DNA of 64,000 nt from Mycobacterium sp. Root265 (GTDB lineage: Bacteria; Actinomycetota; Actinomycetes; Mycobacteriales; Mycobacteriaceae): NCBI RefSeq assembly GCF_001428895.1, contig NZ_LMJA01000001.1, positions 435,150-499,149 on the forward strand. Direction: 5' to 3'. The translations under genes were made by a program, and so were the position numbers. Within the stretch, counting starts at the first letter, position 1; the number at the start of each line of letters is the position of its first letter. The notes beneath the pieces are model-generated. The model saw nothing but the letters and a program-made list of their open reading frames with translations. It was not told the DNA's origin and searched no databases. Shown here in pieces: positions 1 to 64,000 of this stretch.

Positions 1-150
1 CGAGTCGGTGACGAATGCCAGGAAGAACGCGACGATACCAATGACGATGCCGTCGATGATGCGGGCCAGCCAGCGGGGGAGCAGCCCGCCCGGTTGCCCG
101 CCTGGAGTGGTGTACGTGCCCGGTTGCTGATCGAATCCACCTGTGGTCAT
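1..150 (-). CDS. RDD-family membrane protein, N-terminal part
   Basis: Fifty codons are readable from an ATG at 148-150 to the window edge, where the gene is cut off. The first 25 or so residues are a Gly/Pro/Gln-rich cytoplasmic tail. The stretch LLPRWLARIIDGIVIGIV follows and leads into the first hydrophobic segment. The R-x-x-A-R-x-I-D-x-x-I pattern is the hallmark of the RDD domain, and Pro/Gly-rich N-terminal tails are common in mycobacterial RDD proteins. The function of these small polytopic proteins is mostly unknown. Only the start is visible, so the call rests on the RDD signature alone. Confidence 0.6.
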   Translation of the reverse strand, partial: MTTGGFDQQPGTYTTPGGQPGGLLPRWLARIIDGIVIGIVAFFLAFVTDS

Positions 151-227
151 GCCTGCAGAACCTACTCGCCCGGGCCGTATCGGCAAGCGATAAAACCCGG
201 CTGGATCTCAAAGCGGGTTTGTTCAGA

Positions 228-1490
228 TCAGCCGGACCGCAACGCGACACCGCGGATGACGGTATCGCGGGAGTGGGTGAGCGCCCGGTCGGTGCCGAGC
301 TCACGCAGAATGTTCTCCGGAATCCACTGCACACCGATGACACCGCGGGCCAGCACTTCGGCGTTGGGGCTGTCCACCCGGATCTCCCCGGAGCGGATGC
401 CCTCGGAGAGCATCGTCTTCATCTGCCGTACCCGAGTCGAGAACGACCAGCCGGGATCGGCGACATCGGGAGGAGACTGCCGCATCCAGGCCAGCTGGAT
501 GCGGAACTCGTCCGGAAACTGTTCCAGGGCATTGATATTGAGCCAGCTCAGCGCGTCCAGCTTCTCCAACGGGGTGGACTCCGACCGCAGGACTTCACTC
601 CAACCGCCGCCGACCTTGTGGCCGAAGGCCACCATGATCGACATCAGCAGCTCGTCTTTCGATCCGATGATCCGATACACGGTGCCGGTGCCCATCCCGG
701 CGGCCGAGGCGATATCGCGGATGGTCGTCATTTCATAACCGCGCCGGCCGAACTCACTTCGGGCAACGGACCGGACGTGGGCAGCCTTGTCACTTTCTCC
801 GGATTCGGTGTTCTCCGACCAACTCTTCACCACCTCGTCGGCGGCGGCGAACGCAGCCGAACGGTCCAGCTGAACGTCGGTGAGGTCATGGCTGGCCAGT
901 CCATGGAGATGGATGCGGCACAGCAGGCTCGCCACCTGATCGCTGCTGCCCTTGTGCCGGATCACGTCCAGCCCGACATGCAGCATGCTTTGGCAGATCC
1001 GGTCGGCCAGCGTCGGCAGGTCCATCTCGGGCCTGAGATAACCGCTCCACCGACCGGCCCGCAGCAACTGCAGCATCGCGGATTGGATGCCGGCCGGGCG
1101 GCGCTTCGTGAGTTCCATCAGTTCGGGATCCGAGCTCGGGCCCTCGTAGAACGACATCTGCAGCGCCGCCCGGTGTGCCACTGCGCACCGGGCGATGGCA
1201 CATCCGAGGCCGATGATCTGGTCCTCGATCGGACGCGGGTCCGGGGCGTCGAGTCCGCTGAGCGCCTGCTCGCCGACCAGGTCCAGCGCCGCGTGATAGC
1301 GCCGGGTCAGCTCGACCAGGATGGCTTCCTTGGATTCGAAGTGGTGGTACAGACTGCCCGCGAGAATGCCGGCCGCATCGGCAATCTGCTGCAGTGAGGT
1401 GCGCAGGCCCGATTCGGCGATCACGTCATTGGCGGTCTGCAGAATCTGGATCCGACGCGTATCGGGAGCCTCTGATGGATGGTCGGTCAT
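228..1490 (-). CDS. TetR regulator with two TetR units in one chain
   Basis: The protein has 420 residues, about twice the usual TetR length. A first TetR N-terminal helix-turn-helix lies at about residues 33-52 (ending GSLYHHF). It is followed by a ligand-domain-like helical stretch, then a second full HTH at about residues 254-274 (ending GTVYRII) and a second effector-like domain. A single chain would therefore carry two DNA-binding heads. The ATG has an AGGAG-like Shine-Dalgarno sequence 5 nt upstream. It lies 78 bp downstream of the acyl-CoA dehydrogenase/SDR operon on the same strand. It is the nearest candidate regulator for the shared operator at 4832 and 6589; that link is inference from position only. 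Confidence 0.85.
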   Translation of the reverse strand: MTDHPSEAPDTRRIQILQTANDVIAESGLRTSLQQIADAAGILAGSLYHHFESKEAILVELTRRYHAALDLVGEQALSGLDAPDPRPIEDQIIGLGCAIARCAVAHRAALQMSFYEGPSSDPELMELTKRRPAGIQSAMLQLLRAGRWSGYLRPEMDLPTLADRICQSMLHVGLDVIRHKGSSDQVASLLCRIHLHGLASHDLTDVQLDRSAAFAAADEVVKSWSENTESGESDKAAHVRSVARSEFGRRGYEMTTIRDIASAAGMGTGTVYRIIGSKDELLMSIMVAFGHKVGGGWSEVLRSESTPLEKLDALSWLNINALEQFPDEFRIQLAWMRQSPPDVADPGWSFSTRVRQMKTMLSEGIRSGEIRVDSPNAEVLARGVIGVQWIPENILRELGTDRALTHSRDTVIRGVALRSG

Positions 1491-1568
1491 CGGCTCCTAT
1501 CCCTCGTCTCTGTACCCGAGCTCGAATACTGAGCTTACGACCTGATGTCCCGACGACGGGTAACTGCT

Positions 1569-2513
1569 TCATCCCAGCGCGGTGACGCCTAACCGTTCGC
1601 ACATGGCGAACACCTCATCGAAGATCGACCCGGGCACGGTGAACCGCTCGGTGGACGACATCTCGGGCAGGTGGGCGGCGATGTCCTCGGCCCGTGGGAC
1701 GGTGCCGGCCGGTGCGCTCCAGCCTTCGGCAAGGCCGATGAAGACCCGCGCGAAGTGCCCGGTACCCGCCGAGTAGTTCTGGTGGGACACCTCGCACGTG
1801 CGGCTGGCGAGATAGGTGACGATCGGCACGACGAGTGCCGGATCGATCAGTTTGAGGAAGCCGGTCTCTTCGAGGGCTGTCTCGTTACCGAGGGTCTCGG
1901 TCACCATCCGCGAGAAACCAAACGGCAGAACCGCATTCGCCTTGATACCGTGTTCGGCGCCCTCCAGCGCGATGACGTTGGTCAGGCCCACAAGTCCGGT
2001 CTTGGCGGCGGCGTAGTGGGATTCCCACGGCTGGCCGAACATTCCCGCCGAGGACGAGATGAAGACGAATCGTCCGTACCCCTGCTGCTTCATCGCCCGA
2101 TAGGCAGGCTGGGCCAGGTAGAAACCACCGTCGAGGTGGACCTGCAGCATGGTGCGCCAGTCCGATTCGGACAGTTCGTCGAACGCAATGCTGCTGAACA
2201 CCCCGGCATTGCTCACCACCGCGTCGATGCGACCGAACTCCTCGATCGCGGTCGCGACGATGGCGGTTCCGCCTGCCGCGGAGGCCACCGAGTCGTGGGA
2301 GGCAACCGCCGTGCCACCGGCCGCTCGGATCTCGGCCACCACCTCGTCGGCAACACCCGGATCAGATCCGTCCCCGTGCATGGAGCCGCCGAGATCATTG
2401 ACCACCACGGCCGCACCTCGTGCGGCCAGATCGAGGGCGTACAACCGGCCCAGTCCTCGGCCGGCACCGGTGACGATGGCCACCTGGCCGGTGAAATCGA
2501 TCGTGTCGTTCAT
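1569..2513 (-). CDS. SDR-family oxidoreductase (3-hydroxyacyl-CoA dehydrogenase-like)
   Basis: This 314-residue short-chain dehydrogenase has the cofactor motif TGAGRGLG at 15-22, SNAG at 101-104 in place of NNAG, a serine cluster near 153-155 and the active-site YAAAK at 167-171. The NDLGG after the second strand resembles the dehydrogenase part of 17-beta-HSD type 4/MFE-2, which oxidises 3-hydroxyacyl-CoA. Its ATG overlaps the stop of the upstream acyl-CoA dehydrogenase by 4 nt (ATGA), so the three genes are translationally coupled. It likely performs a beta-oxidation step on the product of the two dehydrogenases. The substrate is unknown. Confidence 0.85.
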   Translation of the reverse strand: MNDTIDFTGQVAIVTGAGRGLGRLYALDLAARGAAVVVNDLGGSMHGDGSDPGVADEVVAEIRAAGGTAVASHDSVASAAGGTAIVATAIEEFGRIDAVVSNAGVFSSIAFDELSESDWRTMLQVHLDGGFYLAQPAYRAMKQQGYGRFVFISSSAGMFGQPWESHYAAAKTGLVGLTNVIALEGAEHGIKANAVLPFGFSRMVTETLGNETALEETGFLKLIDPALVVPIVTYLASRTCEVSHQNYSAGTGHFARVFIGLAEGWSAPAGTVPRAEDIAAHLPEMSSTERFTVPGSIFDEVFAMCERLGVTALG

Positions 2514-3616
2514 CGAACTCTGTCCCTTCCCGCCCGGCAGCCGACCACCAGTGCGGCGCCCAGCTGTTCCACATAGTCGTCGCTGCCACCCAGAAACGTC
2601 GAGAACCCCAGCAGCCGCCTCAGATACAGGTGAGCATCGTGTTCCCAGGTGTAGCCGATGCCGCCGAACACCGGGATGGCGGTGTCGCCGACGGTGGCCA
2701 GCCTGGCACCGAATGCCTTGATCCTGGCGGACGCGAGCGGTCGTTCCGCACTGTCGGCGTCATCGGCGGCCCAGAGCGCGCGCAGCACTCCACCGCGCCC
2801 GAGTTCGACGGTCTGGAACATGCTCACGCAGAGCTGCTGAACGGCCTGGAAGCTGCCGATGGGTTGACCGAATTGCCTGCGACTCTTGGCATGGTCGATC
2901 GTCAGGTCGAGCAATCGTTGCGCGGCGCCCAGCGCGTCGGCAGCGGCCAACGCCAGCACGTCATCGCGTAGCGAGGTGATCGCCTCGTCCCCGGCCCGAC
3001 CCAGCACGCGCGCCGACACGTCATCGAGCCGCGCCCGGAAGACCTTGCGGGTGCGGTCGACACCGGTCACCTCGGTGATCTCGAGGTCGGCGGTGGACAC
3101 CGAGTGCAGTGCCCAGCCGGCGTGATCACGGATCGGGATCAGTGCGATGTCGGCGGCCGTTGCATCGGCGAGTCGGTCGATCTCACCGCGCAGCAGCACC
3201 TCCGAGCCGTCGTCGGAGCTTTCGGGTCCATGGCCGCGCAGCGGTCCCACCGTCGCCACGACCGATCCCTCGGCGATACCGGCCAGCAGTACCGCGGCCT
3301 GCGCTTCGAGTCCGAATCGAAAGAGAGCGCGAGAGGCGGCAGCGCAGGACAACCAGGGCCCCGGGTTGACCGCAGCACCGAGCGCTTCGGCGACGATACC
3401 GGCGTCCACCATCGTCGCCCCGGATCCGCCGTACTCGGGTGCCACCAGCAGACCTGTTGCGCCGAGGGCGGCGAGTCCGTGCCACACCGGGTCGGTGGTT
3501 CCACGCGGGTCGTCGAGAAGGACACGGACGTGCTCGGTGACACCGGCTTTCTCGGCGAGGAATGCCCGGACGGTGTCCGCCAGCGCACGCTGTTCGGTGC
3601 TGTACTCGAGGTTCAT
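2510..3616 (-). CDS. Acyl-CoA dehydrogenase, second subunit-type
   Basis: This is a 368-residue acyl-CoA dehydrogenase homologue. The reading frame is open further upstream, but the ATG at 3616 overlaps the stop of the preceding gene (ATGA) and gives the standard N-terminus MNLEYSTEQ. SRRQFGQPIGSFQ and the C-terminal FGGIGYTWEHDAHLYLRR are characteristic of the mycobacterial FadE subunits that pair with another FadE. The C-terminal Glu of the classic YEGT motif is absent (TFLGGSDDY region). Together with the adjacent larger FadE this suggests an alpha2beta2 enzyme such as the steroid-side-chain dehydrogenases. That is inference from family knowledge; the substrate is unknown. Confidence 0.85.
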   Translation of the reverse strand: MNLEYSTEQRALADTVRAFLAEKAGVTEHVRVLLDDPRGTTDPVWHGLAALGATGLLVAPEYGGSGATMVDAGIVAEALGAAVNPGPWLSCAAASRALFRFGLEAQAAVLLAGIAEGSVVATVGPLRGHGPESSDDGSEVLLRGEIDRLADATAADIALIPIRDHAGWALHSVSTADLEITEVTGVDRTRKVFRARLDDVSARVLGRAGDEAITSLRDDVLALAAADALGAAQRLLDLTIDHAKSRRQFGQPIGSFQAVQQLCVSMFQTVELGRGGVLRALWAADDADSAERPLASARIKAFGARLATVGDTAIPVFGGIGYTWEHDAHLYLRRLLGFSTFLGGSDDYVEQLGAALVVGCRAGRDRVR

Positions 3617-4794
3617 CGGCGCGGCAGTCCGAGTAGCCGAGCGGTGATGCTGGTGTTGATCTGGGTGGTACCGCCGGCGATGCTCAATGCACGCGAGGTG
3701 AGTCTGTGCTCGGCCCATCGACCATCGGCACCGGCGTCCCCCAGCAGCTCATAGCCCAGCGCGGCCATGTCCTGCCCGATCTCCGCCCACACCGATTTGG
3801 CCAGGCTCGCGGTGCCGAAACCGTCTTTACCGTGTGCGGTGGCCGAGATCGAACGCTGGCAGAGCGTCTCGAGATAGCTGATCCGCATCTCCAATTCGCC
3901 GAGCCTGCGCAGCGTCGACGGGTCGTCGAGCGGGTGGCCCGCGTCATCCAGGTCGGTGACCAGATCGGCGAGTCGGGTCTGCATCTCGGCGTACAGTCTT
4001 GCCGCCCCAACACGTTCGTGGGACAGCGTGGTGGTCGCGACCTGCCAGCCCTCGTTCAGCGCGCCGAGCAGCGCGCTCGCCGGTACCCGGACATCGGTGA
4101 AGAAGATTTCCGCGAAGTCGGCGTCACCATTGAGGGTGACCAGGGGGCGCACCTCAACCCCGGGCAACGAGAGGTCGACGATCAGACAGGAGATGCCCTG
4201 GTGCTTCGGTGCGTCAGGGTCGGTGCGGACGTACAGCTGGCACCAGTCGGCGCGGTGGCCGAGTGAGGTCCATATCTTCTGACCGTTGATGACGAAGTCT
4301 CCGCCGTCGGCGACGGCGCGGGTACGCAGGGAGGCCAGATCCGAACCCGCTTCCGGTTCGGACATGCCCTGGCACCAGATGTCGTCGGCGCGCAGCATGC
4401 GGGGAAGCAGGTCGAGCTTCTGTTGCTCGGATCCGTAGTGCATGAGTGCCGGTGCGATGTTGTTGATACCGATCACGTTGAGCGGGTGCGGCACTCGCGC
4501 CCAGGTGGTTTCCTCGGCGTACACCAACTGTTCGATGATGCCCGCGCCGCGGCCACCGTAGTCGGCGGGCCATGAGACGGCCGCCCAGCGCGCATCCGCC
4601 ATCTGGGCATTCCACCGTCGCATGGTGCGGAAGGCGTCCTCGTCGCGACCGTAACGCTGGGCCGCGGAGAGGATCTCGGGTGTCAGGTGCTCGGCCAGCC
4701 ACGCCCGCAGTTCCTTGCGGAACTGCTCGGTGTGTGGCGGGTAGGTGAAACCGAAGGATTCCAAGGGGCCTACTTCATATCGAACATTCGTCAT
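3613..4794 (-). CDS. Acyl-CoA dehydrogenase, first subunit-type
   Basis: This 393-residue FAD enzyme introduces an alpha,beta double bond into an acyl-CoA. The substrate/FAD motif CQGMSEPEAGSDLAS lies at 141-155, followed by GQKIWTS at 171-177. The C-terminus IAGGTTQIN has Gly where short-chain enzymes carry the catalytic Glu. E260 in SHERVG lies where long-chain and isovaleryl-CoA dehydrogenases place theirs (inference). It is the first gene of the minus-strand operon. An upstream TTGACC-N17-TAGAGT promoter (4822-4850) contains the 16-bp element shared with the divergent and downstream operons. It probably forms a heteromer with the next gene. Confidence 0.88.
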   Translation of the reverse strand: MTNVRYEVGPLESFGFTYPPHTEQFRKELRAWLAEHLTPEILSAAQRYGRDEDAFRTMRRWNAQMADARWAAVSWPADYGGRGAGIIEQLVYAEETTWARVPHPLNVIGINNIAPALMHYGSEQQKLDLLPRMLRADDIWCQGMSEPEAGSDLASLRTRAVADGGDFVINGQKIWTSLGHRADWCQLYVRTDPDAPKHQGISCLIVDLSLPGVEVRPLVTLNGDADFAEIFFTDVRVPASALLGALNEGWQVATTTLSHERVGAARLYAEMQTRLADLVTDLDDAGHPLDDPSTLRRLGELEMRISYLETLCQRSISATAHGKDGFGTASLAKSVWAEIGQDMAALGYELLGDAGADGRWAEHRLTSRALSIAGGTTQINTSITARLLGLPRR

Positions 4795-4802
4795 GTCGAA
4801 CG

Positions 4803-4831
4803 TTGACTCGCTGTGGGCCGAACTCTACGGT
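4803..4831 (+). promoter_or_regulatory. Promoter of the VWA gene
   Basis: TTGACT (4803-4808), a 17-bp spacer and TACGGT (4826-4831) fit a mycobacterial SigA promoter pointing at the VWA gene. The predicted start near 4838 falls inside the 16-bp element at 4832-4847. It overlaps the opposing promoter of the acyl-CoA dehydrogenase operon. Confidence 0.5.
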
Positions 4832-4850
4832 GGAACAGATATTTGGTCAA
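4822..4850 (-). promoter_or_regulatory. Promoter of the acyl-CoA dehydrogenase operon
   Basis: On the minus strand, TTGACC (4850-4845), 17 bp and TAGAGT (4827-4822) form a good SigA-type promoter. Its predicted start, near 4815, gives a short leader before the ATG at 4794. The spacer holds most of the 16-bp element ACCAAATATCTGTTCC. Confidence 0.6.
4832..4847. promoter_or_regulatory. Putative operator, copy 1 (ACCAAATATCTGTTCC on minus)
   Basis: This 16-bp element matches the one at 6589-6604 in 15 of 16 positions. It lies between the -35 and -10 of the minus-strand promoter and on the start point of the plus-strand promoter, so a bound repressor would block both. It has only weak internal symmetry (AATA-TC-TGTT). 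The regulator is not known; the double TetR at 228-1490 is the nearest candidate. Confidence 0.55.
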
Positions 4851-4889
4851 CGTTCTGGGTCCAGGCATGAAATCGAGGTGCACAGCACG

Positions 4890-6566
4890 GTGACAACCGA
4901 CGACGATGCGCCCGACGTGCAGGTCCACGCCCTGCTCGCCTCCGCGCTGGCCGGACGGACCGTGGCGGTGCGGTCCGTCCCGGCCGGGGAACCCGCCTGG
5001 ACCGACGGCGTCGCGGTGTACCTGGACGCCGCGGCCGATACCGCGTTTCAGCGCCGCTGCCTGGCCGTTCAGGCATCGCTGCTGGCCGCCGACAGTCTGG
5101 ACCCCGCCATCCTGTGCACGCTCGGTCGACGCAGCGCCCTGGCGCAGCGCTACCTCGCGATCGAAGGGCACCGCGCCCTGGCCTGCAACGAGGAGCTGCT
5201 GTCGCGGGACATCCGCGCCCTGCTGGATCCCGCGCTCGCGGCCGGCACGGATTCGGCGCAGGCATCGCTGGACCTGGCCCTGAGCCGGGTGCACCTGCCC
5301 GAGGCGCCCGCGGCCTTCGGAATCCTTCGGCCACGCAGGATGGCCACCGGCTCGAACGACCCGGACCGGCCCGGCCGTCACATTGCCCGCAGGAAGCACG
5401 ACAACGAGTTGCACGAGCTCGTCGAGGACGCGGTCGACGATGCCGACCTGGACGTGCTGGACAACCTCACCAGCCCGGTCGGTGGCGGTGGCTCGATCGG
5501 GAAACTTCTGCAGCGCATGATGAAAAGCGTGCGGCGTCGGGGCAGCGGCGGTGGCCCGCCCGGGGCGGATTCGGCCACCCGCCGGTCCCGCTCGGGTGCC
5601 AGGGGAGCGGCCGCCGTGCTGTCCACCACCGTCGGTCCGTCGTATGACGACGATCCCGGGGGCACGGTGGGCGCAACGTACCCCGAATGGGATGCCAATC
5701 AGCGCCGCTATCGCGAGAACTGGTGCACGGTCGACGAAGTCGAGGTGCCGGCGCGTGACGTCACGCCGGCACCGCGTCCTGATGTCCATGCGTTGCGCCG
5801 ACCGCTGACCCGGCTGGGCGTCGGGCTCGACCGCTGCCGGCGCGAGGCCCAGGGCGACGATATCGATATCGATGCCGCCGTGCGTACCAGGATCGACACG
5901 CTGGCCGGAACTGCCGGTGACGCCGCCGTCTACATCGAGAGCCAGCGACGCAGAAGAGATCTCGCGGTGCTGGTGCTGCTCGATGTGTCCGGGTCGGTCA
6001 ACGAGCCCGGGACGGCCGGGCGCACCGTGCACGAGCAGCAGGTGCTCGCTGCGCACGCGTTGACGGTGGCACTGCACGAACTCGGCGACCGGGTGGCGCT
6101 GTACGGGTTTCGGTCCCAGGGCCGCTCGTCGGTACACGTGCTGCCCGTCAAACGTTTCGAGGACAACTTCGACAGCGCCGTCGCGCAGCGGTTGGCCGCC
6201 CTGACACCCGGTGCGTACTCCCGCCTGGGCGCGGCCATCCGGCACGGCACCGCGCTGATGGCGGAGAAGGCCGGGACCTCCCGGCGGTTGCTCGTCGTAC
6301 TGTCCGACGGACTGGCCTATGACCACGGCTACGAACGCGCCTACGGTGCGGCCGATGCCCGGCGCGCCCTGGCCGAAGTGCGCCAACAGGGCACCGGCGC
6401 CGTCTGCCTGACGGTCGGGGCGGGTACCGGGGCGCACGAACTACGACGGGTGTTCGGCAGCGCCGCGCATGCGGCTATTCCACGCCCCGAGCAACTCGGC
6501 GACATCATCGGCCCGCTGTTCCGGTCCGCGCTGCGGTCGGCCGACCTTCGCAGGCGCGTCGCCTGA
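4890..6566 (+). CDS. VWA-domain protein of the CbbO/NorD/CobT type
   Basis: This 558-residue protein has a C-terminal von Willebrand A domain. The MIDAS motif DVSGS starts at about residue 365, and later come a serine-containing loop (GAYSRLG) and LSDG. The N-terminal 350 residues are helical and charged, as in NorD and CbbO. These proteins act with a MoxR-class AAA+ ATPase to remodel or insert metal into a target enzyme. The AAA+ partner is the next gene, 76 bp away. The frame opens at 4803, but GTG 4890, with GAGGTG about 10 nt upstream, is the preferred start; GTG 4878 is the alternative. The target enzyme is unknown and may be encoded in this island. Confidence 0.8.
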   Translation: MTTDDDAPDVQVHALLASALAGRTVAVRSVPAGEPAWTDGVAVYLDAAADTAFQRRCLAVQASLLAADSLDPAILCTLGRRSALAQRYLAIEGHRALACNEELLSRDIRALLDPALAAGTDSAQASLDLALSRVHLPEAPAAFGILRPRRMATGSNDPDRPGRHIARRKHDNELHELVEDAVDDADLDVLDNLTSPVGGGGSIGKLLQRMMKSVRRRGSGGGPPGADSATRRSRSGARGAAAVLSTTVGPSYDDDPGGTVGATYPEWDANQRRYRENWCTVDEVEVPARDVTPAPRPDVHALRRPLTRLGVGLDRCRREAQGDDIDIDAAVRTRIDTLAGTAGDAAVYIESQRRRRDLAVLVLLDVSGSVNEPGTAGRTVHEQQVLAAHALTVALHELGDRVALYGFRSQGRSSVHVLPVKRFEDNFDSAVAQRLAALTPGAYSRLGAAIRHGTALMAEKAGTSRRLLVVLSDGLAYDHGYERAYGAADARRALAEVRQQGTGAVCLTVGAGTGAHELRRVFGSAAHAAIPRPEQLGDIIGPLFRSALRSADLRRRVA

Positions 6567-6583
6567 CGACTCTGACCACATGC

Positions 6584-6613
6584 TTGAACCAAACATCTGT
6601 TCCGCGCTACAGT
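6584..6613 (+). promoter_or_regulatory. Promoter of the AAA/AveC/P450 operon
   Basis: TTGAAC (6584-6589), 18 bp and TACAGT (6608-6613) form a SigA-like promoter in the short gap after the VWA gene. The spacer contains the second copy of the 16-bp element. The long operon can thus be transcribed separately from the VWA gene but under the same control. Confidence 0.55.
6589..6604 (+). promoter_or_regulatory. Putative operator, copy 2 (ACCAAACATCTGTTCC)
   Basis: It differs at one position from the copy at 4832-4847 and has the same placement relative to -35 and -10. Here the inner half is a short inverted repeat (AACA-TC-TGTT). Conservation of both sequence and promoter position argues for a genuine binding site. 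Confidence 0.55.
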
Positions 6614-6642
6614 GATCGAACTTGGTTGCACGAGAGGACGAT

Positions 6643-7461
6643 ATGCATCCGGCTCAGCCGAGAACCACCACGCAACCCCGCCCGTACTACATATCGGTCG
6701 CCGACGAGGAGCTGGTCTTCAAAGCCGCCTACCGACAAGGGCTCTCCGTGGTCCTCAAGGGCCCGACCGGGTGCGGGAAGACACGATTCGTCGAGGCGAT
6801 GGCGCACGACCTGGGGCGGCCGCTGATCACCGTGTCCTGTCACGACGATCTGACCACCGCCGACCTGGTGGGCCGCTTTCTGCTGCGCGAGGGAGAGACC
6901 GAGTGGGTCGACGGACCGCTGACCCGCGCCGTCCGGGAGGGCGCGATCTGCTATCTGGACGAGGTCGTGGAGGCGCGCCAGGACACCACTGTGGTGCTGC
7001 ACCCGCTGGCCGACCACCGTCGCGAACTCCCGATCGACCGGCTGGGCATCACGCTCGACGCCGCCGCGGGCTTCTGCCTGGTGGTGTCCTACAACCCTGG
7101 CTACCAGAGTGTGCTCAAGGATCTCAAGGACTCGACCCGGCAACGCATGGTCGCCATCGAGTTCGGTTTTCCGGCACCCGATGTCGAGGAGAAGATCCTG
7201 TCCCAGGAATCCGGGGTCGACCACCGCCGCGCTGCCGATCTGGTGCGCCTCGGGCAGGCGATCCGGCGCCTGGAGACCGGCGGCCTGCGCGAGGTCGCGT
7301 CCACCCGGGTGCTCATCGCGGCGGGTCGGCTCATCGCCGAGGGGCTGACACCCCAGGTCGCTGCTCGCGCGGCGATCGCCGGTCCGCTCACCGATGACTC
7401 GACGGTGACACGAGGCCTGATCGAACTGATCGACGTATACCTTCCCGCGGACGGAGAATGA
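6643..7461 (+). CDS. MoxR-class AAA+ ATPase, CbbQ/NirQ/NorQ-like
   Basis: The 272-residue ATPase has Walker A GPTGCGKT at 40-47, Walker B ICYLDE at 102-107 and sensor 1 SYNPG at 149-153. Its length and the STRQRMV segment are typical of CbbQ/NorQ. ATG 6643 has GAGAGG 5 nt upstream; an in-frame TTG 21 nt earlier is less likely. CbbQ-type rings work with a VWA adaptor to activate a client enzyme such as Rubisco or NO reductase, and neither is encoded here. The gene overlaps the next by 4 nt, so the client may be the binding-protein homologue, the membrane protein or the P450 of the same operon (inference). Confidence 0.88.
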   Translation: MHPAQPRTTTQPRPYYISVADEELVFKAAYRQGLSVVLKGPTGCGKTRFVEAMAHDLGRPLITVSCHDDLTTADLVGRFLLREGETEWVDGPLTRAVREGAICYLDEVVEARQDTTVVLHPLADHRRELPIDRLGITLDAAAGFCLVVSYNPGYQSVLKDLKDSTRQRMVAIEFGFPAPDVEEKILSQESGVDHRRAADLVRLGQAIRRLETGGLREVASTRVLIAAGRLIAEGLTPQVAARAAIAGPLTDDSTVTRGLIELIDVYLPADGE

Positions 7462-8576
7462 GCATGGGCTACGAGAGTTCGGCCGAACCGATCAAGGTCG
7501 GCTATCTGATGGATTTCACCCTGCCGGAAGCCTATCCGCAGGAGATGAGGGACGACTTCTTCCAGCCGTTTCAGCTGCTGTTCGACGAGGCACTGGCCGA
7601 CGGCCGCATCGATCGCAAGATCGAGCTGGTCTACCGCGAGGTCGAGGGTCTGCCGAAGGGTGCGGTGAAAAAGGTCATCGACGCCTACGGTGAACTCGTC
7701 GACGAGGGGTGCCTCGCGGTGTTCGGCCCGCACATCACCGACAACGCGGTGCCCACCCGGGAGGCCATCGAAGAACGGTTCCGGGTACCCGCGCTGAGTG
7801 TCACCGGCAGCGACGACTGGCTGGGCGAGTGGACGTTCGCCTTCCCGCAGGGCTCACTCACCGACGAGCCCATCTTCTGGGCCGATCTGCTGGCCAAGGC
7901 CGGCCACACCGAGGTGGGGGTGCTCATCGAGTCCTCCCTTGTCGGAGAGACCTACCTGCGACATTTTCGCAGCGCCTGCCGGCGCAGGAACATCAGGATC
8001 GTGGCCGAGGCGACGATCGCGCAGACCGCCCAGAACGTGAACGAGGCCGTCGCCATCGTCCATCAGGCCAAGCCGAGCGCCCTGGTGCACTGCGGATTCG
8101 GCTTCGGCATCGTCTTCCTCAATGCGGTGCTCGCGGAGTTGGGCTGGGACCCGCCACGTTTCACCAGCACGGCGTTTCAGAACGCCTGGGTCAATCCGGT
8201 GATGTGGGAGGCCTTCATGGGCTGGACCGGTGTCGACCAGTACGACGAATCCAACCAGGTGGGCCAGCGATTCCTGGACCGCTACGAAAAAGCGTTCGGC
8301 CGCCGCCCCGAGTATTGCGTCCCGGTGGTGAACCACGATGTCGCCAACGCACTGCTGCACGCCGTCACCGACGCCCACCCCTTGAGTCCGCGAGGCGTCA
8401 AAGACGCACTGGAGCGGGTGAAGATGCTGCCCGCCGCCGCCGGTGCACCGGGAACCCGCGTCTCATTCGGCAACTGGACCCGGCGGGCCTGGATGGGCGC
8501 CGGGTACCTCGTCGCCCGCACCTTGGACGCCGACGGTGTGAACTCCCATCTCGTCGACCGCTTCGGGGAGGCCTGA
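7458..8576 (+). CDS. Leu/Ile/Val-binding-protein-fold protein without signal peptide
   Basis: The protein has 372 residues and the type I periplasmic-binding fold (Peripla_BP_6). Visible features are IKVGYLMDFTLP near the N-terminus, CLAVFGPHITDNA, the VGVLIESS strand and the C-terminal VSFGNWTRR. The N-terminus MSMGYESSAEP carries no signal sequence or lipobox, so the protein should stay in the cytoplasm. There are no ABC permease or ATPase genes beside it. The start overlaps the AAA+ gene (ATGA). Cytosolic members of this fold can be ligand sensors, as AmiC is in the amidase system. Here a ligand-sensing or substrate-delivery role for the AAA+/P450 island is inferred, not shown. Confidence 0.8.
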   Translation: MSMGYESSAEPIKVGYLMDFTLPEAYPQEMRDDFFQPFQLLFDEALADGRIDRKIELVYREVEGLPKGAVKKVIDAYGELVDEGCLAVFGPHITDNAVPTREAIEERFRVPALSVTGSDDWLGEWTFAFPQGSLTDEPIFWADLLAKAGHTEVGVLIESSLVGETYLRHFRSACRRRNIRIVAEATIAQTAQNVNEAVAIVHQAKPSALVHCGFGFGIVFLNAVLAELGWDPPRFTSTAFQNAWVNPVMWEAFMGWTGVDQYDESNQVGQRFLDRYEKAFGRRPEYCVPVVNHDVANALLHAVTDAHPLSPRGVKDALERVKMLPAAAGAPGTRVSFGNWTRRAWMGAGYLVARTLDADGVNSHLVDRFGEA

Positions 8577-8577
8577 G

Positions 8578-9705
8578 ATGAGTACCGATCACATCGCACC
8601 GAGCACCGAGACACCGCCGCCCGCCACCCGCCGCTCTCCCTGGGGCACGGTGTGGATCGTCGCCGGGCTGCTGGGTATCGCGGTGATCGCGTATCACGCG
8701 CAGAGCGGCCCGACGTCGCCGCGGATCGCCAATCCGGACGTCGAGGGAAGACCACGTCCCGTCGACTTCCTGTTCGGTTTCGAGCACTGGATCGACCTGT
8801 GGCAGATCTTCACCATCTTCTCGGTGCCGGCGCTGTTGATCGCCTGCATCATCGCCTGGCGGCGCAATCCCGGCAGCCCCATCGTCATGATGGCCGCCAT
8901 CACCACCCTGATCGTGTGGCAGGACCCGTACATGAACTGGGCCCCGTACGCGGTGTACAACCCCGAACTGTGGCACTGGCCGCCTGACTGGCCGTGGGTT
9001 TCGCTGTCGCCGACCATCGAGCCCTTCGTCGTCATCGGCTATGTCATGTTCCAGTTCGGGCCGTACTTCCCGGCGGTCTGGATCCTGCGAAAGATCCAGT
9101 CGCGCAAGCCCGTCACCGCCTTCGCCTGGCGGCACCCCCTGGTCAGCCTGGGCGTCCTGATCTTCGTCATCGGGTTCCTGTTCGACATGGTGCTCGAACT
9201 CACCCTGGTGCGCACCGGTCTCTACATCTACTCGCAGGTCATCCCGTTCGGCTCCATCTTCACCGGCAGCACCTTCCAGTTCCCGCTGCTGTGGGAATCG
9301 GTGATGGTGACGTTCGTGATGGTGCCGGCCGGCCTGCTCGTCTACCGCGACGACACCGGTCGGACGGTCGCCGAGAAGCTCGCGCAACGCTCGCGGCTGT
9401 TCCTCAACCGGCCCATGCTGGGCATGTTGGTGGTGATGTTCGTGATCATCAACGTCGCCTACTTCGCCTACGGGCTGGGTTTCACCTTGATCAGGATGTC
9501 CGGCGCGGCCACCTCGGTGGCCTGCCCGTGGCCGTATCCGGAAGCGAAAGTATATGACCCGCAGGGTTATTACGAGGAGAACGGCGCTCAGGGACCTTTC
9601 GCGGTGGGCATCATGTCCACCTGGATGACCGGCCAGCCCGACGGCAGACCAGCGGTCGTGCCGGGTTCCCGCGGTGACCGGTGCGCACCGGAGTCGGCCC
9701 GATGA
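8578..9705 (+). CDS. AveC-like (spirocyclase-family) integral membrane protein 1
   Basis: The protein has 375 residues with about seven hydrophobic segments (about 23-42, 75-94, 100-114, 147-170, 186-208, 236-256, 279-303). Two conserved loops stand out: a Trp/Pro/Tyr-rich loop at 114-140 containing DPYMNWAPY, and a segment at 214-236 that includes YSQVIPFGSIF and ends QFP. Both recur at matching spacing in the protein at 46144-46932. I recognise the family as that of Streptomyces AveC, which acts on the spiroketal part of avermectin; mycobacterial members have no established function. It starts 1 nt after the preceding stop (GGGGAGG upstream) and overlaps the next SDR by 4 nt. Confidence 0.7.
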   Translation: MSTDHIAPSTETPPPATRRSPWGTVWIVAGLLGIAVIAYHAQSGPTSPRIANPDVEGRPRPVDFLFGFEHWIDLWQIFTIFSVPALLIACIIAWRRNPGSPIVMMAAITTLIVWQDPYMNWAPYAVYNPELWHWPPDWPWVSLSPTIEPFVVIGYVMFQFGPYFPAVWILRKIQSRKPVTAFAWRHPLVSLGVLIFVIGFLFDMVLELTLVRTGLYIYSQVIPFGSIFTGSTFQFPLLWESVMVTFVMVPAGLLVYRDDTGRTVAEKLAQRSRLFLNRPMLGMLVVMFVIINVAYFAYGLGFTLIRMSGAATSVACPWPYPEAKVYDPQGYYEENGAQGPFAVGIMSTWMTGQPDGRPAVVPGSRGDRCAPESAR

Positions 9706-10634
9706 GTGAGCCGCGAAGTGTCGTGATCACCGGCGCGTCCAGGGGGCTCGGGCTGGCATCGGCCGTGCACCTGTACCGGGCGGGATGGCAGGTTGTCGCC
9801 GCCATGCGGTCCCCGGACACCGGGATGCCGCGACTGCGCGAAGCCACCGGTGCCGCCGAAGGGGATCCGAGGCTGATCGGCGTGCCACTCGACCTCGTCG
9901 ACGAAGCCTCCGTGACCGCGGCGGCCGCGCTGATCGAGGCCGCCGTCGGCGCGCCGTACGCTATCGTCAACAACGCAGGCATATCCGCCGCAGGCATGGT
10001 CGAAGAAACCCCGATGGAGCTGTGGGAGAGGATGTTCAGCACCCACGTGCTGGGCCCGGTGCTGCTGACCAAGACCTTGCTGCCGTCGATGCGGGCGGCC
10101 GGACGGGGCCGGATCATCCTGATCTCGAGCCAGGGTGGCGTGCGCGGAATGCCCTCCATCGCGGCCTATTCGGCGGCCAAGGGGGCGCTGGAGCGCTGGG
10201 GCGAATCGATGGCCGGGGAGGTCGCACCGTTCGGTATCGGCGTGACCATCCTGGTGACCGGCACCTATGACACCGACATCATCACCGATGCCGGCACCAC
10301 CGACTGCCGGGATTTCGACGGCCCCTACGCGCGGCACCACGCGACCATCGACCGGCGCGGCCGGCTCGCCATGAAACTTGCCCGCCCGCCGGAGATCTTC
10401 GCTGCGGGCCTGGCAGGCGCCCTGGAGGGCACTGCTGCCTTTGTGCGGCGCCCCATCGGTCCGGACGCCCGGATGCTGCTGATAGCCAATCGGATTCTGC
10501 CCAGTGCCGGCGTGCATCACATGGCACGGCTGGCCATGGGTCTGCCAGGCCTGGGCGCCATGCGGTTCGCGCCCGCGCCGCCGCCCCCGCCCGCCGAAAC
10601 ACCTGCCGAGGAAGATGTGCGCGCACATGGTTGA
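9702..10634 (+). CDS. SDR-family oxidoreductase
   Basis: This 310-residue short-chain dehydrogenase has TGASRGLG at 10-17, NNAG near 92-95, a serine pair in LISSQGG and the active-site YSAAK. The start ATG at 9702 overlaps the stop of the AveC-like gene (ATGA); an earlier in-frame ATG at 9681 would lie inside that gene. The last 30 residues form a Pro/Ala-rich tail (PAPPPPPAE), which is unusual for an SDR. The coding end overlaps the start of the aldehyde dehydrogenase by 8 nt. It probably interconverts an alcohol and a ketone or aldehyde of the island's substrate. Confidence 0.85.
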   Translation: MSEPRSVVITGASRGLGLASAVHLYRAGWQVVAAMRSPDTGMPRLREATGAAEGDPRLIGVPLDLVDEASVTAAAALIEAAVGAPYAIVNNAGISAAGMVEETPMELWERMFSTHVLGPVLLTKTLLPSMRAAGRGRIILISSQGGVRGMPSIAAYSAAKGALERWGESMAGEVAPFGIGVTILVTGTYDTDIITDAGTTDCRDFDGPYARHHATIDRRGRLAMKLARPPEIFAAGLAGALEGTAAFVRRPIGPDARMLLIANRILPSAGVHHMARLAMGLPGLGAMRFAPAPPPPPAETPAEEDVRAHG

Positions 10635-12108
10635 CACCACCGTCCGGCACGAAACCAGGATGCTGATCGACGGCAAGCTCGTCGAGGGCGGAGCGGGCGC
10701 ATTCGTCAATGTGAACCCGGCCACCGAGGAGGTGATCGGTGAGGTCACCGACGCGTCGACGGCCGACATGCGCCGCGCCATCGACGCCGCCCGGCGGGCC
10801 TTCGATGATACCGACTGGTCGACCGACCACGTTCTGCGGCAACGGTGTCTGCTCCAGCTGCAGGAGGCGCTGGAAGCCGAGCGCGAGGAACTGCGCGAGG
10901 AACTGATCGCCGAGGTCGGTTGCCCGCGCTCGCTCACCTTCGGTCCGCAACTGGACGCGCCACTCAGCGATGCGCTCACCTACCCGGCCAAGCTCATCGA
11001 CGAATACCCGTGGGAAACCTCGCTGGGTGACGCATTGGTGTCGGTCACCGGGGTGAACACCACCCGCAAGGTCTGGCGCGAACCGGTGGGGGTGGTGGGC
11101 GCGATCGTGCCGTGGAATTTCCCGTTCGAGGTCACCATTCAAAAGCTCGGGCAGGCACTGGCCACCGGGAACACCGTGATCCTCAAGCCCGCCCCGAACA
11201 CGCCGTTCAACGCGACCCGCATCGGTCGGTTGATCGCCGAGCACACCGACATCCCGGCCGGTGTCGTCAACATCGTGACGGCCTCGGATCATCTTGTCGG
11301 CGAGGAGTTGACGCTCTCACCCAAGGTGGACCTGATCTCCTTCACCGGGTCCACCACGGTCGGTATGCGCATCATGGAAAAGGGTGCGGCCACCATGAAG
11401 CGGCTGTTCCTCGAACTCGGGGGCAAGTCGGCCACCATCGTGCTGGAGGATGCCGATTTCGCACTGGGTTGCATGATGGGCATCGCACCCTGCGTGCACG
11501 CCGGCCAGGGTTGTGCGAACCCGACCCGGCTGCTGCTGCCGCGCTCGCGCTACGACGAGGGCATCGAGATTCTCAAGGGCATCTATGCAGGGGTGCAACC
11601 CGGTGATCCGCAGGATGCCGCAACGCTGTGTGGTCCGGTGATCTCCGATCGGCAACGTGCCCGCATCCGCGGCTATATCGAGCAGGGTGTGGCCGACGGG
11701 GCACGCCTGGTGGTCGGTGGCTCCGAGCAGCCCGACGGCTTGGACAAAGGATTCTTCGTCAAGCCAACGCTTTTCGCCGATGTCGACAACTCGATGACGA
11801 TCGCGCAGGAAGAGATCTTCGGACCTGTGCTCTCGGTGATCGCCTACGAGGACGAGGACGATGCGGTACGCATCGCCAACGACAGCCCGTATGGGTTGGC
11901 AGGCAACATCATGTCCGGATCGCTGGATCACGCACTGGCGGTGGCCAAGCGGCTGCGCGCTGGGTTCATCGGGATCAACGGCACCGCGGGGTACGGAGCG
12001 GACACCCCGTTCGGCGGCTACAAGAACAGCGGGGTCGGCCGGCAGAACGGCACAGCCGGCTTCGATCAGTACACCGAGATCAAATCCATCGCCTACCCGG
12101 CCCAGTGA
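10627..12108 (+). CDS. Aldehyde dehydrogenase
   Basis: The 493-residue enzyme belongs to the NAD(P)+-dependent ALDH superfamily. It shows PWNFPFEVTIQKLGQAL, the catalytic-Glu segment LELGGKS and the nucleophilic Cys in GQGCANPTR. The EEIFGPVLSV stretch is the usual C-terminal signature. ATG 10627 gives the normal N-terminus (MVDTTVRHETRM). ATG 10615 is an alternative, with GAGGAAG directly in front of it. In the operon it would oxidise an aldehyde produced by the SDR or P450 to an acid. It is followed after 48 bp by the P450. Confidence 0.9.
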   Translation: MVDTTVRHETRMLIDGKLVEGGAGAFVNVNPATEEVIGEVTDASTADMRRAIDAARRAFDDTDWSTDHVLRQRCLLQLQEALEAEREELREELIAEVGCPRSLTFGPQLDAPLSDALTYPAKLIDEYPWETSLGDALVSVTGVNTTRKVWREPVGVVGAIVPWNFPFEVTIQKLGQALATGNTVILKPAPNTPFNATRIGRLIAEHTDIPAGVVNIVTASDHLVGEELTLSPKVDLISFTGSTTVGMRIMEKGAATMKRLFLELGGKSATIVLEDADFALGCMMGIAPCVHAGQGCANPTRLLLPRSRYDEGIEILKGIYAGVQPGDPQDAATLCGPVISDRQRARIRGYIEQGVADGARLVVGGSEQPDGLDKGFFVKPTLFADVDNSMTIAQEEIFGPVLSVIAYEDEDDAVRIANDSPYGLAGNIMSGSLDHALAVAKRLRAGFIGINGTAGYGADTPFGGYKNSGVGRQNGTAGFDQYTEIKSIAYPAQ

Positions 12109-12156
12109 CCCCAAGTCGCTTCGCTCCCGCCCGCCGCATAGAAGGAGTTCGACACC

Positions 12157-13380
12157 GTGGAACAACTTTTCGACGACCTGGAGGACTTCGGTTCCTTCGA
12201 CGACGCCATCTCCGGTGACGTGCGCGACCCCTACACCGAAATGGCCCGACTCCGCCGGGAGGAGCCGGTACAGCGGCTGGAGACCTCCGGGATGCTGCCG
12301 CACGAGGAGTCGCTGCCGATGTTCATCGTGTACCGGCACGAGGAGATCCAGCAGATGCTGCGCGACAACGAGACGTTCTCCTCGGCCGGCGTCATCGCAG
12401 CCTTCGGCCCGGTACTGGGGGAGCGGGTGATGCTCGGCATGGACGAACCGGTGCACGGCCGGTTGCGGGCACTGGTGCAGAAGGCCTTCACCCAGAAGTC
12501 GCTGGCGCGCTGGGAAGACGAACTGGTCGGTCGGGTCGGTAACGCGCTGATCGACAAGTTCGAGGCGAACGGCAAGGCAGATCTGGTGAAGGAGTTCACC
12601 TTCGACTATCCCAGCCAGATCATCGCCGGGCTGCTGGGGCTGCCGGAGGAGGACTTCCCACAGTTCCAGCGGTGGTCCATCTCGCTGCTGAGCTGGCTGA
12701 TGAACCCGGAGCGTGGACTCGCGGCGTCGGCGGCGCTGTGTGACTATTTCGCCCCTATCCTGGCGGCCCGTCGCGCGGAACCCAAGGACGATCTGATCAG
12801 TGCATTGGCTGCTGCCGAAATCGACGGGAACAAGCTCGAAGACGAGGAGATCTTCTCGTTCCTGCGCCTGCTGCTCCCGGCCGGCGTCGAGACGACGTAT
12901 CGGTCGCTGGGCAGTCTGCTGTTCGCGCTGCTCTCCGATCCCGCTCAGCTGGAGGCGATCCGCGCCGACCGCACCCTGCTGCCGCAGGCCATCGAGGAGG
13001 GCGTGCGCTGGGAGTCACCGCTGCTCACCATCACCCGGGTGGCGACCCGCGACACCGAACTCGGTGGCGTGCAGATCCCGGCGGGTGCGACGGTGATGCC
13101 GATGCTGGGCGCGGCGAACCGCCAGGACGACCGGTACCCGAACCCGGACACCTTCGACATCTTCCGGAAGCAGAAGGCAAACGTGGGCTGGGGCTACGGC
13201 GTGCACGTGTGCCTGGGCATGCACCTGGCCCGCCTGGAGATGCGGACGGCCATCAACCTGTTGCTGGATCGGCTACCGAATCTGCGTCTGGATCCCGACG
13301 GGGGAGATCCACACATCCGCGGCCAGGTGTTCCGTTCGCCGACCGCGTTGCCGGTGCTCTTCGATCCGGTCAGCCCGTAA
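12157..13380 (+). CDS. Cytochrome P450 with variant heme loop
   Basis: The 407-residue soluble bacterial P450 has the I-helix motif AGVETT at 242-247, ExxR at 281-284 and the cysteine loop at 345-354 with heme ligand C352. The canonical first Phe of F-x-x-G-x-H-x-C-x-G is Trp here (W345-G-Y-G-V-H-V-C-L-G). The GTG start has AAGGAG at 12142-12147. No ferredoxin or reductase gene lies nearby. It is probably a monooxygenase acting on the same hydrophobic substrate as the other operon enzymes. I cannot assign a CYP family. Confidence 0.93.
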   Translation: MEQLFDDLEDFGSFDDAISGDVRDPYTEMARLRREEPVQRLETSGMLPHEESLPMFIVYRHEEIQQMLRDNETFSSAGVIAAFGPVLGERVMLGMDEPVHGRLRALVQKAFTQKSLARWEDELVGRVGNALIDKFEANGKADLVKEFTFDYPSQIIAGLLGLPEEDFPQFQRWSISLLSWLMNPERGLAASAALCDYFAPILAARRAEPKDDLISALAAAEIDGNKLEDEEIFSFLRLLLPAGVETTYRSLGSLLFALLSDPAQLEAIRADRTLLPQAIEEGVRWESPLLTITRVATRDTELGGVQIPAGATVMPMLGAANRQDDRYPNPDTFDIFRKQKANVGWGYGVHVCLGMHLARLEMRTAINLLLDRLPNLRLDPDGGDPHIRGQVFRSPTALPVLFDPVSP

Positions 13381-13416
13381 CGTCAGGGTGCACGTCCACC
13401 CGAACGGAGATCCCCG

Positions 13417-13836
13417 ATGACGGACTCACCCGCATACCGCGACCGCGCCGATATCACCGAAGTGCTGCTGCGCTATGCCACCGGGATCGATCGCCGGGAC
13501 TGGGACACCTTTCGTGCGGCCTTCACCGAGGACTGTGTGCTCGACTACGGCGAGATCGGTAGCTTCACCGGGGTCGAGGCCGTCACCGAGTTCATGGATC
13601 AGTCGCACGCGATGGCCGGCCACACCATGCACCGGCTCAGCAATATCGTCATCACCCTCGACGGTGACCGCGCGGCGGCCCGCACCTATGTCGACGGGCT
13701 GATCCTGGCGCCCGACAACGCCTCCGGGGTCAGTGCCGTCGGCATCTACGATGACGACCTCATCCGCGCGGACCACGGCTGGCGGATCGCCCGGCGGGTG
13801 TTCACCGCCGTCCGGATCACCACGGTCGGTGGTTGA
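13417..13836 (+). CDS. SnoaL-like (NTF2-fold) protein
   Basis: This 139-residue protein begins with the pattern of the SnoaL/NTF2 cone fold: DRADITEVLLRYATGIDRRD, then WDTFRAAFTEDCVLDYGEIG. Relatives act as small cyclases, dehydratases, isomerases or hydroxylases in polyketide and steroid pathways. A His (HTMHRLSN) in the middle strand could be catalytic. It is 36 bp after the P450 and 4 nt before the next SDR, clearly in the same operon. The exact reaction cannot be told from sequence. Confidence 0.8.
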   Translation: MTDSPAYRDRADITEVLLRYATGIDRRDWDTFRAAFTEDCVLDYGEIGSFTGVEAVTEFMDQSHAMAGHTMHRLSNIVITLDGDRAAARTYVDGLILAPDNASGVSAVGIYDDDLIRADHGWRIARRVFTAVRITTVGG

Positions 13837-13840
13837 TTCG

Positions 13841-14647
13841 ATGTTCGCCGACACGTACGGCCCGTGGGCACTGGTGGCGGGAGCGTCCGACGGGGTGGGT
13901 GCCGCCCTCGCCGACGGCCTGGCGGAACGCGGCGTCAACGTGGTGCTGCTGGCCCGCCGTCAGGCCCTGCTCGACGAGGTCGCCGAAGGAATCGAAAGCC
14001 GCCACGGAGTTCAGGCCCGCACGCTGGCCATCGATCTCGCCGCCGACACCGCGGCAGCGCAGATCGCGGCCGCCACCGGCGACCTGCAGATCGGATTCCT
14101 CGGGTACTGCGCAGGCGCCGATCCCGACTACGAACCGTTCCTGGCCAGTCCGCTGGCGGCCGCCGACGCGATGGTGCAACGCAACTGCGTCGCGCCGATG
14201 CGGTTGTGCCACCATTTCGCCGCGCCCATGGTGGCCCGCGGCCGCGGCGGCATCGTGCTGTTCGGATCGGGAGCCGGATTCGCCGGTGCCCCCAACATGG
14301 TCGCGTACGGCGCCTCCAAGGCCTTCGACATGGTGTTCGCCGAGGCGCTCTGGGCCGAACTGCGCGACACGGGCGTCGACGTCATCGGGCTGATTCTCGG
14401 CAAGACCGACACCCCGGCGCTGCGCACCCTTGAACACAAGCGGGGAGTACTGCCGTCAACGCGATCCCACCCCGCCGATGCGGCCACCGCCGAAGACGTG
14501 GTGGCCGAGGCATTCGACAACCTGAACAACGGTCCGACCGTGCTGGTCGGCGACGTGATGAAGGCGGCTGCTCAGCTACTGGGAACCCTGACCCGCAGGC
14601 AGGCCGTGGAACTGCTGACCGCGGCAGGCGCCGCCACGATGGGCTGA
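13841..14647 (+). CDS. SDR-family oxidoreductase
   Basis: The protein has 268 residues. The cofactor motif is AGASDGVG at 14-21, followed by the LLARR segment of a typical NADP-binding SDR. The active-site tetrad includes YGASK. GYCAGA stands where classical SDRs have NNAG. ATG 13841 follows the SnoaL stop by 4 nt; the frame is open further upstream but would overlap that gene. It is likely the last gene of the AAA-to-SDR operon, because the next gene has its own -10 box. Confidence 0.85.
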   Translation: MFADTYGPWALVAGASDGVGAALADGLAERGVNVVLLARRQALLDEVAEGIESRHGVQARTLAIDLAADTAAAQIAAATGDLQIGFLGYCAGADPDYEPFLASPLAAADAMVQRNCVAPMRLCHHFAAPMVARGRGGIVLFGSGAGFAGAPNMVAYGASKAFDMVFAEALWAELRDTGVDVIGLILGKTDTPALRTLEHKRGVLPSTRSHPADAATAEDVVAEAFDNLNNGPTVLVGDVMKAAAQLLGTLTRRQAVELLTAAGAATMG

Positions 14648-14655
14648 GCGCACGC

Positions 14656-14661
14656 TAGGGT
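14656..14661 (+). promoter_or_regulatory. -10 box of a leaderless promoter
   Basis: TAGGGT ends exactly 6 nt before the ATG of the nitroreductase and no Shine-Dalgarno sequence is present. The transcript is therefore predicted to start at or next to the A of the start codon. Confidence 0.5.
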
Positions 14662-14667
14662 GCCGAC

Positions 14668-15321
14668 ATGGCAACTGCGAGCAGTGACATCTGGGAGGTG
14701 CTGTCGACGGCGCGGACCATCCGGCGTTTCACGGACGAACCCGTGGACGACGCGACGCTGGCACGCTGCCTGGAGGCCGCGACCTGGGCACCGTCCGGCG
14801 CGAACGCGCAGGCATGGCGGTTCGTCGTGCTGCGTTCACCCGAGCAACGGGCCGTGGTGGCCGAAGCCGCCCGGCATGCGCTGTCGGTCATCGAACCGGT
14901 CTACGGCATGAGCAGGCCGACCGATCAGGAAACCGACCTGGTGGCGCGTAACAATCGGGCCACCTACGAACTGCACGACCGGGCCGAGGAGTTCACCTCG
15001 GTGCTGTTCGTCCAGAAGCGCTTTCCCACCGCGTCGGACCTGCTGCTGGGCGGGTCCATCTTCCCGGCGATGCAGAACTTCCTGTTGGCTGCCCGCGCAC
15101 AGGGTCTCGGTGCCTGCCTGACGAGCTGGGCGTCCTACGGCGGCGAGGCCCTGCTGCGCGACGCCGTCGGCGTCCCCGACGACTGGATGCTCGGCGGGCA
15201 TATCGTCATCGGCTGGCCCAAGGGCAGGCACGGAAGGCTACGACGCCGCCCGCTCACCCACGCGGTCAACCTGGACCACTGGGACGAACCCGCCGACCAC
15301 CTGCTCGTCACCGCGACCTAG
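14668..15321 (+). CDS. Nitroreductase-family FMN oxidoreductase
   Basis: The 217-residue protein has the FMN-binding start TARTIRRFTDEPV and the segment ATWAPSGANAQAWRF, both typical of the NfsA/NfsB/BluB superfamily. GLGACLTSW and the GHIVIGWPKGR C-terminus also fit. It catalyses an NAD(P)H-dependent reduction of unknown substrate. It has its own leaderless-type promoter but lies in line with the P450 island. Its last 84 bp overlap the 3' end of the convergent MmpL gene. Confidence 0.88.
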   Translation: MATASSDIWEVLSTARTIRRFTDEPVDDATLARCLEAATWAPSGANAQAWRFVVLRSPEQRAVVAEAARHALSVIEPVYGMSRPTDQETDLVARNNRATYELHDRAEEFTSVLFVQKRFPTASDLLLGGSIFPAMQNFLLAARAQGLGACLTSWASYGGEALLRDAVGVPDDWMLGGHIVIGWPKGRHGRLRRRPLTHAVNLDHWDEPADHLLVTAT

Positions 15322-18087
15322 CCAGGGCCGGCGCGGCCACCAGAACCAGCGGCCCAGCAGCACCATCACCGTGGGCAACACGAAGGTGCGGACGATCATG
15401 GTGTCGATGAGCAGTCCCACACCGATGGTGAGTCCGATCTGGGCGATGCTGAGCACGCTGCTGCCCAGCAGTGCCAGCATCGTGATGCCGAAGATCACCC
15501 CCGCGGTGGTCACCACGCCGCCGGTGGCGCCGAACGCGCGGATGATGCCGGTGCGCAACTTGTCGGTGTGCGTCTCTTCGCGAATGCGCATGGCCAGCAA
15601 CAGGTTGTAGTCCGCGCCCACGGCGATCAGCGCGATGAATGCGATAGGTCCTACCGCCCAGTGCAATTCGAGTCCCAGCAGGTGCTGCCAGATGAGCACG
15701 CTCGCGCCGAGGGCCGCCGCGTAGGACAACGCCACGGTGCCGACCACCACCAGGCCGGCCACCGGGCTGCGCAGCAGCAGCGCGACGATCGCGAAGATCA
15801 GTGCCAGCGTCGCGATCACGAGCAACCGGGTGTCCCCGGCGACCATCTGCTGCAAATCCAGGGTGGCGGGCCCGACGCCGGCCAGATGAACGTCCACCGG
15901 TCGCAGGGTTCCCTCCTTGGTCGCCTCGGTCACCGCCGATTCGATCGCCGCGGTGCGGGCCGCCCCGGCAGCGCCCCATTCCGTGCCCGTCCCGTACACC
16001 AGCAGATAGAAGGCCCGCCCGTCCGGCGCGATCAGCCTGTCCAGGGCCGCCGCCATCCGCGGATCGGCCAGGGCGCGCTGGGGCGCGTAGAACCCGCCGG
16101 CCGCGCTGCCCTCGAAAGACGCCGCCGCCTCGCGCAGGTAACCGGTGAAGTCGTTGAGCTGCGGGCCCACCGCACCCAGCTGGGATGTGGTGTCGGCCAT
16201 GGCCGCACGGGCCCGGGTCAGGGCCGCCGTCATGGTGTCGATATCGACGGGCACCCCGCCGAGAGCGTCAGTGGCGGTGACGGAGCCGCTCGTGAGCTTG
16301 TGCACTCCTGCTGTCAGCGCCGCGGTCCCGGCGACCACCTCGTCGACCGGTGTCACGATCTGCTGCACGACGGCGCAGATCGGGTTGGCCGGGCAGTGCG
16401 GTGTCGATGCGACGAACCCGCGCAACGGGTCCAGCCGGCCCGCTGCCGTCTCGGCGGTGGACTGCAGATCCGAGGTGCCGCGCTGCATATCGGCCGCAGC
16501 CAAGGACACCTCGCCAAGACCCGCCGCGCTGCCCTGCAGCCCGTCCCGAAGGCCGGACAGCGCGCCGGCCATGTCGTCGAGGACCGCCTGCAGCTCGTCG
16601 AGTCCGTTCAACTGCTCATCGAGGTCACCGACACTGCCCGCGAGTTCGTCACCGATACGGCCGATCTGGCCTGCCAGCGTGGTCTCCTCCGGCACGATGC
16701 CCGCCGGCCTGCTGGGGGACTGCACCACCCGCACACCCGGTATCCCCATCACCGCGCGGGTGACGCGCTCGACGGCGATGAGGCCGGCCGGCGTACGCAC
16801 ATCGTGATCGGTCTGCACGGCGACCACGGCCGGCAACAGATGGTTGTCCTCGAAATGCCTTTCGGCTGCGGCGTATCCGAGGTTCGACCCGGTATCGGCG
16901 GGTGTCGCGACCGGTTCGTTCCAGCCGTTGCGGATCCCGGCCGCCGGCAATGCCAGCAGCGCCAGCGCGGCCAGTGCGGTGACCAGAATCGGTGCCGGCC
17001 AGCGGGTCAGGGCGGCACCGACCCGGCGCCAGCGCCGGCCGGTGCGGGTGGGCTTGGGCGCCAGCATGCCGACGCCGCCGGCGAGGCTAATCAGTGCCGG
17101 TGTCAGTGACAGGGATGCCACCATCACCACCAGAATCCCGATCGCAGAGGGTATTCCGGCGCTGCGGAACATGCCGACCTCGGCGAAGCCCAGACACGCC
17201 AGTGCGGTGGCGACGGTCAGTGCCGATCCGGCTATCACCGGAGCCACTGCGCGCTGAGCTGCGATGAGCGCGCGGGTCGAATCCAGCCCGTTGCGCAGGC
17301 CTTCCTGAAACCGGCCGATCAGGAAGATTGCGTAATCGGTGCCCGCGCCGAGCATCATGGCCGCCACCAACGCCACCGAGAACAACGACACCTCGATCAC
17401 ACCGGAACCGCCCAGCGCCGCGGCGATCGGCCGCGCGACGCCCAGTGCCAATCCCACCGAGAACAACGGGATGAACGCCGCAGCGAGGGAGCGGTAGACC
17501 ACGAGCAACAGCAACAGGATGAGCCCGACGGTGGCCGCCGTGATCATCAGCATCTGCCGGTCGATCGCGGTGAATTCGTCGACGATCGTCGCGCCCGGCC
17601 CGGTGACGAACGCCTGCAGGCCGGCCGGCGGATTCGCGGCGTCAACGGCGGCGCGGACCGCATGTACCGCTTCGGCTGCCGGCGTGGTGCCCAGCACCCC
17701 GGCAAGCCGCAGCATCATCGTGACCGCCCGCCCGTCGGCGCTGACGGCGAACGATTCGGTCAGTGGGTCCGACCAGAGGTCGGTGACGGTGCGGACATGC
17801 GCGGTATCGGCGCGCAGTGCGGCGACAAGCCGGTCGTAGTAGTCGCGGTCTGCACCGCCGAGCGGACCGCCGGTACGCTCCAGCACCACATAGTTGAGGT
17901 TGTTGTCGGTCGACGCCCCGAACAGTTCCGCCGACCGCACGGCCGCCACCGAACTCGGCGCGCCCGCCGGCATGAACGATCGGGCGTGCTCGTGCACCAC
18001 CGTCTCCAGCTGTGGTATCGCAAGATTCGCCGCGCCCGCGAGGGCGAGCCACAGCCCGACGATCAACACCGCTGCACGCCACCCCAT
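15238..18087 (-). CDS. MmpL/RND-family lipid transporter
   Basis: The 949-residue protein has the two-fold RND/MmpL layout. An N-terminal TM is followed by a periplasmic loop (about 30-175), a block of six TMs, a second periplasmic loop with a coiled-coil-like Leu/Asp/Gln region (GDELAGSVGDLDEQLNGL), then the second TM block. The proton-relay Asp-Tyr pair is present in GTDYAIFL (D251-Y252) and again in GADYNLLL. MmpL proteins export envelope lipids using the proton gradient. No MmpS partner is adjacent. The ATG lies 7 nt after TAGCGT (18095-18100), so it is probably leaderless. Confidence 0.92.
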   Translation of the reverse strand: MGWRAAVLIVGLWLALAGAANLAIPQLETVVHEHARSFMPAGAPSSVAAVRSAELFGASTDNNLNYVVLERTGGPLGGADRDYYDRLVAALRADTAHVRTVTDLWSDPLTESFAVSADGRAVTMMLRLAGVLGTTPAAEAVHAVRAAVDAANPPAGLQAFVTGPGATIVDEFTAIDRQMLMITAATVGLILLLLLVVYRSLAAAFIPLFSVGLALGVARPIAAALGGSGVIEVSLFSVALVAAMMLGAGTDYAIFLIGRFQEGLRNGLDSTRALIAAQRAVAPVIAGSALTVATALACLGFAEVGMFRSAGIPSAIGILVVMVASLSLTPALISLAGGVGMLAPKPTRTGRRWRRVGAALTRWPAPILVTALAALALLALPAAGIRNGWNEPVATPADTGSNLGYAAAERHFEDNHLLPAVVAVQTDHDVRTPAGLIAVERVTRAVMGIPGVRVVQSPSRPAGIVPEETTLAGQIGRIGDELAGSVGDLDEQLNGLDELQAVLDDMAGALSGLRDGLQGSAAGLGEVSLAAADMQRGTSDLQSTAETAAGRLDPLRGFVASTPHCPANPICAVVQQIVTPVDEVVAGTAALTAGVHKLTSGSVTATDALGGVPVDIDTMTAALTRARAAMADTTSQLGAVGPQLNDFTGYLREAAASFEGSAAGGFYAPQRALADPRMAAALDRLIAPDGRAFYLLVYGTGTEWGAAGAARTAAIESAVTEATKEGTLRPVDVHLAGVGPATLDLQQMVAGDTRLLVIATLALIFAIVALLLRSPVAGLVVVGTVALSYAAALGASVLIWQHLLGLELHWAVGPIAFIALIAVGADYNLLLAMRIREETHTDKLRTGIIRAFGATGGVVTTAGVIFGITMLALLGSSVLSIAQIGLTIGVGLLIDTMIVRTFVLPTVMVLLGRWFWWPRRPWLGRGDEQVVGGFVPVVQVDRVGERAAS

Positions 18088-18210
18088 GAAGGAAACGCTA
18101 GGGACAGCGGCGCCCCCACCGCGTCATGCCGGCGGCCCATACCGCGCCTCCTACCGTGGGAGGAGCGTCAACCCGCCCGCAGCATGATGGTTTTGGTGGT
18201 GTTTCGGACC

Positions 18211-18216
18211 TACCAT
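18211..18216 (+). promoter_or_regulatory. -10 box of a leaderless promoter
   Basis: TACCAT ends 6 nt before the ATG of the histidine kinase. This spacing chooses ATG 18223 over the upstream in-frame ATG codons near 18184. The divergent MmpL promoter lies about 110 bp away. Confidence 0.45.
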
Positions 18217-18222
18217 TGGCCG

Positions 18223-19419
18223 ATGCGCTTCGCCGTGCCCGAATTCCTGCGTACGCGTTTCGCGCGGCACGGTGAGCTCAACGAGCTCGGTTGGAGCTGG
18301 GTGTTCGTCGTCACCACCGATACCGCACTGGCATTGATCGCCGTGGTGTCGACGCTGCAGCGCCCCGCCTCCGACCATCTGGTCGCGGTGCCGGTGGGCA
18401 TCATGGTCGCGATGTGCCCGCTGGTCGTCTTCTTTGCTGCCGGGGCCTCGTTCAACCCGTTGCTCATCTGGGGTGCCTGGTCCGGTGCCGCGGCGATCTT
18501 CCTGTTCGGGACGTCGACCCCGATCGAGTTCGATTTCGCCCCGCTGATCCTGGTGCTCATGGTGGGTGTGGTGGGGGCGATGACACCGCTGGCCGGCAGC
18601 CTGGCCGCGACCGGGTCGGCGGCCGCCATGTTGGCTGTTGCGGCCGCGTCCCACCGGCTCGACGGTGTCTGGCTGTATCTGAGCGTGCTGGGCATGGGCT
18701 GGCTGGTGGGGTATCTGATGCGGATTCAGCAGCAGCTGATCGTCGCGCAGCGCGACGCCCAGGAAGCGCTCTCCGAGCACGCCGCCGCCGACGAGCGGCG
18801 CCGGATCGCGCGCGAGGTGCATGACGTCATCGCGCATTCGCTGTCGGTCACGCTGCTGCACCTCACCGGTGCACGGCGGGCACTGCAGGAGGATCGCGAT
18901 ATCGATGACGCCGTCGACGCGCTGGAGGACGCCGAGAAACTCGGCCGTGAGGCAATGGCCGATATCCGGCGCACCGTCGGGCTGCTCGACGTCGCGCCCA
19001 TGAAAATCGCACCCGAACCCGGCGTCGAGGACATTGCCCGGCTCAGCGACGATTTCGCCCGCGCCGGCCTGGCCGTGACACTGCGCACCGAGGGGTCGAC
19101 CACCCGTATCTCCCCGGCGGTCGGCCTGGCGCTGTACCGGATCGCGCAGGAATCGCTGGCCAATGTCGCCAAGCACGCCCCGGAATCACGCTCGACGGTC
19201 ACCCTGGCGGTCATCGGGGACCATGCCGAGCTCTCGGTCCGCAACGAGATGCCGGTGGCCGTCTCGGCGAGCCGTCGCCGCGCGCCCGATGGCCGCGGTG
19301 TCCGCGGTATGCGGCAGCGCGTCGAATTGCTGGGCGGTGTCATCGATATCGGCCCGACCCGCGAGGGGTGGACGGTGCACGCGGAGCTACCGCTGGGCGA
19401 ATCCCGCTGCGGGGGCTGA
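18223..19419 (+). CDS. Two-component sensor histidine kinase (HisKA_3 type)
   Basis: The 398-residue kinase has four to six hydrophobic segments between about 27 and 165. A linker follows, then the dimerisation/phosphoacceptor motif ERRRIAREVHDVIAHSL with H200. The ATP-binding domain is short and NarL/DesK-like (ALYRIAQESLANVAKHA, then RGVRGMRQRVELLGG). There is no large extracytoplasmic sensor domain, so the signal is probably sensed in or at the membrane. The cognate response regulator begins 3 nt after the stop. The proximity to MmpL suggests, but does not show, envelope-related control. Confidence 0.92.
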   Translation: MRFAVPEFLRTRFARHGELNELGWSWVFVVTTDTALALIAVVSTLQRPASDHLVAVPVGIMVAMCPLVVFFAAGASFNPLLIWGAWSGAAAIFLFGTSTPIEFDFAPLILVLMVGVVGAMTPLAGSLAATGSAAAMLAVAAASHRLDGVWLYLSVLGMGWLVGYLMRIQQQLIVAQRDAQEALSEHAAADERRRIAREVHDVIAHSLSVTLLHLTGARRALQEDRDIDDAVDALEDAEKLGREAMADIRRTVGLLDVAPMKIAPEPGVEDIARLSDDFARAGLAVTLRTEGSTTRISPAVGLALYRIAQESLANVAKHAPESRSTVTLAVIGDHAELSVRNEMPVAVSASRRRAPDGRGVRGMRQRVELLGGVIDIGPTREGWTVHAELPLGESRCGG

Positions 19420-19422
19420 GCG

Positions 19423-20106
19423 GTGGGATACCGGGGCGAGCGCAGCGACGGGGGATTGAGCGATATCGCGGTACTGCTCGTCGACGACCAGGATCTGGTG
19501 CGTTCCGGGTTGCGCCGGATCCTGCGCCGCAAGGACGGATTCGTGGTCGTCGCCGAATGTTCGGACGGTGACGAGGTACTCGACGCGCTGGCCGAGCAGT
19601 CCGTCGACGTGGTGGTGATGGATCTGCGGATGAAACGGGTCGACGGTATCGAGGCCACCCGGCGACTCGCCGAGGCGGGCGGACCGCCGGTCCTGGCGTT
19701 GACCACCTTCAACGAGGACGATCTGCTGTCCGGGGTGCTGCGGGCCGGTGCGGCGGGTTTCGTGCTCAAGGATTCCTCGGCCGAGGAGCTCATCCGGGCC
19801 GTCCGGGCCGTCGCCCACGGCGACAGCTATCTGGATCCGGCAGTCACCGCCAGGGTCCTCAACACCTACCGCAAGTCCGCCGAGGGCCGGCACCAGGTTC
19901 AGGTCAGCGAGCTCACCGGGCGCGAACTGGATGTGCTGACGCTGATCGGACGAGGCCACACGAACGCCGAGATCGCCGCGGAACTGTTCATCTCCGGTGT
20001 GACGGTGAAGAGCCATATCGGGCGCATCTTCGACAAGCTCCGGCTGCGGGACCGCGCCGCCGCGATCGTCTATGCCTACGACCACGGCATCGTCGCTCCC
20101 CAGTAG
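19423..20106 (+). CDS. NarL/LuxR-type response regulator
   Basis: The protein has 227 residues. The receiver domain has the acidic pair in LLVDDQD (about 21-22), phosphoacceptor D67 in VVVMDLRM, the Thr in LALTTF and the Lys in VLKDSS. The C-terminal LuxR HTH begins LTGRELDVLTLIGRG and continues TNAEIAAELFISGVTVKSH. The GTG start is immediately downstream of the kinase gene. The first 12 residues are extra relative to most NarL proteins, and a later TTG could be the true start. The two genes form one operon. Confidence 0.93.
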   Translation: MGYRGERSDGGLSDIAVLLVDDQDLVRSGLRRILRRKDGFVVVAECSDGDEVLDALAEQSVDVVVMDLRMKRVDGIEATRRLAEAGGPPVLALTTFNEDDLLSGVLRAGAAGFVLKDSSAEELIRAVRAVAHGDSYLDPAVTARVLNTYRKSAEGRHQVQVSELTGRELDVLTLIGRGHTNAEIAAELFISGVTVKSHIGRIFDKLRLRDRAAAIVYAYDHGIVAPQ

Positions 20107-20169
20107 CGGCCGCCGGTCCCAAGTGGGCATGGCCGCAAGACCCGGCAGACACTGTGCGACGATGCGGAA

Positions 20170-20982
20170 ATGAGTGCGCGTCCGTTCCATTTCACCCAGA
20201 CCGAGCACGACACCTACGCGCCCAGCACGTACGCGCAGAGTCACTGGGGTCCCGACCACCTCAACGGCCCGGCCCTGGTCGGGCTGGTCGCACGCGCGCT
20301 GGAGACCGGCTTCGGTGATCCGGAGTTCCTGCCGTCGCGGCTCACCGTCGACCTGTTCAAGGCGGCCCGCGGGGTTCCGACGATCACCAAACTGACCCTG
20401 GTGCGCGACGGCCGGCGGGTGCGCAACGCGGAATGCGAACTGATCCAGGACGGTGTGACGGTGGTGCGGGCGACGCTGGTCCAGTACCGGCTCTCGGCAC
20501 CGCCGCGGGGCACCGAATGGGTCTCGCCCGCCGAGTTCGTCGGCCCGCCCGATCGCGACGAGAGCCGCGGTATCGGGATCGGTAGTGACGAGATCGGCTG
20601 GACGGGCGCCATCGCCGATCACCAGAATGCGTCCCGCAAACGCTTCCTCAATCGCACCATCGACGTCGTCGACGGTTACCGCAACACGCCGTTCGTGCGG
20701 GCCGCCATGGCTGCCGAGGGGACCAGCCTCGTCACCAATCTGGGTACCGCGGGCGTCGGGTACATCAACGGTGATCTGACGGTCGCGCTGGCCCGGCTGC
20801 CGCGCGACGAGTGGATCGGCGTGCAGGCCGACTCCCATTGGGCTGCCGACGGAATCGCGGTCGGGACCTCGACACTGTTCGACAGCGAGGGCGCCATCGG
20901 TTCCGGGATGGTCACCGCCGTGAGCAACCCGGACGCACAGATCGACTTCCGCAATGATCCGTTCCCCGACCGCACCCGCTGA
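20170..20982 (+). CDS. TesB-like double hot-dog acyl-CoA thioesterase-family protein
   Basis: The 270-residue protein has two hot-dog-like halves. The first contains YAQSHWGPDHLNGPALVGL and LTVDLFKAARGVP, the typical helix and substrate-strand segments of mycobacterial acyl-CoA thioesterase homologues. The second ends with the strand QADSHWAADGIAVGTSTLFDSEG. Members hydrolyse acyl-CoA, but many actinobacterial ones are uncharacterised. It lies 63 bp after the response regulator. Its last 29 bp overlap the GDSL lipoprotein gene. Confidence 0.7.
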   Translation: MSARPFHFTQTEHDTYAPSTYAQSHWGPDHLNGPALVGLVARALETGFGDPEFLPSRLTVDLFKAARGVPTITKLTLVRDGRRVRNAECELIQDGVTVVRATLVQYRLSAPPRGTEWVSPAEFVGPPDRDESRGIGIGSDEIGWTGAIADHQNASRKRFLNRTIDVVDGYRNTPFVRAAMAAEGTSLVTNLGTAGVGYINGDLTVALARLPRDEWIGVQADSHWAADGIAVGTSTLFDSEGAIGSGMVTAVSNPDAQIDFRNDPFPDRTR

Positions 20983-21769
20983 TCGCGCCGCGGCGCTGGT
21001 TCTTGCCGTCACGCTGGCCGTGACCGGCTGTGGTTCCGGCCCGGCCGCACCCGCCACCGACCCGATCTATTACGTGTCCATCGGGGACTCCTATGCCACC
21101 GGTGACGGTCCGAACGGCACGTCCCGTGACGGGTTCGCATATCTGACCGAAGAGGCCCTGCAGCACAACGACAATCCGGGATGGCGGCTGATCAACTTCG
21201 GCTGCTCGGGAGCCACCGCCCAGCAGATTGCCCGTCGGTCCGGCTGCGATGCCGGTGCCCGGGCGCAGGACGGCCCCGAATATCCCGATCTGTCACAGGC
21301 GGACGCGGCCGCCCGTTTCGTCGCCGAGCATCGCGATCAGGTGGGTCTGGTGACCGTGGTCGCCGGAGGTAACGATGTCGCGCCCTGTATCGCCGAGGCG
21401 GCATCTGGCGGCGCACCCGCCTGCGCCGAGTCCGCCAGCGCATCCGCTGCGTCCGCCCTCGACGACATGCTGGGCAAGCTCGGGGGAGTGCTCGACGCCG
21501 GCGTTCCGGTGGTCGGCGTGTCCTACCTGAACGTGTTCCTCGCCGGCGAGCACGCCGATATCGCGGCCACTGTCTTCGACGAGAAGTTCAATCCGGCCTT
21601 GCGGCAGACGTATTCGCGGTCCGGCGCGCTGTTCGCCGACTCTCCGGTCGGCTCCGCGGCCGACGTGTGCGCGCTGAGCTACTGGTGCAGCGATCACGAT
21701 GTGCACCCCAACCGCGCCGGACACCAGCGGATCGCCGATCAGATCCTGGGAAAACTCGTGGACAGCTGA
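20954..21769 (+). CDS. Secreted SGNH/GDSL-hydrolase lipoprotein
   Basis: The protein has 271 residues. The N-terminal signal peptide ends in the lipobox LAVTGC (C26), so it should be a membrane-anchored lipoprotein outside the cytoplasm. GDSY at 44-47 carries the catalytic Ser, NFGCSGAT provides the block II Gly, VVAGGNDV is block III (Gly/Asn) and DHDVHPNRAGH near the C-terminus has the catalytic Asp/His. The family comprises esterases and lipases of the SGNH fold. The start overlaps the preceding gene by 29 bp, so the two may be co-expressed. Confidence 0.88.
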   Translation: MIRSPTAPADRAAALVLAVTLAVTGCGSGPAAPATDPIYYVSIGDSYATGDGPNGTSRDGFAYLTEEALQHNDNPGWRLINFGCSGATAQQIARRSGCDAGARAQDGPEYPDLSQADAAARFVAEHRDQVGLVTVVAGGNDVAPCIAEAASGGAPACAESASASAASALDDMLGKLGGVLDAGVPVVGVSYLNVFLAGEHADIAATVFDEKFNPALRQTYSRSGALFADSPVGSAADVCALSYWCSDHDVHPNRAGHQRIADQILGKLVDS

Positions 21770-21794
21770 CCGCGGGGCACCGTTGAATGCAGTG

Positions 21795-22655
21795 ATGGTG
21801 ACGAACGGAGCACGCAGCGGTGCGTTCATGGCCGTTGCTGCGATGTGTTCGGTGCAGTTGGGCGCCGCCATCGCGGTGGGGCTGATCGACGATATCGGCG
21901 CGGTGGGCGCGGCCTGGCTGCGCCTGTTCTGGGCGGGGATCCTGCTGCTGATCATCGTCCGTCCGCGGCCGTCGTCGTTCACCCGCTCCGCGTTCGTCGC
22001 CGCCGCGCTGCTCGGAGTCGTGACCGCGGGCATCACCGTGCTGTTCATGATGTCGGTGGAACGCATCCCGCTGGGTACCGCCAGCGCGCTGGAGTTCCTC
22101 GGGCCGCTCGGTGTCGCTGTGCTGCGCGGCTCGGGTCGTCACCGCTTCGTCTGGCCGGGCCTCGCCGCGATCGGCGTGCTGCTCCTGACCGAGCCGTGGT
22201 CGGGCAGTTTCGACCCGCTCGGGGTGGGTTACGCGCTGAGCGCCGGATTATGCTGGGGCGCCTATATTCTGCTGACCCAGCGCGTCGGCGAGCAGCTCAC
22301 CGGGCTCAACGGGCTCGCGGTGTCGATGCCGGTTGCCGCCCTGGTCGCCTCGGCGGTCGCGGGCCCGGCGGTGTTCACCGCGATGACCCCGCAGCTGTGG
22401 CTGATCGGCATCGGCCTGGCCATCCTGCTGCCGGTCGTCCCGTTCGCCCTGGAACTGCTGTCGTTACGGCGACTGACCGCGGCAGCGTTCGGCACCCTGA
22501 TGAGCCTGGAGCCCGGCTTCGCCATGTTGATGGGATGGCTGATCCTGCACCAGGTTCCCGCGCTCATCGGCCTGCTCGGCCTCGGCTTCGTCGTCGCCGC
22601 CGGTATCGGGGCCGCGCGCCACGGGGCGCGCGAACCCATCACCGCACCGGTCTGA
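21795..22655 (+). CDS. EamA/DMT-family inner-membrane exporter (RhtA-like)
   Basis: The 286-residue protein consists almost entirely of ten hydrophobic segments, arranged as two EamA repeats of about 140 residues. MSVERIPLGTASALEFLGPLGVA is the conserved region of RhtA/YdcZ-type exporters of amino acids and metabolites. GLCWGAYILLTQR opens the second repeat and LMSLEPGFAMLMGWLIL is its counterpart. ATG 21795 is preferred; GTG 21792 and 21798 are possible. It ends 4 bp before the convergent potC-like gene. The substrate is unknown. Confidence 0.85.
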   Translation: MVTNGARSGAFMAVAAMCSVQLGAAIAVGLIDDIGAVGAAWLRLFWAGILLLIIVRPRPSSFTRSAFVAAALLGVVTAGITVLFMMSVERIPLGTASALEFLGPLGVAVLRGSGRHRFVWPGLAAIGVLLLTEPWSGSFDPLGVGYALSAGLCWGAYILLTQRVGEQLTGLNGLAVSMPVAALVASAVAGPAVFTAMTPQLWLIGIGLAILLPVVPFALELLSLRRLTAAAFGTLMSLEPGFAMLMGWLILHQVPALIGLLGLGFVVAAGIGAARHGAREPITAPV

Positions 22656-22659
22656 CCGC

Positions 22660-23514
22660 CTAGATGACGACCTTCTTGCGGCGGTACAGGGTGCCTGCCG
22701 CCAGCAGCAGCAGGCTGACCACCAGGATTGCCGTGGCCAGCACGTTGATCTGCGGTGGCACAGCGGCTTTGACCGCCGCGTTGACGTACAGCGGATAGGT
22801 GACGGTGGATCCGCTGACGAAGTAGGTGACGATGAAATCGTCGAGTGACAACGCGAACGACAGCATGCCCGCCGCCACGATGCCCGGCACGATCAGCGGC
22901 AGCGTCACCTTGAAGAACGTCCGGGTCGGGTTGGCGCCCAGATCCAGCGACGCATCCTCCAATGTCCAGTCGAAACCGCGCACCCGGGCCCGCACCGTCA
23001 TCGCGATGAAACTGACCTCGAAGGCGACGTGTGCGATCAGGATGGTGGTGTAGCCGGCGGCCCAGCCGAAGTCCAGGAACAACGTCAGCAGCGAGGCCCC
23101 CATCACCACCTCGGGAGCGGTCAGCGGCAGGATCATGAACGTGTCCACCGCCCGGTACCCGCGGAAACGCTGGCGCACCAGGGCGATCGCCAGCAACGTG
23201 CCCAGCACCAGCGCGATGAGCGTGGACACCAAGGCGATGTTGAGGCTGAGTTTCAGCGCCTCGGTGAGCGCCGGGTACTTGAACGGGTCGGCCCAGTTGT
23301 CCAGGGTGAAGCCCTGCCAGGTGTAGTTGAACTTGCCCGCCGGATCGTTGAACGAGAACAGCACGATCACCAGGATCGGCATGAACAGGTACAGCAGTAC
23401 CAGTCCGGCCACGATGCGCAGTGAGACGTCGCCCCACTTCGGCCGGGTCCGAACGCGTTTCGGCGCCGCCGGCCGCTCGGCAACGCGCTTCGGCGTCGCC
23501 CCGATCGCGGTCAT
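22660..23514 (-). CDS. potC: Polyamine-type ABC transporter permease (PotC-like)
   Basis: The 284-residue permease has about six TM segments and the EAA motif (about 177-196, DASLDLGANPTRTFFKVTLP) that contacts the ATPase. The order permease-permease-binding protein-ATPase and the similarity to PotC support a spermidine/putrescine-type importer. Its ATG overlaps the PotB stop (ATGA). The operon reads potA-potD-potB-potC on the minus strand. The actual substrate could be another organic cation. Confidence 0.88.
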   Translation of the reverse strand: MTAIGATPKRVAERPAAPKRVRTRPKWGDVSLRIVAGLVLLYLFMPILVIVLFSFNDPAGKFNYTWQGFTLDNWADPFKYPALTEALKLSLNIALVSTLIALVLGTLLAIALVRQRFRGYRAVDTFMILPLTAPEVVMGASLLTLFLDFGWAAGYTTILIAHVAFEVSFIAMTVRARVRGFDWTLEDASLDLGANPTRTFFKVTLPLIVPGIVAAGMLSFALSLDDFIVTYFVSGSTVTYPLYVNAAVKAAVPPQINVLATAILVVSLLLLAAGTLYRRKKVVI

Positions 23515-24386
23515 ACGAGGTCCTCCGTACCCAGCGCCCGGGTGTACATCAGCACCCCGACCAGAATGAGACCCATCAGCCCCAGGCTCAGCGCGGCGGC
23601 AGCGGGGTAGTCCTTGACCACCAGGAACTGTTTCTGGATCACGTTGCCGATCATCGTGGTCTGGGTACTGCCCAGGTAGTCGGCGTTGATGAAATCACCG
23701 ACCGCGGGGATGAACACCAGCAGGCTGCCCGCGAGCAGGCCCGGCAGCGCCAGCGGGAAGATCACCTTCCGGAAACTGCGGGTGCCACCGGAATACAGGT
23801 CGCGGGCGGCCTCCAGCAGCCGCGGATCGATCTTCTCCAGGCTGACGTACAGCGGCAGGATCATGAAGATGATCCAGTTGTAGGTCAGCCCGCCGATCAC
23901 CGCCCAGCTCGTCGAGAGCAGCCGGCCCTCCTCCGGAAGCAACCCGATCGTGCCCAGTGCGCTGACCACCCAGCCCTCGTCGGCGAGGATCGTCTTCCAG
24001 GCGATGGTGCGGATCAGGAATGTCACGAAGAACGGCAGGATCACCAACCCGAGGATCAGGTTCTTGAACCGGCCGGCCTTGAACGCGATCACATAGGCCA
24101 GCGGGAACGCCAACAGCATGCACAGCACGGTCGCCGCCGCCGCATAACCGAACGACCGCAGGATGGGGTCCTGGTAGAGCCTGAACGCATCGACGAAGTT
24201 CGCGAAGTTCCAGTCGAACGTCAGTGTCGGCAGGTACACCGAACCGCCCGATGAGGACAGCGATGTCCGGGCCAACGAGAAGAACGGCACCACGAAGAAC
24301 ACTGCGAGATAAGCCAGCGCGGGCAAGATCATCAGGTACGGGGCGATCTTGCTCCGCTGCCGGCTGCTGGCTGCGACTCCAGCCAT
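23511..24386 (-). CDS. potB: Polyamine-type ABC transporter permease (PotB-like)
   Basis: This 291-residue membrane protein begins with a short cytoplasmic end and a first TM (YLMILPALAYLAVFFVVPFF), as in PotB. The EAA loop EAARDLYSGGTRSFRKVIFP is clear near residue 190. It lies 31 bp after the binding-protein gene and overlaps the PotC gene by 4 nt, so the stoichiometric partner subunits are translationally coupled. Confidence 0.88.
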   Translation of the reverse strand: MAGVAASSRQRSKIAPYLMILPALAYLAVFFVVPFFSLARTSLSSSGGSVYLPTLTFDWNFANFVDAFRLYQDPILRSFGYAAAATVLCMLLAFPLAYVIAFKAGRFKNLILGLVILPFFVTFLIRTIAWKTILADEGWVVSALGTIGLLPEEGRLLSTSWAVIGGLTYNWIIFMILPLYVSLEKIDPRLLEAARDLYSGGTRSFRKVIFPLALPGLLAGSLLVFIPAVGDFINADYLGSTQTTMIGNVIQKQFLVVKDYPAAAALSLGLMGLILVGVLMYTRALGTEDLV

Positions 24387-24417
24387 TTATGCTCCCTGCG
24401 TTCGCTGTGCCATCGAC

Positions 24418-25605
24418 CTAGCCACCGGTGACGGCGGCGTACAGGGTGTTGAACTCCAGGGTCTGCTCATCGGTGAGCGCAGCCCACGACTTCAGGTTCG
24501 CCTGCACCTCGGGAGACGGATTGATCAGCGGATTCTCCGCCGATGCCGGATCGACCTTGGCGAGTTCGTCGGTCATGTCCGAGAGCGCAGGCACGAACTG
24601 GGTGAAGGCGACCAGCTTCGCGTAGTTGGCCCGGTCGTAGACGTAGTCGATCCACGCCTCGGCGGCCTTCTGGTTCTGCGTGGTGTACGGGATCACCATG
24701 GTGTCGATGAACCAGTCGCCACCGGATTCGGGAACGATGAACTGCAGATCGGGATTGTCGGCCTGCAGCTGCACGACGTCACCCGAATATGCCTGTGCGA
24801 CAGCGATATTGCCGGCCGCCAGATCGTCGGCGTAGTCGTTGCCGGTGAAGCGGCGGATCTGCCCCTTGTCCTTCTGCTCGCGGACCAGATTCACCGCCTG
24901 GGTGATGGATTCCGTCGTCGGGTCCTCCGGGGAGTTGCCCTGGGACAGCATGATCATGCCGAGGCCGTCCTGGACGTCGGAGAACAGGCTGACCCGGCCC
25001 TTGAACGCCGGATCCCACAGGTCGTCGATAGTTCTGATGTCGCGCCCGGTGGCCGCCCTGTTGTAGGCAAGGCCCACCATGCCCGTCATGTACGGCGCGG
25101 TGAACTTGCGGCCCTCATCGACCTTGGAGTCCAACAGATCCTGTCGCAGATTCTTGCGGTTGGGCACGCCGGCGTCGCTGATCTCGTTCAGCCAGCCAAG
25201 ACCCTTGACGCGGGCGGCCATGAACTCGGTGGGAACCACCAGGTCGGCGCCGATGTCCTGCTTGCGCGACAGCGGTTCCTTCACCTTGGCGAACCACTGC
25301 TCGTTGTCGTTGAAGTCTTCCTTGTAGTCGACGGTCAGACCCGATGCCGTCTGGAACGCGGCGATGAAACCGTCGGCCATGTAGAGCGGCCAGTTCGACA
25401 CGCGCAGTGTGCCACTGGCGGGTCCACCGTCATCCTGAGTGCTCGACGAACCGGTGCTGCTGCTGTCGGATCCGCACGCGGCGAGGAACGAGGAGCCAAG
25501 GATCGCCGCCGCGGCCGTGGCGGCGCTGCCGCCGATGAACCGTCGCCGGCTGGTGCGGTTGGCAGCCAGTCGGGACAGTAGCCGGGGATCGATCTCGTTG
25601 GACAT
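24418..25605 (-). CDS. potD: PotD-like substrate-binding lipoprotein with Tat signal
   Basis: The protein has 395 residues. The N-terminus carries a twin-arginine motif (RRRF at 20-23) followed by a hydrophobic stretch and the lipobox LAAC (C44), so it is a Tat-exported lipoprotein. The mature part has LRVSNWPLYMADGF, VDYKEDFNDNEQWFAKV and VVPTEFMAARV, typical of PotD/PotF. A Ser/Thr-rich linker follows the cysteine. It delivers the polyamine-like ligand to PotBC. The frame is open upstream to 25890, but ATG 25605 gives the correct signal peptide. It is 40 bp downstream of potA. Confidence 0.9.
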   Translation of the reverse strand: MSNEIDPRLLSRLAANRTSRRRFIGGSAATAAAAILGSSFLAACGSDSSSTGSSSTQDDGGPASGTLRVSNWPLYMADGFIAAFQTASGLTVDYKEDFNDNEQWFAKVKEPLSRKQDIGADLVVPTEFMAARVKGLGWLNEISDAGVPNRKNLRQDLLDSKVDEGRKFTAPYMTGMVGLAYNRAATGRDIRTIDDLWDPAFKGRVSLFSDVQDGLGMIMLSQGNSPEDPTTESITQAVNLVREQKDKGQIRRFTGNDYADDLAAGNIAVAQAYSGDVVQLQADNPDLQFIVPESGGDWFIDTMVIPYTTQNQKAAEAWIDYVYDRANYAKLVAFTQFVPALSDMTDELAKVDPASAENPLINPSPEVQANLKSWAALTDEQTLEFNTLYAAVTGG

Positions 25606-25645
25606 GCGGTGCCTTTCGTGAGGGAGGGGAGCGAACGCGAGGAGA

Positions 25646-26779
25646 TCAGGATTCGTCGAGCATCTCTTCGAGATCTTCGGTGGTGGGGATGTCCGCGGCA
25701 GGCAGGACCAGGGAGGCCTCCGGGGACCAGCTGGCATAGACCTCGTCACCCGGGCGCAGCAGCGGCAGGCTCTGTTCGGGGCCGACATGCGCGACCACGG
25801 TCGAGTCGTCGGCCGCCGCGAGCGACAGCCGCACCACCGGACCCTGGAAGGTGAGGTCCCGCACGGTCGTGCGGACCACCGCGAGATCACCGGTGGGCTG
25901 CTCGGTGGAGACCTGGACGCGTTCGGGCCGGATCATCAGCGTGGCCTGCCCACCGGATTCGATGGCGGTGTCGCCGGGCCGCGATTTCAGGGTGGTGCCG
26001 AGCACCTCGATCTCGACGAAGTCGCGGTTGGCCCGGCCGGTCTGCTTACCGGCCCACAAGTTGGCCTGCCCGATGAACCCCGCGACGAAGACCGAGGCGG
26101 GACGATCATAGATATCGGCCGGGCTACCGATCTGCTCCACGTTGCCGGCGTTCATGACCGCGATGCGGTCACTCATCGTCAGCGCCTCCTCCTGGTCGTG
26201 GGTGACGTAGATGAAGGTGATGCCGATCTCGCGCTGGATGCGTTTCAGCTCGAACTGCATCGCGTGCCGCAATTTGAGGTCCAGCGCGCCGAGCGGTTCG
26301 TCGAGCAGCAGTGCGCTGGGGTAATTGACGAGGGCGCGGGCCAGGGCGACGCGCTGCTGCTGACCGCCGGACAGCTGGGCGGGTTTGCGTTTGGCGAAGT
26401 CGGTCAGCCGGACGATCTCGATGATCTCGTCGACGCGCCGTTTGACCTCCCCTTTGCCTTTCGTCTTGTCGATCTTCATGCTGCGCGGGCCGTAGGCGAT
26501 GTTGTCCCACACCGTCATGTGCGGGAACAGTGCGTAGTGCTGGAAGACGGTGTTGACGTTGCGCTTGTGCGGCGGCACCCGCGACACGTCGACGCCCTGC
26601 AGGCGGATCGCACCGGCGGTCGGCGTCTCGAACCCGGCAATCATCCGCAGGGTGGTTGTCTTACCGCAGCCCGATGGCCCCAGCATGGAGAAGAACTCTC
26701 CCGCGGCGATCGTGAAATCGGCATCGGCCACGGCGACGTAGTCGTCGAAGCGTTTGACCACATGGTCGATCTCGATCAC
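25646..26779 (-). CDS. potA: PotA-like ABC transporter ATPase
   Basis: The 377-residue ATPase has Walker [10 protein letters not shown] at 34-42, signature LSGGQ at 136-140 and Walker B LLLDEP at 157-162. A C-terminal TOBE-like regulatory domain begins near 235. It energises uptake by the PotBCD genes downstream. The GTG at 26779 is preceded only by a weak AAGGG. The frame stays open upstream to a CTG at 26852-26854 that has a perfect GAGGAGG 7 nt before it, so translation may start there and give 25 more residues. The promoter presumably lies in the 215-bp gap shared with the divergent permease. Confidence 0.9.
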
Positions 26780-26941
26780 GGGCTCGCCCTTGCGCAGGGT
26801 CGTCCCGTCCTCGCCGACGATCTGGTCAGTGGCGGTGGCGTGTGTACCGGTCAGGGCGGAGCCTCCTCGAGCATTGCGGTGGTCGTGATCAACAATTGCC
26901 GATCACCACCACCTTCGCAAGCGATTCCGCAACGAATTTAC

Positions 26942-26957
26942 ATTCCGACAATGGAAT
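26942..26957. promoter_or_regulatory. Inverted repeat ATTCC-N6-GGAAT between potA and NCS1 permease
   Basis: ATTCCGACAATGGAAT has perfect 5-bp arms around 6 bp and lies in the divergent gap. The gap also contains a TTGACA (27006-27011) with no good -10 at the usual distance. The repeat is a plausible operator for one or both transporters, but short repeats of this size can occur by chance. Confidence 0.3.
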
Positions 26958-27070
26958 CCATAGCTTGTTCGCGGCATCTGAGACAGAATCCGCTGCGCCG
27001 ATGTGTTGACAGGCACGGCCATCGGAGGTGGGGGCCCGGACGGACCGGGGTGGCGTGATCGAATACTCGC

Positions 27071-28489
27071 ATGACCGGCGGCGCAGCAAGTGGCTCTCAA
27101 GCATCGAATCGAACGATTGATTCGCCGTCGTTCAGCGGCAGATCCCCGGCCGGGGCCGGTGATCTCTCGGTCGAGACCCATGGCATAGCGCCCGTCGCGG
27201 CGGACCGCCGCTACGGCACGCCCGCACGACTGTTCACCGTGTGGTTCGCACCCCAGGTCAACATGACCGGCGTCTTCACCGGCACCCTGGCCATCCTGCT
27301 GGGCCTCGGCTTCTGGCTGGGACTGCTGGCCATGGTCATCGGCACCGTGCTGGGCGGACTGGTGGTGGCCTATCTGTCCACCTGGGGACCGCGCACCGGC
27401 ACCGCGCAGCTGCCGTCGGCGCGCCTGGCCTTCGGCCCGGGTGTGGCCCTACCGGCCGCACTGCAGTGGCTGTCCTCCATCGCGTGGGACGCGCTGGTCG
27501 GCCTGTTCGGCGGACAGGCACTGGCCCTGCTGCTCGGCATCCCGTTCTGGGTGGCCGTGCTGATCGTGCTCGCCGTGCAGGGCGCCGTCGGGTTCGTCGG
27601 CTACGAACTCATCCACCGGCTGCAGGCCGTCCTGACGGTGGTGCTGTTCGCCACCTTCGTGGTGTTCGCGGTCAAACTCGTCGAAGGCCACGATGTCGTG
27701 ACCCCGGCAGCGCTGACCGGTGCCGATCTCATCGGCGCGTTCGTGCTCGAGGTGACGATCGCGCTCAGCCTGACGATCTCCTGGGCCAGCTACGCCGCGG
27801 ACTTCAGCCGCTACCTGCCGGTCGACTCACCGAAGGCGAAGGTGTTCGGCTACACGTTCGGCGGAATGGTACTGGCGTACATCTTCGTCCAGGGCATCGG
27901 GATCGCCGCGGCCGATGTCATCGGCGCCCACACCGCCGAGGGGGTGCGCGATGTGATGGGCGGCGGCGCGTTGGGCGCGATCGCGCTGCTGATCATCGCC
28001 CTGGCCTCGGTGGGCTCCGGTGTCATGAACGACTACAGCGGTTCACTGGCACTGCAGACTCTCGGCGTACGGGTACGCCGACCGGTGTCCGCGGTCGTGG
28101 TGACCGTCCTTGCCTTCTTCCTCATCCTGTGGCTCGAGGGCGCCGACACCTCGACGAAATTCCTCGACGTCCTGCTGCTCATCGGGTACTGGATTCCGGC
28201 CTTCGTGGCCATCATCGGTATCGACTGGGCGCTGCGTACCCGCGGCGCAGGCCCTGCTGTCGATGTGGCCTCGGCGTTCACCGAACGCCGGCACGCCATC
28301 GCCGCGCTCGCGGTCTTCGTGGTCTCCTATGCCGCGGCGATGCCGTTCATGAACACCACGCTGATCAAGGGGCCGGTGGCGGTTGCCTGGCACGGCGCGG
28401 ATATCGCGTACTTCGTCAATTTCGTTGTGGCCGCGCTGCTTTACGGCGGTTACCGGTGGCTCACCGCACCGTCGCGAAAAATGCCCTGA
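27071..28489 (+). CDS. NCS1-family purine/cytosine permease
   Basis: The 472-residue transporter has about 12 TM segments after a 45-residue hydrophilic N-terminal tail. WFAPQVNMTGVFTGTLA, FGPGVALPAALQWLSSIAWDA and SWASYAADFSRYLP are NCS1 signatures of the cytosine/purine permease branch. It imports nucleobases or related compounds with a cation. There is no Shine-Dalgarno sequence before the ATG. Its last 29 bp overlap the convergent epoxide hydrolase gene. Divergent transcription from the pot operon suggests shared nitrogen-source control (inference). Confidence 0.88.
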   Translation: MTGGAASGSQASNRTIDSPSFSGRSPAGAGDLSVETHGIAPVAADRRYGTPARLFTVWFAPQVNMTGVFTGTLAILLGLGFWLGLLAMVIGTVLGGLVVAYLSTWGPRTGTAQLPSARLAFGPGVALPAALQWLSSIAWDALVGLFGGQALALLLGIPFWVAVLIVLAVQGAVGFVGYELIHRLQAVLTVVLFATFVVFAVKLVEGHDVVTPAALTGADLIGAFVLEVTIALSLTISWASYAADFSRYLPVDSPKAKVFGYTFGGMVLAYIFVQGIGIAAADVIGAHTAEGVRDVMGGGALGAIALLIIALASVGSGVMNDYSGSLALQTLGVRVRRPVSAVVVTVLAFFLILWLEGADTSTKFLDVLLLIGYWIPAFVAIIGIDWALRTRGAGPAVDVASAFTERRHAIAALAVFVVSYAAAMPFMNTTLIKGPVAVAWHGADIAYFVNFVVAALLYGGYRWLTAPSRKMP

Positions 28490-29594
28490 CATCTTCGACG
28501 AGCAGCTCCGGTTGTTCGAAGGCGGCGAAATGCCCGCCGCGCGGCATCGTGGTCCATCGGGTGATGTTGTAGTGCGGCTCGCACCAGGGACGCGGCGAGC
28601 GCAGGATCTCCTTGGGGAATTCGGCGACACCGGTGGGCAGCAGCACCGGTTCGCGCTTGCCGAAGGCGCTGAAACTCTCCCAGTACAGCCGTGCCGATGA
28701 CGCGCCGGTGCCGGTCAGCCAGTACAGCATCACGTTGTCGAGGAGTTCGTCGCGGCTGAACACGTTCTCCGGGTGCCCGTCGCAGTCACTCCAGGACCAG
28801 AATTTCTCCACGATCCAGGCCATCTGGGCCACTGGCGAATCGACCAGACCGTAACCCAGTGTCTGCGGCCGGGTGGACTGCTGCTTGGAGTAGCCCGCTT
28901 CCCATGTGCGGTAGTGCTTCATCGCCGCGAAAGCCCGCTGATCGTCCTCGGTCGGGCTCTGCAGGCTCTCGGCAGCGGGTTGCCCGATCGGCATGTTGGT
29001 GTGAATCGCGCAGCAGCCGCGACCATTTCGCCCAATCTGCGTGGTCACGGCCGCACCCCAGTCCCCGCCCTGGGCTCCGTATCGCCGATAACCCAGTCGG
29101 CCCATCAGGGTGTCCCAGGCCGACGCGATGCGCTCGACACCCCATCCGGTGGTGGCGGGCTTACCGGAGAAGCCGTAGCCGGGCAGTGACGGGCACACGA
29201 CATGGAACGCATCCTCGGCGCGCCCGCCGTGCGCGGTGGGATCGGTCAGTGGCGCGATGATCTTCTGGAACTCGACGATCGATCCCGGCCAGCCGTGGGT
29301 GATGACCAACGGGAACGCGTCCTCGTGCGGGGAACGCTGGTGGATGAAATGGATGTCCAGGTCGTCGATGGCGGTGATGAACTGCGGGAAGCGATTCAGT
29401 TCGGACTCCCGCGCCCGCCAGTCGTATCCGTCGGCCCAGTAGCCGGCGAGCTCCTGGGCGTAAGCCAGCGGCATGCCCTGGCTCCAGTCGTCGACGCATT
29501 CGGCCTCGGGCCAGCGGGTGTTCGCCAGCCGGCGCTTCAGGTCGTCCAGCTGATCGTCGGTCACCGCGATGCGGAAGGGCGCAATGTCGCTCAT
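28461..29594 (-). CDS. Epoxide hydrolase (EHN + alpha/beta hydrolase)
   Basis: The 377-residue enzyme starts with the epoxide-hydrolase N-terminal domain (FRIAVTDDQLDDLKRRLANT, then DWSQGMPLAYAQELAGYW). The alpha/beta core shows the oxyanion motif HGWPGS, the nucleophile Asp in GGDWG, an acidic residue in the cap region and the catalytic His in MPRGGHFAAFEQPE. It opens epoxides to diols by way of an ester intermediate. ATG 29594 is chosen because the upstream extension has no family similarity. It shares its 3' end with the NCS1 permease. Confidence 0.9.
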   Translation of the reverse strand: MSDIAPFRIAVTDDQLDDLKRRLANTRWPEAECVDDWSQGMPLAYAQELAGYWADGYDWRARESELNRFPQFITAIDDLDIHFIHQRSPHEDAFPLVITHGWPGSIVEFQKIIAPLTDPTAHGGRAEDAFHVVCPSLPGYGFSGKPATTGWGVERIASAWDTLMGRLGYRRYGAQGGDWGAAVTTQIGRNGRGCCAIHTNMPIGQPAAESLQSPTEDDQRAFAAMKHYRTWEAGYSKQQSTRPQTLGYGLVDSPVAQMAWIVEKFWSWSDCDGHPENVFSRDELLDNVMLYWLTGTGASSARLYWESFSAFGKREPVLLPTGVAEFPKEILRSPRPWCEPHYNITRWTTMPRGGHFAAFEQPELLVEDVRAFFATVR

Positions 29595-29622
29595 TGGTTG
29601 ACGATTCGCTCGCAAGCTTCGC

Positions 29623-31107
29623 TCATGGCGACCATCGTGGCACGTGCACATCCGTCGGTTCGGAACGCCCGCGCAATGTCACCTCTCCGTGGCTGTCCCA
29701 ATGCCCGACTTCGTCACCGGCCCGCTGCACGGCGGCACCGGAACAGGCGATCCGCCCCGTCAGTGTCTTGGCGAAATCGGCCAGCCGCGCAGCTTCATTG
29801 ACGGGATCTCCGATGACGGTGTACTCATAGCGGTTCTCCGCGCCGATATTGCCCGCGAACGCAGGTCCGGCCGACACCCCGATGCCGTAATCCAGTTCCT
29901 GACGCCCGAGGGCGGCCCCCAGCGTCCGGGCCGCAGCCAGCGCGGACGCGGCCGCCGTCTCCGAGGCGATCGGTGCGCCGAACACGGCCAGCGCGGCGTC
30001 GCCCTGGAACTTGTTGATCAGCCCGTGGTGTGCGTCGACGGCCGCCACCACGATCCGGAAGAAGTCGTTGAAGACATCGGCCACCTCGGCCGGTGTGCGG
30101 GTCATCGCCAGTGCGGTGGAGCCGGTCACGTCGACGAACAGCACGGCCACCTCGCGCACCTCGCCGGACAGCACGTCCTCGGCCACGGCTCCCGTGCGGA
30201 TCGCCAGGCTGGCCACGTCCGGGCCGACGTGGCGGCCGAACAGGTCGCGCAGCCGGTCGCGTTCTTGCAGTCCCGCCACCATCCGGTTGAATCCGTTCTG
30301 CAGCCGGCCGATCTCGGACTGCTCGTACACATCGACCTGCTTGCCGATGCGGCCCTGTTCGACGTCGGCCATGGCGTCGATGATCTCCCGCAGGGGATCG
30401 GAGATGGAGATCGAGACCAGCATCAGGGTGCGCAACCCGAGAAACACCGAGACCAACGAGAGCAGCACCACCGGAACGTCCACCGAAGCCGATTCCGGGA
30501 TCAGCCACCCGTTGGCCCGGCACACGATCATGACGACGATCGTGATGCTGGGCAACGCGGTGGTGAGTGTCCACATCAGGATGAGCCGGGCCTGCACTCC
30601 CGGTGCGGTGACGCGGCCCTCGAAATCCCTTGACGCCGCGGCCACCACGGGCCGAGTCACCCGCTGGGTGAACAGCAGGCTGCTGCTGGCGGTGGCGATG
30701 CCGGCGAACAGCACCGACGCCACGATCAGCAGGACCGGCACCCATCCGGTGACATCGCCGATGACGATGAAGATCGCGCCACTGAGCAGCCAGATCGACA
30801 CCAGCAGCACCGACTGTCCCCGGACCATGTTGATCGCCGCGCGACGCTGCCGGACGTCCGGTTCGGCCCCGGCGTCGAACCAGCGCAGCGACGGCGCGAT
30901 GATGCGGTAGCCACCGACCGCCGCGAGCACGGTGCCCACCAGCACCACGATCAGCAACGCCACCGGGTCGGCCTCGGGGACCAACGACTGTGCACCGCTG
31001 GGACTCTGGCGGCCGAGGGAGATCAGGACGGTGACGACCTCGGCGGAGGTCAGCAAATGCGCGAAGACCAGACCGGCGGTGAAGCGGACCGCTCTATTGA
31101 GGGACAT
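29623..31107 (-). CDS. Membrane-bound class III adenylyl/guanylyl cyclase
   Basis: The protein has 494 residues: six TM segments in about the first 235 residues, a HAMP linker (about 228-283) and a C-terminal class III cyclase domain. Metal-binding D326 (VLFVDVTG) and D370 (KFQGDA), base-selecting K366 and D434, and transition-state N437 and R441 (GDPVNEAARL) are all present, so it should be active. The layout matches the mycobacterial Rv1318c/Rv1319c/Rv1320c/Rv3645 type. Its ATG overlaps the end of the upstream lipoprotein gene by 14 bp, so both may be co-translated and work together. Confidence 0.92.
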   Translation of the reverse strand: MSLNRAVRFTAGLVFAHLLTSAEVVTVLISLGRQSPSGAQSLVPEADPVALLIVVLVGTVLAAVGGYRIIAPSLRWFDAGAEPDVRQRRAAINMVRGQSVLLVSIWLLSGAIFIVIGDVTGWVPVLLIVASVLFAGIATASSSLLFTQRVTRPVVAAASRDFEGRVTAPGVQARLILMWTLTTALPSITIVVMIVCRANGWLIPESASVDVPVVLLSLVSVFLGLRTLMLVSISISDPLREIIDAMADVEQGRIGKQVDVYEQSEIGRLQNGFNRMVAGLQERDRLRDLFGRHVGPDVASLAIRTGAVAEDVLSGEVREVAVLFVDVTGSTALAMTRTPAEVADVFNDFFRIVVAAVDAHHGLINKFQGDAALAVFGAPIASETAAASALAAARTLGAALGRQELDYGIGVSAGPAFAGNIGAENRYEYTVIGDPVNEAARLADFAKTLTGRIACSGAAVQRAGDEVGHWDSHGEVTLRGRSEPTDVHVPRWSP

Positions 31108-31732
31108 CGGTGTACACCGCGGTGAATCCCTCGGCCGAGAAGGTGAACCCCTTGCCGCTCGATTCGCTACCGCAGGACACCCCGGTGGCTTCCTGGACGT
31201 TGCACCGGAATCCGGCGACCTGCAGCACCTTGCCGAACGGCAGCGTGACGATCGGCGCCCCGGTTCCGGTTCCCGTGTCAGTGTCGGTCACTGTCTCGAC
31301 GAACCGGACATCGGAGCCGCGATCGATGGTGATGGTGTTCGGCGCGGTGGGTTCGCCGTCGGCGCCGGGTACCGCTGTCGGCGCGCCGGTGATGCCCAGC
31401 GTCGACGAGGTGGCCGGTCGGCAGCCCGCCGAGGCGTGCGGGACGATCTCGCATTGCCAGCGACCACTGGGGGTGACGAAGCGATACACCTTGGCCTCGC
31501 CGGAGACGTCGTAGAACTCCGAGGCGTCGGCCAGGGTCCGGTTCGAGGTGTGTTCCGGCAGTCCCGGTGCTGGTGCGGGAGTTTCGACCGGGGTCCACGG
31601 TTCGCCGGTGTTGACGATGGTGGGGGAGCCACAGCCGGCAAGTGCGGCCGTCACGAAAGCCGCACCCAGCGCCATCCGCGCGGCGGCATGGACCCGACCA
31701 GGGTTCTCGTCGTCGTTGCCGGTGTGGGTCAC
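31094..31732 (-). CDS. Putative lipoprotein upstream of the cyclase
   Basis: The product has about 212 residues. A hydrophobic stretch ends in the lipobox ALAGC, followed by GSPTIVNTGEPW and a Pro-rich linker; four or five Cys follow in the mature part (WQCEIV, SAGCRP, FRCNVQ, GVSCGS), suggesting disulfides. The start is uncertain: GTG 31732 is used because the frame further upstream would run into the divergent monooxygenase, while ATG 31675 leaves only a very short signal peptide. I do not recognise a family. Overlap with the cyclase gene suggests a sensory or accessory role outside the membrane (inference). Confidence 0.6.
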   Translation of the reverse strand: MTHTGNDDENPGRVHAAARMALGAAFVTAALAGCGSPTIVNTGEPWTPVETPAPAPGLPEHTSNRTLADASEFYDVSGEAKVYRFVTPSGRWQCEIVPHASAGCRPATSSTLGITGAPTAVPGADGEPTAPNTITIDRGSDVRFVETVTDTDTGTGTGAPIVTLPFGKVLQVAGFRCNVQEATGVSCGSESSGKGFTFSAEGFTAVYTDVPQ

Positions 31733-31814
31733 CGCCTCAGGGTAAGGCCCCGGCAATCGGATCCGGCTGAATGCAACCGGTGACGTGTCCCGGTGGGCAG
31801 CGAAAGCTGGCGGG

Positions 31815-33266
31815 GTGACCCGAGTGATTCGCTTCAACGCCTTCGACATGAACTGCGTCGCCCATCAGTCCCCGGGACTGTGGAAGCACCCCGACGATCA
31901 GTCGTGGCGGTACAAGGACCTCGAATACTGGACCGAGCTGGCCAAGCTGCTCGAGCGCGGCCGGTTCGACGGCCTGTTCATCGCCGACGTGCTCGGCACG
32001 TACGACGTCTACGGCGCCAGCGACGAGGCCGCGATCCGGCAGGCGGCCCAGATCCCGGTCAACGATCCGCTGCTGCTGGTCTCGGCCATGGCCCTGGTCA
32101 CCGAGAACCTCGGATTCGGCATCACCACCGGCACCGGGTTCGAGCATCCCTACCCCTTCGCCCGGCGCATCTCCACCCTCGACCATCTCACCAAGGGCCG
32201 CGTCGGCTGGAACGTCGTGACCGGGTATCTGCCCGCCGCGGCGCGCAACATGGGCCAGACCGATCAGCCCGCGCACGACACCCGCTACGACCACGCCGAC
32301 GAGTACCTCGAGGTGCTCTACAAACTGTGGGAAGGCTCCTGGGAGGACGATGCCGTCATCCGCGACAAGGAGCGCGGGGTCTTCACCGATCCGGACAAGG
32401 TCCACCACATCGGCCACCAGGGCACCCATTTCAGCGTTCCCGGCGTGCACCTGTCCGAGCCGTCGCCGCAACGCACCCCGGTCATCTTCCAGGCCGGATC
32501 GTCACCGCGCGGGGTCCGCTTCGCCGCCGAGAATGCCGAAGCCATCTTCACGGCGGCACCGACGAAGGCGATTCTGCGCGAGACCGTGACCACGATCCGC
32601 CGCGAGCTCGAGATCGCCGGCCGCGATCCGTACGCGGTGAAGATCTTCAACCTGTCGACGGTGGTCACCGCCGCCACCGAGGAGGAGGCGCACGCCAAGC
32701 ACGCCGAGTACCTGTCCTTCGGCGACCCGGAGGGCGCCTTGACGTTCATGTCCGGCTGGATGGGTGTGGACCTGGCCCGGTACGGGTTCGACGAGCCGGT
32801 GGGCAATGTCGACTCCAATGCCATCCTGTCGGCGGTGGCGGCGTTCCAGTCCGCGGATCCCGACGGCGGGGAGTGGCAGATCAAGGACATCGCGGAGTGG
32901 GGCAAGATCGGCGGGCTCGGACCCCGCTTCGTCGGATCCGGCGCGCAGGTGGCAGATTCGTTGCAGGAGTGGGTCGAGGAGACCGACGTCGACGGGTTCA
33001 ACTTCGCCTACGCGGTGACCCCGGGATCGTTCTCCGACATCGTCGACCACGTGATTCCCGAACTCACCGCGCGCGGTGCCTATCAGGATGTCTACGCGCC
33101 GGGCACGTTGCGCAACAAGCTGCTCGGCAAGGGTGATCGACTGCCCGACGAGCATCGCGGCGCCAGCTACCGGGTGGGCGGGGTGAACTCGACGATCATC
33201 GACCGGCCGTCCACGCTGCCGTCGTCCTCGGCATCGCTGGCCTCGCAACCGACTCGGGGACGCTAG
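31815..33266 (+). CDS. LLM-class flavin monooxygenase (NtaA/SnaA/DszA family)
   Basis: The 483-residue protein is a bacterial-luciferase-like FMN-dependent monooxygenase. Signatures are IRFNAFDMNCVAHQSPGLW at the start, FDGLFIADVLGTYDVY, the loop EHPYPFARRISTLDHL and GRVGWNVVTGY. Its length matches NtaA/DszA, the component that oxidises nitrilotriacetate or dibenzothiophene sulfone with FMNH2 from a separate reductase. No reductase gene is adjacent. GTG 31815 is used, since it begins the conserved region. The substrate is unknown. Confidence 0.9.
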   Translation: MTRVIRFNAFDMNCVAHQSPGLWKHPDDQSWRYKDLEYWTELAKLLERGRFDGLFIADVLGTYDVYGASDEAAIRQAAQIPVNDPLLLVSAMALVTENLGFGITTGTGFEHPYPFARRISTLDHLTKGRVGWNVVTGYLPAAARNMGQTDQPAHDTRYDHADEYLEVLYKLWEGSWEDDAVIRDKERGVFTDPDKVHHIGHQGTHFSVPGVHLSEPSPQRTPVIFQAGSSPRGVRFAAENAEAIFTAAPTKAILRETVTTIRRELEIAGRDPYAVKIFNLSTVVTAATEEEAHAKHAEYLSFGDPEGALTFMSGWMGVDLARYGFDEPVGNVDSNAILSAVAAFQSADPDGGEWQIKDIAEWGKIGGLGPRFVGSGAQVADSLQEWVEETDVDGFNFAYAVTPGSFSDIVDHVIPELTARGAYQDVYAPGTLRNKLLGKGDRLPDEHRGASYRVGGVNSTIIDRPSTLPSSSASLASQPTRGR

Positions 33267-33273
33267 CCGCGGT

Positions 33274-33279
33274 TAGGCT
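33274..33279 (+). promoter_or_regulatory. -10 box of a leaderless promoter
   Basis: TAGGCT ends 6 nt before the GTG of the acetyltransferase gene and there is no Shine-Dalgarno sequence. Its sequence and spacing match the box before the PhoD-like gene at 60892-60897. Confidence 0.45.
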
Positions 33280-33285
33280 CGGCGG

Positions 33286-33735
33286 GTGAAGATTCGCCGG
33301 GCCACCGATGCCGACCGGCCCGCCGTGCAGCGGCTCGTCGACGTGTCGTTCACGCCGTATATCGAGCGGATCGGGCGACCGCCGGGCCCGATGACGGCCG
33401 ATTACGGCCGCGCACTGGCAGATTCGCGGGTCTGGGTCATCGACGGAGACGGCGGCCTGGACGCCGTGTTGGTACTCGAAGAGCACACCGACCACCTGCT
33501 GGTCGATGTCATCGCCGTCGACCCCGCGGCGCAGGGCCGCGGGGTCGGTACGGTGCTCCTCGATCGGGCCGAGGCCGACGCCCGCGAGCTCGGTCTGACC
33601 GAGCTGCGCCTCTACACCAACGAAGCCATGACGGAGAATCTGCTCTACTACCCGCGTCGCGGGTTCGAGGAGACCGGCCGTCGCACCGAGGACGGCTTCC
33701 GGCGGGTGTACTACCGCAAGGCTGTGGTGATCTAG
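33286..33735 (+). CDS. GNAT-family N-acetyltransferase
   Basis: The 149-residue protein has the GNAT fold. Motif A, which binds acetyl-CoA, is VIAVDPAAQGRGVGTVLLDR with the Q-x-x-G-x-G core. The C-terminal part LRLYTNEAMTENLLYYPRRGFEETGRR is the common arrangement of small-molecule and protein acetyltransferases. The GTG start follows a leaderless-type -10. The substrate cannot be predicted. Confidence 0.85.
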   Translation: MKIRRATDADRPAVQRLVDVSFTPYIERIGRPPGPMTADYGRALADSRVWVIDGDGGLDAVLVLEEHTDHLLVDVIAVDPAAQGRGVGTVLLDRAEADARELGLTELRLYTNEAMTENLLYYPRRGFEETGRRTEDGFRRVYYRKAVVI

Positions 33736-33743
33736 GGCTGCGC

Positions 33744-33806
33744 CCGCGAGATTGCGGTTATCGCGCCTGCTACTCGAAAAACCTTACAAAAACGGCAATC
33801 TCGCGG
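33744..33806. repeat. Long inverted repeat between convergent genes
   Basis: The arms CCGCGAGATTGCGGTT (33744-33759) and AACGGCAATCTCGCGG (33791-33806) pair in 15 of 16 positions around a 31-nt loop. The element lies between the convergent GNAT and alkaline-phosphatase genes. It could act as a bidirectional terminator, though the loop is long and no clean T-run follows the right arm. It could also be a copy of a dispersed intergenic repeat. Only one copy is present in this window. Confidence 0.6.
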
Positions 33807-33827
33807 CCTGAGGGTCAAGCGCCGTGG

Positions 33828-35144
33828 TCAATTGCCGAACAACTCCGTCACGACGTCGTAGACGTGCGTGTTGTGGTGCACGCCGGTGAACCGCTCCGCG
33901 AGCGGGCCTGCGGCGGTCACCGGCACCATCGTCCCGGTGTGCTCCGCAGTCGTCCAGTCCACCTTGAACTGACGGTCGGTGCCCTTGATGGTGAACGGAC
34001 CGCTGCGCTTGGGCACGCCGCCGCCCGGTAACGGCATGTTCTCCGGCGTTTCGGACCAATAGGGCACCGGGTCGTCGGCGATCTGGTCACTGTTGGGTTC
34101 TGGCTCACCGTCATCGAGCACGTTCTCGATGGCCATGCCGCCGGTCTCGTGGTCGGCGGTGACGATCAGCAGAACATCGGGATGCTCCTTCTGGTACTCG
34201 GTGATCACCTCGACCATTGCGTTCATGGATTCGCCGGCCAGCATCATGTTCTGGGCGTCGTGCTCGTGGCCGTCGGAATCCAGGTCGTCACTCTCGATGA
34301 CGAGGAAGAAGCCCTTGTCGTTCTGCCCCAGGATGTCCAGCGCCTTGGCGACCAGCTTCTCCGGCGCCACGTAGTACGGGTCGTCCCGGTAGTCATAGCC
34401 TTCGATCTCGGTGGCGCGCCGCTTGGCGCTGTCCTGTACCAGGGCCAGCGCCTTGGGCCCGGCCAGTGCGTCGAAGGTGTCACGGTCGTAGGCGTAGCCG
34501 TAGCCGAGTTCCTCGGCGCGCTGCACCAGATTCGACGCGCCTTCGCTGGCATCGTCTTCACCCGCATCGGGAATCCTGCCGGCGTCTCCCGCGGGATACC
34601 AGTATTTTTCGCCCCCACCGAACAGCACGTCGACACCGCGGTCGAGATAGCCCTCGGCGATCTCGACCTTGAGGTCCCGGTCGGGAACCGGTGCGCCGAA
34701 CGCCGCGAGGGTGGCGTTGGTGACGTCATGGTCGTCCACCAGACCCGTCGACATACCGCGTTCTCTGGCCAGGTCGAGCAGGTTCGGCACCGACTCCCCG
34801 TCCGGGCCCAGACCCGTGGTGCCGTTGGGAACCTTCTTACCGATTGCCCACGCGGTGGCACCTGCGGCCGAATCGGTGACCGCGTACTCGGGATCGCCCG
34901 GGACCGTGTCCAGCATGCCCGCGAAGGGCAGCGCGTCCATCGGCTGACGCTCGTCGAGCCCGTAGGAGTGGTACTGGATCGCGGTGCGCTGCTGTGAACC
35001 CATCCCGTCGCCACTGAGGATGATGACGCTGGGATTCTCGGGCAGCGCATCGGATTCGGAGGCGGAGTCACTGCAGGCGCTCAGGGTGAGGACGCCGACG
35101 GCGACCAGCGAGAGCAGTGGGACGACACGATGGGTGGCGGGCAT
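33828..35144 (-). CDS. Alkaline phosphatase (PhoA family) lipoprotein
   Basis: The 438-residue protein has a signal peptide ending in the lipobox LSAC (C24), so it is anchored outside the cytoplasm. It shows SGDGMG at 44-49 (metal ligand), the nucleophile S92 in VTDSAAGATA, VIESDDLDSDGHEHD, TADHETGG and AEHTGTMVPV, the metal- and phosphate-binding set of PhoA-type phosphatases. It would release phosphate from extracellular phosphomonoesters. The frame opens 12 codons earlier, but ATG 35144 gives the signal peptide. Confidence 0.92.
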   Translation of the reverse strand: MPATHRVVPLLSLVAVGVLTLSACSDSASESDALPENPSVIILSGDGMGSQQRTAIQYHSYGLDERQPMDALPFAGMLDTVPGDPEYAVTDSAAGATAWAIGKKVPNGTTGLGPDGESVPNLLDLARERGMSTGLVDDHDVTNATLAAFGAPVPDRDLKVEIAEGYLDRGVDVLFGGGEKYWYPAGDAGRIPDAGEDDASEGASNLVQRAEELGYGYAYDRDTFDALAGPKALALVQDSAKRRATEIEGYDYRDDPYYVAPEKLVAKALDILGQNDKGFFLVIESDDLDSDGHEHDAQNMMLAGESMNAMVEVITEYQKEHPDVLLIVTADHETGGMAIENVLDDGEPEPNSDQIADDPVPYWSETPENMPLPGGGVPKRSGPFTIKGTDRQFKVDWTTAEHTGTMVPVTAAGPLAERFTGVHHNTHVYDVVTELFGN

Positions 35145-35210
35145 GCGAGGACCCTGGCAGCGATGCAATGCCGCCACCACACCGCAGAATGAACGCTGGG
35201 CGAACAGTTC

Positions 35211-35636
35211 TCAGTACACGGATGCGGCGTTGGACCGGACCCATTCGCGTTCGGCCTCCGAACCCGCCGGTGGCGGGATGAGCCCGTTGATCATCCACAG
35301 TTCCTCGCTGGTCTCATCGACGTGGAACTCCCAGTGCAATCCCTCGTGCCGGTCGAGGTAGGGCTCCAGGATCGACTTGATCCAGCGACTGGTGCGCTGC
35401 CTGCCCGCGGAATCCACGCTGCTGCGGGCGATGTGTTCAATGACGACGCGCACCCCGACCGGCGTCGGCTCGCCGCCGACGTACAGGTTCGAGGGTGTCG
35501 TCTCGCTGAAGACGACGACCACGTAGAAGCGCGGCAGCCCGATCTTCTCGTAGTGATCGGTGATGCGCGACGCGAGTTCGCGCTTCTCGGTATCGGCGAA
35601 GATGCCCGGGGTGTGGTGAATGGTCCAAAGCGGCAT
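35211..35636 (-). CDS. Tautomerase-superfamily protein (cis-CaaD-like)
   Basis: The 141-residue protein has Pro2, which becomes the N-terminal catalytic Pro1 after Met removal. It has two beta-alpha-beta units: MPLWTIHHTPGIF plus LASRITDHYEKIG, and YVVVVFSETTPSN plus LYVGGEPTPVGVRVVIEHIAR. This is the pattern of the Tautomerase_3/cis-3-chloroacrylate dehalogenase branch. Arg71 matches one conserved Arg, but the second Arg of cis-CaaD is not evident. It may be a hydratase or tautomerase rather than a dehalogenase. It lies 28 bp after the SDR gene and is probably in its operon. Confidence 0.75.
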   Translation of the reverse strand: MPLWTIHHTPGIFADTEKRELASRITDHYEKIGLPRFYVVVVFSETTPSNLYVGGEPTPVGVRVVIEHIARSSVDSAGRQRTSRWIKSILEPYLDRHEGLHWEFHVDETSEELWMINGLIPPPAGSEAEREWVRSNAASVY

Positions 35637-35664
35637 GAGTTTCAGCTTTCCTGAGGTACCCCGG

Positions 35665-36366
35665 TCAGTGCGCCAGGTCGAAGACGAGGTCCTCGACGGG
35701 CCCGGACAGTTTGGCCTTCACCGCGGCGGTCACCTCGTCGACCAGGACCTCGTGGGCGCCGGCCTCCAGGGCGTCGATCACGGTGGCGGCGACGTCGGCC
35801 GGAGCGGTCTTGGGCAGGCCGACCTCGGACACCATCTCGGTGTCGATGAACCCGACGTGTACGCCGAGCACCTGGGTGCCCTGGGCGCTCAACTCGGCGC
35901 GCAGCGAGTTGGTCAGCGACCAGATGGCGGCCTTGGAGGCACCGTAGGCGCCGCTGCCACCCAGCCAGGACAGCACCGAATGCACGTTCACCAGCGCACC
36001 GCCGCCGTTGGCGGCCAGTATCGGCGCCAGCGCCCGGGTGACCCGCAGCGGACCGAGGGTGTTGATGTCGAACGTCGTGGTGATGTCGTCGAAATCTCCG
36101 GTCAGCAGTGCGCCCGGCAGCAGGATCCCGGCGTTGTTGATGACGATGTCGACATCGGTGGCGATCGCGGCCAGCTCGCTGACCGACTGCGCGTTCCGCA
36201 CCTCGAGGGGGAGGCTGACCACTCCGGTGCGACCATCCGAATACTGCTCGCGGGCAGTCGAATACACCTTCGCCGCACCGCGGGAGAGTACCTCGTCGAC
36301 CAGCGCCGAGCCGAGACCGCGACGGCCCCCGGTCACCAATACCGTTTTTCCATTTACTGCCACCAT
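35665..36366 (-). CDS. SDR-family oxidoreductase
   Basis: The 233-residue short-chain dehydrogenase has the cofactor motif TGGRRGLG near residue 12, NNAG, a Ser in NVHSVLS and the active-site YGASK. ATG 36366 has GGAGGA 7 nt upstream; an open extension to 36411 has no support. It is divergent from an HxlR regulator across two palindromic sites, so it is probably the regulated target and may respond to an aldehyde or quinone, as HxlR targets often do (inference). A tautomerase follows. Confidence 0.88.
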   Translation of the reverse strand: MVAVNGKTVLVTGGRRGLGSALVDEVLSRGAAKVYSTAREQYSDGRTGVVSLPLEVRNAQSVSELAAIATDVDIVINNAGILLPGALLTGDFDDITTTFDINTLGPLRVTRALAPILAANGGGALVNVHSVLSWLGGSGAYGASKAAIWSLTNSLRAELSAQGTQVLGVHVGFIDTEMVSEVGLPKTAPADVAATVIDALEAGAHEVLVDEVTAAVKAKLSGPVEDLVFDLAH

Positions 36367-36385
36367 GGCCGTTCCTCCCGGCTGA

Positions 36386-36401
36386 ATAACGTTTACGTTA
36401 G
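36386..36401. promoter_or_regulatory. HxlR-type operator A
   Basis: ATAACGTTTACGTTAG contains the perfect inverted repeat TAACGT-TT-ACGTTA. It lies just upstream of the SDR start region. Its centre is 40 bp from that of operator B, i.e. about four helical turns, so two dimers could bind the same face. Confidence 0.55.
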
Positions 36402-36425
36402 TGAGATACAAGCACGACTAGCTGA

Positions 36426-36441
36426 CTAACGCAAGCATTAG
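36426..36441. promoter_or_regulatory. HxlR-type operator B
   Basis: CTAACGCAAGCATTAG has arms CTAACGC and GCATTAG with one mismatch around AA. It fits the same TAAyGy-NN-rCrTTA pattern as operator A. It ends just before the -10 (TACACT) of the regulator gene, consistent with autoregulation. Confidence 0.55.
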
Positions 36442-36442
36442 T

Positions 36443-36448
36443 TACACT
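36443..36448 (+). promoter_or_regulatory. -10 box of the HxlR gene
   Basis: TACACT ends 6 nt before ATG 36455, the spacing seen at the other leaderless genes of the window, and therefore selects that start over GTG 36452 and ATG 36461. Confidence 0.45.
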
Positions 36449-36454
36449 GGAGTG

Positions 36455-36928
36455 ATGGCGATGACATTCGAGCGGCGGCTCCAGGACCGTGAGTCCTGGA
36501 CCGTCGGTGAACGCTGTTCGGCGGCCAAGGTGCTGGATTTGCTCAGCACCAAGACGGCGTTTCTCGCTGTCCGTGAATGCTTTTATGGCACAAGGCGTTT
36601 CGAAGCCTTTGTGGATCGGATAGGCAGCTCCGCACCCGCCGTGTCACGCGCACTGAAGCAGCTGGAGGCCGCCGGCGTGGTCCAGCGGGCGCCCTACCGC
36701 GAACCCGGCAGCCGGGTGCGCGACGAATATCACCTCACCCCGGCGGGGGAGGACCTGCTGCCGGTCTTCCTGTCGCTGATGCAGTGGGGTGACGCGCACC
36801 TGCAGGACGGCAAGCCGCCGCTGTCCTTTCTCGATCAGCGGGGACGGCCGGTCCGGGTACGGGTCACGGCCGACACCGAAAGCCCCGCGGTGCACTCGGG
36901 TGACCTCGAGATCCGCTACAACAGGTGA
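36455..36928 (+). CDS. HxlR-family winged-helix regulator
   Basis: The protein has about 157 residues. WTVGERCSAAKVLDLLSTKTAFLAVRECFYGTRRFEAF is the HxlR start, followed by the recognition helix SSAPAVSRALKQLEAAGVV and the wing RDEYHLTPAGEDLLPV. Cys in GERCSA near the N-terminus is the residue that senses thiol or aldehyde stress in several HxlR proteins such as HypR. It likely represses itself and the divergent SDR/tautomerase operon through operators A and B. ATG 36461 is an alternative start, with GGAG 8 nt before it. Confidence 0.88.
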   Translation: MAMTFERRLQDRESWTVGERCSAAKVLDLLSTKTAFLAVRECFYGTRRFEAFVDRIGSSAPAVSRALKQLEAAGVVQRAPYREPGSRVRDEYHLTPAGEDLLPVFLSLMQWGDAHLQDGKPPLSFLDQRGRPVRVRVTADTESPAVHSGDLEIRYNR

Positions 36929-36944
36929 CGAGGTGGGGCGCGGT

Positions 36945-36950
36945 TAAACT
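36945..36950 (+). promoter_or_regulatory. -10 box of a leaderless promoter
   Basis: TAAACT ends 6 nt before the GTG of the membrane-protein gene at 36957, and no ribosome-binding sequence is seen. Confidence 0.45.
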
Positions 36951-36956
36951 GCGCAC

Positions 36957-38540
36957 GTGACGCAGGTGACCGATAGGGACGATCCTGCGCTGAAGCCGTT
37001 CTCGGTGTTCGCACTGCTCTACACCATTGCCATCGTCATGGAACTCGGCGAGCAGTGGATCGATCCGTGGTTCACCGGCGGCTTCATCCTGGTCGCCGGC
37101 GCCGCCATCGCCACCGGGATCACCCGGCTCAAATTCCTGGTGTTACTGGTGGCCTCGACGACCTACTTTCTGCTCTTCCGATTCCCGGATGTCGCCAACC
37201 ACGTCAACCTGGTGCTGTGCCTGAACCTGGCGATGATCCTGGTGCTCGCGCACTCACTGATTCGGCGCCGGCAGGCACCCGATCACGACTACACCGCGAT
37301 GCTCCCCGTGCTGCGGGTCGGTTTGATCCTGGTCTACGTCATCGCCGGCTTCGACAAGCTCAACTCCGACTTCTTCGACCCCGCTGCCTCGTGCGCGGCA
37401 GGGATGCTGCAATCGATCATCGACGCCTTGCAGACCCGCTTCCTGGGAATGCCGCTGGTGCTTCCGGTCGCGGTCGTGCTGGCGTATCTCGGATTTCGGT
37501 TGCTGCGACGAGGGAGATTCGGCACCGCGGGCAACCGGGTGTTCACCGCGGTGGTGGTCGGTCTCGCCGCCGCGGGTCTCGCGGCCGTACTGCTGGTGCT
37601 CTTCGCGCCGCGGCACGGCGCATTGGCGCCCGCGATCGGTGTCATCGCGGCGGTATCGGTGATCGGGTGGGAGCTCGGTGGCGGTCTGCTGCTGTCCGTC
37701 CCGCGGTTGCAGGCGGCCATCCTGGCGTTCTCGCTGACCATGCACGCCGCCCTCGCGTTGATCGGGTTCGTCGACTTCGGAGCGCTGGCCGTCGCCCTGC
37801 TGTTCACCTTCGTGCCCGCGAGCCACCTACAGCTGCTGACCGTCGCCCGGGGGACGGCTGCCCCACGGGTACGGGCCTACACCGGGATCTGCTTCGGGAT
37901 CGCGCTGGTGTGTGGGTGGAGCGCTCACGTCCACCGGATACCGGAGCTGACGCTGCTCACCGGACTGGCCTTCGACGCCGCCGTCGGCATCGCGATCTGG
38001 CCGCTGCTGGCGGCGGTGTTCTCGACAGATCGCGGCCCCCGCTGGGAGGGCGTGCGTGTCCTGGACAGGCGGATGCCTGCGCTGCTCTACGCCTTCCCGA
38101 TCCTGCTGGTCTTCATCGGTCTGACGCCGTATCTGGGGCTGCGCACCGCGGGCAATTTCTCGATGTTCAGCAATCTGCGCACCGAGGGGGAGTCGTCCAA
38201 CCACTTTCTGCTGGGCAGCAATCCGATCAAAATATGGGGCTACCAGGAGGACGTGGTCTGGATCCTCGATATCGATGATCGCTACGGCGACGTCATCTAT
38301 CACTTCGACGGTTCCCCTCGTGGTTACGCACTGCCGGTCGTGGAGTTCCGCAAGTGGATCCACGCGTGGGGGCAGGCCGGTTACAGGGTGCCGATGACGT
38401 ACGCCCATGACGGGTACCGCTACGCCACCGAGGACATCGTCACCGATCCGGCCTGGCGCACCGACGATCTCAGCCCAGCGATGTATCTGATGGACTTCCG
38501 CTACGTCCAACCGGGGCAACCCAACTACTGCCGGTGGTGA
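36957..38540 (+). CDS. Large membrane protein with HTTM/VKGC-like region
   Basis: The 527-residue protein has at least ten hydrophobic segments up to about residue 400 and a soluble C-terminal part. VYVIAGFDKLNSDFFDP and the later LRTAGNFSMFSNLRTEG are reminiscent of the HTTM domain of vitamin-K-dependent carboxylase-like proteins. In actinobacteria these usually have no known role. The C-terminal part (about 420-527) is predicted to face one side and contains many aromatic residues. The start is GTG after a leaderless -10. It ends 8 bp before the convergent kinase gene. Confidence 0.6.
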   Translation: MTQVTDRDDPALKPFSVFALLYTIAIVMELGEQWIDPWFTGGFILVAGAAIATGITRLKFLVLLVASTTYFLLFRFPDVANHVNLVLCLNLAMILVLAHSLIRRRQAPDHDYTAMLPVLRVGLILVYVIAGFDKLNSDFFDPAASCAAGMLQSIIDALQTRFLGMPLVLPVAVVLAYLGFRLLRRGRFGTAGNRVFTAVVVGLAAAGLAAVLLVLFAPRHGALAPAIGVIAAVSVIGWELGGGLLLSVPRLQAAILAFSLTMHAALALIGFVDFGALAVALLFTFVPASHLQLLTVARGTAAPRVRAYTGICFGIALVCGWSAHVHRIPELTLLTGLAFDAAVGIAIWPLLAAVFSTDRGPRWEGVRVLDRRMPALLYAFPILLVFIGLTPYLGLRTAGNFSMFSNLRTEGESSNHFLLGSNPIKIWGYQEDVVWILDIDDRYGDVIYHFDGSPRGYALPVVEFRKWIHAWGQAGYRVPMTYAHDGYRYATEDIVTDPAWRTDDLSPAMYLMDFRYVQPGQPNYCRW

Positions 38541-38548
38541 CCGCCCTT

Positions 38549-41223
<2,675 letters not shown>

Positions 41224-41227
<4 letters not shown>

Positions 41228-42456
41228 CCCGGCTGCACCTGCTCGCCGGCCTCGGCGGTCTCGGCAACGGCTGTCTGGTTGCCCAGCAGCAAGAACAAGG
41301 CACCGCCGGCGAACGCGGCAACACCGGTGAACACCAGAAAGCCGTTGAAGCTCTCGCTCACCTGCAATGTCCTGCTGAGGATGAAGGCGCCGAGCGCCGA
41401 GGAGACCCCGATGACCGCGGACAGGATGCTCAGCACGGTGCTGTACAGGGTCAGATCGAAACGCCGGGCCACCAGATAGGCGATGACATCGCCTTCGGCG
41501 CCCCATGCTGCACCCAGGCAGCAGACCGCGACGACCAGCACCGTGAAGCTGTCCCACGGGGAGGCAATGAACAGGCATCCCAGGCCGGGCAGTGCCATCG
41601 CGAGGGCCGCCACCCGTTGCGCCGGAAAGCGGTCCAGCGCAACGCCGCACACGAATCGCCCGACGATCACTGCGGTGGCGAAGATGGAGATCAGCAACGC
41701 GACCTCGCCTCCGGCGCCGAGTGAATCGCCGAGGACGACGCCGAGTTGGGTGGTGGTGACGGTGTGGTACAGGTTGCACAGCAGCACGCCGGCCAACAGA
41801 ATCCAGAACACCGGGGTGCGCCCGATGAGCCGGTAGTCCTTGCCGGTCTCGCCTTCTCGCCGGGTGCGCCGGGCGTCGGGCCCGCCTGCCGGGATCAGCC
41901 ACAGTGCGAGGCTGCCGATCACCGCGATCGTCACGGCGACCGCCAGGCAGCCCACCCGCCAGCCGTAGGCGCGGTTGATGACCTCGAGCACCGGCGCGCC
42001 GACCGCACCGAGCAGCGGTGGGCCGGAAATCGCGATGGCCAGCGCCAGACCGCGTGCCTTGTCGAAACAGGTTGCCACGATTCGGCTGTAGATGGCCGGG
42101 GTCGTCGTGACACCCAGACCGATCAGCACGACGTTGATCGCGAAGTACTGCCAGATGGGCCCTGACATCAACGCGTAGCCGGCCCAGCACAGGGGGAGTC
42201 CGATGACGCCGATGAAGGCGATACGACGGACGCCGAACAGGTCGGTGAGGCGACCGTAGATGGGCAGGAACACGAAGGTGAGCAAGGTGATGACACCGGT
42301 CAGCACGAAATCCGAACGATTCCAGCCGAATTCCTGCAGGAACTCCGGGGCCATGGCGGCATTGGTGTACGCGCTGAGGCTCAGTCCGGCACTCAAACCG
42401 GCCGTTGCCGCCGCCAATGGCTGCCAGTTGGTCCGAAGCTCACCGAGGTAGCTCAT
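41224..42456 (-). CDS. Major facilitator superfamily transporter
   Basis: The 410-residue protein has 12 hydrophobic segments. The cytoplasmic loop motif A is visible as GRLTDLFGVRR between TM2 and TM3, and the matching loop of the second half is GVALDRFPAQR. It resembles the OFA/monocarboxylate-type MFS branch. ATG 42456 lies 7 nt after TAACGT (42464-42469), a leaderless arrangement; a GTG 21 nt upstream is the alternative. The substrate is unknown. It is divergent from the oxidative island that begins at 42597. Confidence 0.85.
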
Positions 42457-42596
42457 GCCGCTCACGTTACGTGTCACACCGAAAGTGTCAGCCCGGCGGC
42501 AGGGTGGCGACGTTCGGATAGTGCCTCGCCACTCATGCCGTCATAGGTACTGTAAGCAATTCGGTTGACATCGGGACAAGCTTCGAGGAGCCATCC

Positions 42597-43673
42597 ATGC
42601 GCAGAGTGGTCCAGTTCTCCACCGGCAATGTCGGTCGCCACGCACTGCGGGCCCTCATCGGGCGGCCCGATATGCAACTCGTCGGGCTGCATGCGTCCGG
42701 ACCGGACAAAATCGGACGCGACGCCGCCGACGTGTGCGGCCTGCCGACGCCGACCGGCGTCATCGCCACCGACGACATCGACGCACTCATCGACCTCGCA
42801 CCGGATTGCGTCGTCTACACCGCGCTCGCCGAGACCCGGCCGGTGCAGGCCATCGACGAGCTGACCAGGTTTCTCGGCGCCGGGATCAACGTCGTGGGCA
42901 CCTCGCTGGTCTGGATGGCGGCGCCACGTCACGCCGAGAGCTGGGTGAAGGAGCCCCTGCAGGCCGCATGCGAGGCGGGCAGTGCCTCGCTCTACATCAA
43001 CGGGATCGACCCCGGCTACTCCGGAGACACCCTCGTCCACACGGCGGCGAGTCTGGCAACCCGCGTCAGTACCATCACCGTGCAGGAGATCTTTGACTAT
43101 GGGAACTACGACGATGCCGAATTCACTGGTGCATCAATGGGGTTCGGCACAGCCGAATCAGACGAGCCACCCCCACTCCTGCTTCCCGGCGTGGTCGAAT
43201 CGCTGTGGGGTCCGCAGGTGCGTGGGCTGGCGGCCAATCTCGGTGTGACGCTCGACGAGGTCCGGCAGCGGACCGAACGGTGGTTCACCCCGGAGCCCAT
43301 CGAGTGCACCATGATGTCGGTGCGGCCCGGCCAGATGGCCGCCATCCGGTTCGCCACCGAGGGCGTGCTGGACGGACGCACCGTGATCACTCTGGAGCAT
43401 GTCAACCGCCTGACCACCGCGGCCGCGCCGGAGTGGGACTTTCCACCGGACGGGCATGTGGGGGTGCACCGGGTCGTCGTCGATGGTGATCCCCGCGTGG
43501 AACTCAATACCCACCTGTCACACCCGGTCCTCGATCCCACCGATGCCGGTTGCATCTCGACGGCGGCACGCGTCGTGAACACGATCGACTGGGTGTGCGA
43601 TGCGCCGGCCGGAGTGATCGCCGTCGAGGACATCCCGCAGTCCGCGCTCATGCGTGGCCTGCTCTGGAGTTGA
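42597..43673 (+). CDS. Dihydrodipicolinate-reductase-like NAD(P)-binding protein
   Basis: The 358-residue protein has an N-terminal Rossmann fold (VVQFSTGNVGRHALRAL) like dihydrodipicolinate reductase and 2,4-diaminopentanoate dehydrogenase. The stretch GINVVGTSLVWMA and the central NGIDPGYSGD are typical of a large uncharacterised mycobacterial family. It probably reduces or oxidises a carbonyl or amine with NAD(P)(H). ATG 42597 has GAGGAG 6 nt upstream. It is 181 bp before the P450, which has its own promoter, so it may be a separate transcript. Confidence 0.8.
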   Translation: MRRVVQFSTGNVGRHALRALIGRPDMQLVGLHASGPDKIGRDAADVCGLPTPTGVIATDDIDALIDLAPDCVVYTALAETRPVQAIDELTRFLGAGINVVGTSLVWMAAPRHAESWVKEPLQAACEAGSASLYINGIDPGYSGDTLVHTAASLATRVSTITVQEIFDYGNYDDAEFTGASMGFGTAESDEPPPLLLPGVVESLWGPQVRGLAANLGVTLDEVRQRTERWFTPEPIECTMMSVRPGQMAAIRFATEGVLDGRTVITLEHVNRLTTAAAPEWDFPPDGHVGVHRVVVDGDPRVELNTHLSHPVLDPTDAGCISTAARVVNTIDWVCDAPAGVIAVEDIPQSALMRGLLWS

Positions 43674-43765
43674 GTCCCGCGGGCAGCCTCGCCGAAACCC
43701 GATATTTGGTCGACCCCGTGGTGCTGCGGACACGTTAGACCGCAAACCGCACGTCAGTTCGGTCG

Positions 43766-43795
43766 TTGACCGCACAGCGGAACAACCATTAGGGT
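43766..43795 (+). promoter_or_regulatory. Promoter of the second P450/AveC operon
   Basis: TTGACC (43766-43771), 18 bp and TAGGGT (43790-43795) form a plausible SigA promoter, about 60 bp before the P450 start. The same gap carries ACCAAATATC on the minus strand (43701-43710), matching the first ten bases of the 16-bp element at 4832. Confidence 0.45.
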
Positions 43796-43854
43796 GCTGT
43801 GCAACAAACTTTAGGTTTCATGGCTGTTGCCACCGAATCGATCAGGAGCGTGCG

Positions 43855-45123
43855 GTGACCGACTTCGACACAGTGGACTACTTCACCGACGAGTCGCTGG
43901 TGCCGGACCCCTACCCGTACTTCGACCATCTGCGCGCGAAGAGTCCGGTGGCACCGGCGACACCGTTCAACGTCGTGGCGATCACCGGTTACGACGAAGC
44001 GCTCGCGGTGTACAAGAACCCGGCATTCTCGTCGTGCAACTCGGTGGCCGGTCCGTTCGCCGGCCTACCGTTCGGCCCCGGCGACAGCGATGACGTCAGC
44101 GAGCTCATCGAGCAGCACCGCAATCAGGTACCGATGGCCGAACACATCACCTCGCAGGATGCGCCGCTGCACACCCGCACCCGCGGCTTGTTGAGCCGGC
44201 TGATCACACCGAAACGCCTCAAGGAGAACGAGGACTTCATGTGGCGGCTCGCCGACCGACAGCTCGACACCTTCCTCGCGCGGGGGAGTGCGGAGTTCCT
44301 GGCCGATTACGCAAAGCCGTTCTCGCTGCTGGTCATCGCTGATCTGCTGGGGGTGCCGGAGCAGGACCATGCGGAATTCAAGGCGGTCTTCGCGCTCGAG
44401 ACCGTCGGCGAACTCGGCAAGGAAGCGCCGACCACGCACAACCCACTGCAGTGGCTGAACGAGAAGTTCTTCGGCTACATCGAGGATCGCCGACGAACAC
44501 CCCGCGAGGATGTGCTGACCGAACTCGCGCAGGCCAAGCATGAGGACGGGTCGACACCCGATATCGAGGATGTGATGAACCTGTCGACGTTCCTGTTCGC
44601 CGCCGGCACCGAGACGACGACGAAGCTGGTGAGTTCGGCGGTACGGTTCATCGGGGACAACCCCGGTTTCGAAAAGCTGCTGCGCGACGACCGCAGCAAG
44701 ATCCCGGCATTCCTGGAAGAGACACTGCGGCTGGAGAGCCCGGTGAAATCCCATTTCCGGATGGCGAGCGCGTCCACGACGGTCGGCGACGTCAACATCC
44801 CAGCGGGAACGACCGTCATGGTCTTGCCGGGAGCGTGCAATCGGGATGCCCGAAAGTTTGCCAATCCCAATGAATTCCAGACCGATCGACCCAACGTGCG
44901 TGAGCAGATCGCCTTCATCCGCGGCGCGCACTCCTGCCCCGGGGCGCCGCTGGCCCGAGCGGAGGGCCGCATCTCGCTCGAGCGGATCCTGGACCGCATG
45001 CGCGACATCACGATCTCCGAGGAGCATCACGGCCCCGCCGAGGACCGCCGCTACGGATACGAGCCCACCTTCATCATGCGCGGGCTCAGCGACCTGCACA
45101 TCACCTTCACGCCGGCAGCCTGA
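43855..45123 (+). CDS. Cytochrome P450
   Basis: The 422-residue P450 has the I-helix AGTETT at 250-255, ExxR at 289-292 and the canonical heme loop F354-I-R-G-A-H-S-C-P-G with ligand C361. GTG 43855 has AGGAG 6 nt upstream, so the longer open frame from 43654 is not used. The next gene, an SDR, begins 17 bp after its stop. It presumably hydroxylates the substrate whose alcohol the SDR then oxidises. I do not assign a CYP family. Confidence 0.93.
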   Translation: MTDFDTVDYFTDESLVPDPYPYFDHLRAKSPVAPATPFNVVAITGYDEALAVYKNPAFSSCNSVAGPFAGLPFGPGDSDDVSELIEQHRNQVPMAEHITSQDAPLHTRTRGLLSRLITPKRLKENEDFMWRLADRQLDTFLARGSAEFLADYAKPFSLLVIADLLGVPEQDHAEFKAVFALETVGELGKEAPTTHNPLQWLNEKFFGYIEDRRRTPREDVLTELAQAKHEDGSTPDIEDVMNLSTFLFAAGTETTTKLVSSAVRFIGDNPGFEKLLRDDRSKIPAFLEETLRLESPVKSHFRMASASTTVGDVNIPAGTTVMVLPGACNRDARKFANPNEFQTDRPNVREQIAFIRGAHSCPGAPLARAEGRISLERILDRMRDITISEEHHGPAEDRRYGYEPTFIMRGLSDLHITFTPAA

Positions 45124-45140
45124 CGAGAGGATCAGAAAAG

Positions 45141-46019
45141 ATGCCCGGAAAACTCGAAGGCAAGGTCGCCTTCATCACCGGCGCCGCTCGGGGGCAGGGC
45201 CGCGCCCATGCGATCGCGATGGCACGAGAAGGCGCCGACATCATCGCCGTCGACATCTGCCGCGACATCCCTTCCAACCCTTACCCGTTAGCCACTCCCG
45301 AGGATCTCGCCGAGACCGAACGTTGCGTCAAGGGGTTGGGCCGACGGATACTGGCCCGCATCGCCGATGTGCGTGAGCGCCACGAACTGCGCGATGCGGT
45401 CGAGGCGGGCGTGGCCGACTTCGGAAAGATCGACATCGTCGTTGCCAACGCCGGCATCCTCCCGATGGCCATGGGCAACCCCGACCCGATGGGCTTCGTG
45501 GATGCCTCCGATGTCGACCTGCTCGGCGTGATGAACACTGTGGCAGTGGCCATTCCACACCTGCCCGACGGGGCGTCGATCATCGTGACCGGATCCACCG
45601 CGGGCATGATTCGCGGCACCACCACCAGCCCGGACATGGGGCCCGGCGGCGCCGGGTACGGCTGGAGCAAGCGCATCGTCATGGAATATGTCGATGAGAT
45701 GTGTCTGCACCTGGCGCCGAGAATGATCCGGGTCAACGCCGTGCACCCGACGAACTGCAACACCCATCTGCTGCAGAACGAGGGCATGTACGGGGTGTTC
45801 CGCCCCGACCTGAAGGCGGAGGGCAAGATCGCCACCCGGGAGGACGCCGAGCCGCTGTTCAATTTGTTCCAGGCGATGCCCATCCCGTACATCGAACCCG
45901 AGGACATGGCCAACCTGGGCGTGTTCCTGGCAAGCGACGAGAGCCGCTACATCACCGGCCAACACATCCGGGTGGATGCCGGATCACTCCTCAAGTGGCC
46001 CAACGGACCTGGCGGCTAG
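45141..46019 (+). CDS. Mycofactocin-coupled SDR-family oxidoreductase
   Basis: The 292-residue SDR has TGAARGQG at 13-20 followed by RAHA, ANAG at 102-105, S152 and the Y173-x3-K177 pair. After AVDIC (36-40) it has an insert of about 20 residues not found in classical SDRs. GARGQGRAHA plus this insert is the signature of SDRs that keep NAD(P) bound and pass electrons to the peptide-derived cofactor mycofactocin. The cofactor genes are not in the window. It would oxidise the alcohol formed by the neighbouring P450s. Confidence 0.85.
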   Translation: MPGKLEGKVAFITGAARGQGRAHAIAMAREGADIIAVDICRDIPSNPYPLATPEDLAETERCVKGLGRRILARIADVRERHELRDAVEAGVADFGKIDIVVANAGILPMAMGNPDPMGFVDASDVDLLGVMNTVAVAIPHLPDGASIIVTGSTAGMIRGTTTSPDMGPGGAGYGWSKRIVMEYVDEMCLHLAPRMIRVNAVHPTNCNTHLLQNEGMYGVFRPDLKAEGKIATREDAEPLFNLFQAMPIPYIEPEDMANLGVFLASDESRYITGQHIRVDAGSLLKWPNGPGG

Positions 46020-46030
46020 GGGGAGGTGTC

Positions 46031-46147
46031 GTGGGACAACTCATCATGCTCGGAACGTTGTTCGGACTGATCATGGTGATCTTCGGACTCGTCTGGTATT
46101 TCGATCCCGAAGCACGAGGCAACGGCCCTCGGGAGAGTGATCGATGA
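46031..46147 (+). CDS. 38-residue single-pass membrane peptide
   Basis: A GTG at 46031, preceded by GGGGGAGG at 46019-46026, opens a frame of 38 codons whose stop overlaps the next ATG (ATGA). It starts VGQLIMLGTLFGLIMVIFGL, one hydrophobic segment, then WYFDPEARGNGPRESDR as a charged tail. Strong ribosome-binding sequence, tight coupling on both sides and a clean membrane peptide all argue that it is real. It might be a small subunit or chaperone of the AveC-like protein it is coupled to (inference). Confidence 0.65.
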   Translation: MGQLIMLGTLFGLIMVIFGLVWYFDPEARGNGPRESDR

Positions 46148-46932
46148 ACACCCAGCTGACGCCCGCCCTCGTTGTCGGCCTCTCCTTTGCCTACATCGGG
46201 GGAGCGCTGTTCCTGGCGTACGGGGTGTACTTGAGCTACCGGCGTGGCCGCCTGCATCCTCTGCTGCTGGTGTCCATCTCGGCCATTTCGTTCTCCTGGA
46301 TCGAAGCGCCGTATGACTGGGCGATGTACGCGCAGTTCCCGCCTGCACTCCCGCGCATGCCGTCATGGTGGCCGATGAATTTCACCTGGGGCGGCGGACT
46401 GCCATCGGCGGTGCCGATTGGCTACATCGCCTACTTCGTGTTGCCCGCGGTGATCGGCGCCGCACTCGGCCGGTGGGTGATCCGACGGTTCGGGTGGCGG
46501 AGGCCGCAGACCCTGCTCGTCGTGGGGTTGCTCGTCGGCTTCTGCTGGGCGTTGTTCTTCAATGCCTTCTTTGGGCCGCGGTTCGGAGTCTTCTACTACG
46601 GCTTGGTGATTCCGGGGCTCGCGATCTTCGAGGGCACCAGGTACCAGTACCCGATCTACGACGCCATCGCCATGGCGGTGCAGATGATGGTGTTCACCTA
46701 TCTGCTCGGGCGTACCGACGGGCAGGGCCGCAATGTCGTTGAGGTGTGGTCGGACAACCGGTCGAAGAGTCGTACCGGATCCGCCCTGTTGTCCGTCGCG
46801 GCCATGATCGTGGCCGGGCATCTCGCCTACGGCGCCGTATTCGCCCCGCACCTGGCAACGAAGCTCGGTGGCCACGTCACCTCAGGTCCGACAGAACAGT
46901 TGTTTCCCGGTGTACCCAACCAGCCAAGATAG
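46144..46932 (+). CDS. AveC-like (spirocyclase-family) integral membrane protein 2
   Basis: The 262-residue protein has six or seven hydrophobic segments. Two loops match the protein at 8578-9705: W52-P77 (with APYDWAMY, then a Trp/Pro-rich end) and G148-P170 (YYGLVIPGLAIF, ending QYP). In the second loop the spacing is identical and 10 of 23 residues are the same. It lacks the long C-terminal tail of the first copy. It is coupled to the membrane peptide upstream and lies 9 bp before a P450. Its role may be a cyclisation or isomerisation at the membrane, by analogy with AveC only. Confidence 0.65.
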   Translation: MNTQLTPALVVGLSFAYIGGALFLAYGVYLSYRRGRLHPLLLVSISAISFSWIEAPYDWAMYAQFPPALPRMPSWWPMNFTWGGGLPSAVPIGYIAYFVLPAVIGAALGRWVIRRFGWRRPQTLLVVGLLVGFCWALFFNAFFGPRFGVFYYGLVIPGLAIFEGTRYQYPIYDAIAMAVQMMVFTYLLGRTDGQGRNVVEVWSDNRSKSRTGSALLSVAAMIVAGHLAYGAVFAPHLATKLGGHVTSGPTEQLFPGVPNQPR

Positions 46933-46941
46933 GTCTCCGCT

Positions 46942-48141
46942 GTGACCATTGATCCCAGTGTCGAGCTGTATTACGACCCGTTCGACAACGACATCGACGA
47001 CGATCCCTATCCGATCTGGAAGCGGATGCGCGACGAGGCGCCGCTGTACTACAACGAGAAGTACAACTTCTACGCACTGAGCCGCTACGAAGATGTCGCT
47101 CCGGCACTGCCGAACTGGCAGACGTATCGATCGGGCCACGGCACCACCGCCGACATTCTGTTCAGCGGTATCGAAGTGCCGCCCGGCATTCTGCTCTTCG
47201 AGGACCCGCCGCTGCACGACCTGCATCGCAAGCTGCTGTCGCGGGTGTTCACGCCCCGACGGATGCTGGCGGTCGAGGATCTGGTGCGCGAATTCTGTTC
47301 GCGCGCCCTGGATCCGATCGTCGGATCAGATCGCTTCGACTTCGTCGTCGACCTGGGTGCCATCATGCCGATGCGCACCATCGGCTACCTGTTGGGCATT
47401 CCCGAGGATGCCCAACAACTCATCCGCGACCGCAACGACACCCGGATCACCGTCGACTCGAGCCCGGACGGCGATATCAGCCCGTCGATCTTCCAGGACG
47501 CGATCGCCGAGTTCGTGGAATACATCGAATGGCGGGCCACGCACCCTTCCGACGATTTGATGACCGAACTGCTCAACGCCGAGATCGAGGAGACCGGCGG
47601 CAACCGTCGCAAGCTCGAACGCGGTGAAGTACTGGCGTACACCGCGATGATCGCCGGAGCGGGTAACGAAACCACCGCGCGTCTGATCGGCGCGATGGGG
47701 CAGCTGCTCGCCGAGCATCCCGAGCAGCGGAGGCAGCTCGTCGCCGACCCGTCGCTGATCCCCGGCGCCGTCGAGGAGACGCTGCGTTTCGAGCCGCCGT
47801 CACCGGTTCAGGCCCGCTACGTGGCCCGCGATGTCGAACACTACGGCCAGACCATCAGTGCGGGGTCCTACCTGCTGTTGCTCAACGCGTCCGCCGATCG
47901 GGATCCTGCGCGACACCCCGACCCTGACCGGTTCGACATCCACCGCAAGGCACCGCATCTGGGCTTCGGTCAGGGCATTCACTTCTGCCTGGGCTCGGCG
48001 CTCGCGCGCCTGGAAGCGCGGGTGGCGTTCGAGGAGGTGCTCAAGCGCTGGACCGACTGGGATGTCGACTACGACAACGCGCGCCGCGCACACACCTCCA
48101 GTGTGCGCGGCTGGGCACAGTTACCGGTCCGCACCCGCTGA
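46942..48141 (+). CDS. Cytochrome P450
   Basis: The 399-residue P450 has the I-helix AGNETT at 240-245, ExxR at 279-282 and the heme loop F342-G-Q-G-I-H-F-C-L-G with ligand C349. The start is GTG 46942, 9 nt after the AveC-like stop. It is the last gene of the operon and the second P450 in it, so two oxidations of the same or sequential substrates are likely. It is only distantly similar to the P450s at 43855 and 12157, judged by eye. Confidence 0.93.
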   Translation: MTIDPSVELYYDPFDNDIDDDPYPIWKRMRDEAPLYYNEKYNFYALSRYEDVAPALPNWQTYRSGHGTTADILFSGIEVPPGILLFEDPPLHDLHRKLLSRVFTPRRMLAVEDLVREFCSRALDPIVGSDRFDFVVDLGAIMPMRTIGYLLGIPEDAQQLIRDRNDTRITVDSSPDGDISPSIFQDAIAEFVEYIEWRATHPSDDLMTELLNAEIEETGGNRRKLERGEVLAYTAMIAGAGNETTARLIGAMGQLLAEHPEQRRQLVADPSLIPGAVEETLRFEPPSPVQARYVARDVEHYGQTISAGSYLLLLNASADRDPARHPDPDRFDIHRKAPHLGFGQGIHFCLGSALARLEARVAFEEVLKRWTDWDVDYDNARRAHTSSVRGWAQLPVRTR

Positions 48142-48235
48142 GTTCAGCTGCGGCCGGCTTCGGCGCGGAAGCCATGCGCCTCCTCGTGGGTGATCTGCCG
48201 GCGACGGTCGCCATGATCGAAGCCTGACTGCGCGG

Positions 48236-48691
48236 TCAGCCTTGTTCGACGTAATCCTTGATGCGGTTCAGCGTCGTGGTCATGTCCCGGACGTTGCGGC
48301 GGCGGCGCAGGAAGTACAGCGGCTCAAAGGGTCGCACCAATGCCGGGAGCGGCAGGAAGAAGGATTCGGTCACCTTCGTCGACGTCGCGCCGTTGGGCTC
48401 GAATCGGTAATGCCAGTTGTTGACCGCGCGATCGCCGATGAGGACCTCGAAGCCGAACTCCTTGCCCGGTTGGCAGGCCGTCACGCGGCAGGTCGTCCAG
48501 TAGATCGGTCCGATCTCGTTGCGCTTGACGTGCCCGCGGAACTTCGCGCCGAGCGCCGGTCCGGTTGCTCCGTCGAGCCACTCCGCCTCGAAGACCTCGG
48601 GGGAGAACTTGCCGGTGTTGCGGATATCGGACACCACGTTCCACACATCGATGGCAGGGACATCAATGACAAGTGTGGCGGAATCACGCAT
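48236..48691 (-). CDS. SRPBCC-fold polyketide cyclase/dehydrase-like protein
   Basis: The 151-residue protein begins MRDSATLVIDVPAIDVWNVVSDIRNTGKFSPEV, the first strand and helices of the START/Bet v1-like (SRPBCC) fold. Its C-terminal helix (MTTTLNRIKDYVE) closes the hydrophobic cavity. Such proteins bind hydrophobic ligands or act as aromatase/cyclases. It is convergent with the last P450 of the island. The ATG follows a leaderless -10 (TACGGT). Confidence 0.82.
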   Translation of the reverse strand: MRDSATLVIDVPAIDVWNVVSDIRNTGKFSPEVFEAEWLDGATGPALGAKFRGHVKRNEIGPIYWTTCRVTACQPGKEFGFEVLIGDRAVNNWHYRFEPNGATSTKVTESFFLPLPALVRPFEPLYFLRRRRNVRDMTTTLNRIKDYVEQG

Positions 48692-48697
48692 AGCGCG

Positions 48698-48703
48698 ACC
48701 GTA
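48698..48703 (-). promoter_or_regulatory. -10 box of a leaderless promoter
   Basis: On the minus strand TACGGT is 6 nt before the ATG of the SRPBCC gene, with no Shine-Dalgarno sequence. The box sits in the 26-bp gap to the photolyase gene. Confidence 0.45.
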
Positions 48704-48717
48704 TCAGTGCCACCAGA

Positions 48718-50067
48718 TCATTTGCCCGTGATCGCCTGATAGCGGCGCAGAGCCTCGGCCCGTTCCTGGCTGTGATCCACGATCGGCTCCGGGTAGCCCT
48801 GCGGGCGCTGGCCCTTCTTCAGGTGCGGGTCGTCGGCGTCGACCAGTTCGGGAACCCAGCGCCGGATGTAATCGCCTGCGGGATCGAACTTTTGCCCCTG
48901 CGTGGTCGGATTGAACACCCGGAAGTAGGGCGCGGCATCGGTGCCGCTGCCCGCACACCATTGCCACCCGTGCTGATTGCTCGCCATGTCCCCGTCGACC
49001 AGCTGTTCCAGGAACCAGCGGGCACCCCACTGCCAGGGCAGGTGGAGGTCTTTGACCAGGAATGAGGCGGTGATCATCCGGACCCTGTTGTGCATGAAAC
49101 CGGAATCTCGCAGCTGGCGCATGCCGGCGTCGACGATCGGAAAGCCGGTCTCACCGGCCTTCCACGCCGCGAACAAATGCTCGGCATCGGACCCGTCGTC
49201 GATCTCGATCGCGTCGAAGTCGGCGTTCCAATTCCACCAGACGCTGCGGGGCCAGTGATTGAGTACGTCGGCGTAGAAGTCGCGAAATGCCAACTCGCGC
49301 AGGTACGCAGCATCGCCCTTGCGGCGCGCATTGAGGTCGGCGGCCATGGTGCGCGGGTGGATCGTGCCGAACTTCAGCGGGCCGGACATCCGACTGGTGC
49401 GGGCAAGGTCGGGGCGGTTGCGGTCCTCCTCATAGTTCTGCAGGTCGTCGTCGACGAAGTTCTTCCACTGCTCCAGGGCGGCGGCTTCGCCGGCGGTGAC
49501 GTCCATATCCGCGCCCGGGTCCGGAATCTGCACAGGTCGCAGCGTCTTGTGCGACAGATCCGCAGGATCGAGCCAGCGCGCCGATCTCGCGGTCGACGTG
49601 GCGGGATCCCGCCAGCCGTGTTCATTCCACCGGCGGAAGAACGGGGTGAAGACCTTATAGGGGCTGTCGTCGTCCTTGAGGATCCGGCCGGGAGACACCA
49701 GGTAAGGCGAACCGGTGGCCACCAACGGGATGTCGTCGAGCGCGTTCTGCACCTGTTCGTCGCGACGTCGGCCGTACGGTGTGAAGTCACCGGAGATGTG
49801 CACTGCATCCGCGCCGATATCCTTGGCGATCAACGGAATCTGTTTCTCGGCAGATCCGCGGACCACGAGCAGCCGGCCGTCCAGTTCGCCCTGCAGGTGG
49901 CGCAGGCTGTCGCCGAGGTACTGCAGACGCCGGGGACCCGAGGACGCCTCCAGTCGGGGGTCGAGGACGAAACAGCCGAGCACATCGCCGTCACCGTCTG
50001 CGGCGGCCAGCAATGAGGGCAGATCGGTCAACCGGAGATCACGACGGAACCACAACACGGACGGCAT
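48718..50067 (-). CDS. phr: Deoxyribodipyrimidine photo-lyase
   Basis: The 449-residue protein starts PSVLWFRRDLRLTDLP, as class I photolyases do. The antenna-domain part has VVRGSAEKQIP and FTPYGRRRD. The FAD domain shows SPYKVFTPFFRRW, then FPIVDAGMRQLRDSGFMHNRVRM and the C-terminal NQHGWQWCAGSGTDAAPYFRVFNP. It repairs UV-induced cyclobutane dimers with blue light. ATG 50067 is the standard start; the frame is open further upstream without similarity. Confidence 0.95.
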   Translation of the reverse strand: MPSVLWFRRDLRLTDLPSLLAAADGDGDVLGCFVLDPRLEASSGPRRLQYLGDSLRHLQGELDGRLLVVRGSAEKQIPLIAKDIGADAVHISGDFTPYGRRRDEQVQNALDDIPLVATGSPYLVSPGRILKDDDSPYKVFTPFFRRWNEHGWRDPATSTARSARWLDPADLSHKTLRPVQIPDPGADMDVTAGEAAALEQWKNFVDDDLQNYEEDRNRPDLARTSRMSGPLKFGTIHPRTMAADLNARRKGDAAYLRELAFRDFYADVLNHWPRSVWWNWNADFDAIEIDDGSDAEHLFAAWKAGETGFPIVDAGMRQLRDSGFMHNRVRMITASFLVKDLHLPWQWGARWFLEQLVDGDMASNQHGWQWCAGSGTDAAPYFRVFNPTTQGQKFDPAGDYIRRWVPELVDADDPHLKKGQRPQGYPEPIVDHSQERAEALRRYQAITGK

Positions 50068-50221
50068 CCGGTTATTCTGCCCCGATTGCGCCACGGCCAA
50101 ACTCCGCGCGCCTCTTACTCCTCGAAATCGCTGTGCGCCAATGGTTTCAGCAGATCTGTGGATGGTTTCAACGCAGTGGATAACCGATCCGGATGTCACC
50201 TTTCGGCGGTAGAATTCGAAC

Positions 50222-51772
50222 ATGCTTGCGAATGTGGTAGCGGATCGAGAGGCCGTAACGGCGGCTTTCGATGCCTACGACGCCGCCTGCGAGCGACTGG
50301 CCGAACTGAATTTCACCCGCATGGATCCGGCCGAATTGTTCGCGCTGCAAAGCCGCCGCGAACACCGCACCCGCACTACGGCCGCCGTGGACCACCGGAT
50401 CCTGGCCGCACTGCAGGCCCAGGCGACCCCGAAAGACGTCGGAGCGCGCACCTGGGTCCAGATTCTCGCCACCCGCCTGCGGATCTCAGAAGCCGAGGCG
50501 CAGCGCCGGGTTCGAGATGCTCGCGACCTCGGGCCGCGCTACAGCATGGACGGCCAGACCCTGGACCCGGAATTGGCGGTGTGTGCGGCGGCGCTGGCCG
50601 ACGGCAGCATCAACAGCGGCCATGTCGACGAGATCCGGGGCGCGGTCGCAGCCGCGGCCAAGTACGCCACCCCGACGAAATGTGCACAGCTTGAACGAGA
50701 CCTGGTCGACGCGGCGACCGGGATCAGCCCGCGGACTCTGCGTGAAGTCGCCACCTACGCACTGTGTGTCCTCAACCAGGACGGTGACAGCCCGGATGTG
50801 GCCGCCCACACACGCGGCATCACCCTGGGACGCCAGGACGCAGACGGATTGATCCGGGTCACCGGATGGGTGGACCCGGAACTGGGCGCCTACCTCAAAA
50901 CCGTGAACCAGGTCTGGGGCGCACCAGGGGTCAACAATCCCGTCGACACGGAACCGATCAACAACCCGACACCCAACCCACTCCAGGACAACGATGAGTT
51001 GCCGGCACCGGAGCCGGTAGCGCCGCCGGCCGGGCCCGATGACCCGACTGTCGCGCCCGGGCCCGTGACAGTCCCCGCACAGGACGCCGACCAATCCGCC
51101 GTGTCCGACGAGGCGCTGGACGAGCGCCGTGCGCTGCTCGACGTCGAGCCGGACTGTGCGGCGTCCCGGGATGACCGCTCCGCCGCCCAGCGCAACCACG
51201 ATGCACTCAAAGCGGTCGTGCGTAACGCGCTGATGTCCAAGGAACTCGGTCAGCACAACGGATTACCGGTCACCGTGGTCGTCTCCACCACCCTGGCCGA
51301 GTTGCAGTCCGGTGCCGGACTTGCGACCACCTCGGCCGGGACGAGGATGCCGATTCGGGACTTGATCCGGCTCGCCGAGCACGCCTACCACTACCTGCTG
51401 GTCTACCGGCACCACACCGCCGAGCCGCTGTACCTCGGCCGCACCAAACGGCTGGCGAATAAGGCGCAACGGCTGGTGATGATCTCTCGGGACAGGGGCT
51501 GCACAATGCCCGGCTGCCCGGCGGCGGGCGCGGATTGTCAGGGAATGCACGCCGAGCTGGACTGGGAAGCCGGCGGCCGGACCGATATCACCGGCCTCGG
51601 GCTCGGCTGTGGATGGGACAACCGGCTGGCCTACGAAACCGGATGGACCAACAGCATCGACGCAAACGGCCGCATCCACTGGCACCCACCGCCGCTGCTG
51701 GACACCGGCCAGCCAACACTCAACTACTTCCATCACCCGGAAGATCTCCTCAGACCACCTGAGGATGACTGA
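50222..51772 (+). CDS. DUF222/13E12-type protein with degenerate HNH domain
   Basis: The 516-residue protein has the helical DUF222 region (about 10-235), a Pro/Asp/Asn-rich low-complexity linker (about 236-305) and a C-terminal HNH-like domain. RDRGCTMPGC (C427, C432) and C439 keep the zinc-type cysteines. The usual C-x-x-H-H is C-Q-G-M-H (M442 for the first His), the Asn of the NL element is G458 and the final His pair is D466-N467. This is the family of the M. tuberculosis 13E12 repeats. Loss of key residues suggests the nuclease is inactive or altered. It is divergent from the photolyase. Confidence 0.88.
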   Translation: MLANVVADREAVTAAFDAYDAACERLAELNFTRMDPAELFALQSRREHRTRTTAAVDHRILAALQAQATPKDVGARTWVQILATRLRISEAEAQRRVRDARDLGPRYSMDGQTLDPELAVCAAALADGSINSGHVDEIRGAVAAAAKYATPTKCAQLERDLVDAATGISPRTLREVATYALCVLNQDGDSPDVAAHTRGITLGRQDADGLIRVTGWVDPELGAYLKTVNQVWGAPGVNNPVDTEPINNPTPNPLQDNDELPAPEPVAPPAGPDDPTVAPGPVTVPAQDADQSAVSDEALDERRALLDVEPDCAASRDDRSAAQRNHDALKAVVRNALMSKELGQHNGLPVTVVVSTTLAELQSGAGLATTSAGTRMPIRDLIRLAEHAYHYLLVYRHHTAEPLYLGRTKRLANKAQRLVMISRDRGCTMPGCPAAGADCQGMHAELDWEAGGRTDITGLGLGCGWDNRLAYETGWTNSIDANGRIHWHPPPLLDTGQPTLNYFHHPEDLLRPPEDD

Positions 51773-51775
51773 CGT

Positions 51776-52162
51776 TCAGTCGGGATCACCCGAATAGTCG
51801 CGCAACACCCGCGCTTGGCGGCGCAGTACTTCGGCAGCCTCGCCGTGGCCGGTGGATTCGTAGCGTTCCGCCTCGTCGAGGTACTCGGCGACGACCGCGC
51901 TCACCACCGATTGCATATCGGCGACCGTGAGGACGCGCCGCGCAACCTCGCTGGAGCCCAGTCCGGCCGTCGCGCCGGCCACCGGCCCGTCTGGCGCGCA
52001 AGCGGGCAGCGCACTCGTGTCGACCGCCTCGGCGTTGTCGATCGCGGCGATGGCGGTCCGCAACGCCGCGACGGTCTCGGTGTCGCGGGCCTTGAGTGCG
52101 ACGACGAGGTCACGTCTCATCGCGACCCGGAGATCGTCGGCACTGCCGTATTGCGTCGTCAT
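51776..52162 (-). CDS. GatB/YqeY-like protein
   Basis: The 128-residue protein has the N-terminal YqeY-like helices LRVAMRRDLVVALKARDTETVAALRTAIAAIDNAEA and the C-terminal part EVARRVLTVADMQSVVSAVV. This family is related to the tail domain of the tRNA amidotransferase subunit GatB, and its role as a free protein is uncertain. ATG 52162 is chosen because the upstream open part has no family similarity. It is convergent with the HNH gene (3 bp apart) and 46 bp after the nitronate monooxygenase. Confidence 0.75.
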   Translation of the reverse strand: MTTQYGSADDLRVAMRRDLVVALKARDTETVAALRTAIAAIDNAEAVDTSALPACAPDGPVAGATAGLGSSEVARRVLTVADMQSVVSAVVAEYLDEAERYESTGHGEAAEVLRRQARVLRDYSGDPD

Positions 52163-52208
52163 CACCCCGTCCACTGTGTACGACCGACCGAAGCGCGTGC
52201 AAGCAATT

Positions 52209-53243
52209 TCAGCCGGCCAGCGCCGCGAGGATCGTTGCGGTCGACTCATCGCGGACATGCCGGTAACCGGTGCCCGCCCACAGGTGCACCAGATCGGCTT
52301 CTCCGGCAGCAGCGGCTGCCTTACGCAGCGGGCTGGTCAGGTGGTGGATGGCCGGATAGCCCAGCGGAGCGATCGGCTCGAAACGGTCGATGAAGCTGTT
52401 GCGCAGGCCGCGCGCGGGACGTCCGGTGAACGCGCGGGTGAGGGTGGTCTCGGTGCGCGACGGATCGATCAGCGCGGCCTTGTGGGTTGCCGACGCGCCG
52501 CTTTCGTCGGCGCGCAGCAGCACCGTGCCCACGGCGGCGGCCACCGCGCCGGCATCCAGGACGCCGGCTACTGCTTCCGGTGTGGCCAGACCGCCCGCGG
52601 CAATCAGGGGGAGACCCACGCCGGTGCTGATCTGCCCGATCAGATCTCCGATCGGCACCGGTGCCGGCATCCGGTCCGGGGTGAACGTTCCGGAATGGCC
52701 TCCGGCGACGCTGGCCTGGACCGCGAGCATATCGGCGCCCGCTTCGGCCGCCAGTTCGGCTTCGGGCAGCGTGGTCACCGTCTGGATGACCACCGTGCCG
52801 GCCTTCTGTAGGGCCCTGATGACATCGTTGCCCGGCAGCCCGAAGGTGAAGCTGACCGCCGGGACGGGGTTCGACAACAGCACCTCGATCTTGGCGCCGA
52901 AAGCGTCATCGTCATCGACGGGATGCGCGGGCAAGGTGAGCCCGAATCGGTCCGCCTCCGCGTGCAGCGCATCCGCGTAGTGGCGGTACGCCTCGTCGGT
53001 GATGGGGACGGCGTTGGGTACGAAGACGTTGACCCCGAATGGGATCGAGGCGTCACGCACCGCGGCGATCTCGGATTCCAGGTTCTGCGCGCTCTTGTAC
53101 CCGGCCGCCAGGAACCCGAGCGCGCCGGCGCGGAACGCCGCGATCACCATGGCGGGCGTGGTGGCACCGCCGGCCATCGGGGCGGCGATCAGCGGGATTG
53201 TCAGACCGAGGCCGGCCAGTGCGGAGTTCTTCGGTGTCGTCAT
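52209..53243 (-). CDS. Nitronate monooxygenase (2-nitropropane dioxygenase family)
   Basis: The 344-residue FMN enzyme folds as a TIM barrel. PLIAAPMAGGATTPAMV, GALGFLAAGYKSAQNL, VQASVAGGHSGTF (flavin and phosphate loop) and PLIAAGGLATPEAVAGVL are the family signatures. It oxidises alkyl nitronates, or in some relatives acts as an enoyl reductase. ATG 53243 has GAGGAG 6 nt upstream. Its promoter lies in the 197-bp gap shared with the divergent hydrolase, which carries a perfect palindrome. Confidence 0.9.
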   Translation of the reverse strand: MTTPKNSALAGLGLTIPLIAAPMAGGATTPAMVIAAFRAGALGFLAAGYKSAQNLESEIAAVRDASIPFGVNVFVPNAVPITDEAYRHYADALHAEADRFGLTLPAHPVDDDDAFGAKIEVLLSNPVPAVSFTFGLPGNDVIRALQKAGTVVIQTVTTLPEAELAAEAGADMLAVQASVAGGHSGTFTPDRMPAPVPIGDLIGQISTGVGLPLIAAGGLATPEAVAGVLDAGAVAAAVGTVLLRADESGASATHKAALIDPSRTETTLTRAFTGRPARGLRNSFIDRFEPIAPLGYPAIHHLTSPLRKAAAAAGEADLVHLWAGTGYRHVRDESTATILAALAG

Positions 53244-53402
53244 GGCTGCTCCTCGATATCGGCCTTGGTAGGCCATTCTGACGGATGTGGCCTTTGGTGA
53301 AACGATTCTGCCGTCTGAGCCATCCGCCGCGGCAGGACTGGTTTCCTCCCTGTCAGGAGACACAGACTCCCACTGCGGCAGGAGCGGGTACTGTCCGCAG
53401 CA

Positions 53403-53418
53403 GACGGACCGATCCGTC
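53403..53418. promoter_or_regulatory. Palindrome GACGGACCGATCCGTC
   Basis: Perfect 6-bp arms (GACGGA/TCCGTC) surround CCGA, 23 bp before the alpha/beta hydrolase start. It is a plausible repressor site for the divergent hydrolase and nitronate monooxygenase genes. No regulator gene is adjacent. Confidence 0.4.
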
Positions 53419-53440
53419 CACCTAGTGGCCGGAGACGCCG

Positions 53441-54313
53441 ATGCCGAACGAAGCTCTGCCAGACGGTTTCACCCGCGACAAGGTGTCGGTGGGCGACGTC
53501 GGAATCGACTACGCGATCGGTGGGTCCGGTCCGACATTGGTTCTGCTGCACGGCTATCCGCAGACCTGGTACGAGTGGCGTCACATCATGCCGGCGCTGT
53601 CCGAGCATTACACGGTAATCGCGCCCAGCCTGCGCGGAGCGGGCCGCAGTGATGCGCCGCCCACCGGCTACGAGAAGACGACCCTGGCCGACGATATTCA
53701 CCGCCTGCTCGTCGAGCTCGGCCATGACGCGGACATCCGCTTGGTCGGCCACGACATCGGCACCATGGTCGCCTACGCCTACGCCGCCGCCCATCCCCAC
53801 GACGTGCACAAACTGGTTCTCAGTGAGGCGCCGATCCCCGACGAGAGCATCTACAGCTTTCAATCTCTGACCCCTCAGGGCCCGGGCGCGTGGCACTTCG
53901 GGTTCTTCAGTTTGATGAACGGGTTTGCCGAAGAGATGATCGCGGGGCGGGAAGCGCTCTGGATCAGCAAGTTCACCGACGCCCTCGAAGTGGTCAAGGG
54001 CTCTGTCACCGCCGAGGACATCGCCGTCTACGCCGGCTACCTGAGCGAGCCCGCGCACCTCCGGGCGAACCTCGCCTGGTTTCGCACCCTTCCACTCGAT
54101 ATGGCGGCCACCGCGCAAACGAAGAAGACCAAGCTCGGCATGCCGGTCCTGGCGGTCGGCGCCGAAGGCAGCCTGGGGGAGTTCGTCGGGACGCAGGTCC
54201 GGGAATACGCCGATCACGTCACCGCCATCGTTGTCGGCGACTGCGGGCACTGGCTCTACGAGGAACGGCCCGAGGAAATGACGCAGCAGCTGCTGGCCTT
54301 TCTCGATTCCTGA
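53441..54313 (+). CDS. Alpha/beta-fold hydrolase (epoxide hydrolase/dehalogenase-like)
   Basis: The 290-residue hydrolase has the oxyanion motif LLHGYPQTWYEWR, RGAGRSD and the nucleophile elbow VGHDIGTMVAYAYA, with Asp as nucleophile. The catalytic His is in VGDCGHWLYEERPEE. An Asp nucleophile points to epoxide hydrolase or haloalkane dehalogenase activity rather than an esterase. It is divergent from the nitronate monooxygenase and convergent with the MBL-fold gene, 15 bp apart. Confidence 0.87.
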   Translation: MPNEALPDGFTRDKVSVGDVGIDYAIGGSGPTLVLLHGYPQTWYEWRHIMPALSEHYTVIAPSLRGAGRSDAPPTGYEKTTLADDIHRLLVELGHDADIRLVGHDIGTMVAYAYAAAHPHDVHKLVLSEAPIPDESIYSFQSLTPQGPGAWHFGFFSLMNGFAEEMIAGREALWISKFTDALEVVKGSVTAEDIAVYAGYLSEPAHLRANLAWFRTLPLDMAATAQTKKTKLGMPVLAVGAEGSLGEFVGTQVREYADHVTAIVVGDCGHWLYEERPEEMTQQLLAFLDS

Positions 54314-54328
54314 ACCCTCGGCCCGTCA

Positions 54329-55138
54329 TCAGGGAGCCGGCAACGCCCACCTGCCGGCGCTGTAGGGAACGAGGCGGTCGGCGATACCGGCCTCGCTGAA
54401 TGCGGTGCGGACGTCATCGAAAGTCTCGCTGTAGATCGACCAACCCTCGATGTGCGCGATCACCACCCGGGGGACCGCCAGCACGGTGGCGATATCGGCG
54501 GCGCGAGGGCCCGTCGAGGTCAGGGGACGGCCCTGATTCTTCGTCGCCAGCCGCGATGCGCCGGCGAAGAGCACGGCAATATCGATTGCCGGAAAGCGCT
54601 GCGCGATCTGACTGGCCGGCAGCATCGAGGCGTTGTCACCGCTGACATACACCGTCGGAAGTGCCTCGGACTGCAGGATGAAACCGGTGACCTCGGCGTT
54701 GACGTGCCCGGAGTCATCGCGGGTGCCGTCCAGCGGCCCGTGTACGGCGGGCACGGCGGTGACGGTGATGGTGCCCTGACCGTCTGCACGATCAAGTTCG
54801 GTTGTCTGCCAGGTCGATAGACCGATGGCGGGTGACCCCAGCCGACGAGCGGCGCCCGGGCCGGTGATGATCAGCGGCACCGCGGTGGTCGCCCATTCGC
54901 GGCCGGCGATATCGAGATTGTCGCTGTGATCGTCGTGGCTCAGCAGCACGGCATTGACGTTCCCGAGATCGGAAACCGGCACGGCCGGTGGTGTCAGCTT
55001 GGCCATCGCACCGTAGTCACGGGGTTCGTCGAAGGTGGGGTCGGTCACCAAACGCGTTCCGCCGTAATCGATCACCACCGTGGGACCACCGATGACACCG
55101 ATCGCCAGATCGTGGCGCGCCGCCCCGATCGCGGTCAT
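54329..55138 (-). CDS. MBL-fold metallo-hydrolase (UlaG-like)
   Basis: The 269-residue protein has the UlaG-like start IGGPTVVIDYGGTRLVTDPTFD. The metal-site region is LSHDDHSDNLD (H68, H71, D73), a variant of the usual H-x-H-x-D-H in which the last His is Asn. Later ligands are likely H134 in AVPAVHGP, D168 in VSGDN and H228 in VIAHIEGW. The substrate is unknown. Its start overlaps the stop of the enoyl-CoA hydratase gene (ATGA), so they form an operon. Confidence 0.82.
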   Translation of the reverse strand: MTAIGAARHDLAIGVIGGPTVVIDYGGTRLVTDPTFDEPRDYGAMAKLTPPAVPVSDLGNVNAVLLSHDDHSDNLDIAGREWATTAVPLIITGPGAARRLGSPAIGLSTWQTTELDRADGQGTITVTAVPAVHGPLDGTRDDSGHVNAEVTGFILQSEALPTVYVSGDNASMLPASQIAQRFPAIDIAVLFAGASRLATKNQGRPLTSTGPRAADIATVLAVPRVVIAHIEGWSIYSETFDDVRTAFSEAGIADRLVPYSAGRWALPAP

Positions 55139-55992
55139 CGCGCCGGGGCCGGGTCGGCGCCGAGCAGACCTACGTGATGGCCGAGGCGGGTCTCAACGTC
55201 TCCGGGCTGGTGGAATCCGCGTTCGAAGAGGGTCTGGATGCGGGCTTGCGCGGCGGGGCGTTGCAGTGCGCCGAGGAAGGCATCCCATTCGGGGGCGATC
55301 TCCTCATCGGACGGCAGGCTGTTGATGTTCACCAGGCGTTTGGTCTCGGCGAGCGCCTGCTTGTCGAACGACGCGATCCGGGTGGCCAGCGCGTCGACGA
55401 AGGCGTCCAGTTCGACGTCGGGGAGCGCGCGGTTGACGTAGCCGTACCGTTCGGCCAGTTCACCGTCGATGTCGTCGGCTCCCAGCAGCACTTCGAGCGC
55501 GCGTCCGCGTCCGATCAAGCGCGGCAGCCGAGCCATCGGCCCGCCTCCGGGCACCAGGCCGGCGCCCACCTCCCACTGCGACAGGATGGCCTTCTCGCGG
55601 CTGGCGAAGCGCATGTCGCTGGCCAGGGCCAGTTCGCTGCCGACCCCGGTGGCGCGGCCGCGGATCGCGGCGATCGATACCACCGATGCGCGGCTCAACC
55701 GCACGAGCATGTCGGGCAGCGCCTGCAGGCCGGTTTTGCCGGCGGGGTAGCTCGTCGAGTCCTCCAGCGGCGCGACGAAGTTGTAGTGGGTCAGAAAAAA
55801 CCCGTCGACGTCGCTGTCGAAGACGACGACCTTCACCTGGTCGTCGGTCTCCAGGGCCGTGACGACTGCATCGAGTTGCGGCAGCGTCTCCGGGCCGAAG
55901 ATGTTCAGCGGCGGGTTGGTGAACGTCACCCGCCAATACGCCGGTGAATGCTTGGTCAGCACGACCTGCTGGGTGTGTACCGAGGCGGTCAT
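55135..55992 (-). CDS. Enoyl-CoA hydratase/isomerase family protein
   Basis: The 285-residue crotonase-fold protein has VVVFDSDVDGFFLTHYNF, then the oxyanion-hole segment IAAIRGRATGVGSELALASDMRFAS and the second loop LSQWEVGAGLVPGGGPMARLPRLIG. The typical catalytic Glu pair is partly changed, so it may be an isomerase or hydrolase rather than a hydratase. ATG 55992 has GAGAGGAA upstream. It is 117 bp downstream of a TetR gene on the same strand. Confidence 0.82.
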   Translation of the reverse strand: MTASVHTQQVVLTKHSPAYWRVTFTNPPLNIFGPETLPQLDAVVTALETDDQVKVVVFDSDVDGFFLTHYNFVAPLEDSTSYPAGKTGLQALPDMLVRLSRASVVSIAAIRGRATGVGSELALASDMRFASREKAILSQWEVGAGLVPGGGPMARLPRLIGRGRALEVLLGADDIDGELAERYGYVNRALPDVELDAFVDALATRIASFDKQALAETKRLVNINSLPSDEEIAPEWDAFLGALQRPAAQARIQTLFERGFHQPGDVETRLGHHVGLLGADPAPAR

Positions 55993-56109
55993 GACGGTTC
56001 CTCTCGACGGCGAGTGGTGCTGGCTCAATACTGGGCCTCGCCGCCACACCCGTCGATGCCGCTGGCGTCCATCCACACTGGGGGATAACCGGAAGAGCGC
56101 GGCCCGACA

Positions 56110-56709
56110 TCACTGCGTCGGCGCGAGACCGTTCATGATGAGGTCGATGACCTGTTGTGCGACTTCGTGTTCGGTCTTCTCGGATGCGATGACATTGTGT
56201 AACAGCGCCGTCATCATCATGGCGCCGAAGATGCTGATCGCATCGCTCTGCGGGTCGCCGACCACCTTGAGAGACCCGTCCTCGGCGCCGGCCCGCAGTA
56301 CCCGGGCCAGCGGTTCGTAGAAGGCCTGCTGGACCGCCGATGTGAGCTCGGGCAGCCTGATGGCACGCCCGAGGTCGCCGACGAGCGCCCGGCTGGTGCC
56401 CGGCCGTTTCATGGTGTGCGCGATCTGGGCGGTGATCACCGCGGCGAGCCGGTCGCTGCCGCGGCCGGGGGAGTCGGCGGCCTGTGCCACCTCCTCGGCG
56501 AGCTCTCCGAGTGAATCCCGCAGCAGGAAGGCGAGGATGTCGTCCTTGCCGGTGAAGTAGTAGTACAGGGTGGCCTTCGGAACACCGGAGGCCGCCGCGA
56601 TCTCCTCGATCTTGGTGTTCTCCAGGCCTTTGGTGGCGATCAGCTCGGCTGCCGCATAGAGCTTCCCGGCCACGGCCGTGGGTACCGTGCGCCCCGTCTG
56701 TTCAGCCAC
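56110..56709 (-). CDS. TetR-family transcriptional regulator
   Basis: The 199-residue protein has its HTH at about 34-55 (TKIEEIAAASGVPKATLYYYF) after helix 1 (LYAAAELIATKGLE). The C-terminal part is helical and binds the effector. GTG 56709 lies 6 nt after TAGACT, a leaderless arrangement. A 17-bp palindrome just upstream of the -35 region is its probable operator and also faces the divergent flavoprotein gene. The effector could be an acyl-CoA or a steroid-like compound, given the neighbours (inference). Confidence 0.92.
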   Translation of the reverse strand: MAEQTGRTVPTAVAGKLYAAAELIATKGLENTKIEEIAAASGVPKATLYYYFTGKDDILAFLLRDSLGELAEEVAQAADSPGRGSDRLAAVITAQIAHTMKRPGTSRALVGDLGRAIRLPELTSAVQQAFYEPLARVLRAGAEDGSLKVVGDPQSDAISIFGAMMMTALLHNVIASEKTEHEVAQQVIDLIMNGLAPTQ

Positions 56710-56715
56710 GCCCGC

Positions 56716-56721
56716 AGTCTA
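56716..56721 (-). promoter_or_regulatory. -10 box of the TetR gene
   Basis: On the minus strand TAGACT is 6 nt before the GTG start of the regulator. The -35 position (56739-56744) abuts the palindrome at 56745-56761. Confidence 0.45.
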
Positions 56722-56744
56722 CGTCGCTGACATGAACTCATATG

Positions 56745-56761
56745 TTGTACTTTGAGTACAA
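56745..56761. promoter_or_regulatory. Probable TetR operator TTGTACTTTGAGTACAA
   Basis: Perfect 7-bp arms (TTGTACT/AGTACAA) flank TTG. The site lies between the divergent TetR and flavoprotein genes, 31 nt before the start of the latter and next to the -35 region of the former. Symmetry, length and position all fit a TetR dimer site. Confidence 0.65.
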
Positions 56762-56792
56762 ACTACTGGTCCGAGAACTGGACGGGGGCGCT

Positions 56793-58385
56793 ATGGAGTG
56801 GGATGAGTCGGCGGACATCGTCGTGGTCGGGTACGGGGCCGCGGGGGTCTGCGCTGCACTGGAAGCGCGGGACAGGGGAGCGGACGTCCTGGCCATCGAT
56901 CGCTTCAACGGCGGCGGTGCCACTCAGGTATCCGGCGGCATCATCTACGCCGGCGGTGGGACCTGGGTGCAGCGCGATGCCGGCATCCGGGACACCGCCG
57001 ACGGAATGTACGCCTACCTGCAGGCGGAGATCGGTGACGCGGTACAGCCCGAAACACTGCGCCGGTTCGTGGATTCCAGCCCGGCAATGATCGACTGGCT
57101 CAGTGGGCACGGTGTGCCCTTCGAGGCGTCGGTGTGCCCGTATAAGACGTCCTACCCGAACAACAAGTACTACCTGTACTTTTCCGGGAGCGAGAATTCC
57201 GGCCGGTTCCGGGCGATCACGCCACCGGTGCAACGCGGCCACCGGGCCAAAGGGCCGGGCGCCTCGGGCAAGCAGATCTATCAGCCGCTGGCCGCGTCGG
57301 CGAAACGCCGTGGGGTTCGCACCAAGTTCCTGACTCGAGCGGTGTCACTGCTGACCGATCCGACGGGCCGGGTGGTCGGCGTGCGCACCAGCACGCTCGA
57401 CGAGGCCCCGTCCTGGGTGCAACGCCGCTACCGGGGGTACGCCGCGCTGGCCGTCAAGCCGGGGATCTACTACCCACCGCTGCGGGCAGCCATGGACACA
57501 CTCCTGCGGCGCTTGGAATCTCGGTACGCACGCACGGTCGACGTGCAGGCACGCCGCGCAGTCATTCTCAGCGCGGGCGGCTATATCGCCAATCGGGAGT
57601 GGATCGCCGAGCACGCGCCGGCCTACCGTGACGGACTGCAACTCGGCACCAGCGCCGACGACGGCAGCGGCATCCGGCTCGGCGCGGAACTCGGCGCGGC
57701 CGTGGACCGGTTGGACAATGTGTCGGCATGGCGCTTCATCACTCCACCCAGTGCCTTCCTGGGCTCACTCGTGGTGAATGCGCAGGGGCAACGATTCATC
57801 GATGAGACGCGCTATGGCGCAGCGGTCGGGCACGCCATGGTGCAAGATCACGACGGCCGTGCCTGGATCCTGGCCGATGATCGGTTGCTCAAGCAGGCGC
57901 GCACTCAACTGCCTGAGCAGGCCATCTGGTTTCAGCGGCTCCAGATGGAGGCCATGCTGCGTACCGACCGAGTCCAGGCCGACACGTTGGACGAGGTCGC
58001 GCTCAAAGCCGGTGTCGACCCGGTGGGTCTGCGTGCCACCGTCGCCGCCCATAACGACGCGGCCGCCGCCGGCGCACCCGATCCGATGGGCAAACCGGCC
58101 GACTTCGTGGAACCCGTTGGGCAGGGCCCGTTCTCATTGATCTCGATCTCGGTCAAGCCGAGCCTGATCAATCCGTGTCCGATGTTCACCCTTGGTGGAC
58201 TCACCGTCGATGAGCCGACAGGTGCGGTGCAGACCCCGTCGGGATCCACGATCCCGGGCCTGTTCGCCGCCGGCCGCACCGCGGTGGGGATCTGCGCCAA
58301 CTCCTATGTCAGCGGTCTGTCGTTGGCCGATTGCGTGTTCTCCGGACGACGCGCCGCGGAACACGCGACGCGCCAACCTGATTGA
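56793..58385 (+). CDS. FAD-dependent 3-oxosteroid-dehydrogenase-like flavoprotein
   Basis: The 530-residue protein has the dinucleotide-binding motif VGYGAAG at 12-18 and the fumarate-reductase/KstD-like insert (GGATQVSGGIIYAGGGTWVQ). SYPNNKYYLYFSGSE and the C-terminal FTLGGLTVDEPTGAV plus GLFAAGRTAVG complete the flavoprotein fold. The family includes 3-ketosteroid-delta1- and 3-oxo-5-alpha-steroid 4-dehydrogenases. The substrate here is not proven. The frame opens at 56742 inside the operator; ATG 56793 gives the conserved N-terminus. Confidence 0.85.
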   Translation: MEWDESADIVVVGYGAAGVCAALEARDRGADVLAIDRFNGGGATQVSGGIIYAGGGTWVQRDAGIRDTADGMYAYLQAEIGDAVQPETLRRFVDSSPAMIDWLSGHGVPFEASVCPYKTSYPNNKYYLYFSGSENSGRFRAITPPVQRGHRAKGPGASGKQIYQPLAASAKRRGVRTKFLTRAVSLLTDPTGRVVGVRTSTLDEAPSWVQRRYRGYAALAVKPGIYYPPLRAAMDTLLRRLESRYARTVDVQARRAVILSAGGYIANREWIAEHAPAYRDGLQLGTSADDGSGIRLGAELGAAVDRLDNVSAWRFITPPSAFLGSLVVNAQGQRFIDETRYGAAVGHAMVQDHDGRAWILADDRLLKQARTQLPEQAIWFQRLQMEAMLRTDRVQADTLDEVALKAGVDPVGLRATVAAHNDAAAAGAPDPMGKPADFVEPVGQGPFSLISISVKPSLINPCPMFTLGGLTVDEPTGAVQTPSGSTIPGLFAAGRTAVGICANSYVSGLSLADCVFSGRRAAEHATRQPD

Positions 58386-58388
58386 CGG

Positions 58389-59111
58389 CTAGACCGGCGC
58401 TGGTGACCGCACCAGCCTGCTGATGGTGAAGGCCGCCGCCTGGTCGACCATTCCGTTGACGCCGTACTGCTGATGAGGTGCGCTCGATCCGGACGGCGGC
58501 GCGCCCGAGCAGACGGTGTCACCGGGAGCGCAGAACTCCAGGGCCTTGGCGGCGTAGGCGGGTCCGACGTCGATCACCGGGGCGCCGTACTTCTCCGCCG
58601 ACCAACCCGCCGGCGTCCCGAACAGGACGACCGCGGCGACATTGTCGACGGCATCGGCGGGCAGCGGCAGGGGAGCAGTCCCCGACGCGACACCCGCGGG
58701 TACCACACCGGAGGTGGCAAGAGCGGTCACGACCGCCCCCTGCGAGTACCCGCCGAGCACCATCTGGGTGCCCGGGCACACCGAGGTCACGCCCTGCACA
58801 TGGATGGACTCGTCGCGCACACCTTCGACGACGTTCATCTGGAATGCCGGGCCGCCGGTGAAGTTGTCACTCGCCGGATAATTGACGCCGTGTACACCCA
58901 CCGTTCGCGGAAATGCTTGTGCGCGTAGCGCTTCGACAAATCGTTGTCCGACACCGCCGACGCCGGGCGGCTCCGAGGTGCCCCTGGCGAACACGACTCC
59001 GATATCGGGGCACGACTGCGAGCCGGCAGTCGGCACCATGACGGGCAACGCCGCCGCCGCCAGGACAGTCGCCGCGACCAGGCGACTGACGATTCGCACA
59101 CCAGTGACCAA
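58389..59111 (-). CDS. Cutinase-family secreted esterase
   Basis: The 240-residue protein has a signal peptide (about 1-31, LVAATVLAAAALPVMVPTAGS). The mature enzyme starts SCPDIGVVFARGTSEP. The catalytic triad is S123 in GGYSQGA, D198 in APGDTVC and H213 in APHQQYGVNG; Cys pairs flank the site. Mycobacterial members are lipid esterases rather than true cutinases. TTG 59111 is used because GGGGAGGG lies 5 nt upstream; GTG 59099 is another option. It is convergent with the flavoprotein, 3 bp away. Confidence 0.92.
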   Translation of the reverse strand: MVTGVRIVSRLVAATVLAAAALPVMVPTAGSQSCPDIGVVFARGTSEPPGVGGVGQRFVEALRAQAFPRTVGVHGVNYPASDNFTGGPAFQMNVVEGVRDESIHVQGVTSVCPGTQMVLGGYSQGAVVTALATSGVVPAGVASGTAPLPLPADAVDNVAAVVLFGTPAGWSAEKYGAPVIDVGPAYAAKALEFCAPGDTVCSGAPPSGSSAPHQQYGVNGMVDQAAAFTISRLVRSPAPV

Positions 59112-59262
59112 TTGAACCCTCCCCAAACAGCCCTGCGCAGACTGTGCCAGACCCCCGTGGCAGGCGGCGGTATTTTCGCCCGCCTGCCCTGAACGTGTTC
59201 CTCAAGCGAGGCACCGCTCATGTCATCGCAGCCGTGCGTGGTTGCGTTACGACACGGTCGGC

Positions 59263-60885
59263 TCAGTCGGTCAGCGAGATTTCAGTCACGGTCGCCAACT
59301 CACTGTTTTCCCGGGGCTGTTCGAAAACCACTCGCGCGGTGCGCCCCGCCGTCTCCAGGGTGGCGATGGTATTGCCGAACAGCGGGCCGCTCAGGTTGCG
59401 CCACGACATCGGCAGATCGGGCGCCCCGTGACGACGCGCCCACCGTCGGGCAACCCGGGCCGCTCGCGGCGACCAGCCCAGCTTGAACACCGGCTTGACG
59501 AAGAACGGGACGTAGTTGTGGACGGGGGAGCAGACCAGCTGGTGTACCCGGGCAGCGGAGTCACCCGGGAAGTGTGCCCGCGCCGCGTAGCTGTGGTGGA
59601 CATCGCCGGAGAGCACGCTGACCGTCGCCGGCCCAGCCTCAGAACTGCTGGCTGCTTCGATGATGAGTTCGCTCAACCGCAGGAATGACTTCAAGAACGC
59701 CGGCCAGTGCTCGAAATCCGCTGTCTGTCTGATCTTCTCGGCCACCGCACCGTGCAAGCCCGACCGTTCGGCCGCGAACTCGTTGACGGTCTGCATGTCA
59801 CCGATCGCCGGCGGCAACAGCCACGGCAGCGAGGACGCGAGAATCAGATGGTCAAGGCCCTCCAGACCCTCGTTGACATGCTTCTCCAGCCAGCTGAACT
59901 CCGCGTCGCCCAACATCTTCCGGTTCCCGCCGTCAAGGATCCGGGAATTTCGCGAGTCGACCATGATCAGCCTGCTGCGCCCCAGATCCCAGCGAAAACT
60001 GAACCGCAGGCCTTTCTCCCCGTCGACCTCCCGGTCTGCGCGGTCGGCAAGTTCGGCGAGCAGCGGCCAGCAGTCACCGGCGTTGGCCAGCACCTGCTGA
60101 TAGTCCGCATCCTGCTCCAGCTGCTGCGGGCTCAAATTGCCGATGTGCTGATAGACCCAGTAGGACGCCAGGCCGGCACGGATCCGGTCCCGCCACCACG
60201 GCTTCTTGTTGACGGCTGCCCGCCACGCCGCAGACGTGTTCCAATCGTCACGGATGTCGTGGTCGTCGAAGATCATCGCGGTGGGCAGCGTCGACATCAC
60301 CCAGCGGATCTCGGGATCGCCCCAGGTGTGCCGGTACAGGCCCACGTACTCGCCGAAACTGACCACCTCGTCCGGTGGACGCTTCTTGTTGGTGCGCCGG
60401 CCGGTGATCTGCTGGCGCGCTTCCGGAGTCAACTCATCGGCGTAGACCTGATCGCCGAGCAGGATCAGCACGTCGGGCCAATCCTCGTGCGGCTGCGAGG
60501 TCAGTCGTTCCGCATAGCAGTCCAGGGCGTCCTCACCGAGCTTCTTGTCGATCTTGGCATCGCCGGTCTTCGGATACCGGCACGAACCGAAGATCAGCCG
60601 CAACCGGTCAGATGCCGCCGGGCCCCGGGTGCGGATGACGCTCGGCGGGAATTCGGAGTCGGGCTCTGGCCAGACCTGCGTGCCGTTGATGCGCACCTGG
60701 TACTCGGTGGTCGAATCCGGGGTCAGTCCCTGCACCGGAACCAGCGCGTAATGCTGGTCCTGCACCTGGAAGGTGCGCGCCGAGCACCCCAGGACTTCGA
60801 CCTCGGTGGGTTCGTCGGTCTCCACCCAGACCATCGCGGTGGTTTCGCCGACGTGGCGCAGCACGGGACCGAGCAGAAGTTTCAC
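59263..60885 (-). CDS. PhoD-like metallophosphatase without signal peptide
   Basis: The 540-residue protein has an N-terminal fibronectin-like beta domain (PVLRHVGETTAMVWVETDEP) and then the PhoD core: RLIFGSCRYP, LILLGDQVYADE, MIFDDHDIRDDW and LSGDVHHSYAA, which supply the metal ligands. Classical PhoD is Tat-exported, but here the start MKLLLGPVLRH has no signal. The GTG start 6 nt after TAGGCT supports this N-terminus. It is probably a cytoplasmic phosphodiesterase or phosphatase of unknown substrate. Confidence 0.88.
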   Translation of the reverse strand: MKLLLGPVLRHVGETTAMVWVETDEPTEVEVLGCSARTFQVQDQHYALVPVQGLTPDSTTEYQVRINGTQVWPEPDSEFPPSVIRTRGPAASDRLRLIFGSCRYPKTGDAKIDKKLGEDALDCYAERLTSQPHEDWPDVLILLGDQVYADELTPEARQQITGRRTNKKRPPDEVVSFGEYVGLYRHTWGDPEIRWVMSTLPTAMIFDDHDIRDDWNTSAAWRAAVNKKPWWRDRIRAGLASYWVYQHIGNLSPQQLEQDADYQQVLANAGDCWPLLAELADRADREVDGEKGLRFSFRWDLGRSRLIMVDSRNSRILDGGNRKMLGDAEFSWLEKHVNEGLEGLDHLILASSLPWLLPPAIGDMQTVNEFAAERSGLHGAVAEKIRQTADFEHWPAFLKSFLRLSELIIEAASSSEAGPATVSVLSGDVHHSYAARAHFPGDSAARVHQLVCSPVHNYVPFFVKPVFKLGWSPRAARVARRWARRHGAPDLPMSWRNLSGPLFGNTIATLETAGRTARVVFEQPRENSELATVTEISLTD

Positions 60886-60891
60886 CGAGAC

Positions 60892-60897
60892 AGCCTA
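60892..60897 (-). promoter_or_regulatory. -10 box of a leaderless promoter
   Basis: On the minus strand TAGGCT lies 6 nt before the GTG of the PhoD-like gene, identical in sequence and spacing to the box at 33274-33279. Confidence 0.45.
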
Positions 60898-60933
60898 TGC
60901 GCTCGGGCGCCCAGCGAGATGAGCCTGGGTGCG

Positions 60934-62292
60934 CTACACGCCGCCGCGGCGCAGCATCCGGCCCTGAGCGGTCTGGAAGTCAATCTTCCTGCCACGCAAC
61001 CAGGTACTCGTCACCACACCGGCAAGTGCGCGCCCGTCGTACGGGCTGACCGGGTTCTTGTGGTGCAGCTTGTGCACGTCGACGACCTGCGCGGACTCGG
61101 GCTCGAAGATCGCGAAATCGGCGTCGTAGCCAAGGGCGATCTTGCCCTTGGTGTTCAGTCCGGCGAGTTCGGCGGGTTTGGCCGCCATCCACTCGAGCAC
61201 CTGCGTGAGTTCGATGCCGCGACGCTTGGCCTCGGTCCAGATCAGCGACAGGCCGAGCTGCAGCGACGCGACGCCACCCCACGCCACGCCGAAGTCGCCG
61301 TTCTCGACGTCCTTCAGGTCCACCGTCGACGGTGAGTGGTCAGAGACGATGCAGTCGATCGTGCCGTCGAGCAGGCCCTGCCACAGCAGTTCGCGGTTCG
61401 ACGCCTCCCGGATCGGTGGACAGCACTTGAATGCGGTCGCGCCGTTCGGGATCTCCTCGGCCAGCAGGGTCAGGTAGTGCGGGCAGGTCTCGACGGTGAT
61501 CTTGACGCCGTCGCGCTTGGCAGTGGCGAGCATGGGCAGGGCGTCCGACGACGAGAGGTGCAGGATGTGCGCGCGGACGCCGGTCCACCGCGCGCGTTCG
61601 ATGACTTCCGCGATCGCCACGTTCTCGGCGCCGCGCGGCCGCGACGCGAGGAAGCGCTCGTACTTGTTGCCCTCGGCCGAGGGAGCTCGGTCGATGGCGC
61701 GGGAGTCCTCGGCGTGCACGATCATCATGGAGTCGAACCCGGCCAGTACGGCCATGTCCTTCTCCATCTCGTCGGCGTCGAGATGGGGGAACTCGTCGAC
61801 GCCGGAGTGCAGCAGGAAGCACTTGAAGCCGAAGACGCCATCGTCATGCAGGCCGCGCAGGTCGCCGGTGTTGCCGGGGATGGCGCCGCCCCAGAAGCCG
61901 ACGTCGATGTGCGTCTTGCCAGATGCCGCCGCGCGCTTGGCGTTCAGTGCGTCGACGTTGACCGTCGGCGGAATCGAGTTGAGCGGCATGTCGATCAGCG
62001 TGGTCACACCGCCCGCGGCCGCCGCACGGGTGGCGGAGTCGAACCCCTCCCACTCGGTGCGTCCCGGCTCGTTGACGTGCACGTGTGTATCGACCAACCC
62101 GGGGATCATCACCTGGTCGTCGCTGAGTCCGACGACCTCCGTGCCGGTGAGGCCGCTGCCCAGCGGCTCGATCGCGACAACGCGACCGTCGCGGATGCCG
62201 ATTTCGCGAGCGACGATCCCCGCCGTTGTCAGCGTGCGTTCGCCGCGGACCACCAGGTCGAAATCAGAATGGTCGGGGGTATCGGCGGTCAT
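60934..62292 (-). CDS. allB: Allantoinase
   Basis: The 452-residue amidohydrolase has metal ligands H70 and H72 (DTHVHVNEPGR), carboxylated K157 (GFKCFL), H193 (VHAEDS), H245 (HILHLSS) and D318 (VSDHSPS). The spacing and the NEPGR motif match allantoinase better than dihydroorotase or dihydropyrimidinase. It opens allantoin to allantoate in purine degradation. ATG 62292 has GGAGAG 6 nt upstream; the frame is open further up without support. It is divergent from an NCS1 permease that probably supplies the substrate. Confidence 0.9.
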   Translation of the reverse strand: MTADTPDHSDFDLVVRGERTLTTAGIVAREIGIRDGRVVAIEPLGSGLTGTEVVGLSDDQVMIPGLVDTHVHVNEPGRTEWEGFDSATRAAAAGGVTTLIDMPLNSIPPTVNVDALNAKRAAASGKTHIDVGFWGGAIPGNTGDLRGLHDDGVFGFKCFLLHSGVDEFPHLDADEMEKDMAVLAGFDSMMIVHAEDSRAIDRAPSAEGNKYERFLASRPRGAENVAIAEVIERARWTGVRAHILHLSSSDALPMLATAKRDGVKITVETCPHYLTLLAEEIPNGATAFKCCPPIREASNRELLWQGLLDGTIDCIVSDHSPSTVDLKDVENGDFGVAWGGVASLQLGLSLIWTEAKRRGIELTQVLEWMAAKPAELAGLNTKGKIALGYDADFAIFEPESAQVVDVHKLHHKNPVSPYDGRALAGVVTSTWLRGRKIDFQTAQGRMLRRGGV

Positions 62293-62328
62293 CGGCAGCT
62301 CTCCGTTGCTTGAGCGAAATTCCTCATC

Positions 62329-62346
62329 GTGGAACTTGAACTCCAT
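62329..62346. promoter_or_regulatory. Allantoin-locus repeat site A
   Basis: GTGGAACTTGAACTCCAT is an imperfect inverted repeat (GTGGAA-N6-CTCCAT, 4 of 6 pairs). It is a weaker version of site B, 110 bp away, and lies close to the allantoinase start. Confidence 0.35.
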
Positions 62347-62438
62347 TTCTGGGGCGACTCTAGGTGTGAGCGCTGACACAGTCAATCGTCCGAAAAGCTT
62401 GACACGGGGCGTGCCGATGCGACTAACTTGTCGAATCC

Positions 62439-62456
62439 GTGGAATCTTACTTCCAC
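62439..62456. promoter_or_regulatory. Allantoin-locus repeat site B
   Basis: GTGGAATCTTACTTCCAC has perfect 6-bp arms around 6 bp, 60 bp before the permease start. A dyad with TGGAA-type arms is consistent with an IclR-family regulator such as AllR, but no regulator gene is visible here. Confidence 0.5.
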
Positions 62457-62515
62457 ACAGTGGATTATTTGCGGCGGCGCCAAGCGCCGGCGCACCGACC
62501 GTGACAGGCGTATCC

Positions 62516-64000
62516 ATGAGCACAGAGTCCACCGGGCTCATCGGCGACTCCAGTCGTCGTGATGTAACCCCGTTCGCCGACGTGAGTCCTCATCTGTACA
62601 ACCCCGACCTCGCGCCCACCAAGCGCGAAGGCCGACGGTGGAGCGCGTACAACATCTTCACGTTGTGGGCGAACGATGTACACAGCCTGGGCAACTACTC
62701 GTTCGCCATCGGACTGTTCGCCCTGGGCCTCGGTGGGTGGCAGATCCTGTTGGCGCTCGGACTCGGCGGCGTCTTCCTCTTCTTACTGCTCAACCTGTCC
62801 GGGTTCATGGGGGAGAAGACCGGCGTCCCGTTCCCGGTGATGAGCCGCATTTCGTTCGGCACCCTCGGAGCGCAGATCCCCGCCCTCATCCGCGGCGCGG
62901 TCGCGATCGCCTGGTTCGGCATCCAGACCTATCTCGCGTCCGTAGTGCTGCGCATCATGATCATCGCGCTCGTGCCGTCCGCCCAGACCCTCGACACCAA
63001 CAGCTTCCTGGGATTGTCGACGCTCGGCTGGATCTCGTTCGTCGTCCTCTGGGTGATCCAGGTGATCATCGTCAGTTACGGCATGGAGATGATCCGCAGG
63101 TACGAGGCATTCGCGGGTCCGGTCATCCTGTTCACGATGATCGCGCTCGCGGTCTGGATGCTCAGCAACGCCGATTGGACCATCGCGTGGACGACCCCCG
63201 ACTCGCTGACCGGCGTCGACATGTGGTTGCAGATCGTCGGCGGCGCCAGCCTTTGGGTCGCGATCTATGGCACGTTCGTCCTCAACTTCTGCGACTTCAC
63301 CCGTAACGCGACGTCGAAGCGGGCCATCGTGAAGGGCAACTTCTGGGGTATCCCGCTCAACATGCTGGTGTTCGGCGCCATCGTCATCACGCTGGCCGGC
63401 GCTCAGTTCCGCATCGACGGACGCATCATCGAAGCGCCCGCCGACATCGTCCAAGAAGTGCCGAACACCCTGCTGCTGGTGCTCGCCGCACTTGCGCTGC
63501 TGATTTTGACCGTCGCGGTGAACCTGATGGCGAACTTCGTCGCCCCCATCTATGCGCTCAACAACCTGTTCCCGAAGCAATTGAACTTTCGTCGTGCAGC
63601 ATTCATCTCGGCCGTCATTGGTCTGGTGATCCTGCCGTGGAACCTGTACAACTCGCCTGCTGTCATCAACTACTTCCTCGGTGGGCTCGGTGCCATCCTC
63701 GGGCCGCTGTTCGGCATCATCATGGCCGACTACTGGCTGGTGCGTCGTTCCAAGATCAACGTTCCAGCCCTGTTCACCACCGATGCGGACGGCGAATACC
63801 AGTACACGAGGGGCGTCAACGTGCGGGCCGTGGTTGCTCTCGTCATCACCGCGGTGGCGGCACTGCTGATGGCGTTCGTTCCGGCATTCAAGATCGTCTC
63901 GGAGTTCTCGTGGTTCATCGGTGCGGGGCTCGGGGCGATCGTGTACCTGGTGGTCGCCGACCGCCGGGGGCCCTTCAACGACGTCTCCGGCGAGTCCATT
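62516..64000 (+). CDS. NCS1-family allantoin/nucleobase permease, 3' end cut
   Basis: The frame starts at ATG 62516 and stays open for 495 codons to the window edge, so only the C-terminal end is missing. LYNPDLAPTKREGRRWSAYNIFTLWANDVHSLGNYSFA is the typical NCS1 N-terminus and leads into TM1. Another signature is SRISFGTLGAQIPALIRGAVAIAWFGIQTYLA. About 12 TM segments are visible. The branch includes PucI and related allantoin, uracil and hydantoin transporters. Divergent orientation to allantoinase supports allantoin uptake (inference). Confidence 0.88.
   Translation, partial: MSTESTGLIGDSSRRDVTPFADVSPHLYNPDLAPTKREGRRWSAYNIFTLWANDVHSLGNYSFAIGLFALGLGGWQILLALGLGGVFLFLLLNLSGFMGEKTGVPFPVMSRISFGTLGAQIPALIRGAVAIAWFGIQTYLASVVLRIMIIALVPSAQTLDTNSFLGLSTLGWISFVVLWVIQVIIVSYGMEMIRRYEAFAGPVILFTMIALAVWMLSNADWTIAWTTPDSLTGVDMWLQIVGGASLWVAIYGTFVLNFCDFTRNATSKRAIVKGNFWGIPLNMLVFGAIVITLAGAQFRIDGRIIEAPADIVQEVPNTLLLVLAALALLILTVAVNLMANFVAPIYALNNLFPKQLNFRRAAFISAVIGLVILPWNLYNSPAVINYFLGGLGAILGPLFGIIMADYWLVRRSKINVPALFTTDADGEYQYTRGVNVRAVVALVITAVAALLMAFVPAFKIVSEFSWFIGAGLGAIVYLVVADRRGPFNDVSGESI

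Follow-up and report, generated by a model that had tools for sequence, protein, structure and literature searches.

A conserved asymmetric 16-bp promoter element as the putative operator of a double-TetR repressor in a mycobacterial gene island

Two nearly identical 16-bp words lie in the promoters of a gene island of Mycobacterium sp. Root265, which raises the question of whether they are the binding site of a shared regulator and, if so, of which one. Within the window (the whole stretch of 64,000 nucleotides that was analysed), the island is ordered as FadE-FadE-SDR-regulator on the left, and as VWA followed by AAA-PBP-AveC-SDR-ALDH-P450 on the right (Table 1). It is highly probable that the element is the asymmetric operator of the repressor encoded at 228-1490, a protein with two TetR domains in a single chain, which is proposed to block the promoters listed in Table 1. 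Because the element is kept almost unchanged in relatives together with the gene of this double repressor, the protein very probably uses it as the switch that shuts the island off.

Table 1. Features of the gene island, numbered from the first letter of the window; promoter boxes and operators are predictions.
Feature	Position	Strand	Basis or remark
Double TetR regulator, 420 aa, proposed element binder	228-1490	-	PF00440, 2 stretches, 8.4e-26
SDR oxidoreductase, FadE row	1569-2513	-	family search
Acyl-CoA dehydrogenase	2510-3718	-	family search; ORF as listed, true start probably internal
Acyl-CoA dehydrogenase, first of FadE row	3613-4794	-	family search
-35 TTGACT, VWA gene	4803-4808	+	TTGAC at 17 bp in 54/65 orthologous sites
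-10 TAGAGT, acyl-CoA dehydrogenase (FadE) operon	4822-4827	-	N17 from -35; TAnnnT at 63/65
-10 TACGGT, VWA gene	4826-4831	+	N17 from -35; TAnnnT at 64/65
Element copy 1, candidate operator, ACCAAATATCTGTTCC	4832-4847	-	FadE promoter spacer and VWA promoter start region
-35 TTGACC, acyl-CoA dehydrogenase (FadE) operon	4845-4850	-	TTGACC at 64/65 class-D sites
VWA (CoxE-like) protein	4890-6566	+	family search
-35 TTGAAC, AAA-to-P450 operon	6584-6589	+	sequence reading
Element copy 2, candidate operator, ACCAAACATCTGTTCC	6588-6603	+	spacer of AAA-operon promoter
-10 TACAGT, AAA-to-P450 operon	6608-6613	+	N18 from -35
AAA ATPase with CbbQ_C domain	6643-7461	+	family search
Periplasmic-binding-protein-like, PBP (Peripla_BP_6)	7458-8576	+	family search
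AveC-like protein	8578-9705	+	family search
SDR oxidoreductase, right row	9681-10634	+	family search
Aldehyde dehydrogenase (ALDH)	10504-12108	+	named by reading its translation
Cytochrome P450	12157-13380	+	family search

The regulator gene is the last of the FadE row and lies 78 bp behind the SDR gene. Two gene starts probably differ from the listed ones: the listed VWA frame begins at 4803, inside the predicted promoter, and GTG 4890 (or 4878) is the likelier start, while for AAA the ATG at 6643, which stands behind GAGAGGA, is likelier than the listed TTG at 6622. The PBP gene overlaps the AAA gene and is without an element of its own there. As to the substrates of the encoded enzymes, the best PDB match of the P450 is an entry named CYP125MRCA (1.1e-67) and one of the acyl-CoA dehydrogenases (2510-3718) matches the IpdE2 model, far under the model cut-off; these matches give a faint hint of sterol-like or terpenoid compounds.

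The first-pass annotation had described two 16-bp copies with a one-base difference, and both are present, differing by T/C at position 7 of the 16-mer. Copy 1 lies where it had been placed (4832-4847, minus strand), while copy 2, given as 6589-6604, actually occupies 6588-6603. The flanks of the two copies, compared by eye, appear unrelated except for the promoter boxes. The element is not palindromic: the consensus equals its own complement at 6/16 positions, and its halves, ACCAAA and the complement of TGTTCC, are unlike and separated by about one helical turn. At up to 3 mismatches the window holds 2 matches vs 0.22 expected, a number also reached in 3/100 shuffles. A scan of the organism's own genome (6.67 Mb) at up to 2 mismatches returned just copies 1 and 2, each with 0 mismatches, which bears out the earlier expectation that the motif is not scattered at random; the total was 38 matches, 36 of them with 3 mismatches, compared with 10 for the reversed-pattern control. 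A looser scan (2 mismatches to ACCWAAYATYTGTTC) gave nine matches in the genome and two for the reversed control, and seven of the nine fall inside long GC3-rich reading frames, the other two being uncovered by one.

Both copies are embedded in predicted promoters, and the hexamers TTGACC-N17-TAGAGT and TTGAAC-N18-TACAGT are as previously described. The VWA gene has a promoter of its own, whose -35 TTGAC lies one base further in 10/65 orthologs and two bases further in 1/65. The opposed -10 boxes of FadE and VWA overlap in ACTCTACGGT at 4822-4831 with the TA at 4826-4827 in common, and both boxes are retained in orthologs. The divergent VWA gap is thus predicted to be a two-way promoter with opposed -10 elements, with starts expected at ~4815 (minus strand) for FadE and ~4838 (plus strand) for VWA, that is, 23 bp apart. 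For bidirectional promoters, PMC12825309 gives 18 as the most common distance between starts, 10 and 23 being also common. Copy 1 begins directly behind the VWA -10 and spans the expected start at ~4838, in agreement with the earlier claim that it covers the predicted VWA promoter start. Under a loose rule without chance control, a promoter of the form TTG...TAnnnT points toward AAA at 56/57 class-A sites and one points toward PBP at 58/60 sites. The element fills the spacer at the FadE and AAA promoters and lies behind the -10 at those of VWA and PBP; in the aligned sites, the TGTTC half reads as the one closer to the -10 at all four promoter positions.

The decisive evidence that the element is real is its conservation, as judged from sequence comparison of orthologous loci. 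These were the best 80 of 407 named loci with the regulator as query, a set thus chosen for carrying the regulator, and the closest named relatives among them by regulator protein are M. frederiksbergense (94%), M. aurum (91%) and M. bacteremicum (90%). The relaxed form ACCWAAYATYTGTTCM with up to 2 mismatches occurs at 282 sites in 75/80 loci (118 perfect, 72 with one mismatch and 92 with two); across the 80 loci the reversed pattern yielded 1 site and twelve shuffles 0-4. The conservation in orthologous upstream regions proposed in the first-pass annotation was found in three gaps. The element is kept in 63/64 divergent VWA gaps, in 57/65 VWA-AAA gaps (missing in 8) and in 60/64 AAA-PBP gaps (missing in 4). 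L086, scored as an empty divergent gap, actually holds a perfect site and was scored so because VWA matches there just in pieces, which escape the sorting rule. The AAA-PBP site is absent from the window, M. frederiksbergense, M. bacteremicum, L089 and L113, the AAA and PBP genes abutting in the first two of these relatives. The information content of the site columns is 1.90, 1.84 and 1.87 bits for the three gap classes (1.90 in the divergent gap), and that of the farther upstream flanks 0.14-0.27 bits overall (0.20-0.27 for the divergent-gap site), with partly conserved downstream columns reaching up to 1.56 bits adjoining the site, at the promoter boxes. Since the sites were picked by pattern match, it is the gap counts and the controls, and not these column scores, that carry the argument. 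In all, the three promoter classes provide 182 natural copies of the site, which represent 27 distinct words.

The link between element and regulator was assessed in 148 genomes of the same genus, with the element defined as up to 1 mismatch to ACCAAAYATCTGTTCC and the regulator as a match at E <= 1e-90. The element is present in 95/148 genomes (the reversed pattern in 1/148) and the regulator in 92/148; 89 genomes have both, 3 the regulator only, 6 the element only and 50 neither. The Fisher p of 7e-29 for this co-occurrence ignores kinship and overstates independence, because all 148 genomes belong to one genus. Having both is not always being linked: in at least three genomes the listed places do not adjoin, those of G001 and G107 (drafts) being on different contigs and those of G159 0.48 Mb apart. 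The regulator locus of G001 has no strict-form element at up to 3 mismatches, just a weak variant beside the regulator (L070:1489, differing from the relaxed form at 2 positions). Among the regulator-only genomes, G043 and G115 contain ACCAAATATTCGTTCC in the divergent gap and match the relaxed form perfectly in the AAA-PBP gap, and G069 has a variant site directly before the regulator. Among the element-only genomes, cluster genes adjoin the sites of G005 (84% complete), whereas in the remaining five a single match was found and cluster genes were absent, from the surrounding 3-kb stretches in G003, G048 and G057 and also from 20-kb stretches in G053 and G114, except for a 35% P450 in G053.

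The AAA gene (E <= 1e-80) is found in 102 genomes, including 88/92 with the regulator, and since it co-occurs almost as tightly, these genome counts by themselves do not tell the regulator from a target. Fourteen genomes have an AAA match and no double TetR, and 12 of them are without the element; the other two are G005 and G114, and the match in G114 does not adjoin the cluster. AAA copies without an adjoining double TetR served as a better, local control, and in stretches of ~20 kb the element was found at 0/4 of them. These copies are L166 (C12 of the own genome; searched at up to 4 mismatches) and L167, L168 and L169 (up to 3 mismatches), which come from other genomes (G044, G021 C13 and G160 C16). 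At 1e-90 no double TetR is found in G044, and its AAA copy is instead adjoined by an ORF resembling, by our reading, a single TetR (L167:13884-14504). The G160 copy (L169) has a mere VWA fragment, and L170, a copy beside a double TetR in the same genome, has the element. The control locus L166 (G000:C12:360000-379900) is a paralogous AAA-VWA-AveC-like module (65%, 37% and 26%) free of the element, and a strong TetR_N match, a 281-aa frame, lies there ~1.3 kb from the AAA gene.

The regulator belongs to the TetR family by its TetR-type HTH. Both TetR_N stretches lie in one frame, and the regulator matches listed from the 148 genomes are without an internal stop. The halves fall in different TetR subgroups, the first matching KstR2 and the second others, e.g., 3him over 229-293. 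In a PDB sequence search the top match of the first domain is KstR2 (7e-13), with Mce3R at 4.2e-10; in a profile search the unnamed regulator 2ibd ranks above KstR2 and Mce3R is found at 2.5e-12. Among 48 aligned proteins, conservation is 0.944 and 0.951 in the HTH regions vs 0.793 in the rest. PMC11667970 calls double-TetR proteins infrequent and gives an older prediction of 204 in Actinomycetes. In the own genome TetR_N matches number at least 150, which were scored among 324 candidates. Among those 150, the nearest others on the contig lie at 406 kb, ~29 kb from the regulator on its left, and at 491 kb, ~50 kb beyond the second site on its right. Searching plasmids with the regulator gave 13 records, 0 of which cover 80%. 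Another frame of the own genome, 441 aa long (G000:C5:43788-44654, L155; 27% identity to the regulator), is also double-TetR-like, and no element lies in 12 kb there, the best word having 4 mismatches.

From this arrangement we infer the following mechanism. Bound in the spacer, the repressor would close the promoters of both operons, FadE-FadE-SDR-regulator and AAA-PBP-AveC-SDR-ALDH-P450. Because copy 1 covers the VWA start and the TA of the -10 is common to both promoters, its occupancy by one repressor would silence the FadE and VWA directions together. The regulator sits in the FadE gene row and would therefore limit itself if the FadE promoter drives its transcription. Release of the repressor would come from an inducer, which may be an acyl-CoA or a sterol/terpenoid-like intermediate. 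The element, with its unlike halves about one helical turn apart, fits a protein that carries two different HTHs in one chain. HTH1 is the proposed reader of the ACCAAA half, because it carries GSLYHHF as in KstR2 and the KstR2 half-site AnCAAG resembles ACCAAA. The proposal of the first-pass annotation that a shared repressor serves three transcription units thus gains support from conservation and co-occurrence, repression itself being deduced, and its candidate regulator 228-1490 is the best supported one, by co-occurrence and by the AAA copies that lack both double TetR and element. The annotation did not mention that this candidate is a double TetR, to which a non-palindromic element is suited, that its gene closes the FadE row, or that copy 1 sits on a two-way promoter.

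Other explanations have to be weighed against this reading. The element might instead serve a different regulator, encoded at another place in the genome, with the double TetR as a mere neighbour. The at least 150 TetR_N matches in the genome, the listed element and regulator being unlinked in G001, G107 and G159, and the nearly equal co-occurrence of the AAA gene all fit this possibility. It is nevertheless unlikely in view of the co-occurrence of element and double TetR (89/3/6/50), the 0/4 AAA copies with an element when the double TetR does not adjoin, and the persistence of an element near the regulator, at ~2.6 kb in G136 and ~6 kb in G045, genomes that have no AAA match at 1e-80. Moreover, weaker sites lie less than 300 bp before the regulator gene in 25/80 loci and also near several regulator paralogs. 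The four double-TetR-less AAA copies likewise disfavour a regulation tied to the AAA-VWA genes instead of to the double TetR. A pairing of two like 16-mers by chance or local duplication, to which the 3/100 window shuffles with 2 matches at up to 3 mismatches could point, is of practically negligible probability; the copy flanks look unrelated by eye, and the recurrence in 75/80 loci and in the named gaps refutes a chance pair.

It is also conceivable that the element is conserved as a part of the promoter, through contacts with sigma or RNA polymerase, as almost all sites at the four promoter positions touch the -35 or the -10. However, it lies between the boxes at FadE and AAA and behind the -10 at VWA and PBP, and this shifting place relative to the boxes speaks against conservation of a promoter core. 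Besides, there are two copies in the whole genome, which must contain far more than two promoters, and spacers in promoters of the main sigma factor are not known to show such conservation. Such a role is accordingly highly improbable. Somewhat less remote, though still very unlikely, is that the protein bound at the element acts as an activator, at some or all promoters. Some TetR-family proteins do activate, FasR being one by its entry among the family models; but the element occupies the core promoter at four conserved positions, where a bound TetR is expected to block the polymerase, and Mce3R and KstR2 are described as repressors (PMC11667970 and PMC3068626).

The preferred reading, an operator of the double TetR, has its nearest described counterpart in Mce3R of M. 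tuberculosis (Rv1963c, PDB 9b7y). As given in PMC11667970, Mce3R is a double TetR with two domains in one chain of ~400 residues and a non-palindromic operator; it is autoregulated and governs lipid and cholesterol-type beta-oxidation enzymes. The regulator 228-1490 equally has two TetR domains per chain, and the element, as a predicted operator, is equally non-palindromic. The Mce3R operator, however, is reported as two 25-bp sites, 53 bp apart, whereas the window presents one 16-bp core per promoter. Instead of full-length similarity to Mce3R, the matches span roughly the initial hundred query residues and are weaker than those to KstR2, so the regulator is not a demonstrated Mce3R ortholog. 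By our reading of the profile alignment, Arg53 of Mce3R aligns with His49 of the regulator, and Arg257 and Lys262 (residues named in PMC11667970) would correspond to Arg273 and Lys278. The nine neighbours covered by the family search, to the right of the regulator, include no mce gene (mce3/yrbE3A). KstR2 resembles the present system in the GSLYHHF of HTH1 and in a half-site, AnCAA(G), that is similar to ACCAAA. In PMC3068626, though, it appears as a single TetR with a 14-bp palindromic motif, AnCAAGnnCTTGnT, in contrast to the double TetR and asymmetric element of the window, which do not show these marks of the KstR2 regulon. For the opposed promoters on one -10 region there is a parallel in PacrA/acrR of E. 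coli, which is repressed by the TetR-family AcrR (PMC12825309); in the window, by comparison, the promoter pair is a sequence prediction, the repressor a double TetR and the site asymmetric. A further paper deals with an asymmetric operator of a mycobacteriophage repressor (PMC1934351).

Repression by TetR-family and double-TetR proteins is therefore already known, and the element, as a predicted conserved operator, is ordinary in kind. Literature searches on double or tandem TetR proteins and asymmetric operators gave Mce3R as the sole relevant TetR case among the matches listed. A text search on the letters of the element found no report of the site, most subscription papers lying outside its reach, and searches combining mycobacter, AveC, P450, TetR and acyl-CoA dehydrogenase, or double TetR with mycobacter and CYP/AAA/VWA, yielded no paper and nothing related, respectively. 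With Mce3R as the sole double-TetR found with an operator description, the regulator 228-1490 would be the second, and one with a sharply defined site. The natural site variants and the regulator paralogs make the reading of an asymmetric site by a fused TetR directly testable, and as the predicted regulon consists of uncharacterised enzymes, the site offers a handle toward the inducer of the pathway. It is possible, although we would lean slightly against it, that an orientation-dependent asymmetric word is here read by a single-chain double TetR, with one copy shutting both directions, and that the fusion of two unlike half-repressors represents a general route to operators that no symmetric dimer reads.

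The orthologous loci contain several further arrangements. A variant site lies just downstream of the regulator in 29/80 loci (e.g., L127:11273 and L111:11255), and in these two it precedes an SDR-like gene, a possible further regulon member in relatives. Intergenic pairs of variant sites (2 mismatches each) on opposite strands, 66-68 bp apart, are found at L079:13596-13678, L080:14780-14861 and L109:17836-17919 and recall the paired Mce3R sites. In G045 (L148) the regulator, ALDH and P450 are retained while AAA and VWA are reduced to remnants. The mycobacterial regulator (69%) and four perfect elements also occur on L130, a contig assigned to an Acidobacteria MAG, probably through a binning error. 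Finally, at L083:8736-8753 the site reads well on the opposite strand too (ACCAAATATCTGGTCC), giving a near-palindrome in this one locus.
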